Of a DNA stretch of 64,000 nt, positions 1 to 64,000 are shown in pieces. Source of the stretch: Archangium violaceum. Lineage in GTDB: Bacteria; Myxococcota; Myxococcia; Myxococcales; Myxococcaceae. Where the stretch lies: NCBI RefSeq assembly GCF_016859125.1, contig NZ_CP069338.1, positions 1,240,001 through 1,304,000 of the forward strand, in the 5' to 3' direction. Within the stretch, counting starts at the first letter, position 1; every line of letters starts with the position of its first letter. A model generated the notes under the pieces. That model was not told the origin of the DNA, did not search any database, and saw only the letters and a list, made by a program, of their open reading frames with translations. The translations under genes were made by a program, and so were the position numbers.

Positions 1-1
1 G

Positions 2-64
2 GGAGCCACGGGCCACTTCAGCTGTGACCGCTGGTACGCACTCGACCTGCGCTCGGCCGGGTAA
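2..64 (+). CDS. 3' end of a truncated upstream gene
   Basis: Frame 2 is open from the window edge to a TAA and reads 20 residues ending in CDRWYALDLRSAG. A terminator-like hairpin follows 20 nt after the stop, which supports this being the end of a real gene. The fragment is too short to name a family. It converges on the small lipoprotein gene that follows. Confidence 0.4.
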   Translation, partial: GATGHFSCDRWYALDLRSAG

Positions 65-83
65 CGGGACGGCGCGAAAGGGC

Positions 84-121
84 GCGGGAGCGGGCCCCAC
101 CACCGGAGCGCCCACTCCCGC
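84..121. terminator. hairpin between convergent gene ends
   Basis: GCGGGAGCGGGC and GCCCACTCCCGC form a 12-bp stem with one G-T wobble around a 14-nt loop. It lies between the end of the left-edge gene and the end of the lipoprotein gene on the other strand, so it could serve both. There is no U-tract, as is usual at this GC content. Confidence 0.5.
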
Positions 122-137
122 CGATGCGCGCCGGGGA

Positions 138-374
138 CTACTTGTCGGTCGCGTCCTCGATCTTGTCGCCAGCGTTCTCCGCGGCGTCCTCGGTCTTGTC
201 GGCGGCGTTCTCCGCGGCGTCATCGACCTTGTCGCCCGCATTCTCCGCGGCGTCCTCGGTCTTCTCCCCGGCACGCTCGATGTCCGACTCGGCGCTCTCA
301 CGGGTATTGCGGTGGCAGCCCACTCCCGTCAGCAGGGTCCCCAGCGCCACGGCCAGCAGTGCCTTCTTCGTCAT
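138..374 (-). CDS. small lipoprotein with 11-residue amphipathic repeats (LEA-like)
   Basis: This 78-residue protein opens with a lipoprotein signal (hydrophobic core, then the lipobox LTGVGC with Cys20), so it should be exported and lipid-anchored. The rest is a string of near-identical 11-residue units of the type EDAAENAGDK(T/V), rich in Ala, Glu, Asp and Lys. Such spacing gives one-sided charged helices, as in LEA proteins and similar stress proteins. The start is fixed by AGGAGA seven nt upstream. A two-part promoter element shared with two neighbouring genes lies about 60 nt upstream, which suggests a common stress-type regulon. No enzyme domain is visible; function is inferred only from repeat type. 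Confidence 0.8.
   Translation of the reverse strand: MTKKALLAVALGTLLTGVGCHRNTRESAESDIERAGEKTEDAAENAGDKVDDAAENAADKTEDAAENAGDKIEDATDK
151..282 (-). repeat. 33-bp tandem repeat inside the lipoprotein gene
   Basis: Units begin at 151, 184, 217 and 250, each starting GCGTC(C/A)TCG and ending TTCTCCGCG; the fourth is partial and diverged. The 33-bp period keeps the frame and encodes the 11-residue protein repeat. Copy number could vary between strains by slippage. Confidence 0.85.
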
Positions 375-431
375 GCGTTTCTCCTCTTGTGTGGCCCCGG
401 CGTTCCGTCCGCGGGGCCGTTTCACTCCGGG

Positions 432-465
432 GGAAGGTAGGAACGCTTTGCGCGCTGCAAAGGGC
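432..465 (-). promoter_or_regulatory. shared two-part promoter element, copy 1
   Basis: Read on the minus strand: GCCCTTT, 13 nt, then CGTTCCTACCTTCC. The same arrangement with the same 13-nt spacing occurs at 736-769 and 3805-3838, always upstream of a minus-strand gene. The spacing resembles ECF-sigma promoters, but the boxes do not match one I can name. The start codon of the lipoprotein gene lies about 57 nt downstream. Confidence 0.55.
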
Positions 466-502
466 TCACGGGAAGAATTCGTGCCACGGGCATGGCGAAC
501 CC

Positions 503-718
503 TCAGCGCTTCTGGCGGGAATTGCCCACTTTCGCCACACGGCGGGCCACGGGCTTCTTCGCTCTCCGCGCCGCCTTCTTCGCCCGGGTCGCCGCGACCT
601 TCCGACGCGAGAGCACCGCTCCGGCATCCGTGGGCGAGCCGACGTCCGGTTTGGCCGGACCCGAGACATCCAACGTGCCCGCGACGACCCCCGACGGCTG
701 ATTCGTGACCTTCGTCAT
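503..718 (-). CDS. small basic protein with histone H1-like tail
   Basis: This 71-residue protein has an uncharged, Gly/Pro/Thr-containing first half and a C-terminal half made of Ala, Lys and Arg (RRKVAATRAKKAARRAKK and similar). Tails of this kind bind DNA or RNA nonspecifically in bacterial histone H1-like proteins. The start is supported by GGAGG six nt upstream, and the shared promoter element ends only about 17 nt upstream, implying a very short leader. The protein is much shorter than typical HU-H1 fusions and has no HU fold, so nucleoid binding is an inference from composition alone. Confidence 0.7.
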   Translation of the reverse strand: MTKVTNQPSGVVAGTLDVSGPAKPDVGSPTDAGAVLSRRKVAATRAKKAARRAKKPVARRVAKVGNSRQKR

Positions 719-735
719 GTGCAACCTCCGTCCCC

Positions 736-769
736 GGAAGGTAGGGACGAAGCCGCGCACGTGAAGCGG
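736..769 (-). promoter_or_regulatory. shared two-part promoter element, copy 2
   Basis: Minus strand: CCGCTTC, 13 nt, CGTCCCTACCTTCC. The second box is identical to that of copy 3 over 14 bases. It sits directly in front of the ribosome-binding site of the basic-protein gene, so transcription would have to start within or just after this box. Confidence 0.6.
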
Positions 770-786
770 CTGCCTCGCGCGGCGGG

Positions 787-1353
787 TCAGGACGGGCTCG
801 GCGCGCCTCGCGCACGGCGGCAGAGCGCGGACGCCGCCAGGAAGCCGTAGCTGAAGCCCTTGCGGAAGAGTTTCGTGTAGACCCAGCCCACCCCGGGAAC
901 GGCGGCGATCATGTCGCCCAAGCTCCACATCTCCTCGTGCGCATGGATGAGCGGCTTGAAGTCCCCTCCGGGCGAAGCAGGCGCCAGCAGGGTGAAGTCG
1001 TAGACGAGGATGGTCCTGAGCGGATAGGTGTACAGCCAGCTGAACTGCCTCAGGTTCATCACCCCGTCGACGATCGCGCGGCCCTTGAGGCCGCCCTCCT
1101 CCAGCTGGACGTTGAGCTGGGTGATGTCGAAGTCGAACGAGAACATGCAGTGGAAGCCCGCCGCTCCGCGCCGGTAGATCTCACGGCCGGCCCCGCGCTG
1201 CCAGGGGTCGGTGAAGGTGATGTCCTCCGCCAGGAAGGGGAGGACCTCCTCATCCAGGACATCGGCGGGAACGCGCGTGTCATAAAGCAGCTCGGTGATC
1301 CGCCGGAAACGCTCCTCCAGCGATTGAATCAGTGTCCGCTCGACTCTGCGCAT
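787..1353 (-). CDS. NTF2/SnoaL-like protein
   Basis: The 188-residue product looks like an alpha+beta cone (NTF2/SnoaL-like) protein: an N-terminal helix (ERTLIQSLEERFRRITELLY), the early FLAEDITFTDPWQ segment typical of the family, then alternating strands with many aromatic residues. Such domains bind small hydrophobic ligands or act as simple isomerases or hydrolases; the substrate cannot be read from sequence. No signal peptide is seen. The chosen ATG follows GGGGAGG closely. A weaker relative of the shared promoter (GATGCCTACC box) lies about 60 nt upstream. The fold assignment is moderate and the function unknown. Confidence 0.65.
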   Translation of the reverse strand: MRRVERTLIQSLEERFRRITELLYDTRVPADVLDEEVLPFLAEDITFTDPWQRGAGREIYRRGAAGFHCMFSFDFDITQLNVQLEEGGLKGRAIVDGVMNLRQFSWLYTYPLRTILVYDFTLLAPASPGGDFKPLIHAHEEMWSLGDMIAAVPGVGWVYTKLFRKGFSYGFLAASALCRRARGAPSPS

Positions 1354-1410
1354 AGGCCTCCCCTGCCCTCCCCCCTGAATCGATGTCGCCCCTCCCTCGA
1401 GGCGAACACA

Positions 1411-1442
1411 GGGTAGGCATCGTGCTCCCTCCTCGAAAGGCC
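1411..1442 (-). promoter_or_regulatory. possible fourth, diverged copy of the shared promoter element
   Basis: Minus strand: CCTTTC, 12 nt, CGATGCCTACCCTG. The CCTACC core and its 17-nt distance from the upstream CTTTC agree with copies 1-3, but the middle of the second box differs. It would serve the NTF2-like gene. Confidence 0.3.
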
Positions 1443-1564
1443 AGGCGAAGGCGGCTCGGGCATGGGAGCTGGCGCCTGACGGCCTGCCGGCCCGGCGGTG
1501 CGGCAGCGCCCGGCAGCCACCCCCATCCCGCATCCCCATCTTCTCCCGGAAAGGGAGGTGCCCG

Positions 1565-1801
1565 ATGGCACAGGACCAGGACAGGGAGAAGCTGCATTCC
1601 GACGAGGACAAGGAGAAGCTGTATCCGAAGGTGGACTCGGGAGACGTCTCGGGTCAGGGCCGGGAGCGGCGGCCGGACGAGGAGTACCCCAAGCAGCGCA
1701 ACGCGGGCGAGTTCGGCACCCACGGCGGCCCCAACAAGCCCGGGAAGGAAGACAAGAGGCAGATCCATGCCCCCGGCAGCTCCAAGGCGGGCTCCCAGTA
1801 G
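1565..1801 (+). CDS. small hydrophilic protein of unknown function
   Basis: This 78-residue protein is almost free of hydrophobic residues and dominated by Lys, Asp, Glu, Gly and Pro, so it is probably disordered. It has no signal peptide and no recognisable domain. GGGAGGTG five nt upstream supports the ATG. Its last 35 bases overlap the likely start of the endonuclease III gene in another frame, so the two are probably translated together. Composition resembles small stress-induced hydrophilins, but that is a guess. Confidence 0.65.
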   Translation: MAQDQDREKLHSDEDKEKLYPKVDSGDVSGQGRERRPDEEYPKQRNAGEFGTHGGPNKPGKEDKRQIHAPGSSKAGSQ

Positions 1802-2531
1802 TCGGCGGGCCCCGGCGAGCCTCAGCGGACGCACGGTCCGCGAGGCTCCCGAGGTCCCTCCCCGCGCGGACAAGGCCCCCTTCGACCTCGAGGAGGTGCT
1901 GGCACGGGTGCGCGAGTCCATCCGGGGTTTCGCGGACGCCGCCATGTTCGAGCTGGCGGCGCGCGGCCACGCGAGCCTCTTCGAGCAGCTCGTGGGCTGC
2001 ATCCTGTCCATCCGCACGCGGGACGAGGTGTCGTTGCCGGTGGCCCTCCGGCTGCTCTCCCAGGCCCGCACGCCCGAGGCGCTGCGCCACCTGGGGCCGG
2101 AGCGCATCCACGCCCTCATCCGCCCGGTGACGTTCCCCGAGCCAAAGGCGCAGACGCTCCACGCCATCGCGGTGCGGACGGTGGAGGAGTTCGGTGGCGA
2201 GCTGCCGTGCGACGCCGAGGTGCTCCAGTCCTTCAAGGGCGTGGGGCCCAAGTGCGCGCACCTGGCGCTGGGGATTGCCTGCGGGCAGGCACGCATCAGC
2301 GTGGACATCCACGTGCACCGGGTGACGAATCGCTGGGGCTACGTGCGAGCACGCACTCCCGAGCAGACCCTGGCCGCGCTGGAGGAGAAGCTGCCCCGGG
2401 CGCACTGGGTGGAGCTCAACCGGCTGCTGGTGCCCTTCGGCAAGCACGTGTGCACGGGCACGCAGCCCCGGTGCTCCACGTGCCCGGTGCTGTCCATGTG
2501 CCAGCAGGTGGGCGTCCGTCAGCCGCGCTGA
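1767..2531 (+). CDS. nth: endonuclease III-like DNA glycosylase/AP lyase
   Basis: The enzyme removes oxidised pyrimidines from DNA and cuts at abasic sites in base-excision repair. The helix-hairpin-helix (LQSFKGVGPKCA) holds the catalytic Lys162, and SVDIHVHRV holds the catalytic Asp180. The C-terminal [4Fe-4S] loop is complete, with Cys229, 236, 239 and 245 in the classic Cx6Cx2Cx5C spacing. At 254 residues it is longer than the E. coli enzyme (211) because of a Pro/Arg/Ala-rich N-terminal extension of about 38 residues. That extension, and so the exact start, is uncertain; the ATG used overlaps the preceding small gene. Confidence 0.9.
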   Translation: MPPAAPRRAPSSRRAPASLSGRTVREAPEVPPRADKAPFDLEEVLARVRESIRGFADAAMFELAARGHASLFEQLVGCILSIRTRDEVSLPVALRLLSQARTPEALRHLGPERIHALIRPVTFPEPKAQTLHAIAVRTVEEFGGELPCDAEVLQSFKGVGPKCAHLALGIACGQARISVDIHVHRVTNRWGYVRARTPEQTLAALEEKLPRAHWVELNRLLVPFGKHVCTGTQPRCSTCPVLSMCQQVGVRQPR

Positions 2532-2543
2532 GCCGCGCCGGGT

Positions 2544-3797
2544 TCAGCGGTCCACGGCGAGGATCTGCGTCACCTGCCGCGCGAAGCGCCGCCACGGGTT
2601 GGTGCGCCCCCCGCGCGCGAGCGTCATCTCCTTCGAGTGCTCCAGGTCCCTCGCCCAGCACGTCTCGAGCTGGGAGGCCAGGTGCCGGTCCGCCACCACC
2701 AACGAGCCCTCGCGCATGCGGTGCAGCGACAGCGCGTCCAGGTTGGTGGAGCCCACCACGCTCAGCCAGTCATCCACGAGCACCGTCTTCGAATGCATCA
2801 TCGAGGGCTGGTACTCCCAGATGCGCACCCCACCCTTCAGCAGCTTCTCGTAGGTGGCGCGCTGCGAGGCGCGGACGATGCGCCAGTCATGCACGGGCCC
2901 CGCCGCGAGCACCCGCACATCCACGCCCTGCTTCCGCTTCTCCATCAACTGCTCGAGGATGGCGTTGGGCGGAGTGAAGTAGGCGTTGGCGATCCACAGG
3001 CGCTCTCGCGCCTCGGCGAACACCATGCGCAGCATGCGCTCGGCGTCGGAGATGCCGGAAGCCCCGATGCTCTCCACGAAGCCGGCGTGCGCATCCCCCA
3101 TGGGCTCCATTTCCGGAAAGCAGCTCTCCGGAAGCAGCGCTCCACCACACTCCTGCCAGGCCCGCGCGAAGGTGAGCTGCATCTCGCGCACCGTGGGGCC
3201 CTCCACGCGCACGTGGGTGTCGCGCCACTCCTCGGGGCTGTCTCCCTGGCCCTGCCACGACTTCCAGATACCGAAGCCTCCGGTGAAGCCCCGCTTCCCG
3301 TCGATGATGACCAGCTTGTGGTGCGTGCGCCCGAACAGCCGCCCGAGCCACCTGCCCGACAGCGGCCGGAAGTAGTGCACCTCGATGCCCCCGTCGCGCA
3401 GCCGCTGCTCCACCTGCGGATCGAAGTCGTGCTCGCCGCGGACCTCCTCACTGCCCACGGGGTCCACGATGACGCGGCAGGCGACTCCCGCGCGGGCGCG
3501 CTCGCACAGCGCCTCCACGAGCCGGTTGGAGGGCTCGCTGGGCCGCCAGATGAAGACGAGGATGTGGATGGACTCGGTGGCCTGGCGGATGGCGCGGCAC
3601 AGCTCGTCGAAGACGGCTCCGTTCTCGACGAGCTCCACCCGGTGGCCCGGCTCGAGCTTCACGCGGGTGGACTGGTAGAGCGCATGGCAGAAGGCCCCGA
3701 ACCCGGGCGGCAATCCCATGGGCCCCCGCATCTCATGCTGGCGGTTGAGCTCGTCTGGCCCCTCCCACCCGTGAGTGACCGTCGGTGGTGACTCCAT
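2544..3797 (-). CDS. phospholipase D-superfamily cardiolipin synthase (ClsB-like)
   Basis: The 417-residue protein carries two HKD active sites: HHKLVIIDGKRGFTGG in the first half and MHSKTVLVDDWLSVVGSTN in the second. Two HKD motifs in one chain without N-terminal membrane helices match the ClsB type of cardiolipin synthase, which joins phosphatidyl groups to phosphatidylglycerol at the inner membrane. The start is uncertain: the ATG used has no Shine-Dalgarno sequence and lies only about 8 nt from the shared promoter box, so ATGs about 22 or 26 codons inside are possible. Sharing that promoter with the lipoprotein and the basic protein suggests a role in envelope stress. It ends 12 nt from the end of nth, tail to tail. 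Confidence 0.88.
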   Translation of the reverse strand: MESPPTVTHGWEGPDELNRQHEMRGPMGLPPGFGAFCHALYQSTRVKLEPGHRVELVENGAVFDELCRAIRQATESIHILVFIWRPSEPSNRLVEALCERARAGVACRVIVDPVGSEEVRGEHDFDPQVEQRLRDGGIEVHYFRPLSGRWLGRLFGRTHHKLVIIDGKRGFTGGFGIWKSWQGQGDSPEEWRDTHVRVEGPTVREMQLTFARAWQECGGALLPESCFPEMEPMGDAHAGFVESIGASGISDAERMLRMVFAEARERLWIANAYFTPPNAILEQLMEKRKQGVDVRVLAAGPVHDWRIVRASQRATYEKLLKGGVRIWEYQPSMMHSKTVLVDDWLSVVGSTNLDALSLHRMREGSLVVADRHLASQLETCWARDLEHSKEMTLARGGRTNPWRRFARQVTQILAVDR

Positions 3798-3804
3798 GAA
3801 CGTG

Positions 3805-3838
3805 GGAAGGTAGGGACGCGGCGCGCCCGGAGAAGCCC
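3805..3838 (-). promoter_or_regulatory. shared two-part promoter element, copy 3
   Basis: Minus strand: GGGCTTC, 13 nt, CGTCCCTACCTTCC. It matches copy 2 over the full 14-base second box. It precedes the cardiolipin synthase gene, about 3 kb from the other two copies, with genes on both strands between. Confidence 0.6.
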
Positions 3839-3916
3839 TCGCGAGCTCCGGGCCCGCCTGCCTGCCTCCTCCACTATGATGTACGTAAGACCCCCTACCG
3901 TCCCCCACCCCCAGGC

Positions 3917-4546
3917 CTACTGAACGGAGGAGGGGGCGCGGAACACCTCTCCGTACTGCCCCTCCAGGACGAGGCTCGCGTCGTCCTTGGGAGACACCCG
4001 CAGCGAGGCCCGGGGCTGCCCCTTGCGATCCACGAGCAGCAACCCGGGCGCGCCGTGCTCGTCGGCGCCGAGGATGGCCCGGGGGCGCCCGTCCTCGTCC
4101 GCGAGCTCCAGGCGCGAGGAGCCGTCCGTCATGAGCGACACGGAGAAGAACTCGGTGCCTCCGTTCTTCCCCAGCGCCAGACGCGGGGCCTCGTCCGAGT
4201 ACACGGTGAGCTCGGCGAGCATGGCGCCCTCCGCGGTGGCGAAGCGGAGCCGGGGCGAGCCGCTGTTGTCCACGCCCAACAGGGCCCGGGGCCGGCCCTC
4301 GGTATCGTGCAGCACCAGGCCGCCCTCACCCTCCTCCTTCGCGGAGAGCGTGGCGCGGGTGCGGCCCTGCGCGTCACGCAGGGTCAACCGCGAGGCCACC
4401 AGCTCCCCACCCTCCACGGGCCACCTCGGGCGCAGCGCGGCCACCCCCATCCCCAGCGCCCCGAGCGCGAGTGCGACGAAGGTGACGGACTGCAGGCGGC
4501 GGCAACGGCGCTCCAACTGCTCCAGGCGCGAGTCCAGGCTCTCCAT
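3917..4546 (-). CDS. membrane-anchored beta-repeat protein
   Basis: The 209-residue product has a short N-terminal coiled coil (ESLDSRLEQLERRCRRLQ), one transmembrane helix (about residues 20-40) and then four to five repeats of the pattern L-x-D-x-x-G-R-P-R-A-x-L-G followed by a short strand pair. The repeat resembles hydrophilic beta-arches in surface proteins. A GGAGGT eight nt upstream fixes the start. With one helix and a positively charged N-terminal side, the repeats should lie outside the inner membrane. I do not recognise a named family. Confidence 0.75.
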   Translation of the reverse strand: MESLDSRLEQLERRCRRLQSVTFVALALGALGMGVAALRPRWPVEGGELVASRLTLRDAQGRTRATLSAKEEGEGGLVLHDTEGRPRALLGVDNSGSPRLRFATAEGAMLAELTVYSDEAPRLALGKNGGTEFFSVSLMTDGSSRLELADEDGRPRAILGADEHGAPGLLLVDRKGQPRASLRVSPKDDASLVLEGQYGEVFRAPSSVQ

Positions 4547-4677
4547 CCTGTCGAGACCTCCTGTCCGGGCCCATCGGCCGGCACCGGGTGCCCCGAGGCT
4601 ACCCGAGCCCGGCGCCCCGAGGCGCACACCGTGACGAACCGTGGAATTTCAAATGAGCTGATAAAATCCAGGGAGGC

Positions 4678-4707
4678 TTGACAGACCCGGCATCCTTGCT
4701 GTTCAAT
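4678..4707 (+). promoter_or_regulatory. sigma-70-type promoter for the GAF gene
   Basis: A perfect TTGACA is followed after 18 nt by TTCAAT (4 of 6 matches to TATAAT). It lies in an unusually AT-rich patch and points at the GAF protein gene, leaving a leader of about 75 nt. Confidence 0.45.
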
Positions 4708-4787
4708 GAGACCAAGATTGGCCAGGAAGACGGCCCAGACGGGTTTTCCGGTTTGATGCTGGGTTCACCCTCGGCACGGAGGATGCG

Positions 4788-5375
4788 ATGTCGGTCGAAG
4801 CATTCGCGAAGGTCACCGAGGCCTCGAAGCTGCTGGTGGAGAAGGGGTTCTCGGGTCAGGCGGTGATGGCGGCCATCGAGCTGGTGGGACGCGCGATCGG
4901 GGTGGACCGGGCGGTGGTCTACGAGAACAGCACCGCGACGATGCCGGGCAAGCGGCTGGCGCCGCTGAGGCACGCGTGGGGCTCGGCGCCCATGACGCCG
5001 CTGCTGCAGACGTTCCCGCTGAAGGATCAGATGGCGGGCTGGGTGGAGGTGCTCTCGCGCGGACAGCCGGTCTGGGAGCTCGTGCGCAACATCCAGGGTC
5101 CGCTGCAGGTGAACCTGGAGGCGCAGGGCGTGCAGTCGGTGCTGCTGAGCCCCATCAACGTGGGCAACATCAACGGCCAGTGGTGGGGCTTCCTGCGGCT
5201 GGACGACTGCCAGAAGGAGCGCCGCTGGTCCTCGGATGAGCTGACCATCGTCCGGACGCTGTCGCGCTCGCTGTCGAACGCGCTGCGCCAGGACATGCGG
5301 CGCGAGACGCTGGCACAGACGCGCCAGGAGCTGGAAGCGATGATGCTGCGCTGCGCGGCGACGGGCACGCGCTGA
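4788..5375 (+). CDS. stand-alone GAF domain protein
   Basis: The 195 residues form essentially one GAF domain. Typical parts are the helix with the ...AIELVGRAIGVDRAVVYE strand, the central QSVLLSPINVGNINGQWWGF core and the closing amphipathic helix that often dimerises. GAF domains bind small ligands such as cyclic nucleotides or haem; the ligand here is unknown. No output domain is attached, so it should work through a partner. GGAGG upstream supports the ATG. It converges on the single-TM protein gene with a 15-nt gap. Confidence 0.82.
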   Translation: MSVEAFAKVTEASKLLVEKGFSGQAVMAAIELVGRAIGVDRAVVYENSTATMPGKRLAPLRHAWGSAPMTPLLQTFPLKDQMAGWVEVLSRGQPVWELVRNIQGPLQVNLEAQGVQSVLLSPINVGNINGQWWGFLRLDDCQKERRWSSDELTIVRTLSRSLSNALRQDMRRETLAQTRQELEAMMLRCAATGTR

Positions 5376-5390
5376 GCCGCGCCCCGGGGC

Positions 5391-5639
5391 TCACCGGCGA
5401 TCGCGTTGCAGATCGGCCAGGACGCGGCGGAGGTACCAGACCTCCGTCTTCCCGGGGTAGCGCTCCTGGAGGCGCGCGAGGTGACGCGCGAGGGACTCCT
5501 CGGCCTGGGCCCGAGGTGGAGGGACACTGCGGAAGTACTGCTCGCGCAGGCGGCTGACCTCGTTGCCACCCACGACCCAGAAGATGAGCCCGAGCAGCAC
5601 CACCACGCCGAGCACCACGAAGACGACGGTCCAATTCAC
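5391..5639 (-). CDS. small single-TM protein downstream of the retron
   Basis: This 82-residue protein starts with a strongly hydrophobic helix (residues about 4-24, VVFVVLGVVVLLGLIFWVV) followed by a charged cytoplasmic-type tail with heptad-like Leu spacing. The start is GTG, 27 nt after the reverse transcriptase stop, so it is probably cotranscribed with the retron. Some known retrons use small membrane proteins as toxic effectors; whether this one does is speculation. It could equally be an ordinary membrane protein of unknown role. No homologue is recognised. Confidence 0.65.
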   Translation of the reverse strand: MNWTVVFVVLGVVVLLGLIFWVVGGNEVSRLREQYFRSVPPPRAQAEESLARHLARLQERYPGKTEVWYLRRVLADLQRDRR

Positions 5640-5666
5640 GCGCGCGAACCTACCGCGAGTCCCCGC

Positions 5667-7184
5667 TCAGAACAGCTTCCACCACTTCTTCTTCGGGGGC
5701 TCGGGAGGCTTCCGCTCGCTCTCCGGGCGGCTCACGGGTTCCACGGGAGGCGCCGCGGGAGCAGGAGGGGCCACGGGCGCCCGTCCGTAACGCGCCTCGA
5801 GCGCCCGGGCCTTCCGCTGGAGCGCCCCGCCCTTCACCGGATCCACCATGGCCACGTAGTGGGCGTAGCCCACGGCGGAGGCGATGACATCCCCGCCACG
5901 GCCCCACGTCTTGCCCTCGGGCCCGCTCTTCTCGAGCTGGTGCAGCAGGGCGCGGAAGCGCTTGAGCGTCTCGCGATCCACGCCGGGCTTGTCGTTGACG
6001 ACGATGCCCGTCACCTCCTGCTGCCGGCCCCGGCGCAGGACGCGCGTCTTCTCGGGGTGCGGAGTGAAGTCCTCCTGACGCACCAGCCAGCGCACGAAGC
6101 GCAGCAGCTCGCCCGCGTCGTGCGGTCCCGGCCCGTGGGCGGAGAACGTGAGGTCATCCGCGTAGCGCGTGTAGACGAAACCCAGCTTGCGCGCCGCGCC
6201 CGACAGGCGCCGATCCAACCGCCGGCAGAGGATGTTCGTCAGCGCGGGTGAAGTGGGCGCGCCCTGGGGCAGCCGCCGCTCGCCCTGGGCGACGTAGTAG
6301 CGCCGCCCGTCCAGCTCCACTTCCTCCACGTCCGGCTCGGTGCACAGCAGCGCCAGCACCGTGGCGGTGGCCTCGCTGTAGCCCAGCCGCACGAAGACGC
6401 CCTTCACCCGCGGGTACAGCACCGAGGGGAAGAAGTCCTTCAAGTCCAGGTTCACCACCACGCCCGCGCCCACGTGCGGCCGGGCATTCGTGACGATGGA
6501 GCGCCCCGCGCGGAAGCCGTGGGCCGCCTCGTGCACGGGCACCTTCTCCAGGATGTTCTCCAACACCCACGCCTGCGCGGCCTTCAGGCGCGGCAGGGGC
6601 GCGGAGATGAGCCGGGTGCCGCCCGTCTTCTTGGGCAGCAGGAAGCGCACGTAGTTGCTCGAGGTGGACACCGTACGCGCGAAGCACAACGCCCGGAGCT
6701 TCCCCACGCTCAGCCCCAACGCCTGCGCCAGCGCCTCCGGCGCCGCCAGCACCGGGAGCCCCTGGCGCGTGAGCTTCGCCTCATCCGTGACGCGCTCGCT
6801 CAGGCCCTCGGACACACCCCGGCCCAGGAAGAGCAGCTCCTTCGCCTTGCGCTCCTTCCAGGCCTGGGCCCGCGCCTGCCGCTCGCGCTCGCGCCGCTCC
6901 TTCGTCTCCTGCTGCTTGCGCCGGCTCTCCTCCAGCCGCCGCTTGCGCAGCTCGCGCTTCATCGCCTCCAGGTTGCCCAGCCGGCTCCGCTCGGTGGCGA
7001 GCGCGCGGATCTGCCCCCGCAGCTCGTTGCGCCGGTGCACCACGTCCGCCGGGTCCCCGGGAATGCCCGTGCGCGCCGGCCAGAAGCCCAGGCGCACCAT
7101 CTCCTCGAGGATGACCTCTTCCCGGGAGCTGGCGCGGATGCGGTCGTACAGCTCCTGTCGGTTACGGGGGGGCTGGGAGGACAT
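5667..7184 (-). CDS. retron reverse transcriptase (Mx162/Sa163-like)
   Basis: This is an RNA-directed DNA polymerase that makes msDNA from the adjacent ncRNA. Catalytic aspartates are Asp247 (NLDLKDFF) and the YADD box at 341-344. Both retron-specific signatures are present: NAxxH at 233-237 and VTG at 391-393, and QGAPTSP at 307-313 is intact. No maturase or endonuclease domain follows, which excludes a group II intron. An N-terminal extension of about 150 residues, rich in Arg, Lys and Glu and predicted coiled coil at 55-115, matches the long N-termini of myxobacterial Mx162-type enzymes. The Pro-rich C-terminal tail ends in KKKWWKLF. Base composition equals its neighbours, arguing for long residence rather than recent transfer. 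Confidence 0.95.
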   Translation of the reverse strand: MSSQPPRNRQELYDRIRASSREEVILEEMVRLGFWPARTGIPGDPADVVHRRNELRGQIRALATERSRLGNLEAMKRELRKRRLEESRRKQQETKERRERERQARAQAWKERKAKELLFLGRGVSEGLSERVTDEAKLTRQGLPVLAAPEALAQALGLSVGKLRALCFARTVSTSSNYVRFLLPKKTGGTRLISAPLPRLKAAQAWVLENILEKVPVHEAAHGFRAGRSIVTNARPHVGAGVVVNLDLKDFFPSVLYPRVKGVFVRLGYSEATATVLALLCTEPDVEEVELDGRRYYVAQGERRLPQGAPTSPALTNILCRRLDRRLSGAARKLGFVYTRYADDLTFSAHGPGPHDAGELLRFVRWLVRQEDFTPHPEKTRVLRRGRQQEVTGIVVNDKPGVDRETLKRFRALLHQLEKSGPEGKTWGRGGDVIASAVGYAHYVAMVDPVKGGALQRKARALEARYGRAPVAPPAPAAPPVEPVSRPESERKPPEPPKKKWWKLF

Positions 7185-7211
7185 GGTGACTCAGGGAGAG
7201 AGGGAGGGTCC

Positions 7212-7451
7212 GTCCACGCGGCGGTCAGAGAGCACCTTCGTACTGCTCTCGGGACTGGACCGTCTCAACTCAAGCGTTGCCCCCTCCCGGTGGCGCGCAG
7301 GACCAACGAGGTCGACAGCGCTGCCGCCACCGGGAGGGAGGCAACGCACAGTGAAGAGCGGGCCAGTGATGCATGACAGGCCATGAGGCATGGACGGCGA
7401 AACACCGCCCGGGTTGCAAGGTACTGCCCCCTGACCGCCGCGTGCGCGGAC
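7212..7451 (-). ncRNA. retron msr-msd RNA (template and primer for msDNA)
   Basis: The region has every retron ncRNA part in order, reading the minus strand. Arm a1 (7451-7431) ends ACGCGGCGGTCAG and pairs over 13 bp with a2 (7228-7212), which begins CTGACCGCCGCGT. The msr part follows a1 and holds a hairpin GGGCGGT-GTTTC-GCCGTCC (7410-7392) and a possible CCATG-CCT-CATGG. The msd part holds a 22-bp stem with a single bulge (7347-7325 with 7295-7274) around a 29-nt loop, then a GAGAGCA/TGCTCTC hairpin just before a2. If copying starts next to a2 and ends in msr, the msDNA would be about 160 nt, close to known Mx162 and Sa163 products. The branching G must be one of those just after a1; I cannot fix which. 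Confidence 0.9.
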
Positions 7452-7462
7452 CCTCGCCTCTC

Positions 7463-9109
7463 TCATGTGCGAGATACCCGTGAGTGCTGGAGCCTCAACG
7501 CGAGCAGGTGCTCGCACGGCCCCCGGAACAACTTGTTCTGCTGGAAAAAGTTGCACGTGCACTCACCGAAAACCATACGCTGGTCCGCGTCGAGTCGCAA
7601 AGTGGGTCGCAACACCTTCGTGCCCTCCTTCACCGCGCCGCTCAGCTCCACCGAAGCGTCCGTGGATCCGAGCCGGACCCTGAGGTCCACCGCCCTCGCG
7701 TCCAGGAAGCGCGTGGCGCGCTCCTCGCGCTCGTTGGCGAAGCGCAGCTTGTCCATGGGCAGGGGCTCGCGGCTCAGCTCGCGCGCCCGGTACACGCCCT
7801 TGTTCAAATCCCAGATGGCCCGCCCCGCCTGCGTCCAGGCCGACAGCGCGCCGAGCACCACGCCCCGCTCCAGCCCCAGCTTCGCCGCCAGCGCCTCGGG
7901 CCTGGCGGACCACGTCTCCTTGAGCGCGTCGAAGACCCGGCGGCGGGTGAGCTCGTCCACCTGCCCGCGCGGCGCCATCAGATCGAAGTTGCCCGCGGTG
8001 GACCAGTCATTGGCCGTCCACCCGGACAGACCCAGCGTGAAGGACAGGTCCCCCAGGTCCGCCACGTAGAAGGACGGCAGCCCCGTGCCCAGCAGGTGCA
8101 CGGTGAAGCGCCGGGCCACGGGGATGAGCCGCTCCAGCACGCGCAGACGCCGGCGGCCCCACACGCGGATGTCGTGCGTGCCCTCGCCCTCGAACACCGA
8201 GCGCGGACACACCACCTCCGTCCCCCACGGCTCGAACACCACCTTCACCGGCTGCCCCGGCGCCAGCTTGTAGCGCATGGAGCGCGGCCCCTTCTTCTCC
8301 TTGTGCCGCGCGAGCACGAAGAGGAAGTTGTGCACGTCCATGGGGTGCAGCGTGAAGCTCACCGCCGGCAGGGCCATCGCCGAGTTCACCTGCAGGAAGC
8401 CGCGCACCCAGGAGTCCGGGAGGTCGATCTTCACCTCCTTGTACGCCGTGTCCGTGCCCGTCCGCGTGGTGAAGCCGCTCGGGTCCACCTCGAAGCGCGT
8501 GCGCTTGTAGGAGCGGATCTTCTGGAACTCGTCGTAGAGCGGCGTCGAGTAGTCGATGTTGGTGGTGCCACACGAGAACTCGCCGATGTCCTGGAAGACC
8601 TCGTAGCTGGCGCCGAGCCGGCCGTAGCTGGACTCGTCCTGGCTGAAGCACTCGAAGAAGCACTCGTCCGGGTGGACGGTGATGACCGGATCGAACACGA
8701 ACCACAGGTCCCGGTTCTTCTCGTAGAGGTATTGGAAGTAGCGCGAGCGCGCCGTGTAGAAGGCCCGCATGCGATTGGAGCTCTCCGACTCCAACGCGGC
8801 GAGCTCCTCGCGCAGGGCCTTCAGGCGGCTGGCCACCGCCTGGCGCTGCGAGGCGACGGCCGCCAGGTCCACCTGCTCCTGCTGCGCGGCCCAGAGCTTG
8901 TAGGCCGTCTTGTCCCTGGGCTTGAAGCGCAGGTCCGACACCACCACGTCGTGCAGGGCGGAGATGGCCTCGCGGAAGGCCACGTTCTGGCGCAGCTCGC
9001 CGGAGAAGAAGGTGGGCTGGCGCTTGAGGTCCGGCGCGAAGGACAGCTGGGTGCTGTCCCCCCGGTGCTGCACCGCGGTGTTGCCCGCGTAGGAATACTC
9101 AAACTGCAC
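7463..9109 (-). CDS. SWIM zinc-finger protein
   Basis: The 548-residue protein ends in a SWIM zinc finger with Cys517, Cys519, Cys532 and His534 (CxC...CxH), a fold used for DNA or protein binding. The long N-terminal part is predicted alpha/beta with no motif I can name; a helical stretch of about 40 residues (around 80-120) looks coiled coil. The GTG start has GGAGGT at good spacing and overlaps the stop of the WGR-HEAT gene by 11 nt. Its own stop is only 11 nt before the retron a1 arm. In E. coli a SWIM gene (yehQ) sits in a cluster with a WGR-domain gene (yehI), which supports a functional link between these families. Confidence 0.88.
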   Translation of the reverse strand: MQFEYSYAGNTAVQHRGDSTQLSFAPDLKRQPTFFSGELRQNVAFREAISALHDVVVSDLRFKPRDKTAYKLWAAQQEQVDLAAVASQRQAVASRLKALREELAALESESSNRMRAFYTARSRYFQYLYEKNRDLWFVFDPVITVHPDECFFECFSQDESSYGRLGASYEVFQDIGEFSCGTTNIDYSTPLYDEFQKIRSYKRTRFEVDPSGFTTRTGTDTAYKEVKIDLPDSWVRGFLQVNSAMALPAVSFTLHPMDVHNFLFVLARHKEKKGPRSMRYKLAPGQPVKVVFEPWGTEVVCPRSVFEGEGTHDIRVWGRRRLRVLERLIPVARRFTVHLLGTGLPSFYVADLGDLSFTLGLSGWTANDWSTAGNFDLMAPRGQVDELTRRRVFDALKETWSARPEALAAKLGLERGVVLGALSAWTQAGRAIWDLNKGVYRARELSREPLPMDKLRFANEREERATRFLDARAVDLRVRLGSTDASVELSGAVKEGTKVLRPTLRLDADQRMVFGECTCNFFQQNKLFRGPCEHLLALRLQHSRVSRT

Positions 9110-12100
9110 GGCGGACCTCCACCGGGCGGACGTGGAAGGGAACGGGGATGGACGGCTGTGCCCTGGCGATGGAGAGCATCGCCTCCAGCGCCGCGGCCCG
9201 ATGCTCTATAGCGATGGTGGCTGACATCCGGTGCAGCACCTCCATGGCGACGCGGCCACTGGCCTCGGTGCTCCGGCCCTCGCGCTGGAGGAAACCCAGC
9301 ACGCGCTGTCGCGCGACCCGCCCCTTGTTCACCTGGCTCAACACCCGGGTGAAGTAGGGCGTCAGCTGCTCCACCAGGGCCGGGTTGCCACGGGCGAAGC
9401 GGTCCAGGTAGTTGGTGGCGAAGAGCTGCACCGCGGGCGCGGGGTGCTCGGACAGGCGCAGGAGCAACGTGGGCCCGTCCTCCTCGCGGAAGGAGCGCGT
9501 GAGCATGTCCCTCCCGAAGGCCTGCACGTCCTTGCGCACGCTGTCCGCCACGGAGACGAGCACCTCCAGGGAGAAGTCCTCCGGGGCGAAGCGCTCGCGG
9601 AAGTAGCGGAAGCCGAAGGCGCGGGCATCGTCCCAGCGCGAGTCCAGCAGGCCCACCGCCGTGGATAGCTCCGCGCGCACCTCGGGGACGTGGGCCTCCA
9701 GCCAGCGCCACGCCCACTCGCGCACCGCCAACACGTCATGCCCGGCGAGCTTCACCGCGCGAGGCACGTCCACCGTCAACACCGCGCCATGGCGGGCGAG
9801 CAGCTCCGCGCCCACCGTCTGCGCGTCGGCGTCCTCGGACTCGAGCAGCCGCCACGCCGTCTCCACCGGCAGCGCGGCCAGCGCGGGCGCGAGCTCTCCC
9901 GAGAGAAGCGCGGCCACGTGGGCCGGCACGCCCTCCGGGAGGCGTCGGCGCAGCAGCGCGCCCAGCAGGGCCTCCACCACCCGCGCTCCGGCGGAGGGGC
10001 TCGCGGCCAGGAGCCGCCCGAGCAACGGGCGCACGGCTGCGCGCACATCCGCCACTCGGCTGGTGGCCAGACGCGTGAGGAGATCCTCCTGGGCCAGCAG
10101 CGTGGCCTCGGACTCGGAGAGGAGCGCGAGCAGCCGCAGCCCCAGGGCCCGGAGCGGCGCGTGCTCGGACTGCACCAGCAGCAGGAGCAGGTCCTCCGGC
10201 ACGGGCTCGGTGCGCAGCTCCCTGCGCAGCAACAGCTCGCCGCCCAGTTCCTGCACCTCGGGCATCGGGTGGGCGAGCAGGTCGCGCACCACCTCCAGCC
10301 CCACCGCGCGGGAGACAGGCCCCAGCGCGGCGAGCACCACGCGGGCCACGTCCGTGGCGAGGGGGCCGTCCTCCTTTTCTTTCAGGGACAGCAGCGCCGC
10401 CACCAACCGGCCCACGAGCGTCCGCACGGCCTGCTCGGAGAGCACGGAGCCGCGCACCAGGTTGGCCGCATAGGCCCGGGTATCCGCGTGCCGCGCGGTG
10501 GCCAGCCCCGCGATGAAGCCGGTGTCCTCGATGAGGGAGTGGCGCACCTCGTCCATCCAGCGGAACGCCTGCTGGCGGGCGGGCGGGTACGAGGAGCGCG
10601 CCACCGCGAGCAGCAGCGCCCGGGGCTCGCGCCGCGCGTCCAGCCTCTGAGAGGCCAGCTCGAAGCCGAGGCGCGCGGTGGACACATAGGGGCGCTCCAG
10701 CAACATGGCCACCGCGTCCACGTCCAGCTTCGCGAGGAAGTCCGGGCAGGCGCGCAGCGCGCGGGAGGCGAAGTCGTGCACCGGAGCGCAGCCACTCTCG
10801 TCCAGGAGGTGCAGCAGGCCCGCCGGGGTGCGCTCCCACAGCTTGGGGAAGGCCTCCTCGCGGACGTCAGGTGCCTTGTCTCCGGGCCGGTACGCACCCA
10901 GGCAACGGAAGGCGAGCGAGTTCTCCAGGGGCTCGTAGCGCGAGCTCTCGCGGTAGAGCAGCTGGTTGAAGGCCCAGTAGGGCCACCAGACGTCCCACTG
11001 CTTCTGGTCGCGGCCCCAGCCGGTGGTGCGCACGGGGACGGCGTCCGCGTCGTTGAAGGCGAGCAGCACGCCCACCGCCATCTTCACGAACTCAGGGCGC
11101 TCCAGCTCGCCCAGCCGGCGCAGCGTGCGCCACACCCGGCGCCGGAGATACGTGCGCGTCTCGCGGGTATAGCCGCGCGGGTGGCTGAGCCTGAGATGGC
11201 GCTCCTTCTCGTAGCGCCAAGCGATGAGGCCGAACACCTCGCCGTCGTACCGGTACTCGGCCGCCTTGAAGAGGTGGCGCAGCACCCGAACCGCGCGCAG
11301 GGTGAAGGGCACCGTGCGGAGCACCCGCAGGAGCGCGGGCCGCACCGTCTCCGAGTCCACCAGATAGAGGGGCTCGAGGACATCGACCGCCTCCTCCTTC
11401 CCGGAGGCGAGCCAGGCATCGAGCGCCTTGCCGAAGGGCTCCGCGTCCCCACCCCGGGCCGGCTCGCGCAGCGCGGGAGGCAGCTTCCCCACCACGTCCC
11501 GGCGGAAGTCGGCGCGGGTGGACTCGTCGGAGAGTCGCAGCAGCGCCTCGGTGGCGATGCGGCGCACCATGTCCGGCGTGGAGGCATTCGCGTAGAGCCG
11601 CCCGAGCGCGGACACGGAGGCCTCCGAGCCCAGGCGACCCAGGGCCGCGGCGACGCAATACGCGCGCAGGGGCGTGGCCCGCTCCAGCATGGGCAGCAGC
11701 AGGGGCTCGGCGGCACGCACACGCAGCTCCCCCAGGCGCCAGATGACGCGCTCGAGGTCCCGAGGCTGGGCACGCACGGTAGCGCGGCGGAACCAGCGCC
11801 GGGCCTGGGCCTCCTGCTGGAGCTGTTCCAGGAGGACGCGCTCCCGAGGTGACGTGCCAGCCGGAGCCTCCACCGTCGGAGGAGGCGGCGCGGGAGTGCG
11901 AGGCACGGGCGGCGAGGCCGGAGTACCGGGCGCGCCTCCACGCACATAGCCCGAATCCAGCTTGGACTGGACGAGCTTGTCGAAGACGCGCTTCGCCTCG
12001 GCCTGGGACACGGGTACGGGCGTCTTCGAGCCGTCCTTGAGCGCGGTGCCGCTCCGCCCGTAGCGGAAGTTCACCACGCACTGGCCCGGGGAGACCTCCA

Positions 12101-12173
12101 GGAGGTCCACCTCGTACACCTTGTCGCTCTTCCCCTCCTGGAAGAGCAGGCTCACCTGCTCGAGCAGTTTCAC
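9099..12173 (-). CDS. WGR domain plus HEAT-repeat protein
   Basis: Residues 1 to about 80 form a WGR domain (KVYEVDLLEV...VNFRYGRSGTALKDGSKT...), the nucleic-acid-binding module also found in PARPs and MolR-like bacterial proteins. After a Pro-rich linker, residues from about 125 to the end are helical HEAT/armadillo-like repeats, recognisable as Leu/Ala-rich pairs such as the ARHADTRAYAANLV type. At 1,024 residues it is a large scaffold without an enzymatic motif. The GTG start lies one nt after the stop of the upstream WGR-propeller gene, so translation is coupled. Likely role: a DNA- or RNA-binding scaffold working with the SWIM protein. Confidence 0.88.
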   Translation of the reverse strand: MKLLEQVSLLFQEGKSDKVYEVDLLEVSPGQCVVNFRYGRSGTALKDGSKTPVPVSQAEAKRVFDKLVQSKLDSGYVRGGAPGTPASPPVPRTPAPPPPTVEAPAGTSPRERVLLEQLQQEAQARRWFRRATVRAQPRDLERVIWRLGELRVRAAEPLLLPMLERATPLRAYCVAAALGRLGSEASVSALGRLYANASTPDMVRRIATEALLRLSDESTRADFRRDVVGKLPPALREPARGGDAEPFGKALDAWLASGKEEAVDVLEPLYLVDSETVRPALLRVLRTVPFTLRAVRVLRHLFKAAEYRYDGEVFGLIAWRYEKERHLRLSHPRGYTRETRTYLRRRVWRTLRRLGELERPEFVKMAVGVLLAFNDADAVPVRTTGWGRDQKQWDVWWPYWAFNQLLYRESSRYEPLENSLAFRCLGAYRPGDKAPDVREEAFPKLWERTPAGLLHLLDESGCAPVHDFASRALRACPDFLAKLDVDAVAMLLERPYVSTARLGFELASQRLDARREPRALLLAVARSSYPPARQQAFRWMDEVRHSLIEDTGFIAGLATARHADTRAYAANLVRGSVLSEQAVRTLVGRLVAALLSLKEKEDGPLATDVARVVLAALGPVSRAVGLEVVRDLLAHPMPEVQELGGELLLRRELRTEPVPEDLLLLLVQSEHAPLRALGLRLLALLSESEATLLAQEDLLTRLATSRVADVRAAVRPLLGRLLAASPSAGARVVEALLGALLRRRLPEGVPAHVAALLSGELAPALAALPVETAWRLLESEDADAQTVGAELLARHGAVLTVDVPRAVKLAGHDVLAVREWAWRWLEAHVPEVRAELSTAVGLLDSRWDDARAFGFRYFRERFAPEDFSLEVLVSVADSVRKDVQAFGRDMLTRSFREEDGPTLLLRLSEHPAPAVQLFATNYLDRFARGNPALVEQLTPYFTRVLSQVNKGRVARQRVLGFLQREGRSTEASGRVAMEVLHRMSATIAIEHRAAALEAMLSIARAQPSIPVPFHVRPVEVRRAV

Positions 12174-12174
12174 G

Positions 12175-13599
12175 TCAGCTCACCAGCCTGCGGATGTCGC
12201 CATAGGCGCGGTAGAAGCCACCGCGCGCGGACTCGTGAACACCCTCTACCACGTAACGGCTCCCCGCCTGGCGGATGTCCTTGGGGAACTGCACGTGGAA
12301 GTCGGGACGGTAGCCGGGGGACACCACGCGCACGCGCAGGTTCGGGCCGTCCTGGTAGCACTCCACGATGACGCCGCTGTCCGCCTCGCGCGTCGTCTCC
12401 ACGGTACCCACGGGCACGGCGGCCACGGGCGCGGGCGCCTTGATGTCGCGGGCCTTGGGCAGCGAGCCGGACTGCGCGGCCTGGATGGCCTTCTCGCTCG
12501 CGTCGACGCAGGCGAGCACGCCCTCGGTGGTGACGAGGTAGAGCCGATCCTGGAAGAACTGCATGGAGAACGCCGAGCCGCAGCCGGTGGACAACTTCCA
12601 CAGCCGCTGGCCCTTGTCGTTGAAGCAGTAGACGCTGGACATGTTGTCACCAGCGAAGACGTACCGGCCGTCATCCACCGCGGCGCAGGAGAACACCGCC
12701 GCGTCGCACTGCATGACGGGCCCCGCGTCGCCCTTCTTGGTGAAGCGGTGCACGAAGCCCAGGTTGGTACAGGCGTAGAGGGAGGACTCCTCCTGCCAGC
12801 CGAAGAGCACGTTGCCCTGGGTGGGGCGGTGCCAGATTTCCCGGCCGTCCTCCCAGTCGTACATGGTCAGGCCACGCCCGTGGCCGTGGTACATGCCCAG
12901 CTCGTCGCAGCGGACCATCCACCCATGGGTGCCGACGCTCTGCTTCTCCCACTGGGACTCGTCCTCGTGGTTGATGGCGGTGAGCTTGCCGCCCGCGTCG
13001 GACACGCCGAGGACACCGTCCTTGATGTCCAGCCAGTAGATGTCCACGTCGTCCGAGATGTTGTACGCGACGCGGGGCACCTTGCCCCCGAGGTCGTAGA
13101 CACGACCATCGTCACACCCGGCGTAGAGCCAGCGGTCATCGGCGACGATGCACTTCACGCCATCGGCGAGACGGAACTGGGAGAGCGTCCGGCCCTCATG
13201 GTCCACCGAGTAGATGGAACCGCTCTCGTTGCCCACCCAGCAGCGCGAGTCGTCCACGAAGATGCCGAAGGCGCGATCGCCCGAGTTGAACTTCCAGAGG
13301 AGCGGAGCCTGGTTCGCGTTGGAGCGACCGCTGGTGATCTCCCGGCGGGTGACCGAGCGCTTCGTACGCTGGCCCATGACGGCGGGGGCATAACCCTTGC
13401 GGACCTTCTCGTTGATCTTCTTGCGAGCCTCCGCGAGCGCCTTGTCCGGGGACGGGAACTGGGAGACCTGTGTCTGGCCCTTGTCGCCGATGCGGCCGTA
13501 GCGAACGGTGAGGGAGTTGCCCTCCACCTTCACCTCGTAGAACTTGTGCGAGCCGCCCCCCTCTTCCGACAGCTCCAGGTACGTCCGTTCCTCGGCCAT
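12175..13599 (-). CDS. WGR domain plus PQQ-like beta-propeller protein
   Basis: Residues 1-80 are a second WGR domain (HKFYEVKVEGNSLTVRYGRIGDKGQTQ). Residues about 95-400 form repeated four-stranded blades of the PQQ/quinoprotein type (for example DDGRYVFAGDNMSSVYCFNDKG), without a signal peptide, so it is cytoplasmic and probably a protein-interaction propeller rather than a dehydrogenase. The last 60 residues (VIVECYQDGPNLRVRVVSPGYRPDFHVQFPKDIR) form another small beta domain. It is the first gene of the WGR/SWIM/retron string and is transcribed away from the JAMM lipoprotein gene. Confidence 0.88.
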   Translation of the reverse strand: MAEERTYLELSEEGGGSHKFYEVKVEGNSLTVRYGRIGDKGQTQVSQFPSPDKALAEARKKINEKVRKGYAPAVMGQRTKRSVTRREITSGRSNANQAPLLWKFNSGDRAFGIFVDDSRCWVGNESGSIYSVDHEGRTLSQFRLADGVKCIVADDRWLYAGCDDGRVYDLGGKVPRVAYNISDDVDIYWLDIKDGVLGVSDAGGKLTAINHEDESQWEKQSVGTHGWMVRCDELGMYHGHGRGLTMYDWEDGREIWHRPTQGNVLFGWQEESSLYACTNLGFVHRFTKKGDAGPVMQCDAAVFSCAAVDDGRYVFAGDNMSSVYCFNDKGQRLWKLSTGCGSAFSMQFFQDRLYLVTTEGVLACVDASEKAIQAAQSGSLPKARDIKAPAPVAAVPVGTVETTREADSGVIVECYQDGPNLRVRVVSPGYRPDFHVQFPKDIRQAGSRYVVEGVHESARGGFYRAYGDIRRLVS

Positions 13600-13707
13600 T
13601 CTCAGGTCCCCCTATCGACGCAGTACGTACAGAGTAGTCCGGGGCACTGACACCACGGAAGCCCACGTCCCAGCACCTTCGCCGTGAAGCCGCGGAACTG
13701 GTCCGCC

Positions 13708-13737
13708 TTGACGGCAGCACAGTCAGAACGAGATGAT
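13708..13737 (+). promoter_or_regulatory. possible sigma-70 promoter of the JAMM lipoprotein gene
   Basis: TTGACG, 18 nt, GATGAT, located 36 nt before the GTG start. It lies in the 173-bp region between the WGR string and the lipoprotein pair. I found no comparably good match facing the WGR genes. Confidence 0.35.
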
Positions 13738-13772
13738 TTCACTCCAAGGCATTGACGACCCGAGGAGGGGGT

Positions 13773-14429
13773 GTGCCCGACAGGTATTGCTGGCTGCTCC
13801 TACTGTCCCTGATGGGAAACACCCTGGGCTGCTCGAGCCCCAACCCCAACGTACGGGTGCGCCGCTTGCCGACCGGACACCTTCAAGTCGATGGACCATT
13901 GGCAGGCCCTTTCAACTCATTGGAGCAACTGGCCACGCGGGCTTGCGACATCATGACCAGCCAACCCGGTACGTCCAATGGGCCCTACGGCTTCGAGTAT
14001 TGCGCCCTGTACTACTACGCACGGGAAGAGAACGCGTACTTCCTCAGCTACCTCTCGGACATCCGAGGACAGTTGGCTCCAGTGGCCAAGACCTGCACCC
14101 TGCCCAATCACCTCCAGGATCCGAGCCACGCGAACCCCATCGTCCTCGGAGGTGCACACACCCATCCCAACAATCGGGAGTTCTCCCGGCGAGACCTGAG
14201 TGTCGCCTGGCGGCCCGTGAGATTCTTCGATACCGGTACCGGAAAGGTCTGGGACCGCCAGCTCATGATCTTCTTCCGAGAGAAGACCGGTGAATGCAGG
14301 GCCTACAATTACAACAACTCCACGCGCATCGTCTCGGCCCTACGCGAGGAAACATGGGTTCCCATTGGGGAGGTCTACAATGATCTGGGCGATTTCCGCT
14401 TGTATGAAGGCAAGGATTGGCTCCCCTGA
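13773..14429 (+). CDS. lipoprotein with a JAMM-like metalloprotease motif
   Basis: The GTG start follows GAGGAGGG and gives a 218-residue lipoprotein with signal core LLLLSLMGNTLGC. The mature part contains GGAHTHPNNREFSRRD, close to the JAMM zinc motif HxHPx(6-7)SxxD but with one residue fewer before the Ser. JAMM domains cleave isopeptide or peptide bonds after a zinc-bound water attack; a matching upstream Glu could not be assigned with certainty. It is followed after 18 nt by another lipoprotein gene, so the two probably act together at the cell surface or periplasm. Function beyond the motif is unknown. Confidence 0.7.
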   Translation: MPDRYCWLLLLSLMGNTLGCSSPNPNVRVRRLPTGHLQVDGPLAGPFNSLEQLATRACDIMTSQPGTSNGPYGFEYCALYYYAREENAYFLSYLSDIRGQLAPVAKTCTLPNHLQDPSHANPIVLGGAHTHPNNREFSRRDLSVAWRPVRFFDTGTGKVWDRQLMIFFREKTGECRAYNYNNSTRIVSALREETWVPIGEVYNDLGDFRLYEGKDWLP

Positions 14430-14447
14430 GCATTTCGGGCTCCACAC

Positions 14448-14876
14448 ATGAGATCCCTCACCCCCTCCGTCCTCCTCTGCGCCTGCACGCTCTCGGGCTG
14501 TGTGCTGTTCGAACGTCTCGGGTATCACAAATACCAGAAGGCCGAGATGGCGCCTCCCGAGGAGGCGGCACGAATCAAGTTCCCGGACTCATACGAGCGT
14601 GGCGTTCGCCTCGAGGGGGCCATGATGAAAGCCCTTTCGGTGGCCATGAATGACTACCTGCCCTCCCACATCAAGGCCGAGAACCAGAAGGGACCCGAGT
14701 ATCAATGCCTCGCCCGCTGGGACACGTATCGGACGGTGGTGATGCGGGCCCACGAGGATCTCTTCTTCGTCCTGCTCTCCCCCGACCTGTCGAAATGTGC
14801 TCCCGGGTTCATCGTGCCCGACGCGGGAGCGGAGTACGCGATCGACGGACAGGGCCGCATCCTCTCGCGGCGTTAG
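14448..14876 (+). CDS. lipoprotein of unknown function
   Basis: The 142-residue protein begins with a lipoprotein signal ending LSGC. The mature part is mixed alpha/beta and has two further Cys (YQCLAR and SKCAPG) that could form a disulfide. No family is recognised. It lies 18 nt behind the JAMM-like lipoprotein gene in the same orientation and is probably its partner. Confidence 0.7.
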   Translation: MRSLTPSVLLCACTLSGCVLFERLGYHKYQKAEMAPPEEAARIKFPDSYERGVRLEGAMMKALSVAMNDYLPSHIKAENQKGPEYQCLARWDTYRTVVMRAHEDLFFVLLSPDLSKCAPGFIVPDAGAEYAIDGQGRILSRR

Positions 14877-14991
14877 CGGGAAACAGCCAGCGTCCCAGCT
14901 TCCGAGAAAAGTCGTGATGCGCGCTCTCTAACAGCGTGTGCCGCGAATCCGTGGTCGCGACCATCTGGAGGCCCTATGGTGCGCCCCCACT

Positions 14992-16815
14992 ATGAGCGGC
15001 AGCACTCAAAAGAAGGAGATGGCGGGTCAGGGGCAGGTCGCGCTCGCACCGGATGCACACCTGCTCCAACCCCTGTTCGAGCACGCACGCAAGAACCCGG
15101 ACAAGCCCCTGTTCTCGCGCCGTGCCGGTGACCGTTTCGAGCCCCTGTCCGCGGGTGACATCGCGCGCACGGTGCGTCGGCTCGCCCGGGGATTGATGGC
15201 GCTCGGCGTCGAGCCCGGCCAACGCGTGGCCCTGATGTCCAAGACGCGGGTCGAGTGGGTCCTGCTCGACTACGCCATCCTCGCCGCCGGAGCCACCACC
15301 GTCCCCATCTACGAGACCTCCTCCGCCGATCAGGTGGAGTGGATCCTCAAGGACAGCGCGGCGGTGGTCGCGTTCTTCGAGACCGACACCCTGCACGCCC
15401 TCTACCGTCAGTCCGCGGACCGGCTCCCGGACTGCCGCCACACCTTCGTCATCGACCAGGCCGCGCTCGAGCACCTCCAGCAGCGCGGAGACGAGGTCGA
15501 CGAGGCCCGCCTCGACGAGCGGCTGTCGGGGCTGCGGACCGACAACCTCGCCACCCTCATCTACACCTCGGGCACCACGGGCCGCCCTCGCGGCTGCGAG
15601 CTCACGCACGCCAACATCCGCGTGAACACCCTCCAGGTGCTGGCCCACGCGGGTGGCGTCATCACCGAGCAGGACCGGACGTTCCTCTTCCTGCCGCTCG
15701 CCCACGCGCTGGCCAAGATCCTCTTCCTCGCCGCCGTGGAGAAGGGCAACACGGTCGCCTTCGCCACCAGCCCCGGCAAGATCACCGAGGAGCTGGCCAT
15801 GGCCCGGCCCACCTGGTTCGGCACCGTGCCCCGGGTGCTCGAGAAGGTATTCCAGACGGCCCAACAGAAGGCCGAGAGCGCGGGCAAGGGCCGCGTGTTC
15901 GAGCTCGCCACGAACGCGGCCATCCAGTACTCGCGCGAGCGCTCCCAGGGCCGCATCGGACTCCTCACGCGGCTCCAGCACGCGGTGTTCGACCGGCTCG
16001 TGTACCGCATGCTCCGCAAGGTCCTCGGCGGGGAGCTCCAATTCGTCGTGTCCGGCGGCGGGCCCCTCCCGGAGCGGCTGAATCACTTCTACAACGGCCT
16101 GGGTATCACGGTGCTCGAGGGCTACGGCATGACCGAGACGAGCCCCGTGCTCACCCTCAACTCCGATAGCTCCAACCGCATTGGAACCGTGGGCCAGCCC
16201 CTGGCCGGCACCACCGTGCGCATCGCGGACGATGGGGAGATCCTCGTGAAGGGGCCCCAGGTCTTCGTCGGCTACTGGAACAACCCGGAGGCCACCCAGC
16301 GCACGCTCACCCCGGACGGGTGGCTGCAGACGGGAGACCTCGGCAGCCTGGATGAGCAGGGCTTCCTGCGCATCACCGGCCGCAAGAAGGAGATCCTCGT
16401 CACCGCGGCCGGCAAGAACGTCGCGCCGGGGCCTCTGGAGGACCGCATCCGCGAGCACCCCCTGGTCAGTCAGGCCATGGTGGTGGGCGAGGGCAAGCCC
16501 TTCGTGTCGGCGCTCGTCACGATCGACACCGGGGCCTTCTCCAACTGGGCCCGGAAGAACGGCAAGGACGGGCAGAAGTTGGAGTCCCTGGTGGAGGACA
16601 AGGCGCTGCGCAACGAGGTGAGCCAGGCCATCGAATCCGCCAACCGCTCGGTGTCGCGCGCGGAGTCCATCCGCAAGTTCGTCATCCTCCCGCACGACTT
16701 CACCATCGAGCGCAACGAGCTCACGCCCTCGCTCAAGGTGCGGCGCCACGTCGTCACCCAGCACTACGCCCAGGTCATCGAGCACCTGTACGAGCGCGCG
16801 GGCGGTGGCGACTGA
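14992..16815 (+). CDS. long-chain fatty acyl-CoA synthetase (AMP-forming)
   Basis: The enzyme activates fatty acids with ATP and CoA. The ANL-superfamily motifs are all present: P-loop-like LIYTSGTTGRPRGCELTH, the adenine-binding GYGMTETSP, the GDLG hinge region and GRKKEILVTAAGKN with the catalytic lysine region. Length (607 residues) and the FadD15/AasD-type pattern (VTAAGKNVAPGPLEDRI) point to a long-chain acyl-CoA ligase. The start is uncertain, because neither this ATG nor the in-frame GTG 54 nt upstream has a clear ribosome-binding site. It stands alone, and a hairpin follows. Confidence 0.9.
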   Translation: MSGSTQKKEMAGQGQVALAPDAHLLQPLFEHARKNPDKPLFSRRAGDRFEPLSAGDIARTVRRLARGLMALGVEPGQRVALMSKTRVEWVLLDYAILAAGATTVPIYETSSADQVEWILKDSAAVVAFFETDTLHALYRQSADRLPDCRHTFVIDQAALEHLQQRGDEVDEARLDERLSGLRTDNLATLIYTSGTTGRPRGCELTHANIRVNTLQVLAHAGGVITEQDRTFLFLPLAHALAKILFLAAVEKGNTVAFATSPGKITEELAMARPTWFGTVPRVLEKVFQTAQQKAESAGKGRVFELATNAAIQYSRERSQGRIGLLTRLQHAVFDRLVYRMLRKVLGGELQFVVSGGGPLPERLNHFYNGLGITVLEGYGMTETSPVLTLNSDSSNRIGTVGQPLAGTTVRIADDGEILVKGPQVFVGYWNNPEATQRTLTPDGWLQTGDLGSLDEQGFLRITGRKKEILVTAAGKNVAPGPLEDRIREHPLVSQAMVVGEGKPFVSALVTIDTGAFSNWARKNGKDGQKLESLVEDKALRNEVSQAIESANRSVSRAESIRKFVILPHDFTIERNELTPSLKVRRHVVTQHYAQVIEHLYERAGGGD

Positions 16816-16823
16816 AGCGGCCC

Positions 16824-16857
16824 GCCGTGCTCCAGCCCCAGCGGGACCGGGCACGGC
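16824..16857. terminator. hairpin between the acyl-CoA synthetase and PEIEPP genes
   Basis: GCCGTGC and GCACGGC form a 7-bp stem around a 20-nt loop between two convergent genes. No U-tract is present. Confidence 0.4.
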
Positions 16858-16878
16858 GAGCCGTGAGATGTCCTCGAC

Positions 16879-17175
16879 TCACGCGATGATGGTCGGCGCG
16901 CCCGGCGGCTGATTGTCCGGGTTGGGCGCCTCGTGGATGCCCGGAGGTTGGATCTCCGGCTCATGATGACGGCCCGGCTCATTGTCGTCCGGCTCGCGCC
17001 GGGGAGGTTCGATCTCCGGCGGCTGACGCGTGGGCGGTTCGATCTCCGGCGCGTGCCTCCGCGAGGGGGGCTCGATCTCCGGTGGACCCACGGGCCCCGG
17101 CTCCCTCTGGGGCGTCTTCTGCGGCTCCGGCTCCTTCATCGGTGAGCCGGGTGTCCTGGGCGGCTGCTCTGGCAT
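16879..17175 (-). CDS. proline-rich PEIEPP-repeat protein
   Basis: The 98-residue protein is about a third proline and contains four copies of PEIEPP or PEIQPP spaced by short basic stretches (SRRHA, TRQ, RREPDDNEPGRHH). It must be disordered and has alternating acidic and basic charge. It has no signal peptide. A strong GGAGGGG supports the start. It is transcribed away from the BON/SRPBCC gene. The PEIEPP box may be a docking motif for a repeat-binding partner; that is inference. Confidence 0.7.
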   Translation of the reverse strand: MPEQPPRTPGSPMKEPEPQKTPQREPGPVGPPEIEPPSRRHAPEIEPPTRQPPEIEPPRREPDDNEPGRHHEPEIQPPGIHEAPNPDNQPPGAPTIIA

Positions 17176-17319
17176 GCGTTCCCCTCCTGACCCCTCAATC
17201 TGCGCATCCAGGTGGGACCGGGTACGAGACAGCCAAGGGAAGAAGCCCTCGCCCGCCTGCTGCCGAGCCGCACGCGCAACCCCAGCTTGGTGCACAGGAG
17301 TTCCAAGGAGGGCGGGGAA

Positions 17320-18513
17320 ATGAGAGCTACCTGGTGGCTGGTGGGAGGGGGAGTGGGCTTGGGAGCGGGGTTGATGTACCTCGCGGATCCTCGCAGTGGC
17401 CGGCGTCGCCGCGCCGTGGCCCACGACAAGGTACTTCACGCCGTGCACGAGGCCGAGAACGCCGCGTGCGTGGTGACACGTGACCTCGTCCATCGCACGC
17501 GCGGCTTCTTCTTCAACTCCCTGGGCCGCATACGCCGTGAGGAGGCCGACGACAGGACCATCGAGGCCCGTATCCGCTCCGCGCTTGGCCGCGTGTGCTC
17601 TCACCCGCATGCCATCCAGGTGAGTGTCGAGCGGGGACGGGTGCGGCTCGAGGGGGTCGCCCTCAAGGTCGAGCACCCGAAGATCCTCTCCCGCGTCTCG
17701 CACGTGTCTGGCGTGAGGGACGTGGTGGACAACCTGAGGGTGTTCAAGCAACCCGGAAGTCACCCCGAGCTGCAAGGCGGCGCGCTGCGGCCGGGGGACC
17801 GCCCCGAGTTCCTCCAGCGCAACTGGTCACCCGCCGCGCGCTTCGTGGGGGGCCTCGGGGGCGCGAGCCTGCTGATGTGGGGATTGTCGCACTGGGGCGT
17901 GCCGGGCCTGACCTCCACCCTGCTCGGCTCGCTGCTCACCCTGCGCAGCATCACCAACATCGAGCTCAAGCGCCTCACCGGCGTGGGGGGCGGGCGTCTG
18001 GGCATCGAGATCCACAAGGACATCACCGTCCATGCACCGGTGGAGGAGGTGTTCCGCTTCTGGCGGGCCATGGAGAACTTCTCCCGCTTCATGAGCCACG
18101 TGGAGGAGGTGCGCACCAGCGGCGCGGACCGCTCCCACTGGCGGGTGAAGGGCCCGGCCGGCATCGTCTTCGAGTGGGATGCCCTCATCACCCGGCTCAT
18201 CCCCCATCAGGTCCTCGCCTGGAAGAGCGTGGAGGGCTCCACGGTGGAGCACGCCGGCATCATCCACTTCGAGTCCCTCAACGAAGGTCGCTCCACGCGG
18301 CTGGACATCCGCATGAGCTACAACCCGCCCGCGGGCGCGCTGGGCCATGCCTTCGCGCGGCTGCTCGGGGTCTCTCCCAAGAAGCAGATGGATGACGACC
18401 TGCTACGTTTCAAGTCGCTCATCGAGACGGGCAAGGCCACGGGGAACGAGACCGTGTCGCGCGAGCAGCTGTCCCTGATGCCGGAGCGCTCCGGACAGCG
18501 GCCGGTGCACTGA
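17320..18513 (+). CDS. membrane protein with BON and SRPBCC (cyclase-like) domains
   Basis: The 397-residue protein has an N-terminal membrane segment (residues about 4-22), a BON domain at about 85-150 (IRSALGRVCSHPHAIQVSVERGRVRLEG), a hydrophobic Gly-rich hairpin at about 170-210 (DUF2892-like) and a C-terminal SRPBCC lipid-binding domain (HKDITVHAPVEEVFRFWRAM). BON domains bind phospholipid membranes and SRPBCC domains bind hydrophobic ligands, so an envelope-maintenance or lipid-handling role fits. AAGGAGGGC directly upstream fixes the ATG. It ends 6 nt from the convergent M48 protease gene. Confidence 0.85.
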   Translation: MRATWWLVGGGVGLGAGLMYLADPRSGRRRRAVAHDKVLHAVHEAENAACVVTRDLVHRTRGFFFNSLGRIRREEADDRTIEARIRSALGRVCSHPHAIQVSVERGRVRLEGVALKVEHPKILSRVSHVSGVRDVVDNLRVFKQPGSHPELQGGALRPGDRPEFLQRNWSPAARFVGGLGGASLLMWGLSHWGVPGLTSTLLGSLLTLRSITNIELKRLTGVGGGRLGIEIHKDITVHAPVEEVFRFWRAMENFSRFMSHVEEVRTSGADRSHWRVKGPAGIVFEWDALITRLIPHQVLAWKSVEGSTVEHAGIIHFESLNEGRSTRLDIRMSYNPPAGALGHAFARLLGVSPKKQMDDDLLRFKSLIETGKATGNETVSREQLSLMPERSGQRPVH

Positions 18514-18519
18514 CGGCGC

Positions 18520-20331
18520 TCACGCGTTGCTGCGCTGGATGAGCCGGGCGTACGCGAGATCGGGTACCTCGAGCGTGATGAAGCCCGACTCCTCCTCGTA
18601 GCGCCGCACCTTGAAGGCCTTGTGCGACTGGCGCGCATGGGCCTCACAGGTGGGCACCTGGATGGTGATCTCCCCGTCATCCCGCATCATGCCCCCCACG
18701 TGGAAGCGCGTCTCCACGTGGTGGGCGAGCGCCCCACCGCACAGCGCGCAGCAGTGGGGCAGGCCCATCCGCGCGAGCGGAGCGCGCACCGTCACCGCGT
18801 CCCCCACACGCCGCAGCGTCACCGGAGCCCGCGGCGCGAGCGCCTTCACGCGCTCCTCCTCCTCCACGCTCCAGGTGGCATCCTCCGCCACGCCCAGCCG
18901 CTTCCGCAGGGGCTCCAGCTCCTCGGGCCCGCCCGTCCCCGCCAGCCATTCCTCCACCAGGGCCGTGGGGTCCACCCGCTCCCCGTTCCACTCCAACTCC
19001 AGCGACTCGCCGGGGGACGTCGTCCAGGCCATGCCGTGCCGGGCGAGGATGCTCGCCAGGTACGCGCTCACCGCGTGGCCCACCACCTCGTGCACCCGCT
19101 CGGTGCGGTCCGGCGCCCGGTAGCCCACCAGCCGCGGATCCACCGCCTCGGCGAAGGACTCGCGCGCGGCGGCGTCCTTCAGCAACGACGGCACCCGGGC
19201 CAGCGAGAACTCCGGTACCCGCGCCTGCACCCGGCTGGCCGTCTCGTTCCACAACACGCTCCAGCGCGCTCCCACCCCGGCCCAGGGGATGAGCTCCACC
19301 GCGTTCGGCCACAGCTCCGCCGTGAAGCGCCGCTCCAGCGCCTCCGCGTCCGACAGCAGCGTGTACGCGGGCGTCTCGTCCAGCGGTTGCTCCACTCCAT
19401 CCATCCGCTCGGCGAAGGCGATGCGCTCCTTCATGCACGGATGGGAGTCGTATGAACCCGCCTCCCGCTCGGGCACGCCCCCCGCCAGCTCCCGCTGCGC
19501 CTCCGCCCAGGCGGAGCTCGCCAGGTAGCGCCGGAACCCCTCGAAGAGGTTGTCCGGCACCACGTCCTCGTGCGCCAGCGGGTACACCTCGTGCTCCAGG
19601 AAGCGGCGGTAGGCCACCGCGTGCAGCGACTCGCGCCGCAGGCCGGAGATGTGCGCGTGCCTGCCGGCGATGCGAATGCTCCACTCGTCCGCCACCAGCT
19701 CCTGCTGCCGGCTGATGGACTGGGTGATGAGCAGGAACAGCTTCGGCACCCACGTGAAGGGCTTGCGCAGCGGCATCCGGTCGTCCTCGCCCAGGAACGA
19801 CAGGGCGCGACTCATGGACGAGCGCGTGGAGTAGATGACCGCGGCCAGCTTCGTCTCCCCGCCCTTGAAGTGGCCGAGCTCATGGGCCACGGCCGCACGG
19901 AACTGGGAGAGGTTGTCCACCGCCAGCAGCCCCAGGCCGATGCACAGGATGCGCCGGCTACCGAAGCCGAGGAAGCCGCCCACCTGGGTCACGTAGGCGT
20001 TGACGTCCTCGACGAGGAACACCTCCGGGGGCAGCTCCACCTCCATGCGCCGCGCCACGTCCCGAAGGGCGGCGAACAACCTCGGGTGCGCGTCCTCGGT
20101 GAGCCGGGGCCCGGGTGACACGAAGCGCTCGCGCTGCGGCAACAGACTCCACAGGATGGCGCCCGCCCCCGCCAGGCACAGCGCGGCGAACAGCGCGTGG
20201 AAGCGGTGCGTCGTGTCGACGCGGAACGGGAGGCTCAGCAGGACGACCGCCACACCCAACGTCGCCGTGTAATAGAGGAGCAGGAACCCCACGGCCAACA
20301 TCGCGCGGACTGTGTACGAGCGGGCCCACAT
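18520..20331 (-). CDS. M48-family integral membrane metalloprotease
   Basis: The zinc motif AAVAHELGHFKGG (HExxH) and the downstream glutamate in QQELVADEWS identify an M48 peptidase. Two hydrophobic helices at the N-terminus (about 9-30 and 42-62) anchor it in the inner membrane. Members of this family cleave misfolded membrane proteins or modify lipidated proteins. At 603 residues it is twice as long as HtpX; the extra C-terminal half includes a CCALCGGALAHH segment that may bind metal. GGAGGGGG supports the start. It shares an 85-bp divergent region with the nucleotidase gene. Confidence 0.88.
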   Translation of the reverse strand: MWARSYTVRAMLAVGFLLLYYTATLGVAVVLLSLPFRVDTTHRFHALFAALCLAGAGAILWSLLPQRERFVSPGPRLTEDAHPRLFAALRDVARRMEVELPPEVFLVEDVNAYVTQVGGFLGFGSRRILCIGLGLLAVDNLSQFRAAVAHELGHFKGGETKLAAVIYSTRSSMSRALSFLGEDDRMPLRKPFTWVPKLFLLITQSISRQQELVADEWSIRIAGRHAHISGLRRESLHAVAYRRFLEHEVYPLAHEDVVPDNLFEGFRRYLASSAWAEAQRELAGGVPEREAGSYDSHPCMKERIAFAERMDGVEQPLDETPAYTLLSDAEALERRFTAELWPNAVELIPWAGVGARWSVLWNETASRVQARVPEFSLARVPSLLKDAAARESFAEAVDPRLVGYRAPDRTERVHEVVGHAVSAYLASILARHGMAWTTSPGESLELEWNGERVDPTALVEEWLAGTGGPEELEPLRKRLGVAEDATWSVEEEERVKALAPRAPVTLRRVGDAVTVRAPLARMGLPHCCALCGGALAHHVETRFHVGGMMRDDGEITIQVPTCEAHARQSHKAFKVRRYEEESGFITLEVPDLAYARLIQRSNA

Positions 20332-20416
20332 GACGTTCCCCCTCCAGTCAGTCGAGTCTAGGGCCAATACCGAGACATGCGGTAACACCTGGGTTGTGAA
20401 AGATAGGAGCAACCGC

Positions 20417-22099
20417 ATGCGCCCCCCCTCGCCTTCCCGCCCCTCTCCGCTCCACGCCCTTCCGCTCGCCGCCGCGCTCCTGCTCTCCTGCGCCCATACC
20501 CAGCCAGCCTCCAGCCCCCGTCAGGTGCACGTGCAGGTGCTGGCCCTCAATGACTTCCACGGAAACCTCGCGCCGCCTCCAGGCTCCTCGGGAGAAATCC
20601 GCACCGGGCAGGGCCCTGACGGCAGCCCCCTCAGGGTGAAGGCGGGAGGCGCCAGCTTCCTCGCCCACCATCTGGCCGAGCTGCGCGCGAGCAACCCGGA
20701 GAACACCCTCGTGGTGTCCGCGGGGGACCTCATCGGTGCCAGCCCCGTCGTCTCCGCCCTCTTCCATGACGAGCCCACCATCGAGGCGATGAACCTCGCG
20801 GGGCTCACGCTCAACGCCGTGGGCAACCACGAGCTCGACGAGGGGGCGGCCGAGCTCCAGCGCATGCAGGCCGGCGGCTGTCACCCGGTGGATGGCTGCC
20901 AGGACGGCACGCCCTTCGAGGGCGCGAAGTTCCAGTTCCTCGCCGCCAACGTGGTCGACGCCCGGGGCCACACGCTCTTCCCCCCCTATGTCGTGCGCGA
21001 CTTCGGGGGCGTGAAGGTGGCCTTCATCGGCATGACGCTCGAGGGCACCCCGGAGATCGTCGACTCCGCCGGCATCCAGGGGCTCCAGTTCCGGGACGAG
21101 GCCGACACGGTCAACACCCTGGTGCCCCAGCTGCGCGAGCAGGGCGTGCGGGCCATCCTGGTGCTGCTCCACGAGGGCGGCGTCCAGACGGGCTCGTCGT
21201 ACGACGGATGCGAGGGCATCTCCGGCCCCATCGTGGACATCGTCCACCGCATGGATCCAGAGGTGGACGCCGTCCTGAGCGGCCACACCCACCAGTCCTA
21301 CAACTGCGTCATCGACGGCAAGCGCGTCACCAGCGCGGCGTCCTACGGGCGGCTCATCACGGACCTGGACCTCGTGCTGGACGCGGCCACGGGCGACGTG
21401 GTGGAGAGCACCGCGCGCAACGTCGTCGTCACCCGGGACGCGGAGGGCCCCCCCGAGGTGCAGGCGCTCATCGACCGCTATGACAGACTGGCCGCGCCCA
21501 TGAGGGATCGCGTCCTCGGCCGGGCGTCGGCGCCGCTCGAGCAACCGGACGACAGGCGCTGGCCCTCGGGCGAGTCCACCCTGGGCAACACCCTCGCCGA
21601 TGTACAGCTCGCGGCGACGAAGGACGCGGGAGCCCAGGTGGCCTTCATGAACCCGGGAGGCATCCGCGGGGAGCTCGACGCGGGCGATGTCACCTACGGC
21701 GAGGCCTTCACCCTCCAGCCCTTCGGCAACACCCTGGTGACGCTGACGCTCACCGGCGCGCAGCTCCACACCCTGCTGGAGCAGCAGTGGGAGGGAAACC
21801 TCGTGCGCATCCTCCAGCCCTCGCGGGGTTTCTCCTATACATGGAAGGCCTCGGCGCCCGTGGGCCACAAGGTGGACCCGGCCAGCATCCGGCTGAACGG
21901 CGTGCCCGTGGACCCCACGGGCCGCTACCGAGTGACGGTGAACAGCTTCCTCGCCGGCGGCGGAGATGGCTTCCGCGTGCTCGCCGAGGGCACCGAACGG
22001 CGCGGCGGCATGGTGGACGTGGATGCGCTGGAGGCGTGGCTGAAGGCCCACTCGCCGCTCTCTCCGCCAGAGACGAACCGCATCACCCGGGTGGAGTAA
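20417..22099 (+). CDS. 5'-nucleotidase/2',3'-cyclic phosphodiesterase lipoprotein
   Basis: This is a UshA-type enzyme of 560 residues. The N-terminal metallophosphatase domain shows ALNDFHGNL, SAGDLIGAS, GNHELDEG and the GHTHQSYN metal motifs, and the C-terminal 5'-nucleotidase substrate domain shows NPGGIRGEL and the LQPFGN...LVTLTLTG segment. A signal ending LLLSC makes it a lipoprotein. It would hydrolyse extracellular nucleotides for phosphate and nucleoside uptake. TAGGAGC nine nt upstream sets the start. Confidence 0.92.
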   Translation: MRPPSPSRPSPLHALPLAAALLLSCAHTQPASSPRQVHVQVLALNDFHGNLAPPPGSSGEIRTGQGPDGSPLRVKAGGASFLAHHLAELRASNPENTLVVSAGDLIGASPVVSALFHDEPTIEAMNLAGLTLNAVGNHELDEGAAELQRMQAGGCHPVDGCQDGTPFEGAKFQFLAANVVDARGHTLFPPYVVRDFGGVKVAFIGMTLEGTPEIVDSAGIQGLQFRDEADTVNTLVPQLREQGVRAILVLLHEGGVQTGSSYDGCEGISGPIVDIVHRMDPEVDAVLSGHTHQSYNCVIDGKRVTSAASYGRLITDLDLVLDAATGDVVESTARNVVVTRDAEGPPEVQALIDRYDRLAAPMRDRVLGRASAPLEQPDDRRWPSGESTLGNTLADVQLAATKDAGAQVAFMNPGGIRGELDAGDVTYGEAFTLQPFGNTLVTLTLTGAQLHTLLEQQWEGNLVRILQPSRGFSYTWKASAPVGHKVDPASIRLNGVPVDPTGRYRVTVNSFLAGGGDGFRVLAEGTERRGGMVDVDALEAWLKAHSPLSPPETNRITRVE

Positions 22100-22187
22100 C
22101 CACCAGCCAACAGTCGCGCCGGACAGCGGGCGACATTTCCCACCGCGGGCACGGGCAACCCGAGACCAGAGGTGACACATACGGGGC

Positions 22188-23162
22188 ATGCGTTTCTCGA
22201 GACTCGGACTCCTGGGTTGTGCCGTCCTGTGCGCGCTGGTGACCGCCTGTACGCACCACGCGCCCCTCTCCAACTTCGAGCCACCGCTGAGCGCTGGCGA
22301 GCACCAGCGCATCATCAACGGGGTGAGGCTGTACTACCGCATCGCCGGCCAGGCTCCGGCGGAGCGCGCCCCGGTGCTCTTCCTCCACGGTGGCCCCGGC
22401 TACAACAGCTACAGCTTCTCGAAGCTCATGGGCGCGCGCCTCGAGAAGTCCCGGCGCATGGTGTACCTGGACCAGCGGGGCTGTGGCCGCTCCGAGCGCC
22501 CCTGGGACGGCCGCTACTCGCTGGAGGTGCTGGTGGCGGACCTGGAGGCGCTGCGCCAGGAGCTGGGCGTGGAGCGCTGGGTGCTGATGGGCCACTCCTT
22601 CGGCGGGACGCTCGCGCTGGAGTACGCGGTGCGTCATCCCCAACGCGTGGCGGGCGTGGTGTACGTGAGCGGCATCTCGGACACGGCGCTCTCCTTCGCC
22701 ACCTGGAAGCGCGAGCTCGAGCGCCTGTACCCCGGGCGGCTGACCACGCTGGCCTCGCAGGAGGACACGTCGGACTACGAGCAGGTCATGCGGGCGCTGC
22801 GGGGCGTGGACGCGCAGTCCTTCTTCAACCAGTTGCAGTTCCACGACGCCACGTACCTCCAGATGCAGGAGTCGATCGACGCGGAGAGCGGCCTGCGCAA
22901 CACGGGTGAGATGTCCCGCGCTCTCTTCTCCACCGAGCTGACGAGCTACCGTTTCACGCGCTCCGCCCAGGTCACCGCGCCGGTGCTCGCCATCGGCGGC
23001 CGGTACGACCACTCCGTCGGTCTGGAGAGCATCCAGGCGCTGGTGAAGACGCTGCCCAACGCCACCCTGCTCGAGTACGAGAAGAGCGGGCACTTCCCGT
23101 ACCTGGAAGAGGCGGACCGCTTCGAGCAGGACGTGACGCGATTCCTGTCGACCCTGCCCTGA
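22188..23162 (+). CDS. alpha/beta-hydrolase lipoprotein, proline iminopeptidase-like
   Basis: The fold and motifs match peptidase family S33: oxyanion HGGPG, DQRGCGRS, nucleophile elbow GHSFGG, an acid residue in GGRYDHS and the catalytic His in SGHFPYLEE. A lipoprotein signal ending LVTAC places it outside the cytoplasm, which is unusual for proline iminopeptidases, so it may act on secreted peptides or esters. At 324 residues it is full length. It follows the nucleotidase gene by 88 nt and ends 10 nt from a convergent lipoprotein gene. Confidence 0.88.
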   Translation: MRFSRLGLLGCAVLCALVTACTHHAPLSNFEPPLSAGEHQRIINGVRLYYRIAGQAPAERAPVLFLHGGPGYNSYSFSKLMGARLEKSRRMVYLDQRGCGRSERPWDGRYSLEVLVADLEALRQELGVERWVLMGHSFGGTLALEYAVRHPQRVAGVVYVSGISDTALSFATWKRELERLYPGRLTTLASQEDTSDYEQVMRALRGVDAQSFFNQLQFHDATYLQMQESIDAESGLRNTGEMSRALFSTELTSYRFTRSAQVTAPVLAIGGRYDHSVGLESIQALVKTLPNATLLEYEKSGHFPYLEEADRFEQDVTRFLSTLP

Positions 23163-23172
23163 CGGCGCCCGC

Positions 23173-23532
23173 TCACGGACCCGGCGTCACACGGCCCGCG
23201 GCGCCACCCACCTCGGTGGCGCCCACGACCTGACGCTGGGCCTGGTCGAACTCGATATCCAGCAGCCGCCCCGAGCCCCGGGGTGCCAGGCCGAAGCGGA
23301 TCCGCCAGTAGTTGGGGCGGACCTGTACGGCCTCGGCCACCTCCGTCACCTCATAGCCCGAGGAGACGGCGTATTCCTGGCCGATGCGGACGACGTCGCG
23401 GTAGCCGAGCTCCTGCTGCACGGTGTTGGACGGCTCCGGGTACATGCGGCGCTCCTGCGTCGGGCCAGCACAGCCGATGCCGAGGAGCGAGCAGGAGAAG
23501 ACGAAAGCAATGGCGGGACGAAGAGGGACCAT
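23173..23532 (-). CDS. small lipoprotein of unknown function
   Basis: The 119-residue protein has a signal ending LLGIGC and a compact mature domain with several beta strands (VQVRPNYWRIRFGLAP). No family is recognised. No good ribosome-binding site is visible. It lies downstream of clpP on the same strand, but a hairpin separates them. Confidence 0.65.
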   Translation of the reverse strand: MVPLRPAIAFVFSCSLLGIGCAGPTQERRMYPEPSNTVQQELGYRDVVRIGQEYAVSSGYEVTEVAEAVQVRPNYWRIRFGLAPRGSGRLLDIEFDQAQRQVVGATEVGGAAGRVTPGP

Positions 23533-23607
23533 GACGGTTCAAAGGTGAGCATGGTCCGTGCCACGAGTGCTCCCTCGCGACGCGACGAGAGCCCCGGTGT
23601 CCGGCAC

Positions 23608-23649
23608 GCAAGCGTTGCACCCGCGGGAATGACGGGCCGCAGCGCTTGC
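23608..23649 (-). terminator. hairpin downstream of clpP
   Basis: GCAAGCGTTGC and GCAGCGCTTGC make an 11-bp stem with one mismatch around a 20-nt loop, starting 26 nt after the clpP stop codon. It could end clpP transcription; there is no U-tract. Confidence 0.4.
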
Positions 23650-23674
23650 GCGGAACGAGGTCCTTCGAGGACGC

Positions 23675-24292
23675 CTAGCCCTTGGTGGGCGTGGCGGGCG
23701 CGGAGGGCGTCAGCAGCTGCTTCGTGACGACCTCGTCGATGATGCCGTACTGCCGGGCCTCCTCGGCACTCATGAAGTAGTCGCGCTCGGTGTCCTTCTC
23801 GATACGCTCGATGGAGTGGCCCGTGTGCTTCACGATGAGGCCGTTGATGTACGAGCGCAGACGGAGGATTTCCTTGGCCTGGATGTCGATGTCCGAGGCC
23901 TGGCCCTGCGCGCCACCGAGAGGCTGGTGGATCATGATGCGCGAGTTGGGCAGGGAGTAGCGCTTGCCCGTCGCCCCGGCGAGCAACAGCAGCGCCCCCA
24001 TGGAGGCCGCCTGCCCGACGCAGATGGTCGACACGGGGCACTTGACGTACTGCATCGTGTCGTAGATGGCCAGACCCGCCGTCACCGAGCCGCCAGGCGA
24101 GTTGATGTAGAGGTTGATGCCCTTGTCCGGGTCCTCGGACTCGAGGAAGAGCAGCTGGGCGACGATGACGTTGGCCACTTCATCGGTCACCGGCGTGCCC
24201 AGCATGACGATCCGGTCCTTGAGGAGCCGGCTGTAGAGGTCGTATGCGCGCTCGCCCCGGTGCGTGGTCTCGATGACGAAAGGGATGTTCAT
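23675..24292 (-). CDS. clpP: ATP-dependent Clp protease proteolytic subunit
   Basis: The serine protease forms the 14-subunit chamber that degrades proteins fed by ClpX or ClpA. Catalytic Ser (GQAASMGA), His (MIHQP) and Asp (KDTERD) are all present, and the IGL/hydrophobic-pocket region is normal at 205 residues. Neither tig nor clpX lies next to it, so this is probably an additional clpP copy rather than the housekeeping tig-clpP-clpX locus. The C-terminal [11 protein letters not shown] tail is a lineage extension. Confidence 0.95.
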
Positions 24293-24388
24293 GGCCCCCC
24301 AACACTAATGCGCCTTCGACCCGGGCGCCCCCCCGTTCTTTCCAGATCGTACTCCAGGCTACGCTCGGGACCCTTCCCGGGTATCCCC

Positions 24389-25075
24389 ATGAACGCCTCC
24401 GACATCGACGCCATCCTCGCCTCCACCCTGGAGGACAGGACCCTCACCCGCACCGAGCGGCAGGCGCTCCAGGCCGTCCTGGACGACCGCAAGGCCGGCG
24501 AGGCGGTGCTGGCCCTGTTCCGCTCGCGGGCCTTCGAGCTGGCGCGCACCTCCGTCACCGACCTCCGCGCCCGCGAGGTCATCTCCTGGCTGGAGGACAC
24601 GATAAAGGCCCTGCTGCCCTCCCGGGAGCTGCGCGAGACGAGCCGGGTGGAGGCCTGGTTCAGCCCCGGGGAGGACCCCCTGAGGGCCATCGTGCGGCTC
24701 ATCGGCGAGGCGCGGGGCAGCGCGGACGTGTGCGTCTTCACCCTCACGGACGACCGCATCACCCGGGCCCTGATGGAGGCCCATGAGAAGGGCGTCCGGC
24801 TGCGGGTGGTGTCGGATGGGGACAAGGCGTTGGATCCCGGCTCGGACATCCACCGGCTGCGCGAGGCGGGCGTGCCCGTCCGGGTGGACCGCACGCAGGC
24901 CCACATGCACCACAAGTTCGCCGTGTTCGACCGGATGCGCCTGCTCACCGGGAGTTACAACTGGACGCGCTCGGCGGCGGACCAGAACCACGAGAACGTG
25001 CTCGTGTCGGATGACCCACGTCTGGTGCAGCCCTTCTGTCGGGCCTTCGACGACCTCTGGACGGCCCTGGAGTAG
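24389..25075 (+). CDS. single-HKD phospholipase D-like nuclease
   Basis: The C-terminal domain has one HKD motif (HMHHKFAVFDRMRLLTGSYN), like Nuc and the eukaryotic PLD6/Zucchini nucleases that dimerise to build one active site. The first 80 residues are helical (repeats of ...RTERQALQAVLDDRK) and look like a partner-binding domain. There is no signal peptide, so unlike secreted Nuc this 228-residue enzyme is cytoplasmic. It most likely cuts nucleic acid. No clear ribosome-binding site precedes the ATG. Confidence 0.85.
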   Translation: MNASDIDAILASTLEDRTLTRTERQALQAVLDDRKAGEAVLALFRSRAFELARTSVTDLRAREVISWLEDTIKALLPSRELRETSRVEAWFSPGEDPLRAIVRLIGEARGSADVCVFTLTDDRITRALMEAHEKGVRLRVVSDGDKALDPGSDIHRLREAGVPVRVDRTQAHMHHKFAVFDRMRLLTGSYNWTRSAADQNHENVLVSDDPRLVQPFCRAFDDLWTALE

Positions 25076-25165
25076 CTCCCCCGCCCGCCCTCCTTCCTGG
25101 CGGGGCACCCATCGTGGCCAAAGGCCCCATCACCCCCCACCCTGTGCTCCCGGAGGAGGTGCAAC

Positions 25166-25912
25166 ATGGGCGTGCTGGGAGAAGCGGTCGGACGGGTCGT
25201 GGGAACCCTGTGGAGTCCATCCTTTCGCGTGGCCGCGGAGCTGCGCCACGCCCGCGCCCTCCATCCCGAGGGCATCTGCCTCCAGGCCGAGGCCGTGCCC
25301 ATCCGGACCGACCCGCCCTTCTCGAGCGTGGCCGAGCGCCTCGCGGGCCCGGCGCTCGTGCGGCTGTCCACCGCCACCTGGCGGGGCGGACGCGAGTGGC
25401 CGGACATCCTCGGGGCCTCGGTGCGCTTCCGGCGCGACGCGCGCATCACCGAGGAGGCCTCACCCGAGGACCAGGACGTCCTCTTCGCCACCGCGCGCCA
25501 CTTCTGGTCGCTGGCCCCCGCGCTCCTCACCACCCGCGTCCACGACTGGCTCCAGAACGACTACTTCGGCATCGCGCCCTTCTCGGTCCTGGGGCTCGGG
25601 AAGGTGAAGCTGCGGCTCACCTCGCCGCGCGGCGCGCCCCAGCGGTCCGGCACACGGGTGCAGCGGTTGAAGGACGCCATGCACGCGGGCACCGCCCTCC
25701 TCACCTTCGAGGTCTTTCCCCTGGAGGATGGGCTGCCGCACACCTGGACGCCCCTGGCGGACATCCACCTGCGCGAGGAGGTGAGGCTGGATCCGGAGCG
25801 CCTGCGCTTCAATCCCTTCCTGGACGGCCGAGGCATCCGGCCCATCGGCTTCCTGCACTCCCTGCGGCTCCCCGTCTACCGGCAGAGCCAGGAGGGCCGC
25901 ACCGTCCACTGA
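25166..25912 (+). CDS. catalase-superfamily-like protein, function unknown
   Basis: The 248-residue protein has the segment ALVRLSTATWRGGREWPDILGASVRF, which resembles the core strand of haem catalases (LVRFST...GFAVKF), but the distal His and the proximal Tyr motif of true catalases are not evident. Related proteins are often labelled 'phosphodiesterase' or 'catalase-like'. A strong GGAGGAGGT fixes the start. No signal peptide. Haem binding is possible but unproven. Confidence 0.65.
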   Translation: MGVLGEAVGRVVGTLWSPSFRVAAELRHARALHPEGICLQAEAVPIRTDPPFSSVAERLAGPALVRLSTATWRGGREWPDILGASVRFRRDARITEEASPEDQDVLFATARHFWSLAPALLTTRVHDWLQNDYFGIAPFSVLGLGKVKLRLTSPRGAPQRSGTRVQRLKDAMHAGTALLTFEVFPLEDGLPHTWTPLADIHLREEVRLDPERLRFNPFLDGRGIRPIGFLHSLRLPVYRQSQEGRTVH

Positions 25913-25927
25913 GCACGGAGCGGCGCT

Positions 25928-26383
25928 TCAGCGGCGCCGGGCCAACCAGGAGTCCACGGTGAAGCGCGCCTCGGCGGCATGGTGCAGGAGCCACGCGTAC
26001 GCGAGGGCATAGAAGAGCTGGAGCCCCGCGGTCTCCCACTGCTGCCGCAGACACGTTCCGAACGTGAGGGCCGCGATCGTCACGCCGCCCAGCAGGAGGA
26101 ACGCCCGCAGGCGCCACCCGAGCAGCATCCCCACTCCCGTCACGAGCTCGAGGAACGGGAGGACGAGCCCGAAGAGGCGCACGCTCCACACGGGCAGGGG
26201 CGTCTGGGCGAACCCGTTCACGATGCCCTGCGCGAACCCGGCCGGGTCGCCGACACGCGTGAGGCCATGCATGGCGATGTTGATTCCCAACACCAGGCGC
26301 AGCACGAGATGACCGAGCGCGGCGTCGGACAGCGCCGCACGCGAGGTCGTGGAAACCGACTCCTTCGAGGCGACATCATTCAT
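25928..26383 (-). CDS. DoxX-family membrane protein
   Basis: Four transmembrane helices in 151 residues (about 30-50, 70-92, 98-118, 122-142) and the motifs LVLRLVLGINIAMHGLTRV and LPFLELVTGVGMLLGWRLRA are typical of DoxX/DoxD proteins. Members partner with oxidoreductases at the membrane; the role here is unknown. An in-frame ATG nine codons upstream is possible, but neither start has a convincing ribosome-binding site. Confidence 0.85.
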   Translation of the reverse strand: MNDVASKESVSTTSRAALSDAALGHLVLRLVLGINIAMHGLTRVGDPAGFAQGIVNGFAQTPLPVWSVRLFGLVLPFLELVTGVGMLLGWRLRAFLLLGGVTIAALTFGTCLRQQWETAGLQLFYALAYAWLLHHAAEARFTVDSWLARRR

Positions 26384-26430
26384 GGCCCCACCATGCCGAC
26401 CTCGGGGCATGCTGGCAACGCGCATGCGCG

Positions 26431-27525
26431 CTACACAGGCCCCCGGCCCCGCCCCGTCACGTCCCAGCGTTTCACCACCCGGCCGCCGCGCACGGCCCAC
26501 AGCTCGTCCTGCAGGTTCACCGAGACGCAGACGTGGTTGGGCACCACCCGCACCCGCTCGCCCACGCGCGGCCTCCACGCCGTGCGCGACAGGTCCAGGA
26601 TTCCGTGCTCCTCGGAGATCGTCCGCACCACCACCTCGGGCTGGTCCAACAGCGCGCCATAGCCCTCCACGGGCAGTTCCTCCTTGGCCAGCGCCTTGGA
26701 GCCCGCGTCGATGACGGCCTGCCCCGGCACCGCCGTGCTCACCACCGTCGCGAGCACCGAGTAGGCCACCTCCTCCCAACCGCACGCGCCCATCCACGCG
26801 CTCGCCCGGTCGAAGAGGGGCGTGATGCCCGGACGGACCTCGTTCATCCCCACCACCTCGTGCGAGCGCCACAGGGTGGGCGTGGAGCCGCCACTCACGA
26901 TTCCCGGCTTCAGCCCCACCGCCCCCAGCGCGTCCAGGAACGTGCCCAGCCGCCTCGACACCTCCGCGAGCACCGGGCCCTGCTCGGCCAGCGGCATGCG
27001 GATGTGCCCCGGGTAGAACATCACGCCCTGGTACTCGAGTCCCTCCGCCCCCGAGGCCTCGCGGGCCAGCGCCACGGCCTCCTCCGGCGTCTGCACGCCC
27101 ACCCGGCGCATCCCCAGGTCCAGTTCCACCAGCACGCCCACGGTGCGCCCCGCCCCACGCGCGGCCTCCGCCAGCCCCCCCAGCACCTCCCGCGAGTCCA
27201 GCCCCACCGAGAGCCGCACGCGCCGGGGCAGTGCCATCAGCCGCGCCAGCTTCGAGGCGCCCACGGGCGAATAGGCCAGGAGCACGTCGTCCGCCACCGC
27301 GCCCATCACCTCCGCCTCGCGGGGCGTGGCCACCGTGACGCCCACCGCGCCCGCCTGGAGCTGCCTCGCCGCCAGCTCCGGCACCTTGTGCGTCTTCGTA
27401 TGCGGCCGCCACCGCAGCCCGTGCTCGCGCATGTACGCGGAGGCCTTCGCCAGGTTGCGCTCCAGGCGCTCCTCGTCCACGAGCGCCGCCGGGGTCTCGA
27501 TATCGTCCAGTGAGGGGAAGCTCAT
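26431..27525 (-). CDS. D-serine dehydratase/D-threonine aldolase-like PLP enzyme
   Basis: The N-terminal alanine-racemase-type barrel binds PLP through a Lys in WRPHTKTHKVPE (Lys44 region). The C-terminal metal motif reads PNHVCVSVNL: His-x-Cys, as in eukaryotic-type D-serine dehydratases, rather than the His-x-Asp of D-threonine aldolases. That favours zinc-dependent D-serine (or D-threonine) dehydration, but activity cannot be settled by eye. The 364-residue length is normal. It is transcribed away from the sigma-54 activator. Confidence 0.85.
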   Translation of the reverse strand: MSFPSLDDIETPAALVDEERLERNLAKASAYMREHGLRWRPHTKTHKVPELAARQLQAGAVGVTVATPREAEVMGAVADDVLLAYSPVGASKLARLMALPRRVRLSVGLDSREVLGGLAEAARGAGRTVGVLVELDLGMRRVGVQTPEEAVALAREASGAEGLEYQGVMFYPGHIRMPLAEQGPVLAEVSRRLGTFLDALGAVGLKPGIVSGGSTPTLWRSHEVVGMNEVRPGITPLFDRASAWMGACGWEEVAYSVLATVVSTAVPGQAVIDAGSKALAKEELPVEGYGALLDQPEVVVRTISEEHGILDLSRTAWRPRVGERVRVVPNHVCVSVNLQDELWAVRGGRVVKRWDVTGRGRGPV

Positions 27526-27561
27526 ATGGGGCCGTGAAGGTACTCCGCGGGGGCGCGCGTG

Positions 27562-27618
27562 CCGACCTGAAACGTCGGGACATGGACGACACGCCGGCGC
27601 GACACTCCGACACGTCGG
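27562..27618. promoter_or_regulatory. two inverted-repeat operators between the dehydratase and activator genes
   Basis: CCGAC-N7-GTCGG at 27562-27578 and CCGAC-N2-GTCGG at 27607-27618 lie in the 112-bp divergent region. Four identical half-sites in two inverted pairs suggest a dimeric regulator; which one is unknown. Confidence 0.35.
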
Positions 27619-27637
27619 TCGACGTAGACTCCAGGCC

Positions 27638-29278
27638 ATGCGGAACCGCCCTGGAGCCCGCGACTCCACCCCCACTGCTCCACCCGTGGCCGATGTCTCC
27701 ACGGCCATCACACCGCAACAGCCCCTCGGGGAGCAGGGCCCCCACCTCGTCCCCTCGTTGACCATCGTCTCCCATCCCATGCCGCAGCGCGTGGGCGAGC
27801 GGCTGCTGCTCGACGCGCTGCTGGCTGGAAGGACGGTGGAGGTCTCGCGCAACAGCCCGGACTTCACCCGGCCCGGAAGTCCCTTCGGCCTGCCTCTGTC
27901 GGACCCCTTCGTGAGCCGGATGCCCCTGCGCTTCTCCCCCGGCAGGGAAGGGCGGTTCGTGGTGTCCGTCCCCGAGGGCGGGACGCGCGTCGTCTCGGGA
28001 GCGCCCATCCTCGGAAGCTGGGAGCTGTCACCCGAGGCGCTGGTCTCCGGCGTGCCACTCGAGCTCTCCGAGCGCGTGGTGCTCCTGCTGCACCTGGCCG
28101 AACCCGAGGTGCAGGAGCCCCGGGACTCCCTGGGCATGGTGGGAGGCAGCACGGGCATCCGCCAGGTGCGCGAGCACATCGCTCGCATCGCCGACCTGAA
28201 CGTGCCGGTGCTGGTGCGCGGCGAGACGGGCACGGGCAAGGAGCTGGTGGCCCAGGCCATCCACCGCCACAGCCCTCGCCGCGACCGCCCCTTCGTCAGC
28301 GTGAACCTCGGCGCCATCCCCAAGGAGCTGGCCGCCGCCGAGCTGTTCGGCGCGCACCGGGGCGCCTACACCGGTGCCACCCGCGACCGCGAGGGCTTCT
28401 TCCGCGCCGCCCAGGGCGGCACCCTGTTCCTCGACGAGGTGGGCGAAGCGCCTCCCGAGGTACAGGTCATGCTGCTGCGGGTGCTGGAGACCGGAGAGAT
28501 GTACCCGGTGGGTGGCCAGACGCCCCTCAAGACGGATGTGCGGCTGATCGCCGCGACGGATGCCCACCTGGAGGAGCGCATCCGCGACGGTGGCTTCAAG
28601 GCCCCGCTGCTCCACCGGCTGGCCGGCTACGACATCCGCCTGCCGCCCCTGCGCGAGCGCCGCGAGGACATCGGCCTGCTCTTCCACCACTTCGCCCGCG
28701 AGGAGCTCGAGGCCCTCGGCGAGCTCTGGCGCCTCTCGCCCCAGGATGCCCACGCCGCGCCGTGGATGCCCTCCTCCCTGGCGGTGCGTCTGCTCCGCTA
28801 CGCCTGGCCCGGTAACATCCGACAGCTGCGCAACCTCACCCGGCAGCTCGTGATTGGCAGCCGCGGCCAGCCCGCCCTGCGGCTCGACCCGAGGCTCGCC
28901 CAGGAGCTGGACTCCGCCTCGGCCCCGCTCCCGCCCCGCGCGTCCGAGTCTTCCGCTTCCCCGGCTCCCGAAAAGGCGGGCTCGCGCCGCAAGGCCTCCG
29001 ACGTGGCCGAGGAGGAGCTGCTCGCCGCCCTGCGGGAGCACTCCTGGGATCTCAAGGCCGCCGCGGACCGGCTCGGCATTCCCCGCTCCTCCATCTACGA
29101 TCTCATCGACAAGAGCCCGAACATCCGCACCGCGGGAGACCTGAGCGCGGAGGAGATCACCCGCTGCTTCCATGAGAGCGGGGGCGACCTGGAGGCCATG
29201 GCCCGCCGCCTGGAGGTGTCCAAGCGGGCGCTGAACCGCCGCATCAAGGAGCTCGGCCTGGGCAACTCGGAGCGATGA
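27638..29278 (+). CDS. sigma-54-dependent transcription activator with FHA-like sensor
   Basis: The 546-residue protein has an N-terminal FHA-like region (about 40-150; DALLAGRTVEVSRNSPDF and a strand-rich core), as in many myxobacterial activators read by Ser/Thr kinases. The central AAA+ domain is complete: Walker A GETGTGKE, the sigma-54 contact loop as GAYTGA, Walker B GTLFLDEVGE and the arginine-finger region. Two Fis-type helix-turn-helix units follow in tandem (LKAAADRLGIPRSSIYDL and LEAMARRLEVSKRALNRR), where most such proteins have one. A near-consensus sigma-54 promoter lies just 12 nt after its stop, so the next gene is a probable target. Confidence 0.9.
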   Translation: MRNRPGARDSTPTAPPVADVSTAITPQQPLGEQGPHLVPSLTIVSHPMPQRVGERLLLDALLAGRTVEVSRNSPDFTRPGSPFGLPLSDPFVSRMPLRFSPGREGRFVVSVPEGGTRVVSGAPILGSWELSPEALVSGVPLELSERVVLLLHLAEPEVQEPRDSLGMVGGSTGIRQVREHIARIADLNVPVLVRGETGTGKELVAQAIHRHSPRRDRPFVSVNLGAIPKELAAAELFGAHRGAYTGATRDREGFFRAAQGGTLFLDEVGEAPPEVQVMLLRVLETGEMYPVGGQTPLKTDVRLIAATDAHLEERIRDGGFKAPLLHRLAGYDIRLPPLRERREDIGLLFHHFAREELEALGELWRLSPQDAHAAPWMPSSLAVRLLRYAWPGNIRQLRNLTRQLVIGSRGQPALRLDPRLAQELDSASAPLPPRASESSASPAPEKAGSRRKASDVAEEELLAALREHSWDLKAAADRLGIPRSSIYDLIDKSPNIRTAGDLSAEEITRCFHESGGDLEAMARRLEVSKRALNRRIKELGLGNSER

Positions 29279-29289
29279 GCGGCGGACGC

Positions 29290-29305
29290 GGGCACGGGGG
29301 TTGCT
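29290..29305 (+). promoter_or_regulatory. sigma-54 (-24/-12) promoter
   Basis: GGGCACGGGGGTTGCT matches the consensus TGGCACG-N4-TTGCW at all but the first base, with the required GG-N10-GC spacing. Transcription should begin near 29316, about 50 nt before the GTG start of the next gene. It directly follows the sigma-54 activator gene. Confidence 0.75.
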
Positions 29306-29365
29306 ATGGACGCGGCCCCGAGTCCCGAAGCGGACTCCCGACACCCCACACGGAGGAACACGATC

Positions 29366-30058
29366 GTGCCCAATACCTTCGGCATCAAACTGACCACGAG
29401 CGGCTTCGAATTCGAGGACAGCAGCTGGGGGGGCAACGCCTTCGAGGGGGACACCTTGTCCTTCTCCCTCGACGGGCTCACCGGCTCCATCACCGTCAGC
29501 GTCTACGCCGGCCAGCAGGATTCCACGACCCCTTCGAACGCGTTCCTCCAGGTCTCCGGCCAGAACACGGCCACGGTCGAAGTCTCGGGGACGACCCCGG
29601 CGCAGATCGCCCCCGGGGCCTCGAACCAGAATCAGTACTTCACGCTCACGTACACCTGGTCGGACCAGAAGCACTCCAAGAGCTTCAGCGTGAACACCTT
29701 CCTGGGGATGGGGACCGCCAACGTCTCACCCTCGAGCGTGGAAGTGACCCGGGGCGCGATCCTCTACTTCGAGAACGCCACCCCCGACACCGTCCATCTC
29801 GAGGTCGACAACAAGCATGGCGCTCCCTCGTCCAAGCTCTTCGGGTCGTCACACTTCCACCTGTCGGGTCAGAATGCCCAGCCGAAGAGCGAGACCGTGA
29901 GCACGGACGCCCCGGAGAAGACGTACGAGCTCAAGCAGACGTCGAAGAGCGGGGCGAGCTCCCCCATCCACGACACGGGCTCCACCATCTCCATCAAGGT
30001 CGGCACGTCGACCCCGCTCCCCGATGACGAGGAGGCCCGGCCGCCGCGTCCCCGCTGA
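29366..30058 (+). CDS. beta-rich protein of unknown function under sigma-54 control
   Basis: The GTG start has GGAGGA upstream and lies after the sigma-54 promoter, whereas the in-frame ATG 60 nt earlier lies before the expected transcript start. The 230-residue product is rich in Ser, Thr and short beta strands. An N-terminal half (TFGIKLTTSGFEFEDSSWGG) and a C-terminal half with histidines (VHLEVDNKHG, SSHFHLSGQ) suggest two beta-sandwiches. There is no signal peptide or known family. The tail is acidic then Pro/Arg-rich. Possibly a self-assembling or carbohydrate-binding developmental protein, but that is a guess. Confidence 0.75.
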   Translation: MPNTFGIKLTTSGFEFEDSSWGGNAFEGDTLSFSLDGLTGSITVSVYAGQQDSTTPSNAFLQVSGQNTATVEVSGTTPAQIAPGASNQNQYFTLTYTWSDQKHSKSFSVNTFLGMGTANVSPSSVEVTRGAILYFENATPDTVHLEVDNKHGAPSSKLFGSSHFHLSGQNAQPKSETVSTDAPEKTYELKQTSKSGASSPIHDTGSTISIKVGTSTPLPDDEEARPPRPR

Positions 30059-30111
30059 ATCGGAGGGCCGTGGTCAGCGCGGAGCGGGTGGAGCCCACCG
30101 TCATGGGCCCC

Positions 30112-31107
30112 TCACTTCCGGGCGGACAGCTCCGTCACCCAGAACGCGTCCGGCACCTTCGCCTCGGCGCCTCGAAGCAGCCGGTCGCGCAGCCGGGCCT
30201 CGGTCACCCAGAGCCGGCCATTCGCGTCCACCGTGAGGTTGACGGGGGACTCCATTCCGGAGGCCAGCACCTCGATGGGCCGGGGCCCGGACGCGGTGCC
30301 GAGCACGTCGATGCGGACCACGCGCCCATCCCCGCTGCTCGTCGCTCCCTCCAGCACCAGGAGCCGGCCGTCCGGCGCGAAGCGCATCCCGTCCGGGTTC
30401 TCCAGCCGGCGCGGCAGTTCCACCTCGCTCACGGTGGGCGGCGCTCCCGCCGAGCCCAGGCGCACGAGGAACAGCCGTCCGGGCCCGTAGGTATTGACGG
30501 CGAGTGTCCGCCCATCCGGTGCCAGTGCGATACCGGCGGGGCCGACGCTGCTCATCCCCGCCCCCTTCGCCAGGAAGCGCGCGTCGGACACGTACGTCTC
30601 CAGTCGCTCGCCTCCAGGGCGCAGGTGGAGGACGGAGCCCCGGGTGCTGTCCGTCACGTACAGGCCGCCATCCGGCGCCACGGTGAGATCATTGCCCAGG
30701 CCGCCTTCCGGGATGGCAACGATTCGCCGCACCTCGCCCGTGCGAGCATCCATCGAGAAGATCCGGGGCGCGCGCCGCCCCAGGGCTCCGCCCGGACGCA
30801 GCAGGCCCATGGCATCGGGAGAGGTGCCCCACAGCAGCCCGCGAGCCACATCCAGCCGCAGGCTCGTCACGGCGAAGACCTCTTTCGAGCCCGGGAACAG
30901 CACCGTCCAGTCACCTCCCGGAGCCCGGCGCAGGATGCGGCCATTCGAGACAGAGCCGACGAAGAGCGTCCCGTCCTCCGCGTGGGCAATGCCATTGGGA
31001 TAGGTGAAGCCCGCCGGCAGGGGCAGACGGGTGGTGATCGGGGAGGCCGAGGGAGCGGCGGTGAGCAGGGCCGCGGTGAGGGCTCCAATGAGGTGCAAGC
31101 AGTTCAT
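30112..31107 (-). CDS. secreted SMP-30/NHL-type beta-propeller protein
   Basis: A signal peptide (residues 1-21, ending in PSASP) precedes a six-bladed propeller of the SMP-30/gluconolactonase type, with repeated blades such as GNDLTVAPDGGLYVTD and GPAGIALAPDGRTLAV. Enzymes of this fold hydrolyse lactones using a metal; I cannot assign the metal ligands with certainty. Length 331 residues. It follows the deleted SDR gene by 36 nt on the same strand. Confidence 0.82.
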   Translation of the reverse strand: MNCLHLIGALTAALLTAAPSASPITTRLPLPAGFTYPNGIAHAEDGTLFVGSVSNGRILRRAPGGDWTVLFPGSKEVFAVTSLRLDVARGLLWGTSPDAMGLLRPGGALGRRAPRIFSMDARTGEVRRIVAIPEGGLGNDLTVAPDGGLYVTDSTRGSVLHLRPGGERLETYVSDARFLAKGAGMSSVGPAGIALAPDGRTLAVNTYGPGRLFLVRLGSAGAPPTVSEVELPRRLENPDGMRFAPDGRLLVLEGATSSGDGRVVRIDVLGTASGPRPIEVLASGMESPVNLTVDANGRLWVTEARLRDRLLRGAEAKVPDAFWVTELSARK

Positions 31108-31143
31108 GTGGATGTCATCCCGAGTTGGAATCCTTGCGTCCGA

Positions 31144-31725
31144 TCAGGCCCAGGGACGGTGGCCGGCGATGGCATACCCGCCATCGACGAGGATGTTCTG
31201 GCCGGTGACGAAGCGCGCTCCGTCGGAGCACAGCCAGAGCACCACGTCCGCCACCTCCTCCGGGCTGCCGAGCCGGCGCGCGGGCACGTGCGCGATGAAG
31301 GGCCGCCGCGACTCCTCCGTCGATAGGCGGCGGAGCATGGGCGTGTCGATGATGCCCCGGACGTTGATGGCGAAGGTGGAGTCGAAGTCCTCGACCTTCG
31401 AGTCATGGATGGGAGCGAAGACGCCCTCCACGCCCGCGTTGTTGAAGGCCGCGTCCAGCCGGTCGAAGCGCTCGAGCGTCGTGCGTACCAGCCGCTCCAC
31501 CTCCTCCGCCTTCGCGACGTCGGTGGGGACGGCCAGGGCCCGCCCGCCCGCGGACTCGACCTCCACGGCCACCGCGTCCAGCTCCGCGCGGCGCCGTCCC
31601 GCGAGGACGACCGAGGCTCCCTCGCGCGCGAAGGCCACGGCCGCGGCGCGGCCCATTCCACTGCCAGCCCCCGTGACGCGGGCAACCTTCCCCTGGAACG
31701 TCCTGGAAACTCTCGTATCCGTCAT
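31144..31725 (-). pseudogene. short-chain dehydrogenase with catalytic core deleted
   Basis: The N-terminal Rossmann part is normal: cofactor loop TGAGSGMG, AGRRRAELD and the NNAG motif. After AINVRG the sequence jumps straight to IDTPML, which in complete SDRs lies about 65 residues further on, and the C-terminus (GSPEEVADVVLWLCSDGARFVTGQNILVDGGYA) is again normal. The missing block holds the catalytic Ser and the YxxxK pair. The frame is kept, leaving 193 residues instead of about 250. It is therefore catalytically dead as an SDR, though it may still be expressed. The LysR gene diverges from it. Confidence 0.8.
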
Positions 31726-31884
31726 GATGTTCGTGCTCCCACGGAGGCGGGAAGTCACAGGGCCTGGATGGCCGCCGCGCCCCCGATGCGTGCAGTGCAG
31801 ACGTAGCCCGCGGGCCCGGCTCCATCATCGGGGAGCGCGGCACTAGACTCGTGCACCACGTGCAACAATCGGGAGGCGCTCGGC

Positions 31885-32826
31885 ATGGAGCGTGTGGCGA
31901 TGAGGGACCGGCTGGAAGACATGCTCAGCTTCACCGCGGTGGCGCGGGCCTTGAGCTTCGCGGACGCGGCGCGAGAGCTGGGCATCAGTGCCTCCGCGCT
32001 GAGCCGGCGCATCGCGCGCCTGGAAGGTGCACTGGGCACCGCGCTCCTCCGGCGCACCACCCGCCACGTGTCACTCACGGAGGCAGGGACACTGTACCTG
32101 GAACGGTGCGCGGACGTGCTCACCCGCGTCGAGGACGCGGATGCGCTCGTCTCCGGTCTGGCCGCGGAGCCTCGGGGCCGGCTCCGCGTGGCCGTGCCCA
32201 ACCTCTTCGGGCAGCTCCAGGTGGCCCCCTCTCTGCCGGAGTTCCTGCGCCGCTACCCGCGCATCGCGCTGGAGTGCTCGTTCCTGGACCGCTACGTGGA
32301 CCTGGTCCAGGAGGGCTTCGACGTGGCCATCCGCATCGGCACACTGGCGGACTCCAGCCTGGTCGCCCGCCGGCTCGCCACCAACCACCGCGTCCTCTGC
32401 GTGGCGCCCTCGTACCTCCGGGGCCGCAGGCCCGTGACGAAGCCCGAGGACCTGGCCCAACACGCATGCCTCTACTTCAGCCTTTATTCGGAGGGGCTGA
32501 TGTGGACCCTTCATCGAGGGAACGAGCAAGTGCAGGCGCGGGGGCGCCCGGTGCTCGTCTCGGACAACGCGGAGGCACTGCGGCTCGCGGCGGTGGGCGG
32601 CTGTGGCTTCGCGGTGCTGGCCACGTTCCTCGTCGCGGAGGACTTGCGCGCCGGGAGGCTCGTCCGGGCGCTCGACGACTGGTCGATACCCGACACCGGC
32701 ATCTTCGCCGTCCACCCGCCGGGGCGCCTGGTTCCTTCGAAGGTGAAGGCCTTCGTCTCGTTCCTCGCGGAGCGTTATGCGGGCACCCCGCCCTGGGAGC
32801 GGGCCGGAGCGCGCCGGATGGGCTAG
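31885..32826 (+). CDS. LysR-family transcription regulator
   Basis: The N-terminal winged helix-turn-helix (FTAVARALSFADAARELGISASALSRRIARLEGALGTALL) and the substrate-binding domain (GRLRVAVPNLFGQLQVAP...) are complete at 313 residues. It is divergent from the deleted SDR gene, the usual arrangement for a LysR regulator and its target. The shared 159-bp region has a GTGCACCACGTGCAAC inverted repeat that may be its site. An alternative ATG lies five codons inside. Its TAG stop is the first three bases of the inverted-repeat element. Confidence 0.9.
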   Translation: MERVAMRDRLEDMLSFTAVARALSFADAARELGISASALSRRIARLEGALGTALLRRTTRHVSLTEAGTLYLERCADVLTRVEDADALVSGLAAEPRGRLRVAVPNLFGQLQVAPSLPEFLRRYPRIALECSFLDRYVDLVQEGFDVAIRIGTLADSSLVARRLATNHRVLCVAPSYLRGRRPVTKPEDLAQHACLYFSLYSEGLMWTLHRGNEQVQARGRPVLVSDNAEALRLAAVGGCGFAVLATFLVAEDLRAGRLVRALDDWSIPDTGIFAVHPPGRLVPSKVKAFVSFLAERYAGTPPWERAGARRMG

Positions 32827-33093
32827 TGGCATGTCCACGAAGTCTTTGGACAGAGTCGTGTTGCGCATGCTCCCTCTCCCTCTGGGAGAGGGCGGGGGGT
32901 GAGGGTCTACACCCGTGTTCCGCAGCCCCGGTTCACATCGCGGCGCATCCATGCCCCATCACCAGCCGCTGACTCGAGCGCTCGTATGATGCGCAGTCCA
33001 GGGGAACACCCTCACCCTAGCCCTCTCCCAGAGGGAGAGGGGACATCCACGGGTTCTCGGACCAGGTCCAAGAACTTCGTGGATACTCCACTA
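32824..33093. mobile_element. MITE-like element with 85-bp inverted ends
   Basis: The two ends (32824-32906 and, inverted, 33008-33093) share TAGTGG, TCCACGAAGT, TTGGAC and the palindrome-bearing end CTCTCCCTCTGGGAGAGGGC..GGGTGAGGGT; about three quarters of the positions agree. About 100 bp of unrelated sequence lies between, with no open frame. The outer TA of each end could be a TA target duplication, as for IS630/Tc1-type elements. The TAG stop codons of the LysR gene and of the kinase gene both fall in the outermost bases of the element. It could instead be two separate extragenic repeats in opposite orientation. Confidence 0.5.
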
Positions 33094-36000
33094 TGGCGAA
33101 TCGGCGCCGGACCGCCGCAGCCACGACAGGAGACCACTCCCTCCGGGCTCCAGGTTGCGGTTGCGTGCGAGCGCCTCGGTGAGCTCCTCCAGCGCCCTGG
33201 CACGCAGACTCCGCCGCTCCTCGGCAACGGACTCCCCTTCCGCCAGCTCCGCCAGCACGCTCGCGTGCAGGACGTGCGCCTCCGGCCCTCCGGGTCCCGC
33301 CCTCAGCAGTTCCTCCGCCAGTCCGAGCGCACGCTTCAGCACCGGACCGGGTTCACCGTGCGCTCCCCGCAGCCAGACGGCCCACTCCCGGCACAAGTGG
33401 GCGAAGCCGACACGCGCCTCCTGGTTGTCCGGCGCCAGCGTGAGCGCCTTCTCGTAGGCCTGTGCCGCCGCCTCGAAATCCCCGGCGCGGGCCCGCCCTC
33501 GCAGTGCTCTCCAGCGGGCCTCCAGCCCTCGGAGCTCCCCAAGCCCCTGCCAGGCCTTCTCATCGTTCGGGTCGCGGGCGAGCGCCTCCCGGAGGGCCTC
33601 GGACGCACTCGCCAGATTCGCCCCCGGGTCGCGCCCGTGCTCCAGTTCGAAGAGGGCCAGGTTGGTGGAGGCCAGGGCGAGGTTCGTCCACGGCGTCGCG
33701 CTGGAGGGAAGCAGCGGCAGCGTCTGCCGGAAGGACTCCACCGCCAGCCGCGTGGCCGGACCGGGCTCCACCCCGAGCCGTGTCTGGTAGAAGGCCCGGC
33801 GCGCGCTCGCCTCACCGAGGTTGTTGAGGGCGGCGGGATGTTTCGGCTCCAGCTCCAGCATCCGCGCGAAGGAGGCCCGGGCCTCGTCAAGTGACACGAA
33901 GGGATCGCCCCCGTGGTCCCACTCCTCCTGTGCCCGGGCCAGCAGCACCGTGCCCATGCCGTTGAGCAACGCCAGGAAGCGGGGATTGATGGCCAGTCCC
34001 TTCTGGTACTGCTCCAGGGCGAGCGCCAGTTCCGGCCGGGCATCCGCCCCCCGCGCGCGCAGGAGCCGGGCCCGCAGCTCGAAGACCTGACCCGCGTAGT
34101 AGTAGGGCACCACGAAGCCGGGGTTGAGCGCCTGGGCTCTCTCGAGCGCGGCCCGGGCCTTCTCCAGGTCTCCTTCGGGCGCACTGGCGCGAGGGAGCGA
34201 GGCCCGGGAGAAGTACGCCGTCCCCAGGTTGCTCCAGGCCGCCGGCATGCGCTCGTCCAGGGCAATGGCCGCCAGATAGGCCTGGATGGCCGCCTCCCGG
34301 TGCGCCGAGGAGTCTTCCCGGAGTTGATCCTCGTAGTCGGCCCACGTGGTGAAGACGAGGCCCCGGTTGAGGTGGAACTCGACGCCCCGTGCCTCCGGGG
34401 CGATGCCGTCGAACAACCCGGCCGCCTGGCGCAGGTGCTCACGAGGATCCTCGGAGCGGCCTTCCAGGTAGCCGCCCCAGACCCAGTGGATCTGCGCCAG
34501 CTCCAGGGGCGCGTCCGGAGACGTGGGCGCGAGCTCGAGGGCACTCCGCGCCGCCTCCTCGGCCTGCTTCAACGGAGCCCCGACATCGCCGCCCTGGTGG
34601 AGCCGGAACTCGGCGAGCCTCCGGTAGAGCCGGGCCTGGAGCACGCGGCTCGGGTAGTGGTCCGGCGCGGCCGTGAGCGCGCGGGAGAGCGCCTCCTGCG
34701 CACGGGTGAAGGGAGGCAGGACCTCTCCCTGGCCATACAACTCCGTCATCAGCGCGAAGAACTCGAGGTTCGCCAGGGCCCGGTGGATGGAGGGCACACT
34801 CTCGCCGATGCTCGCGGCCTTCGCGTAGGCCCGGCGGCCCGCATCGAAGTCATCCAACGCCCCATCGCGCTCGCCCCGCTCCCACCGCCGCCAGGCACGC
34901 GCCACGAGGATGTCGCCTCGCAACAGCGGGGCCTCGTAGAACCAGGGGAGCGCATCCCCCACGGCATCGAGCCGTGCCAGGGCGTCCTCGTAGCGCTCCT
35001 CGTAGAAGGCGATGAGCGCCGCCACGTAACCCGCGGAGGGAACGTCCGCCCCCTCGCTCCGCCGGAGGTACGCGAGCGCGGGTTCCCGATAGCGACGCCC
35101 GGCCTCGCGCAGACGGGCCTCCCGCTGGTCCCGATCCCGGATCCGCCGTGCCTCGTCGAGCTCCCGCTGATAGATGCGGCCCATCACGAGCGCCAGCGCA
35201 TAGGCGACCCGGGGCTCCTGGAAGCCGTGCGCCCACGCGGAGTCGAGGAGCTCGCGGGCCTTCGCCTCGTCACCCAGGGCGAGGTAGCCACGCCCCAGGG
35301 CGTAATGGCCCGGCCCCACCGCGCGCTCACCCCCCTGGCGGATCTCCTCCTCGAGCCCGGTCATCCTCGCCCGGAGGGCCTCGTGGTCGGCGCGCGTGTC
35401 GTGCAGGGGTGAGAGGTCCGAGTAGCGGGCGGCGGACTCGACGCTCGCGACCTGCTCGGTGAAGCGCCGCGCCAGATGTTCGCGCAGCACGGCGTCGCGG
35501 CGCTGGAGGCCCGCCCACCCCAGGGCGAACACCACGGCGACGAGCGAGACCGAGGCCACCGAGGCGATGGCGCGGTGCTTGCGGAGCTTCTTGCGCAGAC
35601 GGTACGCGAGTCCCGCGGCACGGGCCTGGATGGGCTCGCCCGCCAGGAACCGATCCAGGTCCTCGGCCAGGGCACGCGCCGAGTCGTAGCGGGCGGAGCG
35701 GTCCTTCTCCAGGCACTTGAGGGCAATGGCCTCGAGGTCCGCCGGCAGGTCCGGATCCAGCGCGCGCGGCGGGCGCGGCTCCCAGTTGGCGATGTTGTTG
35801 AGCACCTCCAGGCCATTGCTGCCCGGAATGGGCGGTTGGCCGGTGAGGACGCTGTAGAGCGTGGCGCCCAGGCTGTAGACATCCGCCCGCCTGTCCAACG
35901 TCGTCACTTCGCCCCGGGCCTGCTCGGGCGCCATGTAGTGGGGCGTGCCGAGCACCGTGCCGGTGGCGGTCCCCTGCTCGTTCCAGTCGCGCGCCAGCCC

Positions 36001-36666
36001 GAAGTCCATCACATAGGGCTCGAGGGAGCCCTCCGCGGTGCGTGCCACCAGGATGTTGGAGGGCTTGAGGTCCCGGTGGATGAGCCCCACCCGGTGCGCC
36101 TCGTGCACGCCCAGCGCGGCCTCGCGGAGCACCATCGCCTTCTGCTCGACGGTGAGCGCTCGCGCGAGCACGCTGAGCGGCTGCCCGTCGATGTACTGCA
36201 TGGCGATGAAGACCTTCCCGTCGACCTCACCGACCTCATACACCTCGCACACGCGCGCGTGACGCACCCGGGCCTGGGCGCGGGCCTCGGTGAGGAAGCG
36301 GCGGGTGAGCTCGGGGTCTCCATCCCGGACGAACTTGAGGGCCACGTCGCGACGCAATCGGGGATCGTACGCGAGGAACACCCGCCCCATGCCGCCCTGG
36401 CCGAGGAACCTCACGGGCTGGTAGCGCTCCCAGCCCGCGACGGGAAAGCGGGGCGCCTCGTCCGGACGGGTGTCCGGGACCGCCTCCCTCACCAGGCCTC
36501 GCAGGGACACGAGGCTCTCCTCGGAGAGCCGGCCCCGCTCCACGAGCAGCCGCAGGGGACTCATCCCCGCGCGCCCGGCCTCCTCGCGCAGCGCGTCCAC
36601 CTCCTCCCGCGAGAGGAGCCCCTCGGCGACGGCCACGCGCAGTTCGACTTCATGCTCCTCGTGCAT
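33091..36666 (-). CDS. Ser/Thr protein kinase with TPR region
   Basis: The 1,191-residue protein begins with a short helical domain (1-75), then a Hanks-type kinase (about 80-360): Gly-loop GQGGMGRVF, VALKFV, catalytic HRDLKPSN, DFGLA and APEQARGE. A transmembrane helix follows at about 400-422 (VASVSLVAVVFALGWAGL), and the rest is a long set of TPR-like helical repeats, for example PAAWSNLGTAYFSRASLP. The TPRs should lie outside the membrane and sense or bind a partner, while the kinase is cytoplasmic. It follows fumC by 41 nt on the same strand. The start has GGAGG about ten nt upstream. Extending the frame upstream would run into fumC. Confidence 0.92.
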   Translation of the reverse strand: MHEEHEVELRVAVAEGLLSREEVDALREEAGRAGMSPLRLLVERGRLSEESLVSLRGLVREAVPDTRPDEAPRFPVAGWERYQPVRFLGQGGMGRVFLAYDPRLRRDVALKFVRDGDPELTRRFLTEARAQARVRHARVCEVYEVGEVDGKVFIAMQYIDGQPLSVLARALTVEQKAMVLREAALGVHEAHRVGLIHRDLKPSNILVARTAEGSLEPYVMDFGLARDWNEQGTATGTVLGTPHYMAPEQARGEVTTLDRRADVYSLGATLYSVLTGQPPIPGSNGLEVLNNIANWEPRPPRALDPDLPADLEAIALKCLEKDRSARYDSARALAEDLDRFLAGEPIQARAAGLAYRLRKKLRKHRAIASVASVSLVAVVFALGWAGLQRRDAVLREHLARRFTEQVASVESAARYSDLSPLHDTRADHEALRARMTGLEEEIRQGGERAVGPGHYALGRGYLALGDEAKARELLDSAWAHGFQEPRVAYALALVMGRIYQRELDEARRIRDRDQREARLREAGRRYREPALAYLRRSEGADVPSAGYVAALIAFYEERYEDALARLDAVGDALPWFYEAPLLRGDILVARAWRRWERGERDGALDDFDAGRRAYAKAASIGESVPSIHRALANLEFFALMTELYGQGEVLPPFTRAQEALSRALTAAPDHYPSRVLQARLYRRLAEFRLHQGGDVGAPLKQAEEAARSALELAPTSPDAPLELAQIHWVWGGYLEGRSEDPREHLRQAAGLFDGIAPEARGVEFHLNRGLVFTTWADYEDQLREDSSAHREAAIQAYLAAIALDERMPAAWSNLGTAYFSRASLPRASAPEGDLEKARAALERAQALNPGFVVPYYYAGQVFELRARLLRARGADARPELALALEQYQKGLAINPRFLALLNGMGTVLLARAQEEWDHGGDPFVSLDEARASFARMLELEPKHPAALNNLGEASARRAFYQTRLGVEPGPATRLAVESFRQTLPLLPSSATPWTNLALASTNLALFELEHGRDPGANLASASEALREALARDPNDEKAWQGLGELRGLEARWRALRGRARAGDFEAAAQAYEKALTLAPDNQEARVGFAHLCREWAVWLRGAHGEPGPVLKRALGLAEELLRAGPGGPEAHVLHASVLAELAEGESVAEERRSLRARALEELTEALARNRNLEPGGSGLLSWLRRSGADSP

Positions 36667-36707
36667 CCGGGGCTTGCCTCCGTACCAGGCGAAGCCCCAG
36701 CCTACTC

Positions 36708-38105
36708 CTACAGGTTGCCGATCATCTTCTCCGGGCGCACCCACTGGTCGAACTGCTCGGGGGTGAGCAGGCCCAGCTCCACGGCGGCCTCCTTGAGCGT
36801 CTTGCCCTCCTTGTGCGCCTTCTTGGCGATCTTCGCCGCGTTGTCGTAGCCGATGTGCGGGTTGAGCGCGGTGACGAGCATCAACGAGCGCTCCAGGTTC
36901 TCCTTCAGGCGCCCGAGGTTCGGCTCGATTCCCACCGCGGCGTGGAGCCGGAAGCTGCGCATGCCGTCCGCCAGCAGCCGGCAGCTCTGCAGGAAGTTGT
37001 GGATGATGAGCGGCTTGAAGACGTTCAGCTCGAAGTTGCCGGACGCGCCACCCAGCGACAGCGCCACGTCGTTGCCCATCACCTGCGCGCACAGCATGGT
37101 GAGCGCCTCGGACTGCGTGGGGTTCACCTTGCCCGGCATGATGGAGCTGCCCGGCTCGTTCTCGGGGATGGTGATTTCACCAATGCCCGAGCGCGGCCCC
37201 GACGCCAGCCAGCGCACGTCGTTGGCGATCTTGAAGAGCGCGGCGGCCAGCCCCTTGAGCGCACCGTGGGCGTGCACCAGCGCGTCGTTGGCCGCGAGCG
37301 CCTCGAACTTGTTGGGCGCGGTGACGAAGGGGTGGCCCGTGAGACGGGCGATCTCCTGGGCCACGCGCTCGGCGAACCCCTTGGGCGCGTTGAGGCCCGT
37401 GCCCACCGCGGTGCCTCCGAGCGCCAGCTCGGACAGGTGCGGCAGCGCGAGCTCCAGGTGCTTGCGCGCGTGCTCCAGCTGCGCCACGTAGCCGCTGAAC
37501 TCCTGGCCCAGCGTCAGCGGCGTGGCGTCCTGCAGGTGCGTGCGGCCGATCTTCACGATGTCCCGGAACTTCTCCGACCGCTCCGCGAGCACGTCCCGCA
37601 GCGCCTGCAGCTCGGGGAGCACGTTGCGCACAACGGCCTCCGCCGCGGCCACGCTCATGGCGGTGGGGAAGACGTCGTTGGAGCTCTGGCCCTTGTTGAC
37701 GTCGTCGTTGGGGTGCACCTTGCGCCCCTCGCCGCGCTCGCCGCCCAGCAGCTCCGAGGCCCGGTTGGCCAGCACCTCGTTGACGTTCATGTTCGTCTGC
37801 GTGCCGCTGCCCGTCTGCCACACCAGCAGCGGGAACTCCTCGTCATGCTGGCCGTCGAGCACCTCGTTGGCGGCCTTCACGATGGCCTCGCCCTTGTCCT
37901 TCGGCAGCGTGCCGTTCTCCATGTTGACGATCGCCGCCGCCTTCTTCACCAACACCAGGGCGCGGATGAGGGCCAGCGGCATGCGCTCGGTGGAGATGGC
38001 GAAGTTCTGCCGGCTGCGCTGCGTCTGCGCGCCCCACAGGCGATCGGCCGGCACCTCGATGGGGCCGAACGTGTCCTTTTCGATGCGAACGTTCTGGTTG
38101 CTCAC
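36708..38105 (-). CDS. fumC: class II fumarase
   Basis: The enzyme interconverts fumarate and malate in the TCA cycle. The signature [15 protein letters not shown] is perfect, and the active-site regions [20 protein letters not shown] and the HPNDDVN motif are present. A GTG start with GAGGAGG upstream gives 465 residues, the normal length. It is the first gene before the kinase and could share a transcript with it. Confidence 0.96.
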
Positions 38106-38218
38106 GTGGCTGCCTCCTCGACGGGAGCCGGTGCGATAACACGGGCCAGACGCCCCCGCCCCCGCGAGTCTCCGCATCCGTCTTGCGGTGGGACGAGGCC
38201 ACGCACAGGATTCCGGAA

Positions 38219-38701
38219 GTGGACACTCCCACCGGCACCATCCGCGCATTGCTGCTCGCCCAGGAGCGAGGCACCCCCATGAAGCGCGTCCCCGAGGCCC
38301 AGGCCCTCGAGGGCCGGGGTTTCGTGGGCGACCGTCATGGGAAGAAGAAGCCCCACGGCAAGCGGCAGCTCCTGTTGCTGGACGAGGCCTCCCATGATGC
38401 GCTGAGGCTCGGGCCCGGAGCGCTGAAGGAGAACGTGGTCATCCACGGGCTGCCGCTGGAGTCCCTGCCGCCCGGGCAGCGTCTGGCCCTCGGCGGCGAG
38501 GTGGTGGTGGAGCTGACCGAGCCCTGCGTGCCCTGCTCGAAGCTCGAGCGCATCCGCCCTGGGTTGTTGAAGGAGTCCTGGGGCAGGCGGGGTCAGCTCG
38601 CCAGGGTGTTGCGCGGAGGCACGGTGCGGGAGGGAGATGGCGTGCGCCTGCTCGACGTCAACCCCGAGGCGCCCCGCCCCATCCGCCCGAAGCTGCCCTG
38701 A
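38219..38701 (+). CDS. MOSC domain protein
   Basis: MOSC domains carry sulfur or bind molybdopterin cofactor. Recognisable parts are the [11 protein letters not shown] strand, the ENVVIHGL segment and the conserved cysteine in [10 protein letters not shown]. The GTG used gives 160 residues; a TTG 36 nt upstream is an alternative and neither has a strong ribosome-binding site. Its TGA and the TGA of the convergent Uma2 gene abut as the palindrome TGATCA. Confidence 0.82.
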
Positions 38702-39268
38702 TCAACGCGCCCAGAGGCGCCCCAACTCCAGGGAGAGCGCCTCGAAGGGCGCGGCATTTACCGTCACCTCTCCCGCGTGCGTGCCCCGCGTCGACCAGCG
38801 GCCGTTCTCCAGCCGGAACACCTCCAACGTCCGTATCACTGGATCCACGAGCCACAGGTTCTTCACGCCCTCGCGTGCGTACGAGCCCATCTTCCGGCCC
38901 TTGTCGATCGCCGCCGTCGAGGGGGAGAGCACCTCGCAGACCCAGTCCGGCGCGAGCTCGATACCCACCTGCTCGGGTATCTCGGGCATCCACTCGCGAT
39001 GCCACGCGGCCAGGTCCGGCACCAGGACCTCGCCACCCAGGTGCAACTCGGGCTCGACGAGAAGCACCCAGCCCCCAGGTCCCTCCTCTCCCTCGTCCCG
39101 GTCGAACGGGCTCAGTGCACCGATGAGACGAACGGTCGCCCGACCATGTCTCGGCCTCGGCCTCGGGCTGACGTACAGCTCGCCTCCAATGATTTCGCCT
39201 ACCTGGTTGGGCGGGAGCGCCTCCAGGTCCGCGTATGTGGCTTCGCGCCGGGGCGGCTTGTCCGCCAT
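38702..39268 (-). CDS. Uma2-family (DUF820) restriction-like endonuclease
   Basis: The 188 residues match the Uma2 family: an N-terminal ATYADLEALP helix, YVSPRPRPRHG, then the PD-(D/E)xK-type core with PDLAAW and CEVLSPSTAAIDKGRKM, and the YAREGVKNLWLVDPVIRTLEVF strand pair. These are predicted nucleases, often many per genome, of unknown biological role. AGAGGTG upstream supports the ATG. Confidence 0.88.
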   Translation of the reverse strand: MADKPPRREATYADLEALPPNQVGEIIGGELYVSPRPRPRHGRATVRLIGALSPFDRDEGEEGPGGWVLLVEPELHLGGEVLVPDLAAWHREWMPEIPEQVGIELAPDWVCEVLSPSTAAIDKGRKMGSYAREGVKNLWLVDPVIRTLEVFRLENGRWSTRGTHAGEVTVNAAPFEALSLELGRLWAR

Positions 39269-39382
39269 GTGAGCACCTCTGAAGTCAGGTGGGACAACCG
39301 GGGTTCTCTGACTCGTACGCCCAGGATGCACCTGACCTCTGACGTCGTGTCATGCCACGCGTAGGGAACCCGGGATGCCCGT

Positions 39383-39420
39383 TACCCTCACCCCCCGCCC
39401 TCCCCCGAGGGGGGAGGGGG
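39383..39420. repeat. dispersed palindromic repeat core, copy at 39.4 kb
   Basis: TACCCTCACCCCCCGCCCTCCCC-GAGGGGGGAGGGGG has the same plan as the ends of the 32.8-kb element and the 47.7-kb copy: CCCTCACCC, a short spacer, then a C-rich/G-rich palindrome. It lies between the Uma2 and PspC genes. Confidence 0.5.
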
Positions 39421-39460
39421 CCGCCTCGGCATTTACAAAATTACCGCGGGCAGGCGGGCT

Positions 39461-39826
39461 TCAGACCTTGCGCTCCATCCGGGGCTCCTCCACGGCCGAG
39501 CCCGCCACCTTCCCCACCCAGCTCATCACCCGCTGCACCGGCGCCCGCCCCATCGCCGTCGCCGGCGTGAGCATCCACAGCAGCAGGTAGACCCCCAGCG
39601 CCGACCCGCCCGTCACCACCAGCGCCAGCACGAACGCCACCCGCACCAGCCCCACGTCCAGGCCCAGCTGCCTGGCCAGCGCGAGGCACACGCCCGCCAC
39701 CACCCGCCCCTCTCCTCCTCGGTGCATCGGCCCCGGCGCCGCCTGCCGCTCGCGGCAGTGCGGGCACTTCGCGGCATCCGCCCGGATGTCCATCCTGCAC
39801 GCCACGCACTGCTTCGTCTCTTCCAT
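39461..39826 (-). CDS. zinc-ribbon PspC-domain membrane protein
   Basis: The 121-residue protein starts with a small zinc ribbon ([18 protein letters not shown], two CxxC pairs), followed by a PspC domain with the amphipathic [20 protein letters not shown] helix and a transmembrane helix ([24 protein letters not shown]). PspC domains take part in envelope-stress sensing. GAGGAG upstream supports the start. No other psp genes are nearby. Confidence 0.85.
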
Positions 39827-39929
39827 GGCTCCGCTCCTCGTGGAGGCCCCACCCTCAACCGGCCTCACTCCTCCCTACGCACCACGCCTCCCCCCCATTG
39901 CAGCCCCCCTTTTCGCTTTTTTCAGGTCG

Positions 39930-40000
39930 GTCAATTTACAAATTTAATCCCGCTCGTGTTGACATCCTTACAAACCTGTCGACTTTCGATCATAGGGGGT
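39930..40000 (+). promoter_or_regulatory. AT-rich control region of the glyoxylate shunt genes
   Basis: In this high-GC genome the stretch stands out: AATTT-AC-AAATT (a palindrome with two central mismatches), then a perfect TTGACA at 39959, a second TTACAAA at 39968 and GATCAT at 39988. A similar TTTACAAAATTA lies at 39432. TTTACAAA half-sites are plausible targets of a metabolic regulator of acetate/fatty-acid use. No good -10 box is found at 17 nt from TTGACA. Confidence 0.4.
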
Positions 40001-40075
40001 TCACACTTCCTCGGGACGGACACAGATTGGAGCCCGTTGGCGCTTTTTACAACGCACCCCGTCAAGGAGCTTTGC

Positions 40076-41722
<1,647 letters not shown>

Positions 41723-41795
41723 GAGGCCGTCTTCAACGAACCGCAGTTCCTTCTCTTCCACGCCGTATCCACGAATTTCAGTGAGGAGCCGAGAC

Positions 41796-43082
<1,287 letters not shown>

Positions 43083-43093
43083 GACACGCAGGC

Positions 43094-43128
43094 GGGGTGA
43101 GGGTCTTTCCTCTCTCTTCCCTCACCCC
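43094..43128. terminator. bidirectional hairpin after aceA
   Basis: GGGGTGAGGG and CCCTCACCCC form a perfect 10-bp stem around a pyrimidine-rich 15-nt loop. It lies between convergent aceA and the YhaN-like gene, and its right arm overlaps the last codons of the latter. The CCCTCACCC arm recalls the dispersed repeats. Confidence 0.55.
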
Positions 43129-46100
43129 ACCCGCCCCGTCGAGGCCGCGACTCCCGAGGCTTGTCCCCGGGGGCTCGCGGCCTCGAGCTTTCCGGGCCCT
43201 CCGGACGTCAGCTCCACCACCCGCGCGCCCTCGGCCTCGAAGCACTCGCGCATCCATGGGTGGCAGGTGAAGGCGATGACCTGGTGGTGCTCGGACAGGC
43301 GGGACAGCAGCCGGAGCGTGCCGCGCGTCCGCTCCAGGTCGAAGTTGACCAGGATGTCGTCCACGATGAGCGGCAACGCCCCGCGCGTCTCCCCGAAGTC
43401 CTGGATGACCGCCAGCCGGAACGCCAGGTAGAGCTGCTCCCGGGTGCCTCGCGAGAGCTGCTCGGCGCTCCAGTCCCTGCGTGCGTCACTCACCCGCAGC
43501 TCCCGCTTGCCTCCCGCGGGGACGAACACCCGCCGGTACCGGCCTCCCGTGAGCGTCGCGAAGTGCTCCGAGGCGAGCTGGATGACGCGCGGCTGCTGCT
43601 CCTCCTCGAAGCGCCGCCGCGCTCGGGCCAGCAGGGCCAGCGCCAGTCGGTCCTGGGCATAGCGCGTGGCCAGCTCCGCGGCCCGGGCCCGCAGCCGCTC
43701 CTCTTGAATCCGCAGCGCGGCCACCTGCTCGTCGCTCTCCCACTGCGCGAGCTGGTTCCGGGCGGCGCCGTACTCGGTGTGCAGCACCTTCAGGCGCTCG
43801 GCGCAGGCGGGCTCCTGCATCCGCAGCTGTGCCAGCTTCTCCTTCAGGCGCTCCTCGCCTCCCGCCAACAGGATGGATTCCCGCGCCGTCGCTTCCTCCA
43901 GGCCCGTGGTGGCCTCGATGCGCCAGGTCAGCTCTCGTGCGCGGCGGGTGAGTGTGTCGAAGCGCTCCGCCTGCCGCGCCCGCTGCCGGAAGGACTCCTC
44001 GGTGTCGCCACCGCCCTGGGCCAGCAGCGCCGCCACCGCTTGCTCCTCGGACTCCCGCAGGCGCGTGAGCCGGGCCCTGTCCGCCGCCCACTCGTCTCCG
44101 CGTGCACGCAGGGTCTTCGCCTGGGCGTCCCGGGTCTTCAGATCCTCCAGCTCCGAGGCCACCCGCGCGGCCACCGACTCCGCCGGCCCCTCCGGGAGCC
44201 CCACGGCCCGGGCTTCCTCGTGCAACCGCGAGACGACCGCTTCACAGGCGGCCTCGTCCACGGCCAGGGCCCGCGCGTCGGCCTCCAGGTCCGCCAGCCG
44301 CTGCCGCTGCTCGGCCGCGTCGCGCCACAGCGCCAGCGCCCGCAGGGGAGAGAGGTCCGTGGGGAAGCCTCGCGCTTCCAGCAACGCGGCCAGCTCGGCC
44401 CGGAGCGTCCTCGCCTGCAGGTCGGCCCGCCGTCCCGCCAGCTCCGCGGATTGGGCCTCGCGCACCACGCCGTCCCGCTCCGCCTCGCGTGCCTCACGCT
44501 CGCGCCCGAGGTGCTCCACGCGCTCCGCCTGCCGCAGCGCCTCCGCCAGTGCCGCGTCCGCCCCGGCGAGCCCGGCCACCGTCGCCTGGGCCGATACGCC
44601 CGCCTCGCTCGCGGCCGTCGCCAGTTCCCGCTCCAGCCCCACCAACCGTCCCGTCAGGGTGTCCAGCGCCGACTGCTGCCGGGCTACTTCCTGGGCACGC
44701 TGGTGCTGGCGCGCGGCGTGGGCGTCCACCGCCCGCTGATGGCTCCTCACCGCACGCCGGTAACCGAGCGCCAGCGGCACGACGAGAAACAGCGCCCCCA
44801 GCAGGGCGATGGCGGCCTCCGTCACCCCCGAGTGGAGCCACAGCGTCCCCACCCAGATGACCGCCACCAGCACCCCCAGCAGCACCGACCAGGGCGCGGG
44901 GGCCGCTCCGGGCTCGGGCTCCGCCTGGGCTCGCAGGGCCTGGAGCCGCTGCTGCATCTCCGCCCGCTGCGCCGCGACCTGGTCCCGCTCCACACGCAGC
45001 AACTTCGTGCGACCCAGGGCCGCCTGCCGCTGGCGGAGCTCCGCCGCGGAGACGTCCGGGAGCTTCGCGCGCTCCGCCTCGAGCCTCGCCAGGGAGGCCT
45101 CGATGCGCTCCCGCTCCGCACGCGCCCGCCCGAGCGCCACCTCCGCCTCGCGTCGCTCGGCCTCCGCCCTCGACAGGCGATCCGCCAGGGACTCCAGCGC
45201 CCCTCGCGCCGCGGCGCCCAGTTCGAGCGCCAGCAGCCCCGCCGCGTCCACGCGCAGCCCCAACCCACCCAGGGCCTGCTCCACCTCCCGGCGTCTCGCA
45301 TCGAGCGCCGCGCGGCGGCCTGGCAGTGCCCTCAGGAGCTCGGCCCGCGCGGTGAAGGCCACCAGCACCGAACGCAGCCCCTCCTCCCGCTCCCGCACCG
45401 CCGAGGAGGCGGACAGCCGGGACAGCTCGGCTCTTGCCCCGGACAACAGTTGCTCGACGCGGGCCTGCTCGGCGCGGAGCTCCTTCAACCGGTGGAGCAC
45501 CTCATCCAACCGGGCCTCTCCTCCCATCGGGAAGGCCGACAGGTCCGGCAGCGCGGCCAGCTCCACTCTCAGGCGCGCCAGTTCCCCCAGGTCTCCGAGC
45601 GCCGACTCCAGCCGGGACAGCCGCTCCAGCTCACGCGCGAGGGACGCATGGAGCGCCGCCGTCTCCTCCTGCTGCCTCCCCAGGGACGCCAGCCGCTCGC
45701 GCTCCTCGAAGTACTTCTCCGGGCGATCCTTGAGCTTGTCGAGCTGCCCTCGAACCTCCTCCAGCTGGCGGAGGAGCTGGTTGAGCTCGGGGTTCTTCCC
45801 GCTCACCTTGAAGAGCTCTCCGGCCCGCTTCTCCAGGTGCTTCTCCACCTCCGGCAGCCTGCGCGCACCTCGCAGACCGGCGGCGAAGAGCGCCCGGGAG
45901 ACTCCGTCCTCCTCGGCCAGCATCTCGAAGCTGGACAGCTCGTCCAGGCTGAAGGCGAAGACCTCGCAGAAGAGCTCGCGGGAGACGTGCGCCAGTGCCT
46001 CGTCCAGCCGCGAGGAGAGCAGCTCGTGTCCCTCCGGGCTGAGCACCGTCACCGGCGCCCTGCCGCGCTTGTCCGCCACGCGGCGCACCACCAGCGGGCC

Positions 46101-46343
46101 CACGCCCGAGCTCACGCACAGCTCTCCCCCGAAGGTCCCCGCCTCGGGCTCGTACCGGGACTCCGAGCGGCCCCGCTTCTCGAGGCCGAACAACATGCCG
46201 CGGATGAAGGCGAGCAGCGTGCTCTTGCCCGCCTCGTTCGGCCCGTACAGCAGGTTGAGGCCCGGCCCCAACTCCAGCTCGTAGCCGGAGAAGTGGCCGA
46301 AGCCGAGGACGCGCAGCACGTCGATTCGCAGTCCCCCTCTCAC
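43122..46343 (-). CDS. YhaN/SbcC-like ATPase with two membrane helices
   Basis: The 1,073-residue protein has a split ABC ATPase: N-terminal Walker A GPNEAGKST, and at the C-terminus the signature LSRGTREQLYLAFRLAV and Walker B LIVDDILVNFD. Long coiled coils fill the middle. Two hydrophobic helices (around residues 490-540, SVLLGVLVAVIWVGTLW and IALLGALFLVVPLALG) interrupt the coiled coil, as in YhaN rather than SbcC/Rad50. The GTG start overlaps the stop of the YhaO-like nuclease gene as GTGA, so the two are translated as a pair. Likely function: DNA-end processing or repair at the membrane. Confidence 0.9.
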   Translation of the reverse strand: MRGGLRIDVLRVLGFGHFSGYELELGPGLNLLYGPNEAGKSTLLAFIRGMLFGLEKRGRSESRYEPEAGTFGGELCVSSGVGPLVVRRVADKRGRAPVTVLSPEGHELLSSRLDEALAHVSRELFCEVFAFSLDELSSFEMLAEEDGVSRALFAAGLRGARRLPEVEKHLEKRAGELFKVSGKNPELNQLLRQLEEVRGQLDKLKDRPEKYFEERERLASLGRQQEETAALHASLARELERLSRLESALGDLGELARLRVELAALPDLSAFPMGGEARLDEVLHRLKELRAEQARVEQLLSGARAELSRLSASSAVREREEGLRSVLVAFTARAELLRALPGRRAALDARRREVEQALGGLGLRVDAAGLLALELGAAARGALESLADRLSRAEAERREAEVALGRARAERERIEASLARLEAERAKLPDVSAAELRQRQAALGRTKLLRVERDQVAAQRAEMQQRLQALRAQAEPEPGAAPAPWSVLLGVLVAVIWVGTLWLHSGVTEAAIALLGALFLVVPLALGYRRAVRSHQRAVDAHAARQHQRAQEVARQQSALDTLTGRLVGLERELATAASEAGVSAQATVAGLAGADAALAEALRQAERVEHLGREREAREAERDGVVREAQSAELAGRRADLQARTLRAELAALLEARGFPTDLSPLRALALWRDAAEQRQRLADLEADARALAVDEAACEAVVSRLHEEARAVGLPEGPAESVAARVASELEDLKTRDAQAKTLRARGDEWAADRARLTRLRESEEQAVAALLAQGGGDTEESFRQRARQAERFDTLTRRARELTWRIEATTGLEEATARESILLAGGEERLKEKLAQLRMQEPACAERLKVLHTEYGAARNQLAQWESDEQVAALRIQEERLRARAAELATRYAQDRLALALLARARRRFEEEQQPRVIQLASEHFATLTGGRYRRVFVPAGGKRELRVSDARRDWSAEQLSRGTREQLYLAFRLAVIQDFGETRGALPLIVDDILVNFDLERTRGTLRLLSRLSEHHQVIAFTCHPWMRECFEAEGARVVELTSGGPGKLEAASPRGQASGVAASTGRVG

Positions 46344-47596
46344 GCCTCGTCCTCCTCGTGCAGCTGCTCCACCACCCGCACTCCCGCCTGCTCCACCCAC
46401 TCCGGCCGGGGCTTCTCCAGCGCGTCCACGCCCAGCCTCTTCAAGCGCTGGCACAACGAGCGCAGCTCCGCGTCCTCCGCCCACAGCGCGGCCAGGGCCT
46501 CGGGGTCCTTCGTCAGTGACTCGGCCTCGGCCAGCAATGTCCCGGAGAAGCCTCCCGCCAGGCGCACCGTCTCGAGGTCCAGCTCGGGCCGACTCGCGTC
46601 ACGCAGGGACTCCACCAGCACCGGCGGGTGTCGCTGGGCGAGCTGCTCGCGCAGGTCCGCTTCGAGCTGGGTGAGCGCCTCGGCTCTGGACAGCTCGCGG
46701 TGCAGCGGTCCCCGGCCCGTGAGCGTGAGGCGCACCGCGTGGCCTTCCAGCTCGTCCGCGCAGCTCGCGTCCACCTGCTCCGTCACCGCGGCCAAGAGCG
46801 CGTCGAGCGACCCGAGCCCCTCGAGCGACACCTCCAGCCGGTGCCAGCGCACCCGGTCCACCGGGACGAAGCGGCGCCGCGTCCTCCCGTCCTCGACCTC
46901 CACCAGCATGCAGCCGCGCTCGCCCGGCTCGTTGACGTGCCTCCCCTGCGGGTTGCCCGGGTACACGGCCACCGCCCCACCCCCGAGCGTGTACTCGGCA
47001 CGGGTGTGCACGTGGCCCAATGCCCAGTAATCCAGGCCTCGTGCGGACAGGTCCTCCACCGTGCAGGGCGCGTAGTTGCCGTGGCCCTCCACCCCGCCCA
47101 GGTTCGCGTGCAGCAGGCCCACCGTGAAGTCCGGCGCCGTCCGGCGGAAGCGCGCCGACAGGTTCTCGCGCACCTCCACTTCTGGGTAGGAGATTCCCTG
47201 CACCCGGCACAGGAGCCGTCCGTCCCTCCGGACCTCCTCCTCCTCCCAGTCGGCACCGAAGACCTTTACCGAGCCGGGCAGACCGAGGGCTCCCGTGTCC
47301 CCGCTCAGTGGATCATGGTTGCCGTGCACGATGAAGGTCTGGATGCCCGCCACGTCCAGCCGGTCCAGCTCGCGCCTCAGCGCCAGTCGCGCGCGCACCG
47401 AGCGGTCCTTCGCGTCGAAGAGATCTCCCGCGAGCAGCAGGAAGGCCACGTGCTCGCGCAGGCACAGGTCCACGATGCGGGAGAAGGCCCGGAAGGTGGC
47501 CTGCTGGAAGGTGCTCAGCAGCCCCGAGTCGGCGGGGACTCCTCGGAAGGGAGTATCCAGGTGCAGGTCGGCGGCGTGGACGAACTTGAAGCGCAT
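46340..47596 (-). CDS. YhaO/SbcD-like metallophosphatase nuclease
   Basis: The 418-residue protein has the calcineurin-like nuclease motifs HAADLHLDTPF, LAGDLFD, HGNHDP, LLHANLGG and GHVHTRAEY in order, as in Mre11/SbcD and YhaO. The C-terminal 150 residues form the capping and partner-binding part. It is directly upstream of the YhaN-like ATPase with a 4-nt overlap. The pair would act as an ATP-controlled nuclease on DNA ends. Confidence 0.92.
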   Translation of the reverse strand: MRFKFVHAADLHLDTPFRGVPADSGLLSTFQQATFRAFSRIVDLCLREHVAFLLLAGDLFDAKDRSVRARLALRRELDRLDVAGIQTFIVHGNHDPLSGDTGALGLPGSVKVFGADWEEEEVRRDGRLLCRVQGISYPEVEVRENLSARFRRTAPDFTVGLLHANLGGVEGHGNYAPCTVEDLSARGLDYWALGHVHTRAEYTLGGGAVAVYPGNPQGRHVNEPGERGCMLVEVEDGRTRRRFVPVDRVRWHRLEVSLEGLGSLDALLAAVTEQVDASCADELEGHAVRLTLTGRGPLHRELSRAEALTQLEADLREQLAQRHPPVLVESLRDASRPELDLETVRLAGGFSGTLLAEAESLTKDPEALAALWAEDAELRSLCQRLKRLGVDALEKPRPEWVEQAGVRVVEQLHEEDEA

Positions 47597-47662
47597 CTCG
47601 GTCCCGCACAGTAGTCGTCCTGGAACCGGGCCACGAATCCCCGGGTGGAACACTTTGACACC

Positions 47663-47698
47663 TACCCTCACCCCGACCCTCTCCCGGAGGGAGAGGGC
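47663..47698. repeat. dispersed palindromic repeat core, copy at 47.7 kb
   Basis: TACCCTCACCCCGACCCTCTCCCGGAGGGAGAGGG: CCCTCACCCC followed by CCCTCTCCC-GGAGGGAGAGGG, nearly identical to the inner ends of the 32.8-kb element. It lies in the 114-bp gap between the radical SAM gene and the YhaO-like gene. Confidence 0.6.
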
Positions 47699-47710
47699 GT
47701 GGAGGCTCGG

Positions 47711-48991
47711 CTAGCGTCTGGGTTGGCGTCTTGCCGCGATTCCGTTCGCCAGTGCGACCTGCTGCTTCCAGTGGCCGTAGAGCCGGCCCTGTGAGGCCAG
47801 TCGGTCCAGCTCCCTCTGCGTCTCCGCGTCCACCGCTCCCGGCGGCGCATCGCGGTAGGGTGTTCCCGGCAGCGGCATGAACGTGTGCCCGTGCACCTTC
47901 GCTCCCAGCTCCGACAACCGCTTCATCAACGCCAGCGTCGCCCTCACGTCCTCCGGCGCTTCTCCCGGCAACCCCAGGATGAAGTCCACGTTCGGCACGA
48001 AGCCCGCCTCCACCGCCAGGCTCGCCGCCCTCACCACCGTCTCCACGTCGTGCCCACGGTGGCTCGCCTGGAGGATCCGCTCGCTCCCGGACTGGCCTCC
48101 GATGATCAGGTTGTCGTTGTCCACGTAGCGCTTGAGCAGCGCCAGCGACTCGGGTGTCACGTGCTCGGGACGAACCTCCGAGGGGAATGTTCCGTAGAAC
48201 ACCCGCCCGTCCGGGCCCATCGCCTCGCGCACCGCCGCCAGCAACCGCTCGAGCGCTTCCAGGTTCACCGACTCGTCCGGCGAGCCGTAGGACATGGACG
48301 TCGGCGTGATGAAGCGCACGTCCCGCTTCCCCGCCCCGCGCAACACCCGCGTCCAGTGCGCGATGTTCTCCACGCTCCGGTGACGGAAGCGCGCCTTGTT
48401 CATGAACGGCGTCTGGCAGAACCGGCACGCGTAGATGCAGCCACGCGTGATCTCCAGCGCCCCGAACTTCGAGTGCTTCGCCGCGAACGGCGGGTACGTG
48501 TCCAGCACCACGCCCTCGCCCCGCCCCTGCGACACCATCCGCCCATCCACCAGCCGCGACATTCCGCGCGTCTGCTTCGGGTCCTCGCCGCGCACCAGCC
48601 GGCCGAGCAGCTCCAGCAGCACGGGCTCGCCCTCTCCCACCGCCACCAGCTCGAAGCCCGCTCGCAGCGTCTGCTCCGTCTCCGCCGTGGCGTGCACCCC
48701 ACCCGCGATGCACAGCACCTCGCGGCCCTCCAGCCGCTCACGCAGCCAGGCCAGTTCCTCCGCCGCTCCGGGAAAGCTCGCCGAGTAGAACGACCACGCC
48801 ACCACCACCCGGTACCCCTCGTCGAGGCACTCCCGCACCGTGGCCAGCAACGACTCCCGGTCCCTCGGGAAGCGCAGGGCCACGTCCTGCCCCACCGCGT
48901 CCGCCTCCACCGCCCCCGCGAGGACGGTGAGCGCGTACTTGCCCGGGTACTGGTAGCTCAGGACGAGCGCGACCTTGTTCTTGGACGACAT
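47711..48991 (-). CDS. B12-binding/radical SAM protein
   Basis: Residues 1 to about 130 have a cobalamin-binding-like Rossmann region (VVVAWSFYSASFP, LCIAGGVHATAE), and the radical SAM core follows with GCIYACRFCQTP (Cx3Cx2C) and the strands typical of MiaB-like barrels (NVDFILGLPGE). The family resembles archaeal and bacterial TIGR04013-type proteins of unknown substrate. Length 426 residues; GGGGAG just upstream of the ATG. Confidence 0.88.
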   Translation of the reverse strand: MSSKNKVALVLSYQYPGKYALTVLAGAVEADAVGQDVALRFPRDRESLLATVRECLDEGYRVVVAWSFYSASFPGAAEELAWLRERLEGREVLCIAGGVHATAETEQTLRAGFELVAVGEGEPVLLELLGRLVRGEDPKQTRGMSRLVDGRMVSQGRGEGVVLDTYPPFAAKHSKFGALEITRGCIYACRFCQTPFMNKARFRHRSVENIAHWTRVLRGAGKRDVRFITPTSMSYGSPDESVNLEALERLLAAVREAMGPDGRVFYGTFPSEVRPEHVTPESLALLKRYVDNDNLIIGGQSGSERILQASHRGHDVETVVRAASLAVEAGFVPNVDFILGLPGEAPEDVRATLALMKRLSELGAKVHGHTFMPLPGTPYRDAPPGAVDAETQRELDRLASQGRLYGHWKQQVALANGIAARRQPRR

Positions 48992-49034
48992 CTCCCCGGA
49001 AATTAACACGGGAAGTCCGCCGGGGACGGCTCGC

Positions 49035-50342
49035 TCAGTTCCTCGGCCGGGCGAGCAGCGAGCGCAGACCGGGCAGGGTCATCACCTCCGGAGCCAGGCC
49101 CGAGGCCACCTCCGAACCACTCGGGTGCGACGCCCCGACCTCAGTGGAGTCTCCGGACAGGCCCCGTCCCACGCCACCACGCGCGGCGCGCTCGTCCAGC
49201 AGCACCTCGGCCAGGACCTGCCGGTACCCCTCCAGCCCGAAGGCACGCAGCTGCGCGAGCAGGGCCAGACCGTTCTGCGCCTCCAGCGAGCGCAGGCCCA
49301 CCATGCGCAACTCCACGCCATTGCGGAGCAGGAAGAAGCCCGCCGGAAACGAGGCCCGTCCCAGCCACCGGAAATCCATTCCCACCGAGTCCGCCAGGTG
49401 CAGGTGCCGCATCCGCGTCTGGATGAGCGCGAGCGCCTCCAGCACCCGGGGCTCGAAGCCCAGCGGGTTGGCGTGGAAGTCGTAGCTGTTGAAGACGCCG
49501 TAGAGCCCACCCCACGCCGCGTCCGCGTGGAGGTGCACGGGCCGCAGTCCGTACAGCGTGGTGATGGAGTCCACCACCTCACGCAGCTCCCGCAGATCAT
49601 CGATGGCGGAGGAGCCCTCGGCCCCCATGGCCGCCACCACATAGACGGGCACATCCCCGCCCGAGGTCACGGCCAGCATCTTGGCGCGCAGATCCACCGG
49701 ATCCATCGTGCCGTCCTCGCGCTTCCTCACGCGGATGAGGTGGTAGCCACCCAGGCCCGTGGTCTCCACCGCCTCGAGCAGGGCGTCGTCTCCCGACTCC
49801 ACCGCGAAGCAATAGAGGTTGCGCGGCACCCCCTTCCGCCGGGCCTCCGGCGCATGCTTCGCGAGGGCCACGCGCAACCCCGCGAGCACCGCCGCGCGTG
49901 CGCTCCACAGGACGCGGCCTCCGCTCCGCTCCGCGTCGTAGCCCACCATCCGCGACACCATGGCGACGACGCGCGACTCCGCCTCGTCCGCCCGGAGTCC
50001 CTCCTCGTCCCGCACCTCGCCACCGCTCGCGAGCACCGTGGCCACGGCGCCCATCAGCCCGGGCAGATTCAGGCCGGAGGAGGAGCCCTTCATGAGATGC
50101 AGCAGCTGCGCCACCACCGCATCCAGGCTCTCGCCCCGCGCGGGCAGCTCACGCGGATCGACACGGCGCCCATCATCGAGCGTGCTCGCGCGCTCCCACT
50201 CCTCCGCGCGCCGGGAGGACTCCCGCGCCGGGCCCGCGGACGTGACGAGCCGATCCAGCAGACTCATCAGTCGCCGCTGCTGCTCCGGGGTACTCCCCTC
50301 GGGGAAAAACAGGCGCTCCAGTGCGTGGATGGACGGGCTCAT
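49035..50342 (-). CDS. group II PLP decarboxylase homologue lacking the catalytic lysine
   Basis: The fold is that of group II decarboxylases (HLHADAAWGGLYGVF at 270-284 matches the PLP-aspartate motif HxDAAxGG). But the lysine motif, normally ADSxGxDFHKxG, reads ADSVGMDFRWLG: His is replaced by Arg and the Schiff-base Lys by Trp (residue 326). The phosphate-binding SGGT..AN segment is also degenerate (GRVLWSARAAVL). It cannot form the internal aldimine, so it is a pseudoenzyme or has a new role. The 435-residue frame is intact with normal codon use, so selection seems to keep it. Confidence 0.82.
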   Translation of the reverse strand: MSPSIHALERLFFPEGSTPEQQRRLMSLLDRLVTSAGPARESSRRAEEWERASTLDDGRRVDPRELPARGESLDAVVAQLLHLMKGSSSGLNLPGLMGAVATVLASGGEVRDEEGLRADEAESRVVAMVSRMVGYDAERSGGRVLWSARAAVLAGLRVALAKHAPEARRKGVPRNLYCFAVESGDDALLEAVETTGLGGYHLIRVRKREDGTMDPVDLRAKMLAVTSGGDVPVYVVAAMGAEGSSAIDDLRELREVVDSITTLYGLRPVHLHADAAWGGLYGVFNSYDFHANPLGFEPRVLEALALIQTRMRHLHLADSVGMDFRWLGRASFPAGFFLLRNGVELRMVGLRSLEAQNGLALLAQLRAFGLEGYRQVLAEVLLDERAARGGVGRGLSGDSTEVGASHPSGSEVASGLAPEVMTLPGLRSLLARPRN

Positions 50343-50500
50343 GGGTGCGAATTCAGATGGGCACACACCTTCCGCACGAACAGTGAAACCCGATCGTCCG
50401 GAAGGATCATCAAGAAAGGGAATGACAGCGGATGTACCCGGTCGGGCGCTTCGCTGTCGAGTGACGAATCACGACACACGGCGCCAGGAACGCACCGAAT

Positions 50501-50515
50501 AGGGATTCAATCCCT
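50501..50515. promoter_or_regulatory. perfect palindrome upstream of the pseudo-decarboxylase
   Basis: AGGGATT-C-AATCCCT, 7-bp arms around one base, in the 202-bp gap between the mismatch glycosylase gene and the pseudo-decarboxylase gene. It is too short and A/T-rich for a terminator here and may be an operator. Confidence 0.35.
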
Positions 50516-50544
50516 TCACAGAGCAGCCACGAGCGAGCACGCCA

Positions 50545-51150
50545 TTAGCGCGACGCCATCGCGACTCTCAATTCTTGAAACAACCGCGCCAGGTCCTCGG
50601 GCCGGTAGTGCGCGTTGAGCCCGCTCGGATTGGGGAGAACCCATACGCGCGTGTCACCCAGCGTTTCCGGCTGTGGACCCAGCGAGGCCCTGGGGCGTTT
50701 GAACGCGGTGCGCCATGCGCCGATGCCCAGCACCGCGAGGCACTGGGGACGGTAGCGCCGCACCTTCGCATCCAGACGTCGCCCTCCTTCGGCGAGCTCC
50801 TCGTCCGTCAACACGTCCGCCGACACGGTGGCCCGGTCCACCACGTTGGTGATGCCGCAGCCGCGTGCGAGCAACTCGTCCTGTTCGTGCGGCGCGAGCA
50901 GACGCTCCGTGAAACCCGAGGCGTACAGCGCCGGCCAGAACCGGTTGCCCGGCCGCGCGAAGTGGTAGCCCACGACGGCCGAGTACACGCTGGGGTTGAT
51001 GCCACAGAAGAGGACCCGCAGCCCGGGCGCGATCAGGTCCGGCATCGTCCGCCCCACGGCGGCGAGGAGCTCCTCCTTCGTGGGTCTGCGAGGTGACTTC
51101 AGGCGTTCCTCCCGTGCCCTGAACCTATACCGTCTCCCTCGCGTCGGCAT
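50545..51150 (-). CDS. mug: G/U mismatch-specific DNA glycosylase
   Basis: The enzyme removes uracil or thymine from mismatches with G. Motif A FCGINPSVYSAVVGYHFARPGNRFW (catalytic Asn in GINP) and motif B LPNPSGLNAHY are both complete. The start is uncertain; the ATG used gives 201 residues with a short basic N-terminal extension, and an upstream in-frame ATG exists. No ribosome-binding site is convincing. Confidence 0.9.
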   Translation of the reverse strand: MPTRGRRYRFRAREERLKSPRRPTKEELLAAVGRTMPDLIAPGLRVLFCGINPSVYSAVVGYHFARPGNRFWPALYASGFTERLLAPHEQDELLARGCGITNVVDRATVSADVLTDEELAEGGRRLDAKVRRYRPQCLAVLGIGAWRTAFKRPRASLGPQPETLGDTRVWVLPNPSGLNAHYRPEDLARLFQELRVAMASR

Positions 51151-51234
51151 CCCCCTCGGCATTGGTGCAGCAGAGGACGGGAGCCGCACCCCGCCCCTCC
51201 TCCCCGCCTGGCGGGCGACTACAGTCGGCCCACC

Positions 51235-51537
51235 ATGCGCACCCTCGATATCAAGGATGGGACGATTGCCTCCATCCTGGTCGCCGATGAGCTCGCCTCG
51301 AACCAGGACGGCAGCCTGGACGTCGTGGTCCGCCTGCAGGACGGCAGGCGCTTCGGCTTCACCCTCTTCACCCTCGAGCACCTGCGGCGACAGCTCGACC
51401 GGGCGCTCTCCTTCGTCTCCCCCGGGATGATCATCGTGAAGTACTTCTCCGACGATGCCATCCTCGAGGCGGTGCGCGCGGCCATGAGCCACGACCTCGA
51501 GCGCCTCGGCGTGCTGCAGCCGCCCATCAACCAATAG
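51235..51537 (+). CDS. conserved-looking small protein of unknown function
   Basis: The 100-residue product has an alpha/beta pattern with regular strands (SLDVVVRLQDGRRFGFTLFTL) and a C-terminal helix (AILEAVRAAMSHDLERLGV), which argues for a real folded protein. No motif or signal peptide, and no obvious ribosome-binding site. It ends 15 nt from the decarboxylase gene on the other strand. Confidence 0.6.
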   Translation: MRTLDIKDGTIASILVADELASNQDGSLDVVVRLQDGRRFGFTLFTLEHLRRQLDRALSFVSPGMIIVKYFSDDAILEAVRAAMSHDLERLGVLQPPINQ

Positions 51538-51552
51538 GCGGCGGACAGCGGC

Positions 51553-53070
51553 TCACGACTCCTTCGCGAGCGCGGCGAGCTGCTCCCACACCGCGCGCAC
51601 GTGCCGCTCCTCGGTACGAGGGGAGCCGATGGCCATGCGCAGCACGTAGCGCGCGGGCGCGCCCTCCACGCCGGGCAACACGGTGTGGGTGAGGAAGGCC
51701 TTGCCGCTCGCGTTCAGCCGCTCCAGCAGCTGGCGGTTGCGCGCGTCCGTGGCCGAGGGCTCCTCGCCCGGCCTCGGCCGCAGCCGGAAGCACACGAGGG
51801 CCAGCGAGCGCGGCACGGCCAGCTCGAAGCGCTCGTCGGCCTTCACCCACGAGGCGAACAGCTCCGCCTGCCGCACGTGCTCGCGGATGTAGGCCCGCAG
51901 CCCCCTGGCGCCATAGTGACGCAGCACGAACCACAGCTTCAGCGCGCGGAAGCGGCGGCCGAGCGGAACCTGCCAGTCCCGGTAGTCGATGACCGCGCCG
52001 CTCGCGGTGGCCGCGTTGCGCAGGTACTCGGGCATCACGCTCATCGCGTCCAGCAGCGCCTTGCGCTCGCGCGTGTAGAAGGCGTTGCAGTCGAAGTTGG
52101 TGAGCAGCCACTTGTGCGGGTTGAAGGCGAAGGAGTCCACGCCCTCCAGGCCGTCCAACATCGCGCGGTGCTCGTCGCAGATGAGCGCCGAGCCCGCCCA
52201 CGCCGCGTCCACGTGCAGCCAGCCGCCCGCGCCGCGTACGCCCGTGCGCTCCAGCACGTCGCCGATGGCGCGCACCGGATCCATCGCGCCCGAGGAGGTG
52301 GTGCCCAGCGACGCGCACACGAAGAAGGGCTGGCGGCCAGCGGCCAGGTCCTCGCGAAGGGCCTTCTCCAGCACGTCCGGGCGCAGGGCGTACCCGGCGT
52401 CCGTCCCGAGCTGGCGCAGGTGCACGTCATCCGCCACGCCGCTCACCACGCCGGACAGCATGGCCGCCTTCAACACGGACGAGTGCGCCTGCGTGGAGGT
52501 ATAGGCCACCAGCTCCCGCTCCTTGCCGAGCGTGCGCCGCACCCGCTCTCGAGCCGCCACCATGGCCACCAGGGTGGCCTCGCTGGCGGTGCCCTGGATG
52601 ACGCCGCCACCGGTGCCCGAGTCCGAGCGGAAGCAGGCCGGCAGTCCCGTCAGCTCGGCCAACCAGTCCAGCACGCGCGTCTCCATCTCGGTGGCGGCGG
52701 GGCTGGTGGACCAGAGCATGCCCTGCACGCCCAGGCCCGCGGACAGCAGCTCGCCGAGCACCGCGGGCCCGGAGGCGTTCGCGGGGAAGTAGGCGAAGAA
52801 GGACGGCGACTGCCAGTGCGTGATGCCGGGCAGCACCACCTGCTCCAGATCGCGGAAGACGGCCTCCCAGCCCGCGTCACCGCCGAGTCCCTCCTCGGGC
52901 GGGTGCGCGGGGAGCTTCGCCATCACCTCGCCCGGAGCCGCCGCCGAGCGCACCGGGAAGGACTCCAGGCGGGACCAATAGTCCGCGATCCAATCCACCA
53001 TCCGATGGCCCAGCCGCCGGAACTCCTCGGGGCTCAAGTGGGGCACCGCTCCTTCACGTGCGTCGCTCAT
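51553..53070 (-). CDS. aromatic-L-amino-acid-type PLP decarboxylase
   Basis: This is a complete group II decarboxylase of 505 residues. The PLP lysine is Lys320 in NPHKW, the aspartate is in HVDAAWAG, and the N-terminal AYFPANASGPAVLGELLSAG swap segment typical of DOPA/tryptophan decarboxylases is present. It should convert an aromatic amino acid to the amine; exact substrate is unknown. GAGGAGA supports the ATG. It contrasts with the lysine-less homologue about 1.2 kb away. Confidence 0.9.
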   Translation of the reverse strand: MSDAREGAVPHLSPEEFRRLGHRMVDWIADYWSRLESFPVRSAAAPGEVMAKLPAHPPEEGLGGDAGWEAVFRDLEQVVLPGITHWQSPSFFAYFPANASGPAVLGELLSAGLGVQGMLWSTSPAATEMETRVLDWLAELTGLPACFRSDSGTGGGVIQGTASEATLVAMVAARERVRRTLGKERELVAYTSTQAHSSVLKAAMLSGVVSGVADDVHLRQLGTDAGYALRPDVLEKALREDLAAGRQPFFVCASLGTTSSGAMDPVRAIGDVLERTGVRGAGGWLHVDAAWAGSALICDEHRAMLDGLEGVDSFAFNPHKWLLTNFDCNAFYTRERKALLDAMSVMPEYLRNAATASGAVIDYRDWQVPLGRRFRALKLWFVLRHYGARGLRAYIREHVRQAELFASWVKADERFELAVPRSLALVCFRLRPRPGEEPSATDARNRQLLERLNASGKAFLTHTVLPGVEGAPARYVLRMAIGSPRTEERHVRAVWEQLAALAKES

Positions 53071-53127
53071 CCCGGTTCTCCTCTCGATGGGGCGTCTCAT
53101 ACGACGCCTCATGGAGGACGGGTAGCG

Positions 53128-54051
53128 CTACCTCTCCCGGCGCCGGGCGCGTCGTAGCAGACCACCTAATCCCAGCAGCGCCATCACCCAGAGCGGCCCG
53201 CCCGCGCTCGAGCACCCGACGCGAACCGGCTCCTCGGGGAGCGGCGGGCCAGCGGAGCCACTGTCCGGCTGCGGGGAGGTGGAGATGACGCCCCCATCCT
53301 GCGCTGGCGTGCCCGCGTCCGGCGCTGGCGTGCCCGCGTCCGGCGAGGAGACGGGAGGCAGCACATCCCGCAGCTGCGTCGCCTGCATGAAACCGTCGTG
53401 GTACACGACGCCCACGGGCTGCACGGTGTCGCTCCGGTAGAGGCCGAGCTTCAAGTAGATGCCATCCCCCGGGTACATCGTCGCGTGCGCGTAACGGGGC
53501 AGCACGAGCTGGCCGTTGTGCCACAGCTCGACGAAGCCCACGCTCGCATCCGGTGACCACTTCACGTGGAAGATGAAGTCCTGCCACTCGCCGCGCTTCA
53601 GCGTCGTCTTCCACGGCGTGTCGCTGTCGGTGAGCGTGAGGCGGATCTCCTCGCCGTAGACGAAGAACTCCACCGGAGGAGAGCCGCAGCAGCCATTGTG
53701 GTGCCACTGGGTGAAGACCTGCCACGTCTTCACGCTGGGGTAGTCCGCAGGGAACATCACCTGCCAGCGGTAGTAGTACTCCGAGCCCTCCTTCTCACGG
53801 CCCTGGTAGACGAGCTCGTTGCGGTTGCCGCTGGAGTTGATGGGGTCATCCCCCTGCCTCACCGTGGCCTCGAGCGCGTAGCGGCCCTGGTACACCGGTG
53901 ACGAGACCACCCGGAGCCGGTCCGCGCTCACCTGCTGGGCGCTCGAGTACTGGGAGGTGTTCCCCGTTTCGAAGTCCCCCTTCCAGACGATACCGGCCCA
54001 CGACGGCCCCGACAGCAACATGGCGAGCAGTGGAACCAGGAGTCTTCTCAA
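53128..54051 (-). CDS. secreted polysaccharide-lyase-like protein with MYXO-CTERM tail
   Basis: A signal peptide (residues 1-19, ending PSWA) leads into a jelly-roll domain like heparin lyase I/PL20-type enzymes: GDFETGN, NRNELVYQ, WQVFTQWHHNG and WQDFIFHVKWSPD. A linker of repeated PDAGTPA units, from a 21-bp DNA repeat, follows. The C-terminus has Cys-Ser-Ser, a hydrophobic helix (LWVMALLGLGGLL) and an Arg cluster, i.e. a MYXO-CTERM-type sorting signal for cell-surface anchoring. The start is TTG with GTGAGGG upstream. Substrate unknown. Confidence 0.82.
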   Translation of the reverse strand: MRRLLVPLLAMLLSGPSWAGIVWKGDFETGNTSQYSSAQQVSADRLRVVSSPVYQGRYALEATVRQGDDPINSSGNRNELVYQGREKEGSEYYYRWQVMFPADYPSVKTWQVFTQWHHNGCCGSPPVEFFVYGEEIRLTLTDSDTPWKTTLKRGEWQDFIFHVKWSPDASVGFVELWHNGQLVLPRYAHATMYPGDGIYLKLGLYRSDTVQPVGVVYHDGFMQATQLRDVLPPVSSPDAGTPAPDAGTPAQDGGVISTSPQPDSGSAGPPLPEEPVRVGCSSAGGPLWVMALLGLGGLLRRARRRER

Positions 54052-54365
54052 GGCGCGCCCTCACGATGTTTGACACTCAACGACGAGGGCCACGCTCCCA
54101 CGTTCCTTCTTTATTTCAAGCGGCTGTTATTTCTTTCGCCTTGACAGCCCGGCAGGCGGCCAGAGGAGCGGCTGTTCCCTCTGGGAAACCTCTCGAGAAG
54201 TGGAAGGAATTGGGTGAACCGGGCGGCCAGCCGGACGAGCACCGGTCTCAACGCGGCGCGTTGGAGGGAACGGGCATGCAACCGGCTGACGGCGTGCATG
54301 GGTGGTGTATGGTGCGCGCTCTCTGCGGTTCCCCCCGTATGAGGGGGGGGAATCCGGGTACACCC
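54052..54365. other. 314-bp divergent intergenic region
   Basis: The region separates the lyase-like gene from astA. It has an AT-rich patch at 54105-54140 (TTTATTTCAAG, GTTATTTCTTTCG), a TTGACA at 54141 without a matching -10 box, and the G/C hairpin near the astA start listed separately. I see no small gene or RNA gene in it. Confidence 0.4.
54329..54352 (+). promoter_or_regulatory. hairpin masking the astA ribosome-binding site
   Basis: TTCCCCCC, loop GTATGA, then GGGGGGGGAA: an 8-bp stem whose right arm is the only purine-rich stretch before the astA ATG (14 nt downstream). If this G-run is the Shine-Dalgarno sequence, the stem would hide it. Confidence 0.4.
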
Positions 54366-55391
54366 ATGCTCGTCCTGCGCGATGTCCAGAAGACCGACCT
54401 ACCCGGCCTGAAGCGGCTCGCCGCGGTGCTCAACACCGTCAACCTGCCCAACAACGAGGAGACGCTCGAGGCCATCATCGACAAGTCCGTGAAGAGCTTC
54501 GCGGGCAAGGTGAAGAACCCCTTCGAGCGCGAATACCTCTTCGTCCTGGAGGACGTGCGCAACGAGTTGATCATCGGCACGTCGATGATCATCGCGCAGC
54601 ACGGCACCTACGAGTCACCGCACATCTACTACGACGTCTCCGAGCGCGAGCACTACTCGGCCACCATCGGCCGGCACTTCCGGCACAAGGTGCTGTCCAT
54701 CGGCTACAACTACGAGGGCCCCACGGAGATCGGCGGCCTGGTGGTGGATCCGCCCTACCGCGCCACGCCGGACAAGCCCGGCAAGCAGCTGTCCTTCGTG
54801 CGCTTCCTCTTCATGGCCATGCACAAGCGGATCTTCCGCCCGCGGGTGCTCGCCGAGCTGTTGCCACCGCTCCTGCCCGACGGGCGCAGCCTGCTGTGGG
54901 AGGCGTGCGGCAAGAAGTTCACCGGCCTCACCTACCAGGAGGCGGATCGCCTCAGCCGGCAGAACAAGGAGTTCATCAAGGAGCTCTTCCCCTCCTCGGA
55001 CGTCTACGCGTCGCTCTTCCCCGAGCGCGTGCAGAAGGTGCTCGGTGAGGTGGGGCCCAACACCAAGGGCGTGCAGCGGATGCTGGAGCGCGTCGGCTTC
55101 CGCTACGTGGAGCGCATCGATCCATTCGACGGGGGCCCCCACTTCGAGGCCAACCTCTCGGACATCTCCGTGGTGCGCCGCTACCGCTCGGTGAAACTGG
55201 CCGAGGCGGACTTCGACCTGGAGGGCGACGACGTGCTCGTGGCCTTCGAGCGCGAGTCGGGGCGCAACCGCTTCCGCGCGGTGCGCACCATGGCCCGGCT
55301 GGACGACAAGAACGCCTACCTGCCGGCAAGGGCCAAGGAGCTGCTGGACGCGCCCGCGGGCGCGAAAGTGTCCGTCATCCCCTTCGAGTGA
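54366..55391 (+). CDS. astA: arginine N-succinyltransferase
   Basis: This is the first enzyme of arginine degradation by the succinyltransferase pathway. The match is over the full 341 residues: start LRDVQKTDLPGLKRLA, the EREYLFVLED strand, GPTEIGGLVVDPPYR, and FIKELFPSSDVYASLFP, in the usual AstA order with GNAT-type architecture. Other ast genes are not in the window, so here it may serve alone or with distant genes. A hairpin sits over its presumed ribosome-binding site. Confidence 0.92.
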   Translation: MLVLRDVQKTDLPGLKRLAAVLNTVNLPNNEETLEAIIDKSVKSFAGKVKNPFEREYLFVLEDVRNELIIGTSMIIAQHGTYESPHIYYDVSEREHYSATIGRHFRHKVLSIGYNYEGPTEIGGLVVDPPYRATPDKPGKQLSFVRFLFMAMHKRIFRPRVLAELLPPLLPDGRSLLWEACGKKFTGLTYQEADRLSRQNKEFIKELFPSSDVYASLFPERVQKVLGEVGPNTKGVQRMLERVGFRYVERIDPFDGGPHFEANLSDISVVRRYRSVKLAEADFDLEGDDVLVAFERESGRNRFRAVRTMARLDDKNAYLPARAKELLDAPAGAKVSVIPFE

Positions 55392-55403
55392 GCAGGGGCC
55401 CCG

Positions 55404-56426
55404 CTACCGCGCGCGAGGCCGGCGCACCACCCGGTGCTCGCCGCGCAGCAGCGCCAACCACCGCTCCCCCGCCTCCACCGAGGGCCCTCCCGGCTCGGCC
55501 ACCGCGAGGGGAAGGTGGGTCTCGGGAGTGACGGCATCCAACGAGGTGGGATCCAGGTCCAACGTTCCGCCGCCCTCGAGTCCCACGCGCACCCACGCAT
55601 GAGGCCGGGCGGGGCCTCCGTCCACGACGAGCAGCCCGTGCACCAATGCCACGCGTTGCCCCCGCGCCGCCGCCCGGGCCGCGAAGCGCAGCGCATGGGC
55701 CAGACACCCACCGGCCTCGCCTTCGCCCTTCTCGTTCCAGTCCGCGGCCCCGGGGCCCTTCTCCGCGAAGGCCGCGTGGACCGCCGCCGCGAGCGCTCGC
55801 GCTTCCCCGACCCGCCAGGTCGTCAGCCACTCGGGACGCGCGTCGAGAGGCCACGGGGGCGAGAAGGACAGCGGCCCCACCTCCCCTTCCACCGGCAGGC
55901 CCCGTGAGAAGAGGTCCGGTGGAGGCTTCAACCGCACGCCCGGAGGCACCGAGGTGAAGCGTGACTCGCCCACCTCCAACATCACCATCCGTCCGCGCGT
56001 GTCGTAGCGGGCGGTGAAGGCCTGGCCGAACATCGTCCCCTCCACCGCGTCTCCCCGGACAGCGGTGACGCAGTGGGGTCCCTCGCGGCCGGACAGCTCC
56101 TCCCGTCCCGTCACACACCCGAGGGCGGGGGGGCCCCGCCACAGCCACAACGCCTGCGGGATGCTCGTGCGCCCCACCACGGTGCCTCCCGGGCCAGTCT
56201 CGAGGGAAACCTCCCGCACGCGCTCCCCCAGGTGACCCCCGCGGGTGTGCAGGTGTCGCGAGGTGTAATGGAAGCGATTCGCCTCGGATGAGAAGGTGAG
56301 GGAGACGGTGCCCACCGGCACGCCCCTCCAGGCGAAGACGAAGCTGGCCGACTCCTCGGGAGGGGAAGCGGGCGGAACGCCTCCCGCCGACAGGGCGAGC
56401 AGGAGCACGGGGACGAAAGCGAACAC
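55404..56426 (-). CDS. secreted transglutaminase-like protein
   Basis: The C-terminal 120 residues have a transglutaminase-like triad: Cys in [16 protein letters not shown], His in RPHAWVRV and Asp in TLDLDPT. The N-terminal two thirds are beta-rich ([22 protein letters not shown]), as in DUF3108-type domains. A GTG start after GGGGGC gives a clean signal peptide and 340 residues. The longer frame would start at an ATG that overlaps the start codon of the divergent chemoreceptor gene, which is less likely. Confidence 0.75.
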
Positions 56427-56496
56427 GCCCCCAGTCTGCGCCGATTTGAGGATCCGGGCGAGAATGCGGGATACCCTGGGACGTCCTCGTTCTCTC

Positions 56497-59400
56497 ATGG
56501 CCCCCAAAAAGCACCTCCTCGCATTCCTGGTCGTCGGAGGGCTCGCCATTGCCCTCTTCATCGGCGGGCTGCTCCATGCCCTCACCGGCCAACCCAATGA
56601 CTGGCGGGGCTGGTCCGTGCTGGTCATCGGCTCCCCCCTGGTGCTGCTGCTGACGCACCATGCCTTCTGGTTCTTCTGGGAGGCGAGGCAGTCCCGGGAG
56701 CGCACCAGCCTGCTCACCCGGCTGGCCGAGGGAGACCTCACCCACACCGCCTACTCGGGGATGGAGGACGAGCGCGAGGTGCGCCGACTCCTCTTCTCCC
56801 TGCGCCGGGCGCTGGGCCAGGTGCAGCGGGTGACGGGCAACGTGCGCCGCACCTGCCAGGGCGTGTCCGAGGAGGTGCGCGTGCTGCTGGAGGCCGCGCG
56901 CCGCCAGGGCGGAGCGGTGGGGCGCTCGCAGGAGTCCGTCAACAGCATGGGCCAGAGCCTCCAGGCCGCCGGCAAGCGCGTGACGCAGTTGGAGAGCTTC
57001 GCCCAGGAGACCAACGGCTCGCTGGGGGAGATGAGCGAGCGGCTCGGACAGGTGGCCGAGGCGCTGCTCGCGCTGGACGACTTCTCCCACCGCACCACCC
57101 AGCAGGTGCAGGCCATGAGCGAGCGGCTGCACCACATCGCCTCCTCGGGCGACGAGCTGGCGCGCTTCGCCAGTGAGGCCGAGGCCTTCGTCCAGGTGGT
57201 GCAGACGGGCATCGATGCGGTGCGCCACCGTGCCTCGGAGACCAACCAACTGGCCCACGCAGTGACGGCCACCGCCGAGCGCGGCGAGGTGCTCGTCAAC
57301 GACTGCGTCCAGGGCATGTACCGGGTGGAGGAGACGGTCCGCAAGGCCGCGGAGCTGGTCGACTCGCTCGGGGTGCGCTCCACGCAGATTGGCCGCATCG
57401 TGGACGTCATCCAGGAGATTGCCGACCAGACGAACCTGCTGGCGCTCAACGCGGCCATCATCGCCGCGCAGGCCGGAGAGCAGGGGCGGCCCTTCGGCGT
57501 GGTGGCGGACGAAATCCGCAACCTGGCCGAGCGCACCGCGCGCTCCACGCGGGAGATCGCCAGCATGGTGGGCGGCGTACGCCGGGAGGTGGACACGGCG
57601 GTGTCGCTGGTGAAGGAGGGCCGGGAGCAGGCGGGCACGGGCGTGCTGTTGGGAGACCGCGCGGCCGAGGCGCTGATGGAGATTCGCACCATCACCCAGC
57701 GCACCTTCTCGGCGGTGGAGGCCACGCTGGCGGAGACGAAGCGGCTGGAGGCGCAGGGCTCCACGGTGGTGGAGGCGAGCCGGCGGGTGGCCAGGCGCGT
57801 GGATGACGTGACCCGGGCGGCCATGGAGCAGGCGGCGCACGGGCGCGAGCTGGTGCACCAGACGCAGCAGATGGCGCGGCTGGCACAGGAGGCCTCGCAG
57901 AAGGCCGAGGGCCAGGCACGCACCGGCAGGGACCTGTCCAGCGCGGTGGTGCGGCTGAGCACGGCCATCGAGGAAATCCGGGCGGCGCACGTGGTGCTGA
58001 TGCGCGGGGACTCGGCCATTGGCGAGGAGGTGGCGCGGGTGCGCGAGGACGCGCTCCAGGTCATCCGCATCGGAGATGGACTGAGCCGCACGGTGGACCA
58101 GCTGGCGCACGAAGCGGCCAGCCTGGACAGCGAGGTGTTCCGCTTCCGGCTCCCGGCCCCGCACCCGGGCGGCACGTTGCACGCGGGCATCCACCAGACG
58201 GCCTTCGTCCGGGCCCTGGGCGGGTTGGATCCCCTCTTCGCGGTGGACAACCAGTTGTTGGAGATGAGCTGCTGCGTCTTCTCCAGCCTGCTGCGGCTGG
58301 ACGATGGCGTGCTGGTGCCGGACCTGGCCGAACGCTGGGAGGCGGACCCCTCGGCACGTCGCTACCGCTTCTACCTGCGCAAGGGTGTCACCTTCCATGA
58401 CGGGACGCCCCTGAACGCGCGCGACGTGAAGCGCCATTTCGAGCGGCTGCTGGATCCAGCGGTGAAGTCACCGGACCGGGGCCTGCTGGAGGACGTGGAA
58501 GGAGCCAGGGACTTCGCGGCGGGTCGTGCCAGCGAGGTGTCGGGTATCGAGGTGTTGGATGATCAGACGCTCGAGATCCGGCTGGTGGAGCCCAAGGCCT
58601 TCTTCCTCCATCTGATGGCCCTGCCGCGCACGGCGGTGGCCCGGCTGAACCCGAACGGACAGGCGCTGGGCACGGGTCCGTTCCGGCAGGCGAGCTTCGG
58701 CTCGGAGCGCATCGTGCTCGAGCGCAACCCCACCTACTGGCGCGGGGGACAGCCCCTGCTGGACCGGCTCGAGTTCCACCTGCTGGCGTCTCGCGAGCAG
58801 GCCGTGAGCGCGCTGCGGGAGGGCACGGTGGACATCGTCTCGCACCTGTTCGCCCAGCACGTGGAATCGCTCGAGCAGGACGGACAGCAGGTGGTCACCA
58901 GCACCACGCCGTCCACGTCGTTCCTCGGCTTCAACCTGCGTGAGCCCCCGTACAGCGACGTGCGTGTCCGAAAGGCCCTCCGCGCGGGCCTGGACTTCCA
59001 GGGGCTGGTGGACCGCTTCCACAGGGGCGCGCGCGTGGCCCGCACGGTGACGCCCCCGGAGTTGCTGGACGACGAGGGCGTGATGCCCGAGCCGCAACCA
59101 GACCTCGGCCTGGCCGAGCGGCTGCTGCGCGAGGCCGGGATGCGGAAACTGAAGCTGACGCTCTACCACGCGGTGGGACGTGACACCTCGGCCGAGGACG
59201 CCGTCCTCTTCCGGCTCTTGATGGAGGCGGGGCTGGTGGAGCTCGAGCACGTGCAACTGAGCGCGGAGGAGTTCGCGGAGCGGCGGCGCGAGGGGCGGCT
59301 CCCCGCCTTCCGGGTGGGGTGGCTCGCCGACTACCCGGACCCGGACAACTTCCTCTACTTCCACCTCAACTCGAAGGCGCAGACGGTCTACTCGCTGGGC

Positions 59401-59652
59401 TACCGCAACGAGGAGCTGGACAAGCTCACGACGGAGGCGCGCGTCACCATCGACCCCGAGCGGCGCAAGCAGCTCTACCGGCTCGCGGAGCGGATTGCCC
59501 ACGAGGACTGTCCCATCATCCCCCTCTTCCACCACCGCATACACGCCGCCGCGAGCGGCCGGGTGCAGGCCTTGCGGCTGCACCAGACGCCGCCGCAGGT
59601 GCGCTTCGAGGACTTGTGGGTGGACAAGCAGGAGCCGCAAATGGGTGGATGA
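56497..59652 (+). CDS. chemoreceptor fused to a solute-binding protein domain
   Basis: The 1,051-residue protein has two N-terminal transmembrane helices (about 7-28 and 40-60) with only about 11 residues between, a HAMP-like stretch, and a methyl-accepting chemotaxis signalling domain with the hairpin tip [20 protein letters not shown] at 308-327. From about 558 to the end it is a complete family 5 (peptide/nickel type) solute-binding protein: [44 protein letters not shown]. With two helices, both ends are cytoplasmic, so the ligand-binding domain would be inside the cell, at the opposite end from normal receptors. The frame is continuous with no sign of a frameshift. Confidence 0.88.
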
Positions 59653-59705
59653 ACGACCCTGGCCCTGTCATTCGGGTGACGTCGACGGGCTTCGGCGCTC
59701 GCCCC

Positions 59706-60320
59706 TCAGGTGGCGGGCGACTTGCGCTTCGCCAGGGCGCGCACCACCACCGCCATCACGCCCACCACCACCAACCCGAGGACCGCTCGCTGGTAGCGCC
59801 ACATCAGCGCCTCCAGCCGCTCCAGGTTGCCGCCCACCGCCGCCCCGAGCGCCAGCACCAGACCCGTGTGCGCCATCGCCGACAGCGCTCCGAGGATGAG
59901 GGCGTTGCTGCGCGGCATGTGCGCCGCCCCCGCCGCCACGAAGATCAACCCCCGCACGCCCGGGATGAAGCGGTTGGCCAACAACAGCCACGGCCCCTTG
60001 TGCCGCATCTGCCCCTGCACCGCCTCCAGCCGCGCGTGGGTGATGCCGAAGAAGGCGTCTCCCGGCCGCCGCTCGAAGCGCCCCACCAACCACCGCCCGA
60101 CCTGGTAGTTGATGAACGCCCCCGCCACGCTCCCCGCCACCACCACCAGGAACACCAGGGGCCATGGGTGCTCGCCCCGCACGGCATACACCCCGCCCAG
60201 CAGTGTGATGGTGTCTCCGGGGAACGGTGGCACCACGTACTCCAGTGCCGCCGCCAATCCGAGCACCAGCAGTCCCAACAGTCCGATGTGCGCGATGAGA
60301 TTGTCGAGGTACTCGACCAT
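59706..60320 (-). CDS. DedA-family membrane protein
   Basis: DedA proteins move or flip undecaprenyl phosphate and other lipids. Typical features in the 204 residues are the EYVVPPFPGDTITLLGG loop, the GSVAGAFINYQVGRWLVG segment and the FIPGVRGLIFVAAG motif with its conserved Arg. Four to five membrane helices are visible. It follows rlmN by 11 nt and is likely cotranscribed with it. Confidence 0.93.
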   Translation of the reverse strand: MVEYLDNLIAHIGLLGLLVLGLAAALEYVVPPFPGDTITLLGGVYAVRGEHPWPLVFLVVVAGSVAGAFINYQVGRWLVGRFERRPGDAFFGITHARLEAVQGQMRHKGPWLLLANRFIPGVRGLIFVAAGAAHMPRSNALILGALSAMAHTGLVLALGAAVGGNLERLEALMWRYQRAVLGLVVVGVMAVVVRALAKRKSPAT

Positions 60321-60331
60321 GCCCCGTCAAA

Positions 60332-61399
60332 CTAACCAGCGTTGACGGGCGGGGGCAGCACCACGCCCCCGTATTGTGAAGCTTCCAGCGTCCCGCACGC
60401 CGCCCCGATCTCCTTGCCTCCCGAATACCGCCGGGCGATGGGCGCCCCCAGGATTTGCAGGTGATCCCTGAACGCCTTCAGCTCCTCGGGAGAGGGTGGC
60501 AGGTACTTGCCCGTTGGATCCGTCACGTCGATGAGGTCCACCTTGATGGGGATGCCCTCGAACGCCTGCTTCAACGCCAGCGCATCTTCACGCTCCAGGT
60601 TGAAGCCGCTGATGGCGACGTAGGCGATCATCGCCCGCTCGCGGCGCACGGTGGCGTACTCGCGGATGGCCTCCACCAGCTCCGGCAGCGGGTGCGTCTT
60701 CTCGATGGGCAGCACCTTCACCCGCTTCTCCGGGATGGCGCTCGTCACAGAGAAGGCCAGCCGGTACGGGTGCCCCTCGCGCACGTAGCGCCGGATGGCC
60801 GGCACATGGCCCGCGGTGGAGAAGGTGATGGACGGGCCGGAGATGGCGAAGCCCGCCGGGTGGGAGAGGATCTGCGCCGCGCGCAGGGTCTCCGTGTAGT
60901 TGAGCAGCGGCTCCCCCATCCCCATGAACACCACGCCGCGCACGGGCCTGTCCGCCTCGGCGCGGATCTGCATCACCTGATCCAGGATCTCCCAGGTGCG
61001 CAGGTTGCGTTTGAAACCCAGCTTGCCCGTCATGCAGAAGTCGCACGCCAGCGCACAACCCACCTGGCTGGAGACGCACACCACGTACTTCTCATCGAAG
61101 ATGGGGATGCGCACCGCCTCCACCCGGCCCCCCAGGGGCGAGGCGAAGAGGTACTTCACGAAGCCGTCCTCGGCCTGGCGGCGCTCCACCACCTCCAGCC
61201 GGGTCATCTCCGTGTTTCCACGTAGGAAGTCCGCGACACGCCGTGGCACCTGGGGTGCCTGGCACACCTCCTCCACCGAGGAGGCGCCATGGGCGAAGAT
61301 GGCGGCGAACACCTTGCGCACCGCGACGGGCGAGGGCTCCGCGGGGGCCAGGGCCTGCTGCAACTCCAGCAGCGACAGCGACTTCAGGTTGAGCTTCAC
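60332..61399 (-). CDS. rlmN: 23S rRNA/tRNA adenine-C2 methyltransferase
   Basis: This radical SAM enzyme methylates A2503 of 23S rRNA. The cluster motif is GCALACDFCMTGKLG (Cx3Cx2C), the SAM motif is MGMGEPLLN, and the second methyl-carrying Cys is in GAACGTL near the C-terminus. Length 355 residues is normal. The GTG start overlaps the anti-sigma gene stop as GTGA. Confidence 0.95.
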   Translation of the reverse strand: MKLNLKSLSLLELQQALAPAEPSPVAVRKVFAAIFAHGASSVEEVCQAPQVPRRVADFLRGNTEMTRLEVVERRQAEDGFVKYLFASPLGGRVEAVRIPIFDEKYVVCVSSQVGCALACDFCMTGKLGFKRNLRTWEILDQVMQIRAEADRPVRGVVFMGMGEPLLNYTETLRAAQILSHPAGFAISGPSITFSTAGHVPAIRRYVREGHPYRLAFSVTSAIPEKRVKVLPIEKTHPLPELVEAIREYATVRRERAMIAYVAISGFNLEREDALALKQAFEGIPIKVDLIDVTDPTGKYLPPSPEELKAFRDHLQILGAPIARRYSGGKEIGAACGTLEASQYGGVVLPPPVNAG

Positions 61400-61635
61400 G
61401 AGGCGGACTTGATGCGCGCGCGCAGGTATTCGGTGAGCTTCGTCGAGACTTCCTGCGGCATCTGCTGGGCCAGCGCACGCTTACACAACCCCGGCGTGGC
61501 CTTGTAGGTCCGCAGGAAATCGATGCACGGCGCGCAACCGGACAGATGCTCGCGCAGGCGTTGTGCTTCCTCGGGCGACATCTCGCCATCGATGAAGTCC
61601 AACAGGAGGTTGATGGCGTCTTTACACGTGTACAT
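61396..61635 (-). CDS. zinc-finger anti-sigma factor (zf-HC2)
   Basis: The 79-residue protein has the ZAS motif HLSGCAPC (Hx3Cx2C) and the typical N-terminal MYTCKDAINLLLDFIDGEMS. It has no transmembrane helix, so it is a cytoplasmic anti-sigma of the ZAS type. It lies 60 nt after the ECF sigma gene and most likely binds its product. CCGAGG precedes the ATG. Confidence 0.88.
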   Translation of the reverse strand: MYTCKDAINLLLDFIDGEMSPEEAQRLREHLSGCAPCIDFLRTYKATPGLCKRALAQQMPQEVSTKLTEYLRARIKSAS

Positions 61636-61695
61636 CCGAACCTCGGCCGTGGCTTGCCCCGTTACTCACGAAGATGCCCAGCCCCCTGATGGGTT

Positions 61696-62310
61696 TCACT
61701 CGCGCACATCACTCTGATTATAGAATCGATCGATGGCGTCGCGAAGCGCAAGGCGGGCCCGGTGCAACCGACTCTTGATGGCGGGGATGGTGTCCCCCGT
61801 CACCTCGGCGATCTGTTCGTAACTGAGCCCCTCCAGGTCTTTCAAGAGAAAGACCTCCCGGTACCCCTCGGGCAGCCGGTCGGTCGCCTCCTGGATGGCC
61901 CGCCCCAGCTCGGCGTCGAGGATTTTGCCCTCGGCGTTGCGGCTCCAGTCCTGTGCGGGGTACTCGGCCAGACTCCCCCGCTCGGTGAACTCCGGGCCCT
62001 GGAGCTCTTCCTCGGCCGCCTGCACCACGCGCCGGTGCCGCAGCCGCATCAGCGAGTTGTTCGCCGCGATGCGGTGAACCCAGGAGCTGAAGGCCGCATC
62101 CCCGCGGAAGTCCTTGAGGTGTTGGTAGGCGGACAGGAATGTGTCCTGGGTGATTTCAGCGGCATCCGCTTCGGAGCGGGTCATCCGCAACGCCAGGCCG
62201 TACACCTTGTCCCTGTGGGCGTCCACCAATGCCTCGAAGGCGCTGATGTCGCCGGCCTGGGCCCGCGCCACGAGCTGCCGGTCCTCTTCCTTGACGGCCT
62301 CGTCGGACAT
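61696..62310 (-). CDS. ECF (RpoE-type) sigma factor
   Basis: Region 2 (VYGLALRMTRSEADAAEITQDTFLSAYQHLKDFRGDAAFSSW, shown here by its ends) and region 4 (LPEGYREVFLLKDLEGLSYEQIAEVTG...PAIKSRLHRARLAL) are complete in 204 residues, as in M. xanthus RpoE1-type proteins. The zinc-finger anti-sigma gene follows. The start has GAAGGG upstream. Its target promoters are unknown; I could not connect it to the shared element in the first 4 kb. Confidence 0.92.
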   Translation of the reverse strand: MSDEAVKEEDRQLVARAQAGDISAFEALVDAHRDKVYGLALRMTRSEADAAEITQDTFLSAYQHLKDFRGDAAFSSWVHRIAANNSLMRLRHRRVVQAAEEELQGPEFTERGSLAEYPAQDWSRNAEGKILDAELGRAIQEATDRLPEGYREVFLLKDLEGLSYEQIAEVTGDTIPAIKSRLHRARLALRDAIDRFYNQSDVRE

Positions 62311-62343
62311 GTGGGCGCACCCTTCCAGTCACGCCGTCCCACG

Positions 62344-62925
62344 TCAAGCACGCTCGCGACGCCTGCTGGACGGGGGACGGCTCACGTGTTGACTGCCTCG
62401 AAGCCAGAGCCGGTAGGGCTCCAGGGCCCATGCTCCGGCATAATCCACCCCGATACGCGGCCCGCGCGCCACCTGCGCCTCCGGGAGGGGCGTCCCCGCC
62501 TCGAGGTGGAGCCGAGCGCCCTGAAGGTCCTCCCGGTTGTGGGCCAGCGTCAGCCCCAGGGCCCGGCACAGCTTGCCCGGCCCGTCCGTCCGGGCCCCGG
62601 CGGGTAGCCCCTCCACCGGCTCCACCGCCCGCACCAGCACCGCCGACGCCACCCCCTCCACGTCCGTCACCACGTTGAAGCAGTGGTACATGCCATAGAT
62701 GAGGTAGACGTAGGCCCGCCCCGGCGGCCCGAAGAGCACCTCCGTCCGGGGAGTGCGCCCCTTGGCGGCATGGCAGGCCAGGTCGTGCTCCCCCACGTAG
62801 GCCTCCGTCTCCACGATGCGCCCCACGCGCCGCCAACCCCCCTCGTCGACGATGAGGTGGGCACCCAGGAGTTCACGGGCAACGGTGAGCGCGGGGCGCG
62901 CATAGAAGGAGACGGGGAGGCGCAC
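62344..62925 (-). CDS. 3-methyladenine DNA glycosylase (MPG/AAG family)
   Basis: The enzyme removes alkylated purines. ARELLGAHLIV, the catalytic-site ETEAYVGEHDLACHAAKGRTPRTEVLFG and YVYLIYGMYHCFNVV are all typical of the family, as is the GPGKLCRALGL near the C-terminus. The start is uncertain: the GTG used gives 193 residues, but other non-ATG codons upstream are possible and no ribosome-binding site is clear. It lies 33 nt before the ECF sigma gene on the same strand. Confidence 0.9.
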   Translation of the reverse strand: MRLPVSFYARPALTVARELLGAHLIVDEGGWRRVGRIVETEAYVGEHDLACHAAKGRTPRTEVLFGPPGRAYVYLIYGMYHCFNVVTDVEGVASAVLVRAVEPVEGLPAGARTDGPGKLCRALGLTLAHNREDLQGARLHLEAGTPLPEAQVARGPRIGVDYAGAWALEPYRLWLRGSQHVSRPPSSRRRERA

Positions 62926-63084
62926 GGACGAAGAACGGATGCCGCCGGCCCATTGTGCCGTCAACCCTTGGGGTGGGGCCGGGATGCCCGGAATCCCTCC
63001 GGGATGGCGGGCGGGCACGGCGCGGCACGTCCGGCCGACAGGACAGTTCACAGCGGGGTGCGCGTGGTGCATTGTGCGCGCACC

Positions 63085-64000
63085 ATGGCTTCCACCGGCC
63101 GAATTTCCGGTCTCCTGCTGCCCCTCTTCTCCCTCCGCTCGAGGACCGACTTCGGTATCGGCGACTTCGGCGGGCTCGATGGCCTCTTCCACTGGATGGA
63201 GGCGGCGCGTCAGCGCCTGCTGATGTTGCTGCCGTTGCTTCCCACGGCCCCTGGCGACCCCAGCCCCTACTCCACGCGCTCGGCGTTCGGTCTCAACGCG
63301 CTCTTCATCAACCTGGAGATGCTGCCCGAGTTCCACGCCACCGGCGGCGAGGCGGCGCTCTCCGACGAGGAGAAGCACATGCTGGCCGAGGCGCGCGCGG
63401 CGCCCCGCATCCGCTACGACCTGGTCTTCCGCCTCAAGGGCGCCGCCTTCCGGCGCGCCTTCGAGCACTTCGAGCGCAACGAGTGGCCCAACGGTCCGCG
63501 CGCCCGGGAGTTCCGCGACTGGCGCCAGCAGCAGGGCGAGTGGCTGGAGAGCTACGCGCTCTACACCGCCATCTCCCAGGAGCGGAACCAGACCCCCTGG
63601 TGGGAGTGGCCGGAGCCCCTGCGGGACCGGCACGCCGCGGCCCTGACGGCCGAGACGGAGCGGCTGGAGCGCGAGGTGCGCTACCACGCCTGGCTGCAGT
63701 GGGTGGCCGAGGTGCAGTGGAACGCGGTGCGTGGGCTGGCCAAGGCGCGCGGCGTGCTGCTGTGCGGCGATGAGCCCTTCATCATCGGCCAGGACAGCTC
63801 GGACGTGTGGGCGCACCGGGACGTGCTGCGCCGCGACGCGCGCCTGGGCGTTCCCCCGGATGCCTTCTCCGCCACGGGCCAGGACTGGGGCCTGCCCTAC
63901 TTCGACTTCGCGCAGATGGAGAAGGACGGCTACCGCTGGCTCAAGTCGCGCGCCGCCAAGGCCGCCAGCTACTACGACTTGCGCCGGGTGGACCACGCGG
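63085..64000 (+). CDS. malQ: 4-alpha-glucanotransferase (MalQ), cut by the window edge
   Basis: The first 305 residues of a GH77 enzyme are present: GLLLPLFSLRSRTDFGIGDF, PTAPGDPSPYSTRSAFGLN, VLLCGDEPFIIGQDSSDVWAH and GQDWGLPYFDF, ending RVDHA, the catalytic aspartate motif. The enzyme transfers glucan chains in maltodextrin and glycogen use. The rest lies beyond the window. It is divergent from the MPG gene; no clear ribosome-binding site is seen. Confidence 0.92.
   Translation, partial: MASTGRISGLLLPLFSLRSRTDFGIGDFGGLDGLFHWMEAARQRLLMLLPLLPTAPGDPSPYSTRSAFGLNALFINLEMLPEFHATGGEAALSDEEKHMLAEARAAPRIRYDLVFRLKGAAFRRAFEHFERNEWPNGPRAREFRDWRQQQGEWLESYALYTAISQERNQTPWWEWPEPLRDRHAAALTAETERLEREVRYHAWLQWVAEVQWNAVRGLAKARGVLLCGDEPFIIGQDSSDVWAHRDVLRRDARLGVPPDAFSATGQDWGLPYFDFAQMEKDGYRWLKSRAAKAASYYDLRRVDHA

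Follow-up and report, generated by a model that had tools for sequence, protein, structure and literature searches.

A 64,000-nucleotide stretch of the Archangium violaceum genome (NZ_CP069338.1, positions 1,240,001 to 1,304,000; hereafter the window) encodes on its minus strand a structured RNA that is very probably the msr-msd of a type XIII retron, reverse transcribed into msDNA. As read from the sequence, this RNA sits inside a one-strand cluster of four genes, with the SWIM gene on one side and the reverse transcriptase (RT) gene on the other, in the order WGR-propeller, WGR-HEAT, SWIM, ncRNA, RT. The strand had been left unstated in an earlier note on this DNA. The cluster comprises:

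5667..7184, minus strand: retron RT, 505 aa, type XIII (PADLOC RT_XIII, 4.7e-189)
7204..7455, minus strand: msr-msd ncRNA, from outer a1 to outer a2 (folding energy, RNA model R1, relatives)
7463..9109, minus strand: SWIM_XIII partner protein, 548 aa (PADLOC SWIM_XIII, 9.4e-233; Pfam SWIM)
9099..12173, minus strand: WGR and HEAT-repeat protein, 1024 aa (PADLOC WGR_XIII, E 0)
12175..13599, minus strand: fourth gene, WGR, beta-propeller and C-terminal module, 474 aa (conserved in relatives; structure model)

The PADLOC models of RT, SWIM and WGR/HEAT are all matched, at the E-values listed, and the RNA can be counted as a well-founded addition to type XIII. Type XIII as modelled by PADLOC (RT_XIII, SWIM_XIII, WGR_XIII, HEAT-ARM_XIII) shares with the window the RT, SWIM and WGR-HEAT matches and an ncRNA within the cluster, whereas the window adds a WGR-propeller gene that has no PADLOC match even at E 10 and that makes the cluster a variant of type XIII. 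The predicted PCNA-like fold of SWIM_XIII described below is a further difference, as a reading made in the present analysis. The WGR-HEAT protein has Pfam WGR and HEAT_2 matches, each under its own cut-off. An NCBIfam search of the RT returned only other retron or RT families, all under their cut-offs, and its relatives by sequence among solved structures include Ec86, Ec67, Kva2 and Ec78, none of them named type XIII. The NAxxH (region X) and VTG signatures that the earlier note reported in the enzyme are present together with YADD, and all three are invariant in 11 aligned RTs.

The A. violaceum genome is a single contig of 12.68 Mb. In a collection scan the closest named RTs are from Archangium (81-84% identity), and the genes flanking the cluster are common to several Archangium relatives and partly to other genera, within the DNA fetched, which suggests that the locus is chromosomal and long-resident.

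The RNA has the architecture expected of an msr-msd:

7444-7431, minus strand: a1 core CACGCGGCGGTCAG, forming 14 perfect base pairs with the a2 core
7228-7215, minus strand: a2 core CTGACCGCCGCGTG, pairing with the a1 core
7455-7447 with 7212-7204, minus strand: outer arm block of 9 bp, beyond the ends given in the earlier note
7410-7392, minus strand: msr hairpin, 99.8% of cells paired in 60 sequences
7274..7347, minus strand: msd long stem-loop, arms 7347-7325 and 7295-7274, about 22 bp with one odd base
7415..7421, minus strand: CCUUGCA, proposed priming site with G at 7417, suggested by column conservation

Its folding energy is -175.9 kcal/mol, against -119.1 +/- 5.4 for 200 dinucleotide shuffles, none of which folds as well (z -10.5). 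Its longest perfect inverted repeat, at 14, only narrowly exceeds the best of 200 simple base shuffles, which reached 13. Folding energy, inverted repeat and pairing in relatives bear out the reading, made in the earlier note from the letters, of an msr-msd adjoining a retron RT, and the msr hairpin and 22-bp msd stem named there were both found. The perfect a1/a2 pairing is likewise present, at 14 rather than the 13 base pairs counted then and with the outer block in addition. No Rfam family matches the window at gathering score. Loose scores add only hits far under the models' cut-offs, four of them to three eukaryotic miRNA models and one to a CRISPR-repeat model, and these were set aside.

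A covariance model, R1, was built from 12 RNAs (the window and 11 relatives from five genera) and by construction matches the window, at 7199-7460. In the 12-RNA alignment 15 of the 86 predicted pairs show compensatory changes, chiefly in the msd stem; being invariant, the 12 pairs of the a1/a2 core are uninformative there. R1 matches 75 of 86 loci, 11 of the 86 having been used to build it, and outside its building lineage it matches 64 of 75. RNA, SWIM and RT occur together in 71 loci, with the RNA between both genes; in L103 SWIM lies 5.6 kb off. Among the 11 loci without an R1 match, five have SWIM and WGR-HEAT (four from Chitinophaga, one from Flavihumibacter), and the other six have an RT and match neither SWIM nor WGR-HEAT. 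In three cyanobacterial loci RT and RNA are present, but the DNA fetched lacks any match to SWIM or WGR-HEAT. Together with the six RT-only loci, these indicate that the partners are not always needed.

The cyanobacterial RTs for which the DNA fetched holds no SWIM or WGR-HEAT match are those of L079, L082, L084, L093, L095, L099, L105 and L114. A 303-aa frame with no Pfam match lies directly upstream in L082 and L084, and no clear partner was found among the RT neighbours of the two or three cyanobacterial loci scanned.

Covariation was assessed on a structure-blind alignment (A5) that takes in 60 of 80 sense matches. Near-copies and the eight weakest matches (L108, L137, L117, L101, L106, L092, L059 and L141) make up the 20 omitted, so the percentages from A5 lean toward the better matches. 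Over 39 pairs, 91.3% of cells are paired in A5, compared with 71.8% in shuffled alignments and 33-45% with slid partners, and both-side changes occur at 31 of the 39; none of 500 shuffles reaches either the paired share or the both-side count. Such changes are found in all 19 pairs of helices 3-5 of the msd stem and in five of the eight pairs of the msr hairpin. Further pair types in A5 are not above shuffles (132/500).

RNAalifold on A5 misses a1/a2 because the arms are too variable to align, and the arms were therefore tested locus by locus. From 92 R1 matches, 12 antisense ones (palindromic group A) and the Mx162-like L059 were removed, leaving 79; five without an anchor were dropped, giving 74 including the window, among which a few misplaced anchors (for example, L105) were kept. 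Because L069-L073 duplicate five of L021-L031, each of these loci entered the counts once. The longest Watson-Crick helix between the arms has a median of 11 bp (minimum 4), against 5 in base-shuffled arms, and beats the 99th percentile of shuffles in 49 of the 74 sequences, whereas duplex energy does so in just 31. The a1/a2 pairing, whose failure in relatives the earlier note had named as grounds for refutation, is conserved. Relatives from several phyla share a1/a2, msr hairpin and msd stem, the latter two with compensatory changes, and by this comparison of sequences the RNA structure is under strong selection.

The outer a1 arm lies 7 bases after the SWIM stop codon and the RNA ends 19 bases before the RT start, with no sigma-70-like promoter on the minus strand between 5400 and 13900 in a search of the sigma-70 type only. 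The same layout would suit a structured RNA that acts as leader or attenuator between the two genes and is never reverse transcribed. This is very improbable, since the RT has retron-specific motifs, the RNA has the a1/a2 topology, and R1 matches occur where SWIM was not found (L099, L105, L114 and L118). That the retron has decayed is hardly conceivable: no point in favour was found, the four frames are open, with 64-93% identity to their counterparts in 11 relatives from five genera, and the RNA covaries.

If the RNA is a retron msr-msd, the columns of CUUGCA are the likeliest place for priming. They are at least 90% conserved in 60 sequences and are faced by CGAAGG, so that a CCUU/AAGG pairing could close the a1/a2 side; in the window the CCUU of CCUUGCA is able to pair with AAGG at 7235-7238. 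Nannocystis has CCUAGCA in the same columns, which contains TAGC, where the window has UUGC. Passages of PMC6868368 give TAGC as the commonest retron priming motif and CAGC as the motif of Mx162/Sa163. The conserved priming G is probably G7417 of CCUUGCA. Distant relatives do not share the UCAG that closes the 14-bp core; in favour of the earlier note, R1 aligns it with the UCAG of Mx162-like RNAs.

Nannocystis exedens DSM 71 offers a scale for the product. Its locus L111, which we infer to be the Ne144 retron (Retron-Nex2), has an RT 60% identical to that of the window, an ncRNA of the same clade and TAGC at the proposed priming site; it differs from the window in having no WGR-propeller match. 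A 144-nt product fits this locus, as from either start it would end just 3' of the msr hairpin or slightly further. Scaling on it gives two candidate templates in the window:

7239..7383, minus strand: predicted msDNA template, 145 nt, primed at G7417
7229-7375, minus strand: alternative template, 147 nt, primed at the a1-core end

The msDNA would accordingly measure about 145-147 nt if L111 is Ne144, and at 145 versus 147 nt size cannot separate the two priming starts. The size of about 160 nt proposed in the earlier note is not confirmed by this scaling, though lengths up to 163 nt are possible.

Retrons were first discovered in myxobacteria, and Mx162 was the first retron found, in 1984. 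RT_XIII matches (E up to 1e-90) are found in 69 of 147 genomes of the class, so that type XIII is widespread in myxobacteria, and Mx162 seems to belong to this broad family. The lineage of the window RT is confined to 12 of 96 family genomes (75-100% identity). A second RT_XIII lies in the window's own genome (C1:2909110-2910447) and is 49% identical to the window RT. The lineage of this second copy is taken for that of Mx162/Sa163 on the strength of CAGC, the fit of a 162-nt product and the spread of its score band; this band (494-523 bits) is matched in all 27 genomes of one genus, probably Myxococcus. In L067, an Mx162-like locus, a 162-nt product starting beside a2 would end just 3' of the msr hairpin.

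These two lineages separate in an RT tree of 47 sequences that we chose, rooted at the midpoint. Six Mx162-like RTs and L150 of N. exedens form one clade (support 1.0) that does not hold the window RT, which groups with L022 and L023 (0.91), joined next by the remaining members of its lineage, by Myxococcota MAGs and by Nannocystis. N. exedens DSM 71 itself has two RT_XIII matches, one in the window clade and the other, L150, with the Mx162-like RTs; no L067-like RNA was found upstream of L150 by local alignment. CAGC is absent 5' of the msr hairpin in the window RNA and present in the Mx162-like L067 and L002. The assignment to the Mx162/Sa163 class made in the earlier note is thus not supported, as the RT falls in the other clade, CAGC is absent and the same genome holds a separate Mx162-like copy.

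In its fullest form that assignment makes the window RNA an orthologue of Mx162/Sa163 (Retron-Mxa1 and Retron-Sau1), with priming at the terminal G of the 14-bp a1 core and an msDNA of about 160 nt. The two share the broad type XIII family of RT and partners and a hairpin-rich msr-msd of similar size. With filters off R1 matches all 15 Mx162-like loci tried (26-47 bits), aligning UCAG with UCAG, and 155-163 nt would be possible from the a1-core start if the end lay closer to the msr hairpin. With default filters, in contrast, R1 matches just two of the ten such loci given, UCAG is not conserved in distant relatives whereas CUUGCA is, and the Nannocystis scaling yields 147 nt even from the a1-core start. 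In view also of the RT clade, orthology is improbable, and a type XIII msr-msd of a distinct lineage, probably primed at G7417, is the preferred reading.

The Mx162-like retron of the same genome (L038, G000:C1:2899000-2913000) has an opposite-strand AAA ATPase and a Tox-REase-5/Imm52 pair (PADLOC PDC-M17A/B) between SWIM and RT.

The fourth gene encodes a WGR-propeller protein whose structure model (pLDDT 86.6) resembles a WD40 propeller (5yzv_B, TMt 0.83). Each of the 11 relatives fetched has it (77-93% identity) upstream of WGR-HEAT, with a gap of 10 bases or less in ten of them and of about 0.8 kb in L026. A search at E up to 1e-40 places it in exactly 12 of the 96 family genomes, the ones that carry the window RT lineage, with no hit in the remaining 84; because the 12 genomes are related, they do not count as independent events. 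Five of 75 more distant loci carry the gene, three of them upstream (L075, L097 and L100) and two downstream of the RT (L077 and L081). In L133 the RT frame (9001-10701) runs on into a C-terminal module like that of the WGR-propeller protein (47% over 64 aa), a fusion tying the fourth gene to the RT. The other 69 loci, some of them short contigs, gave no match. One of the 12 genomes has an extra copy (57%) at L155 (G041:C54:12000-31900); the 20 kb fetched there contain no match to the retron RT, SWIM or WGR-HEAT.

Structure prediction gives the SWIM protein an entire sliding clamp of the PCNA type, after which come a winged-helix-like region and the zinc finger:

8021..9010, minus strand: predicted PCNA-like sliding-clamp domain, SWIM residues 34-363, with a helical insert at about 68-131 (AlphaFold2 model)
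7784..7954, minus strand: winged-helix-like region, SWIM residues 386-442 (our reading of the secondary-structure order in the model)
7508..7561, minus strand: SWIM zinc-finger residues C517, C519, C532 and H534 (conservation; Pfam SWIM)

The AlphaFold2 model was made from 52 sequences (pLDDT 77.5, pTM 0.70). Compared by VIA with a whole PCNA monomer, it aligns 231 of 246 residues at 2.9 A rmsd (Z 20.7; model residues 35-363), and the best 50 VIA matches listed are 49 PCNA and one chain of the 9-1-1 clamp complex. Foldseek matches the model to 7ti8_G (E 1.1e-9), and in a viral structure library the top two matches, like most of those named among the best 50, are PCNA or sliding clamps. Model confidence is mostly good in the second clamp half (blocks 72-96) and lower in the first (blocks 40-90). 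At the sequence level the SWIM-family profile finds no PCNA among 14 weak PDB matches (E up to 10) and Pfam PCNA has no match in the protein, so that the clamp rests on one AlphaFold2 model. PCNA and other two-domain clamps thus share the predicted fold of residues 34-363 and differ in showing no detected sequence similarity and in the SWIM protein's clamp being followed by the two further regions. The three zinc-finger cysteines are invariant and the histidine at least 90% conserved in 52 sequences, in which R319, R320, R321 and R327 of helix 319-328 are likewise invariant; by analogy with PCNA, this helix would face DNA. The SWIM protein of the Mx162-like L038 is 32% identical to that of the window, and viral contigs yielded a single 87-base piece of a SWIM relative. 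No paper linking retrons to a sliding clamp was found among the matches listed, which scarcely cover preprints, and a prior report is possible.

According to PMC12548924, retrons generally keep a toxic partner in check through RT and msDNA until phage attack frees it. In the window, the RT would prime from the 2'-OH of the conserved G, probably G7417, as retron biology suggests, and would copy the msd, yielding a branched msDNA some 145 nt long that remains with the RT. This complex would keep the toxic partner inactive until a phage disturbs it, and the freed partner would stop growth or kill the cell. Searches of the three partner proteins with Pfam, PADLOC and NCBIfam, and fold searches of two of them, revealed no catalytic domain (nuclease or NADase, for example), and the clamp-like protein is therefore itself proposed to act on DNA. 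The acting partner is quite possibly the SWIM protein, with its predicted PCNA-like clamp, winged-helix-like region and zinc finger, although we place this slightly below an even chance. Once freed, its clamp might close around DNA or crowd it where replication is under way, or imitate a phage clamp of two domains, while the WGR proteins could serve as sensors of DNA ends or nicks. The full proposal is tentative and, taken whole, rather unlikely: type XIII retrons would act via a PCNA-like clamp that RT and msDNA keep unloaded, phage attack would let it load on or block replicating DNA, and the WGR proteins, the WGR-propeller being a new subunit, would read DNA ends.

PCNA-like proteins are usually scaffolds, and the SWIM clamp might instead hold RT and msDNA or aid synthesis, with toxicity residing in WGR-HEAT or at the membrane via the RT tail. 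We lean against this reading while regarding it as a real possibility. The window RT ends in KKKWWKLF (C-terminal, 5667-5693). By a simple rule, 37 of 93 RTs have, after a low-complexity linker, WWK(L/F/V)(F/W)-like tails and 22 of 93 a hydrophobic stretch, ends that suggest membrane contact, whereas 34 of 93 show neither feature. KKKWWKLF was at first read as a clamp-binding motif, a reading given up in view of the hydrophobic tails at the same place in other RTs; these make membrane contact at least as likely as clamp binding, and neither is claimed.

In the literature searched, no paper was seen to address the mechanism of type XIII, and the one paper naming the type gives it among PADLOC predictions. 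The clamp prediction, the fourth subunit and the cross-phylum RNA model make specific tests possible. The predicted clamp is the part likely to surprise specialists, and it depends on a single prediction; to our knowledge, a sliding clamp as defence effector would be a new principle if true.

R1 also adds many msr-msd sequences, including those of three loci in which tandem msr-msd pairs, 83-85% alike, precede one RT (L074, 1433-2022; L087, 3894-4421; L088, 5043-5568). In such loci one retron may make two msDNAs.
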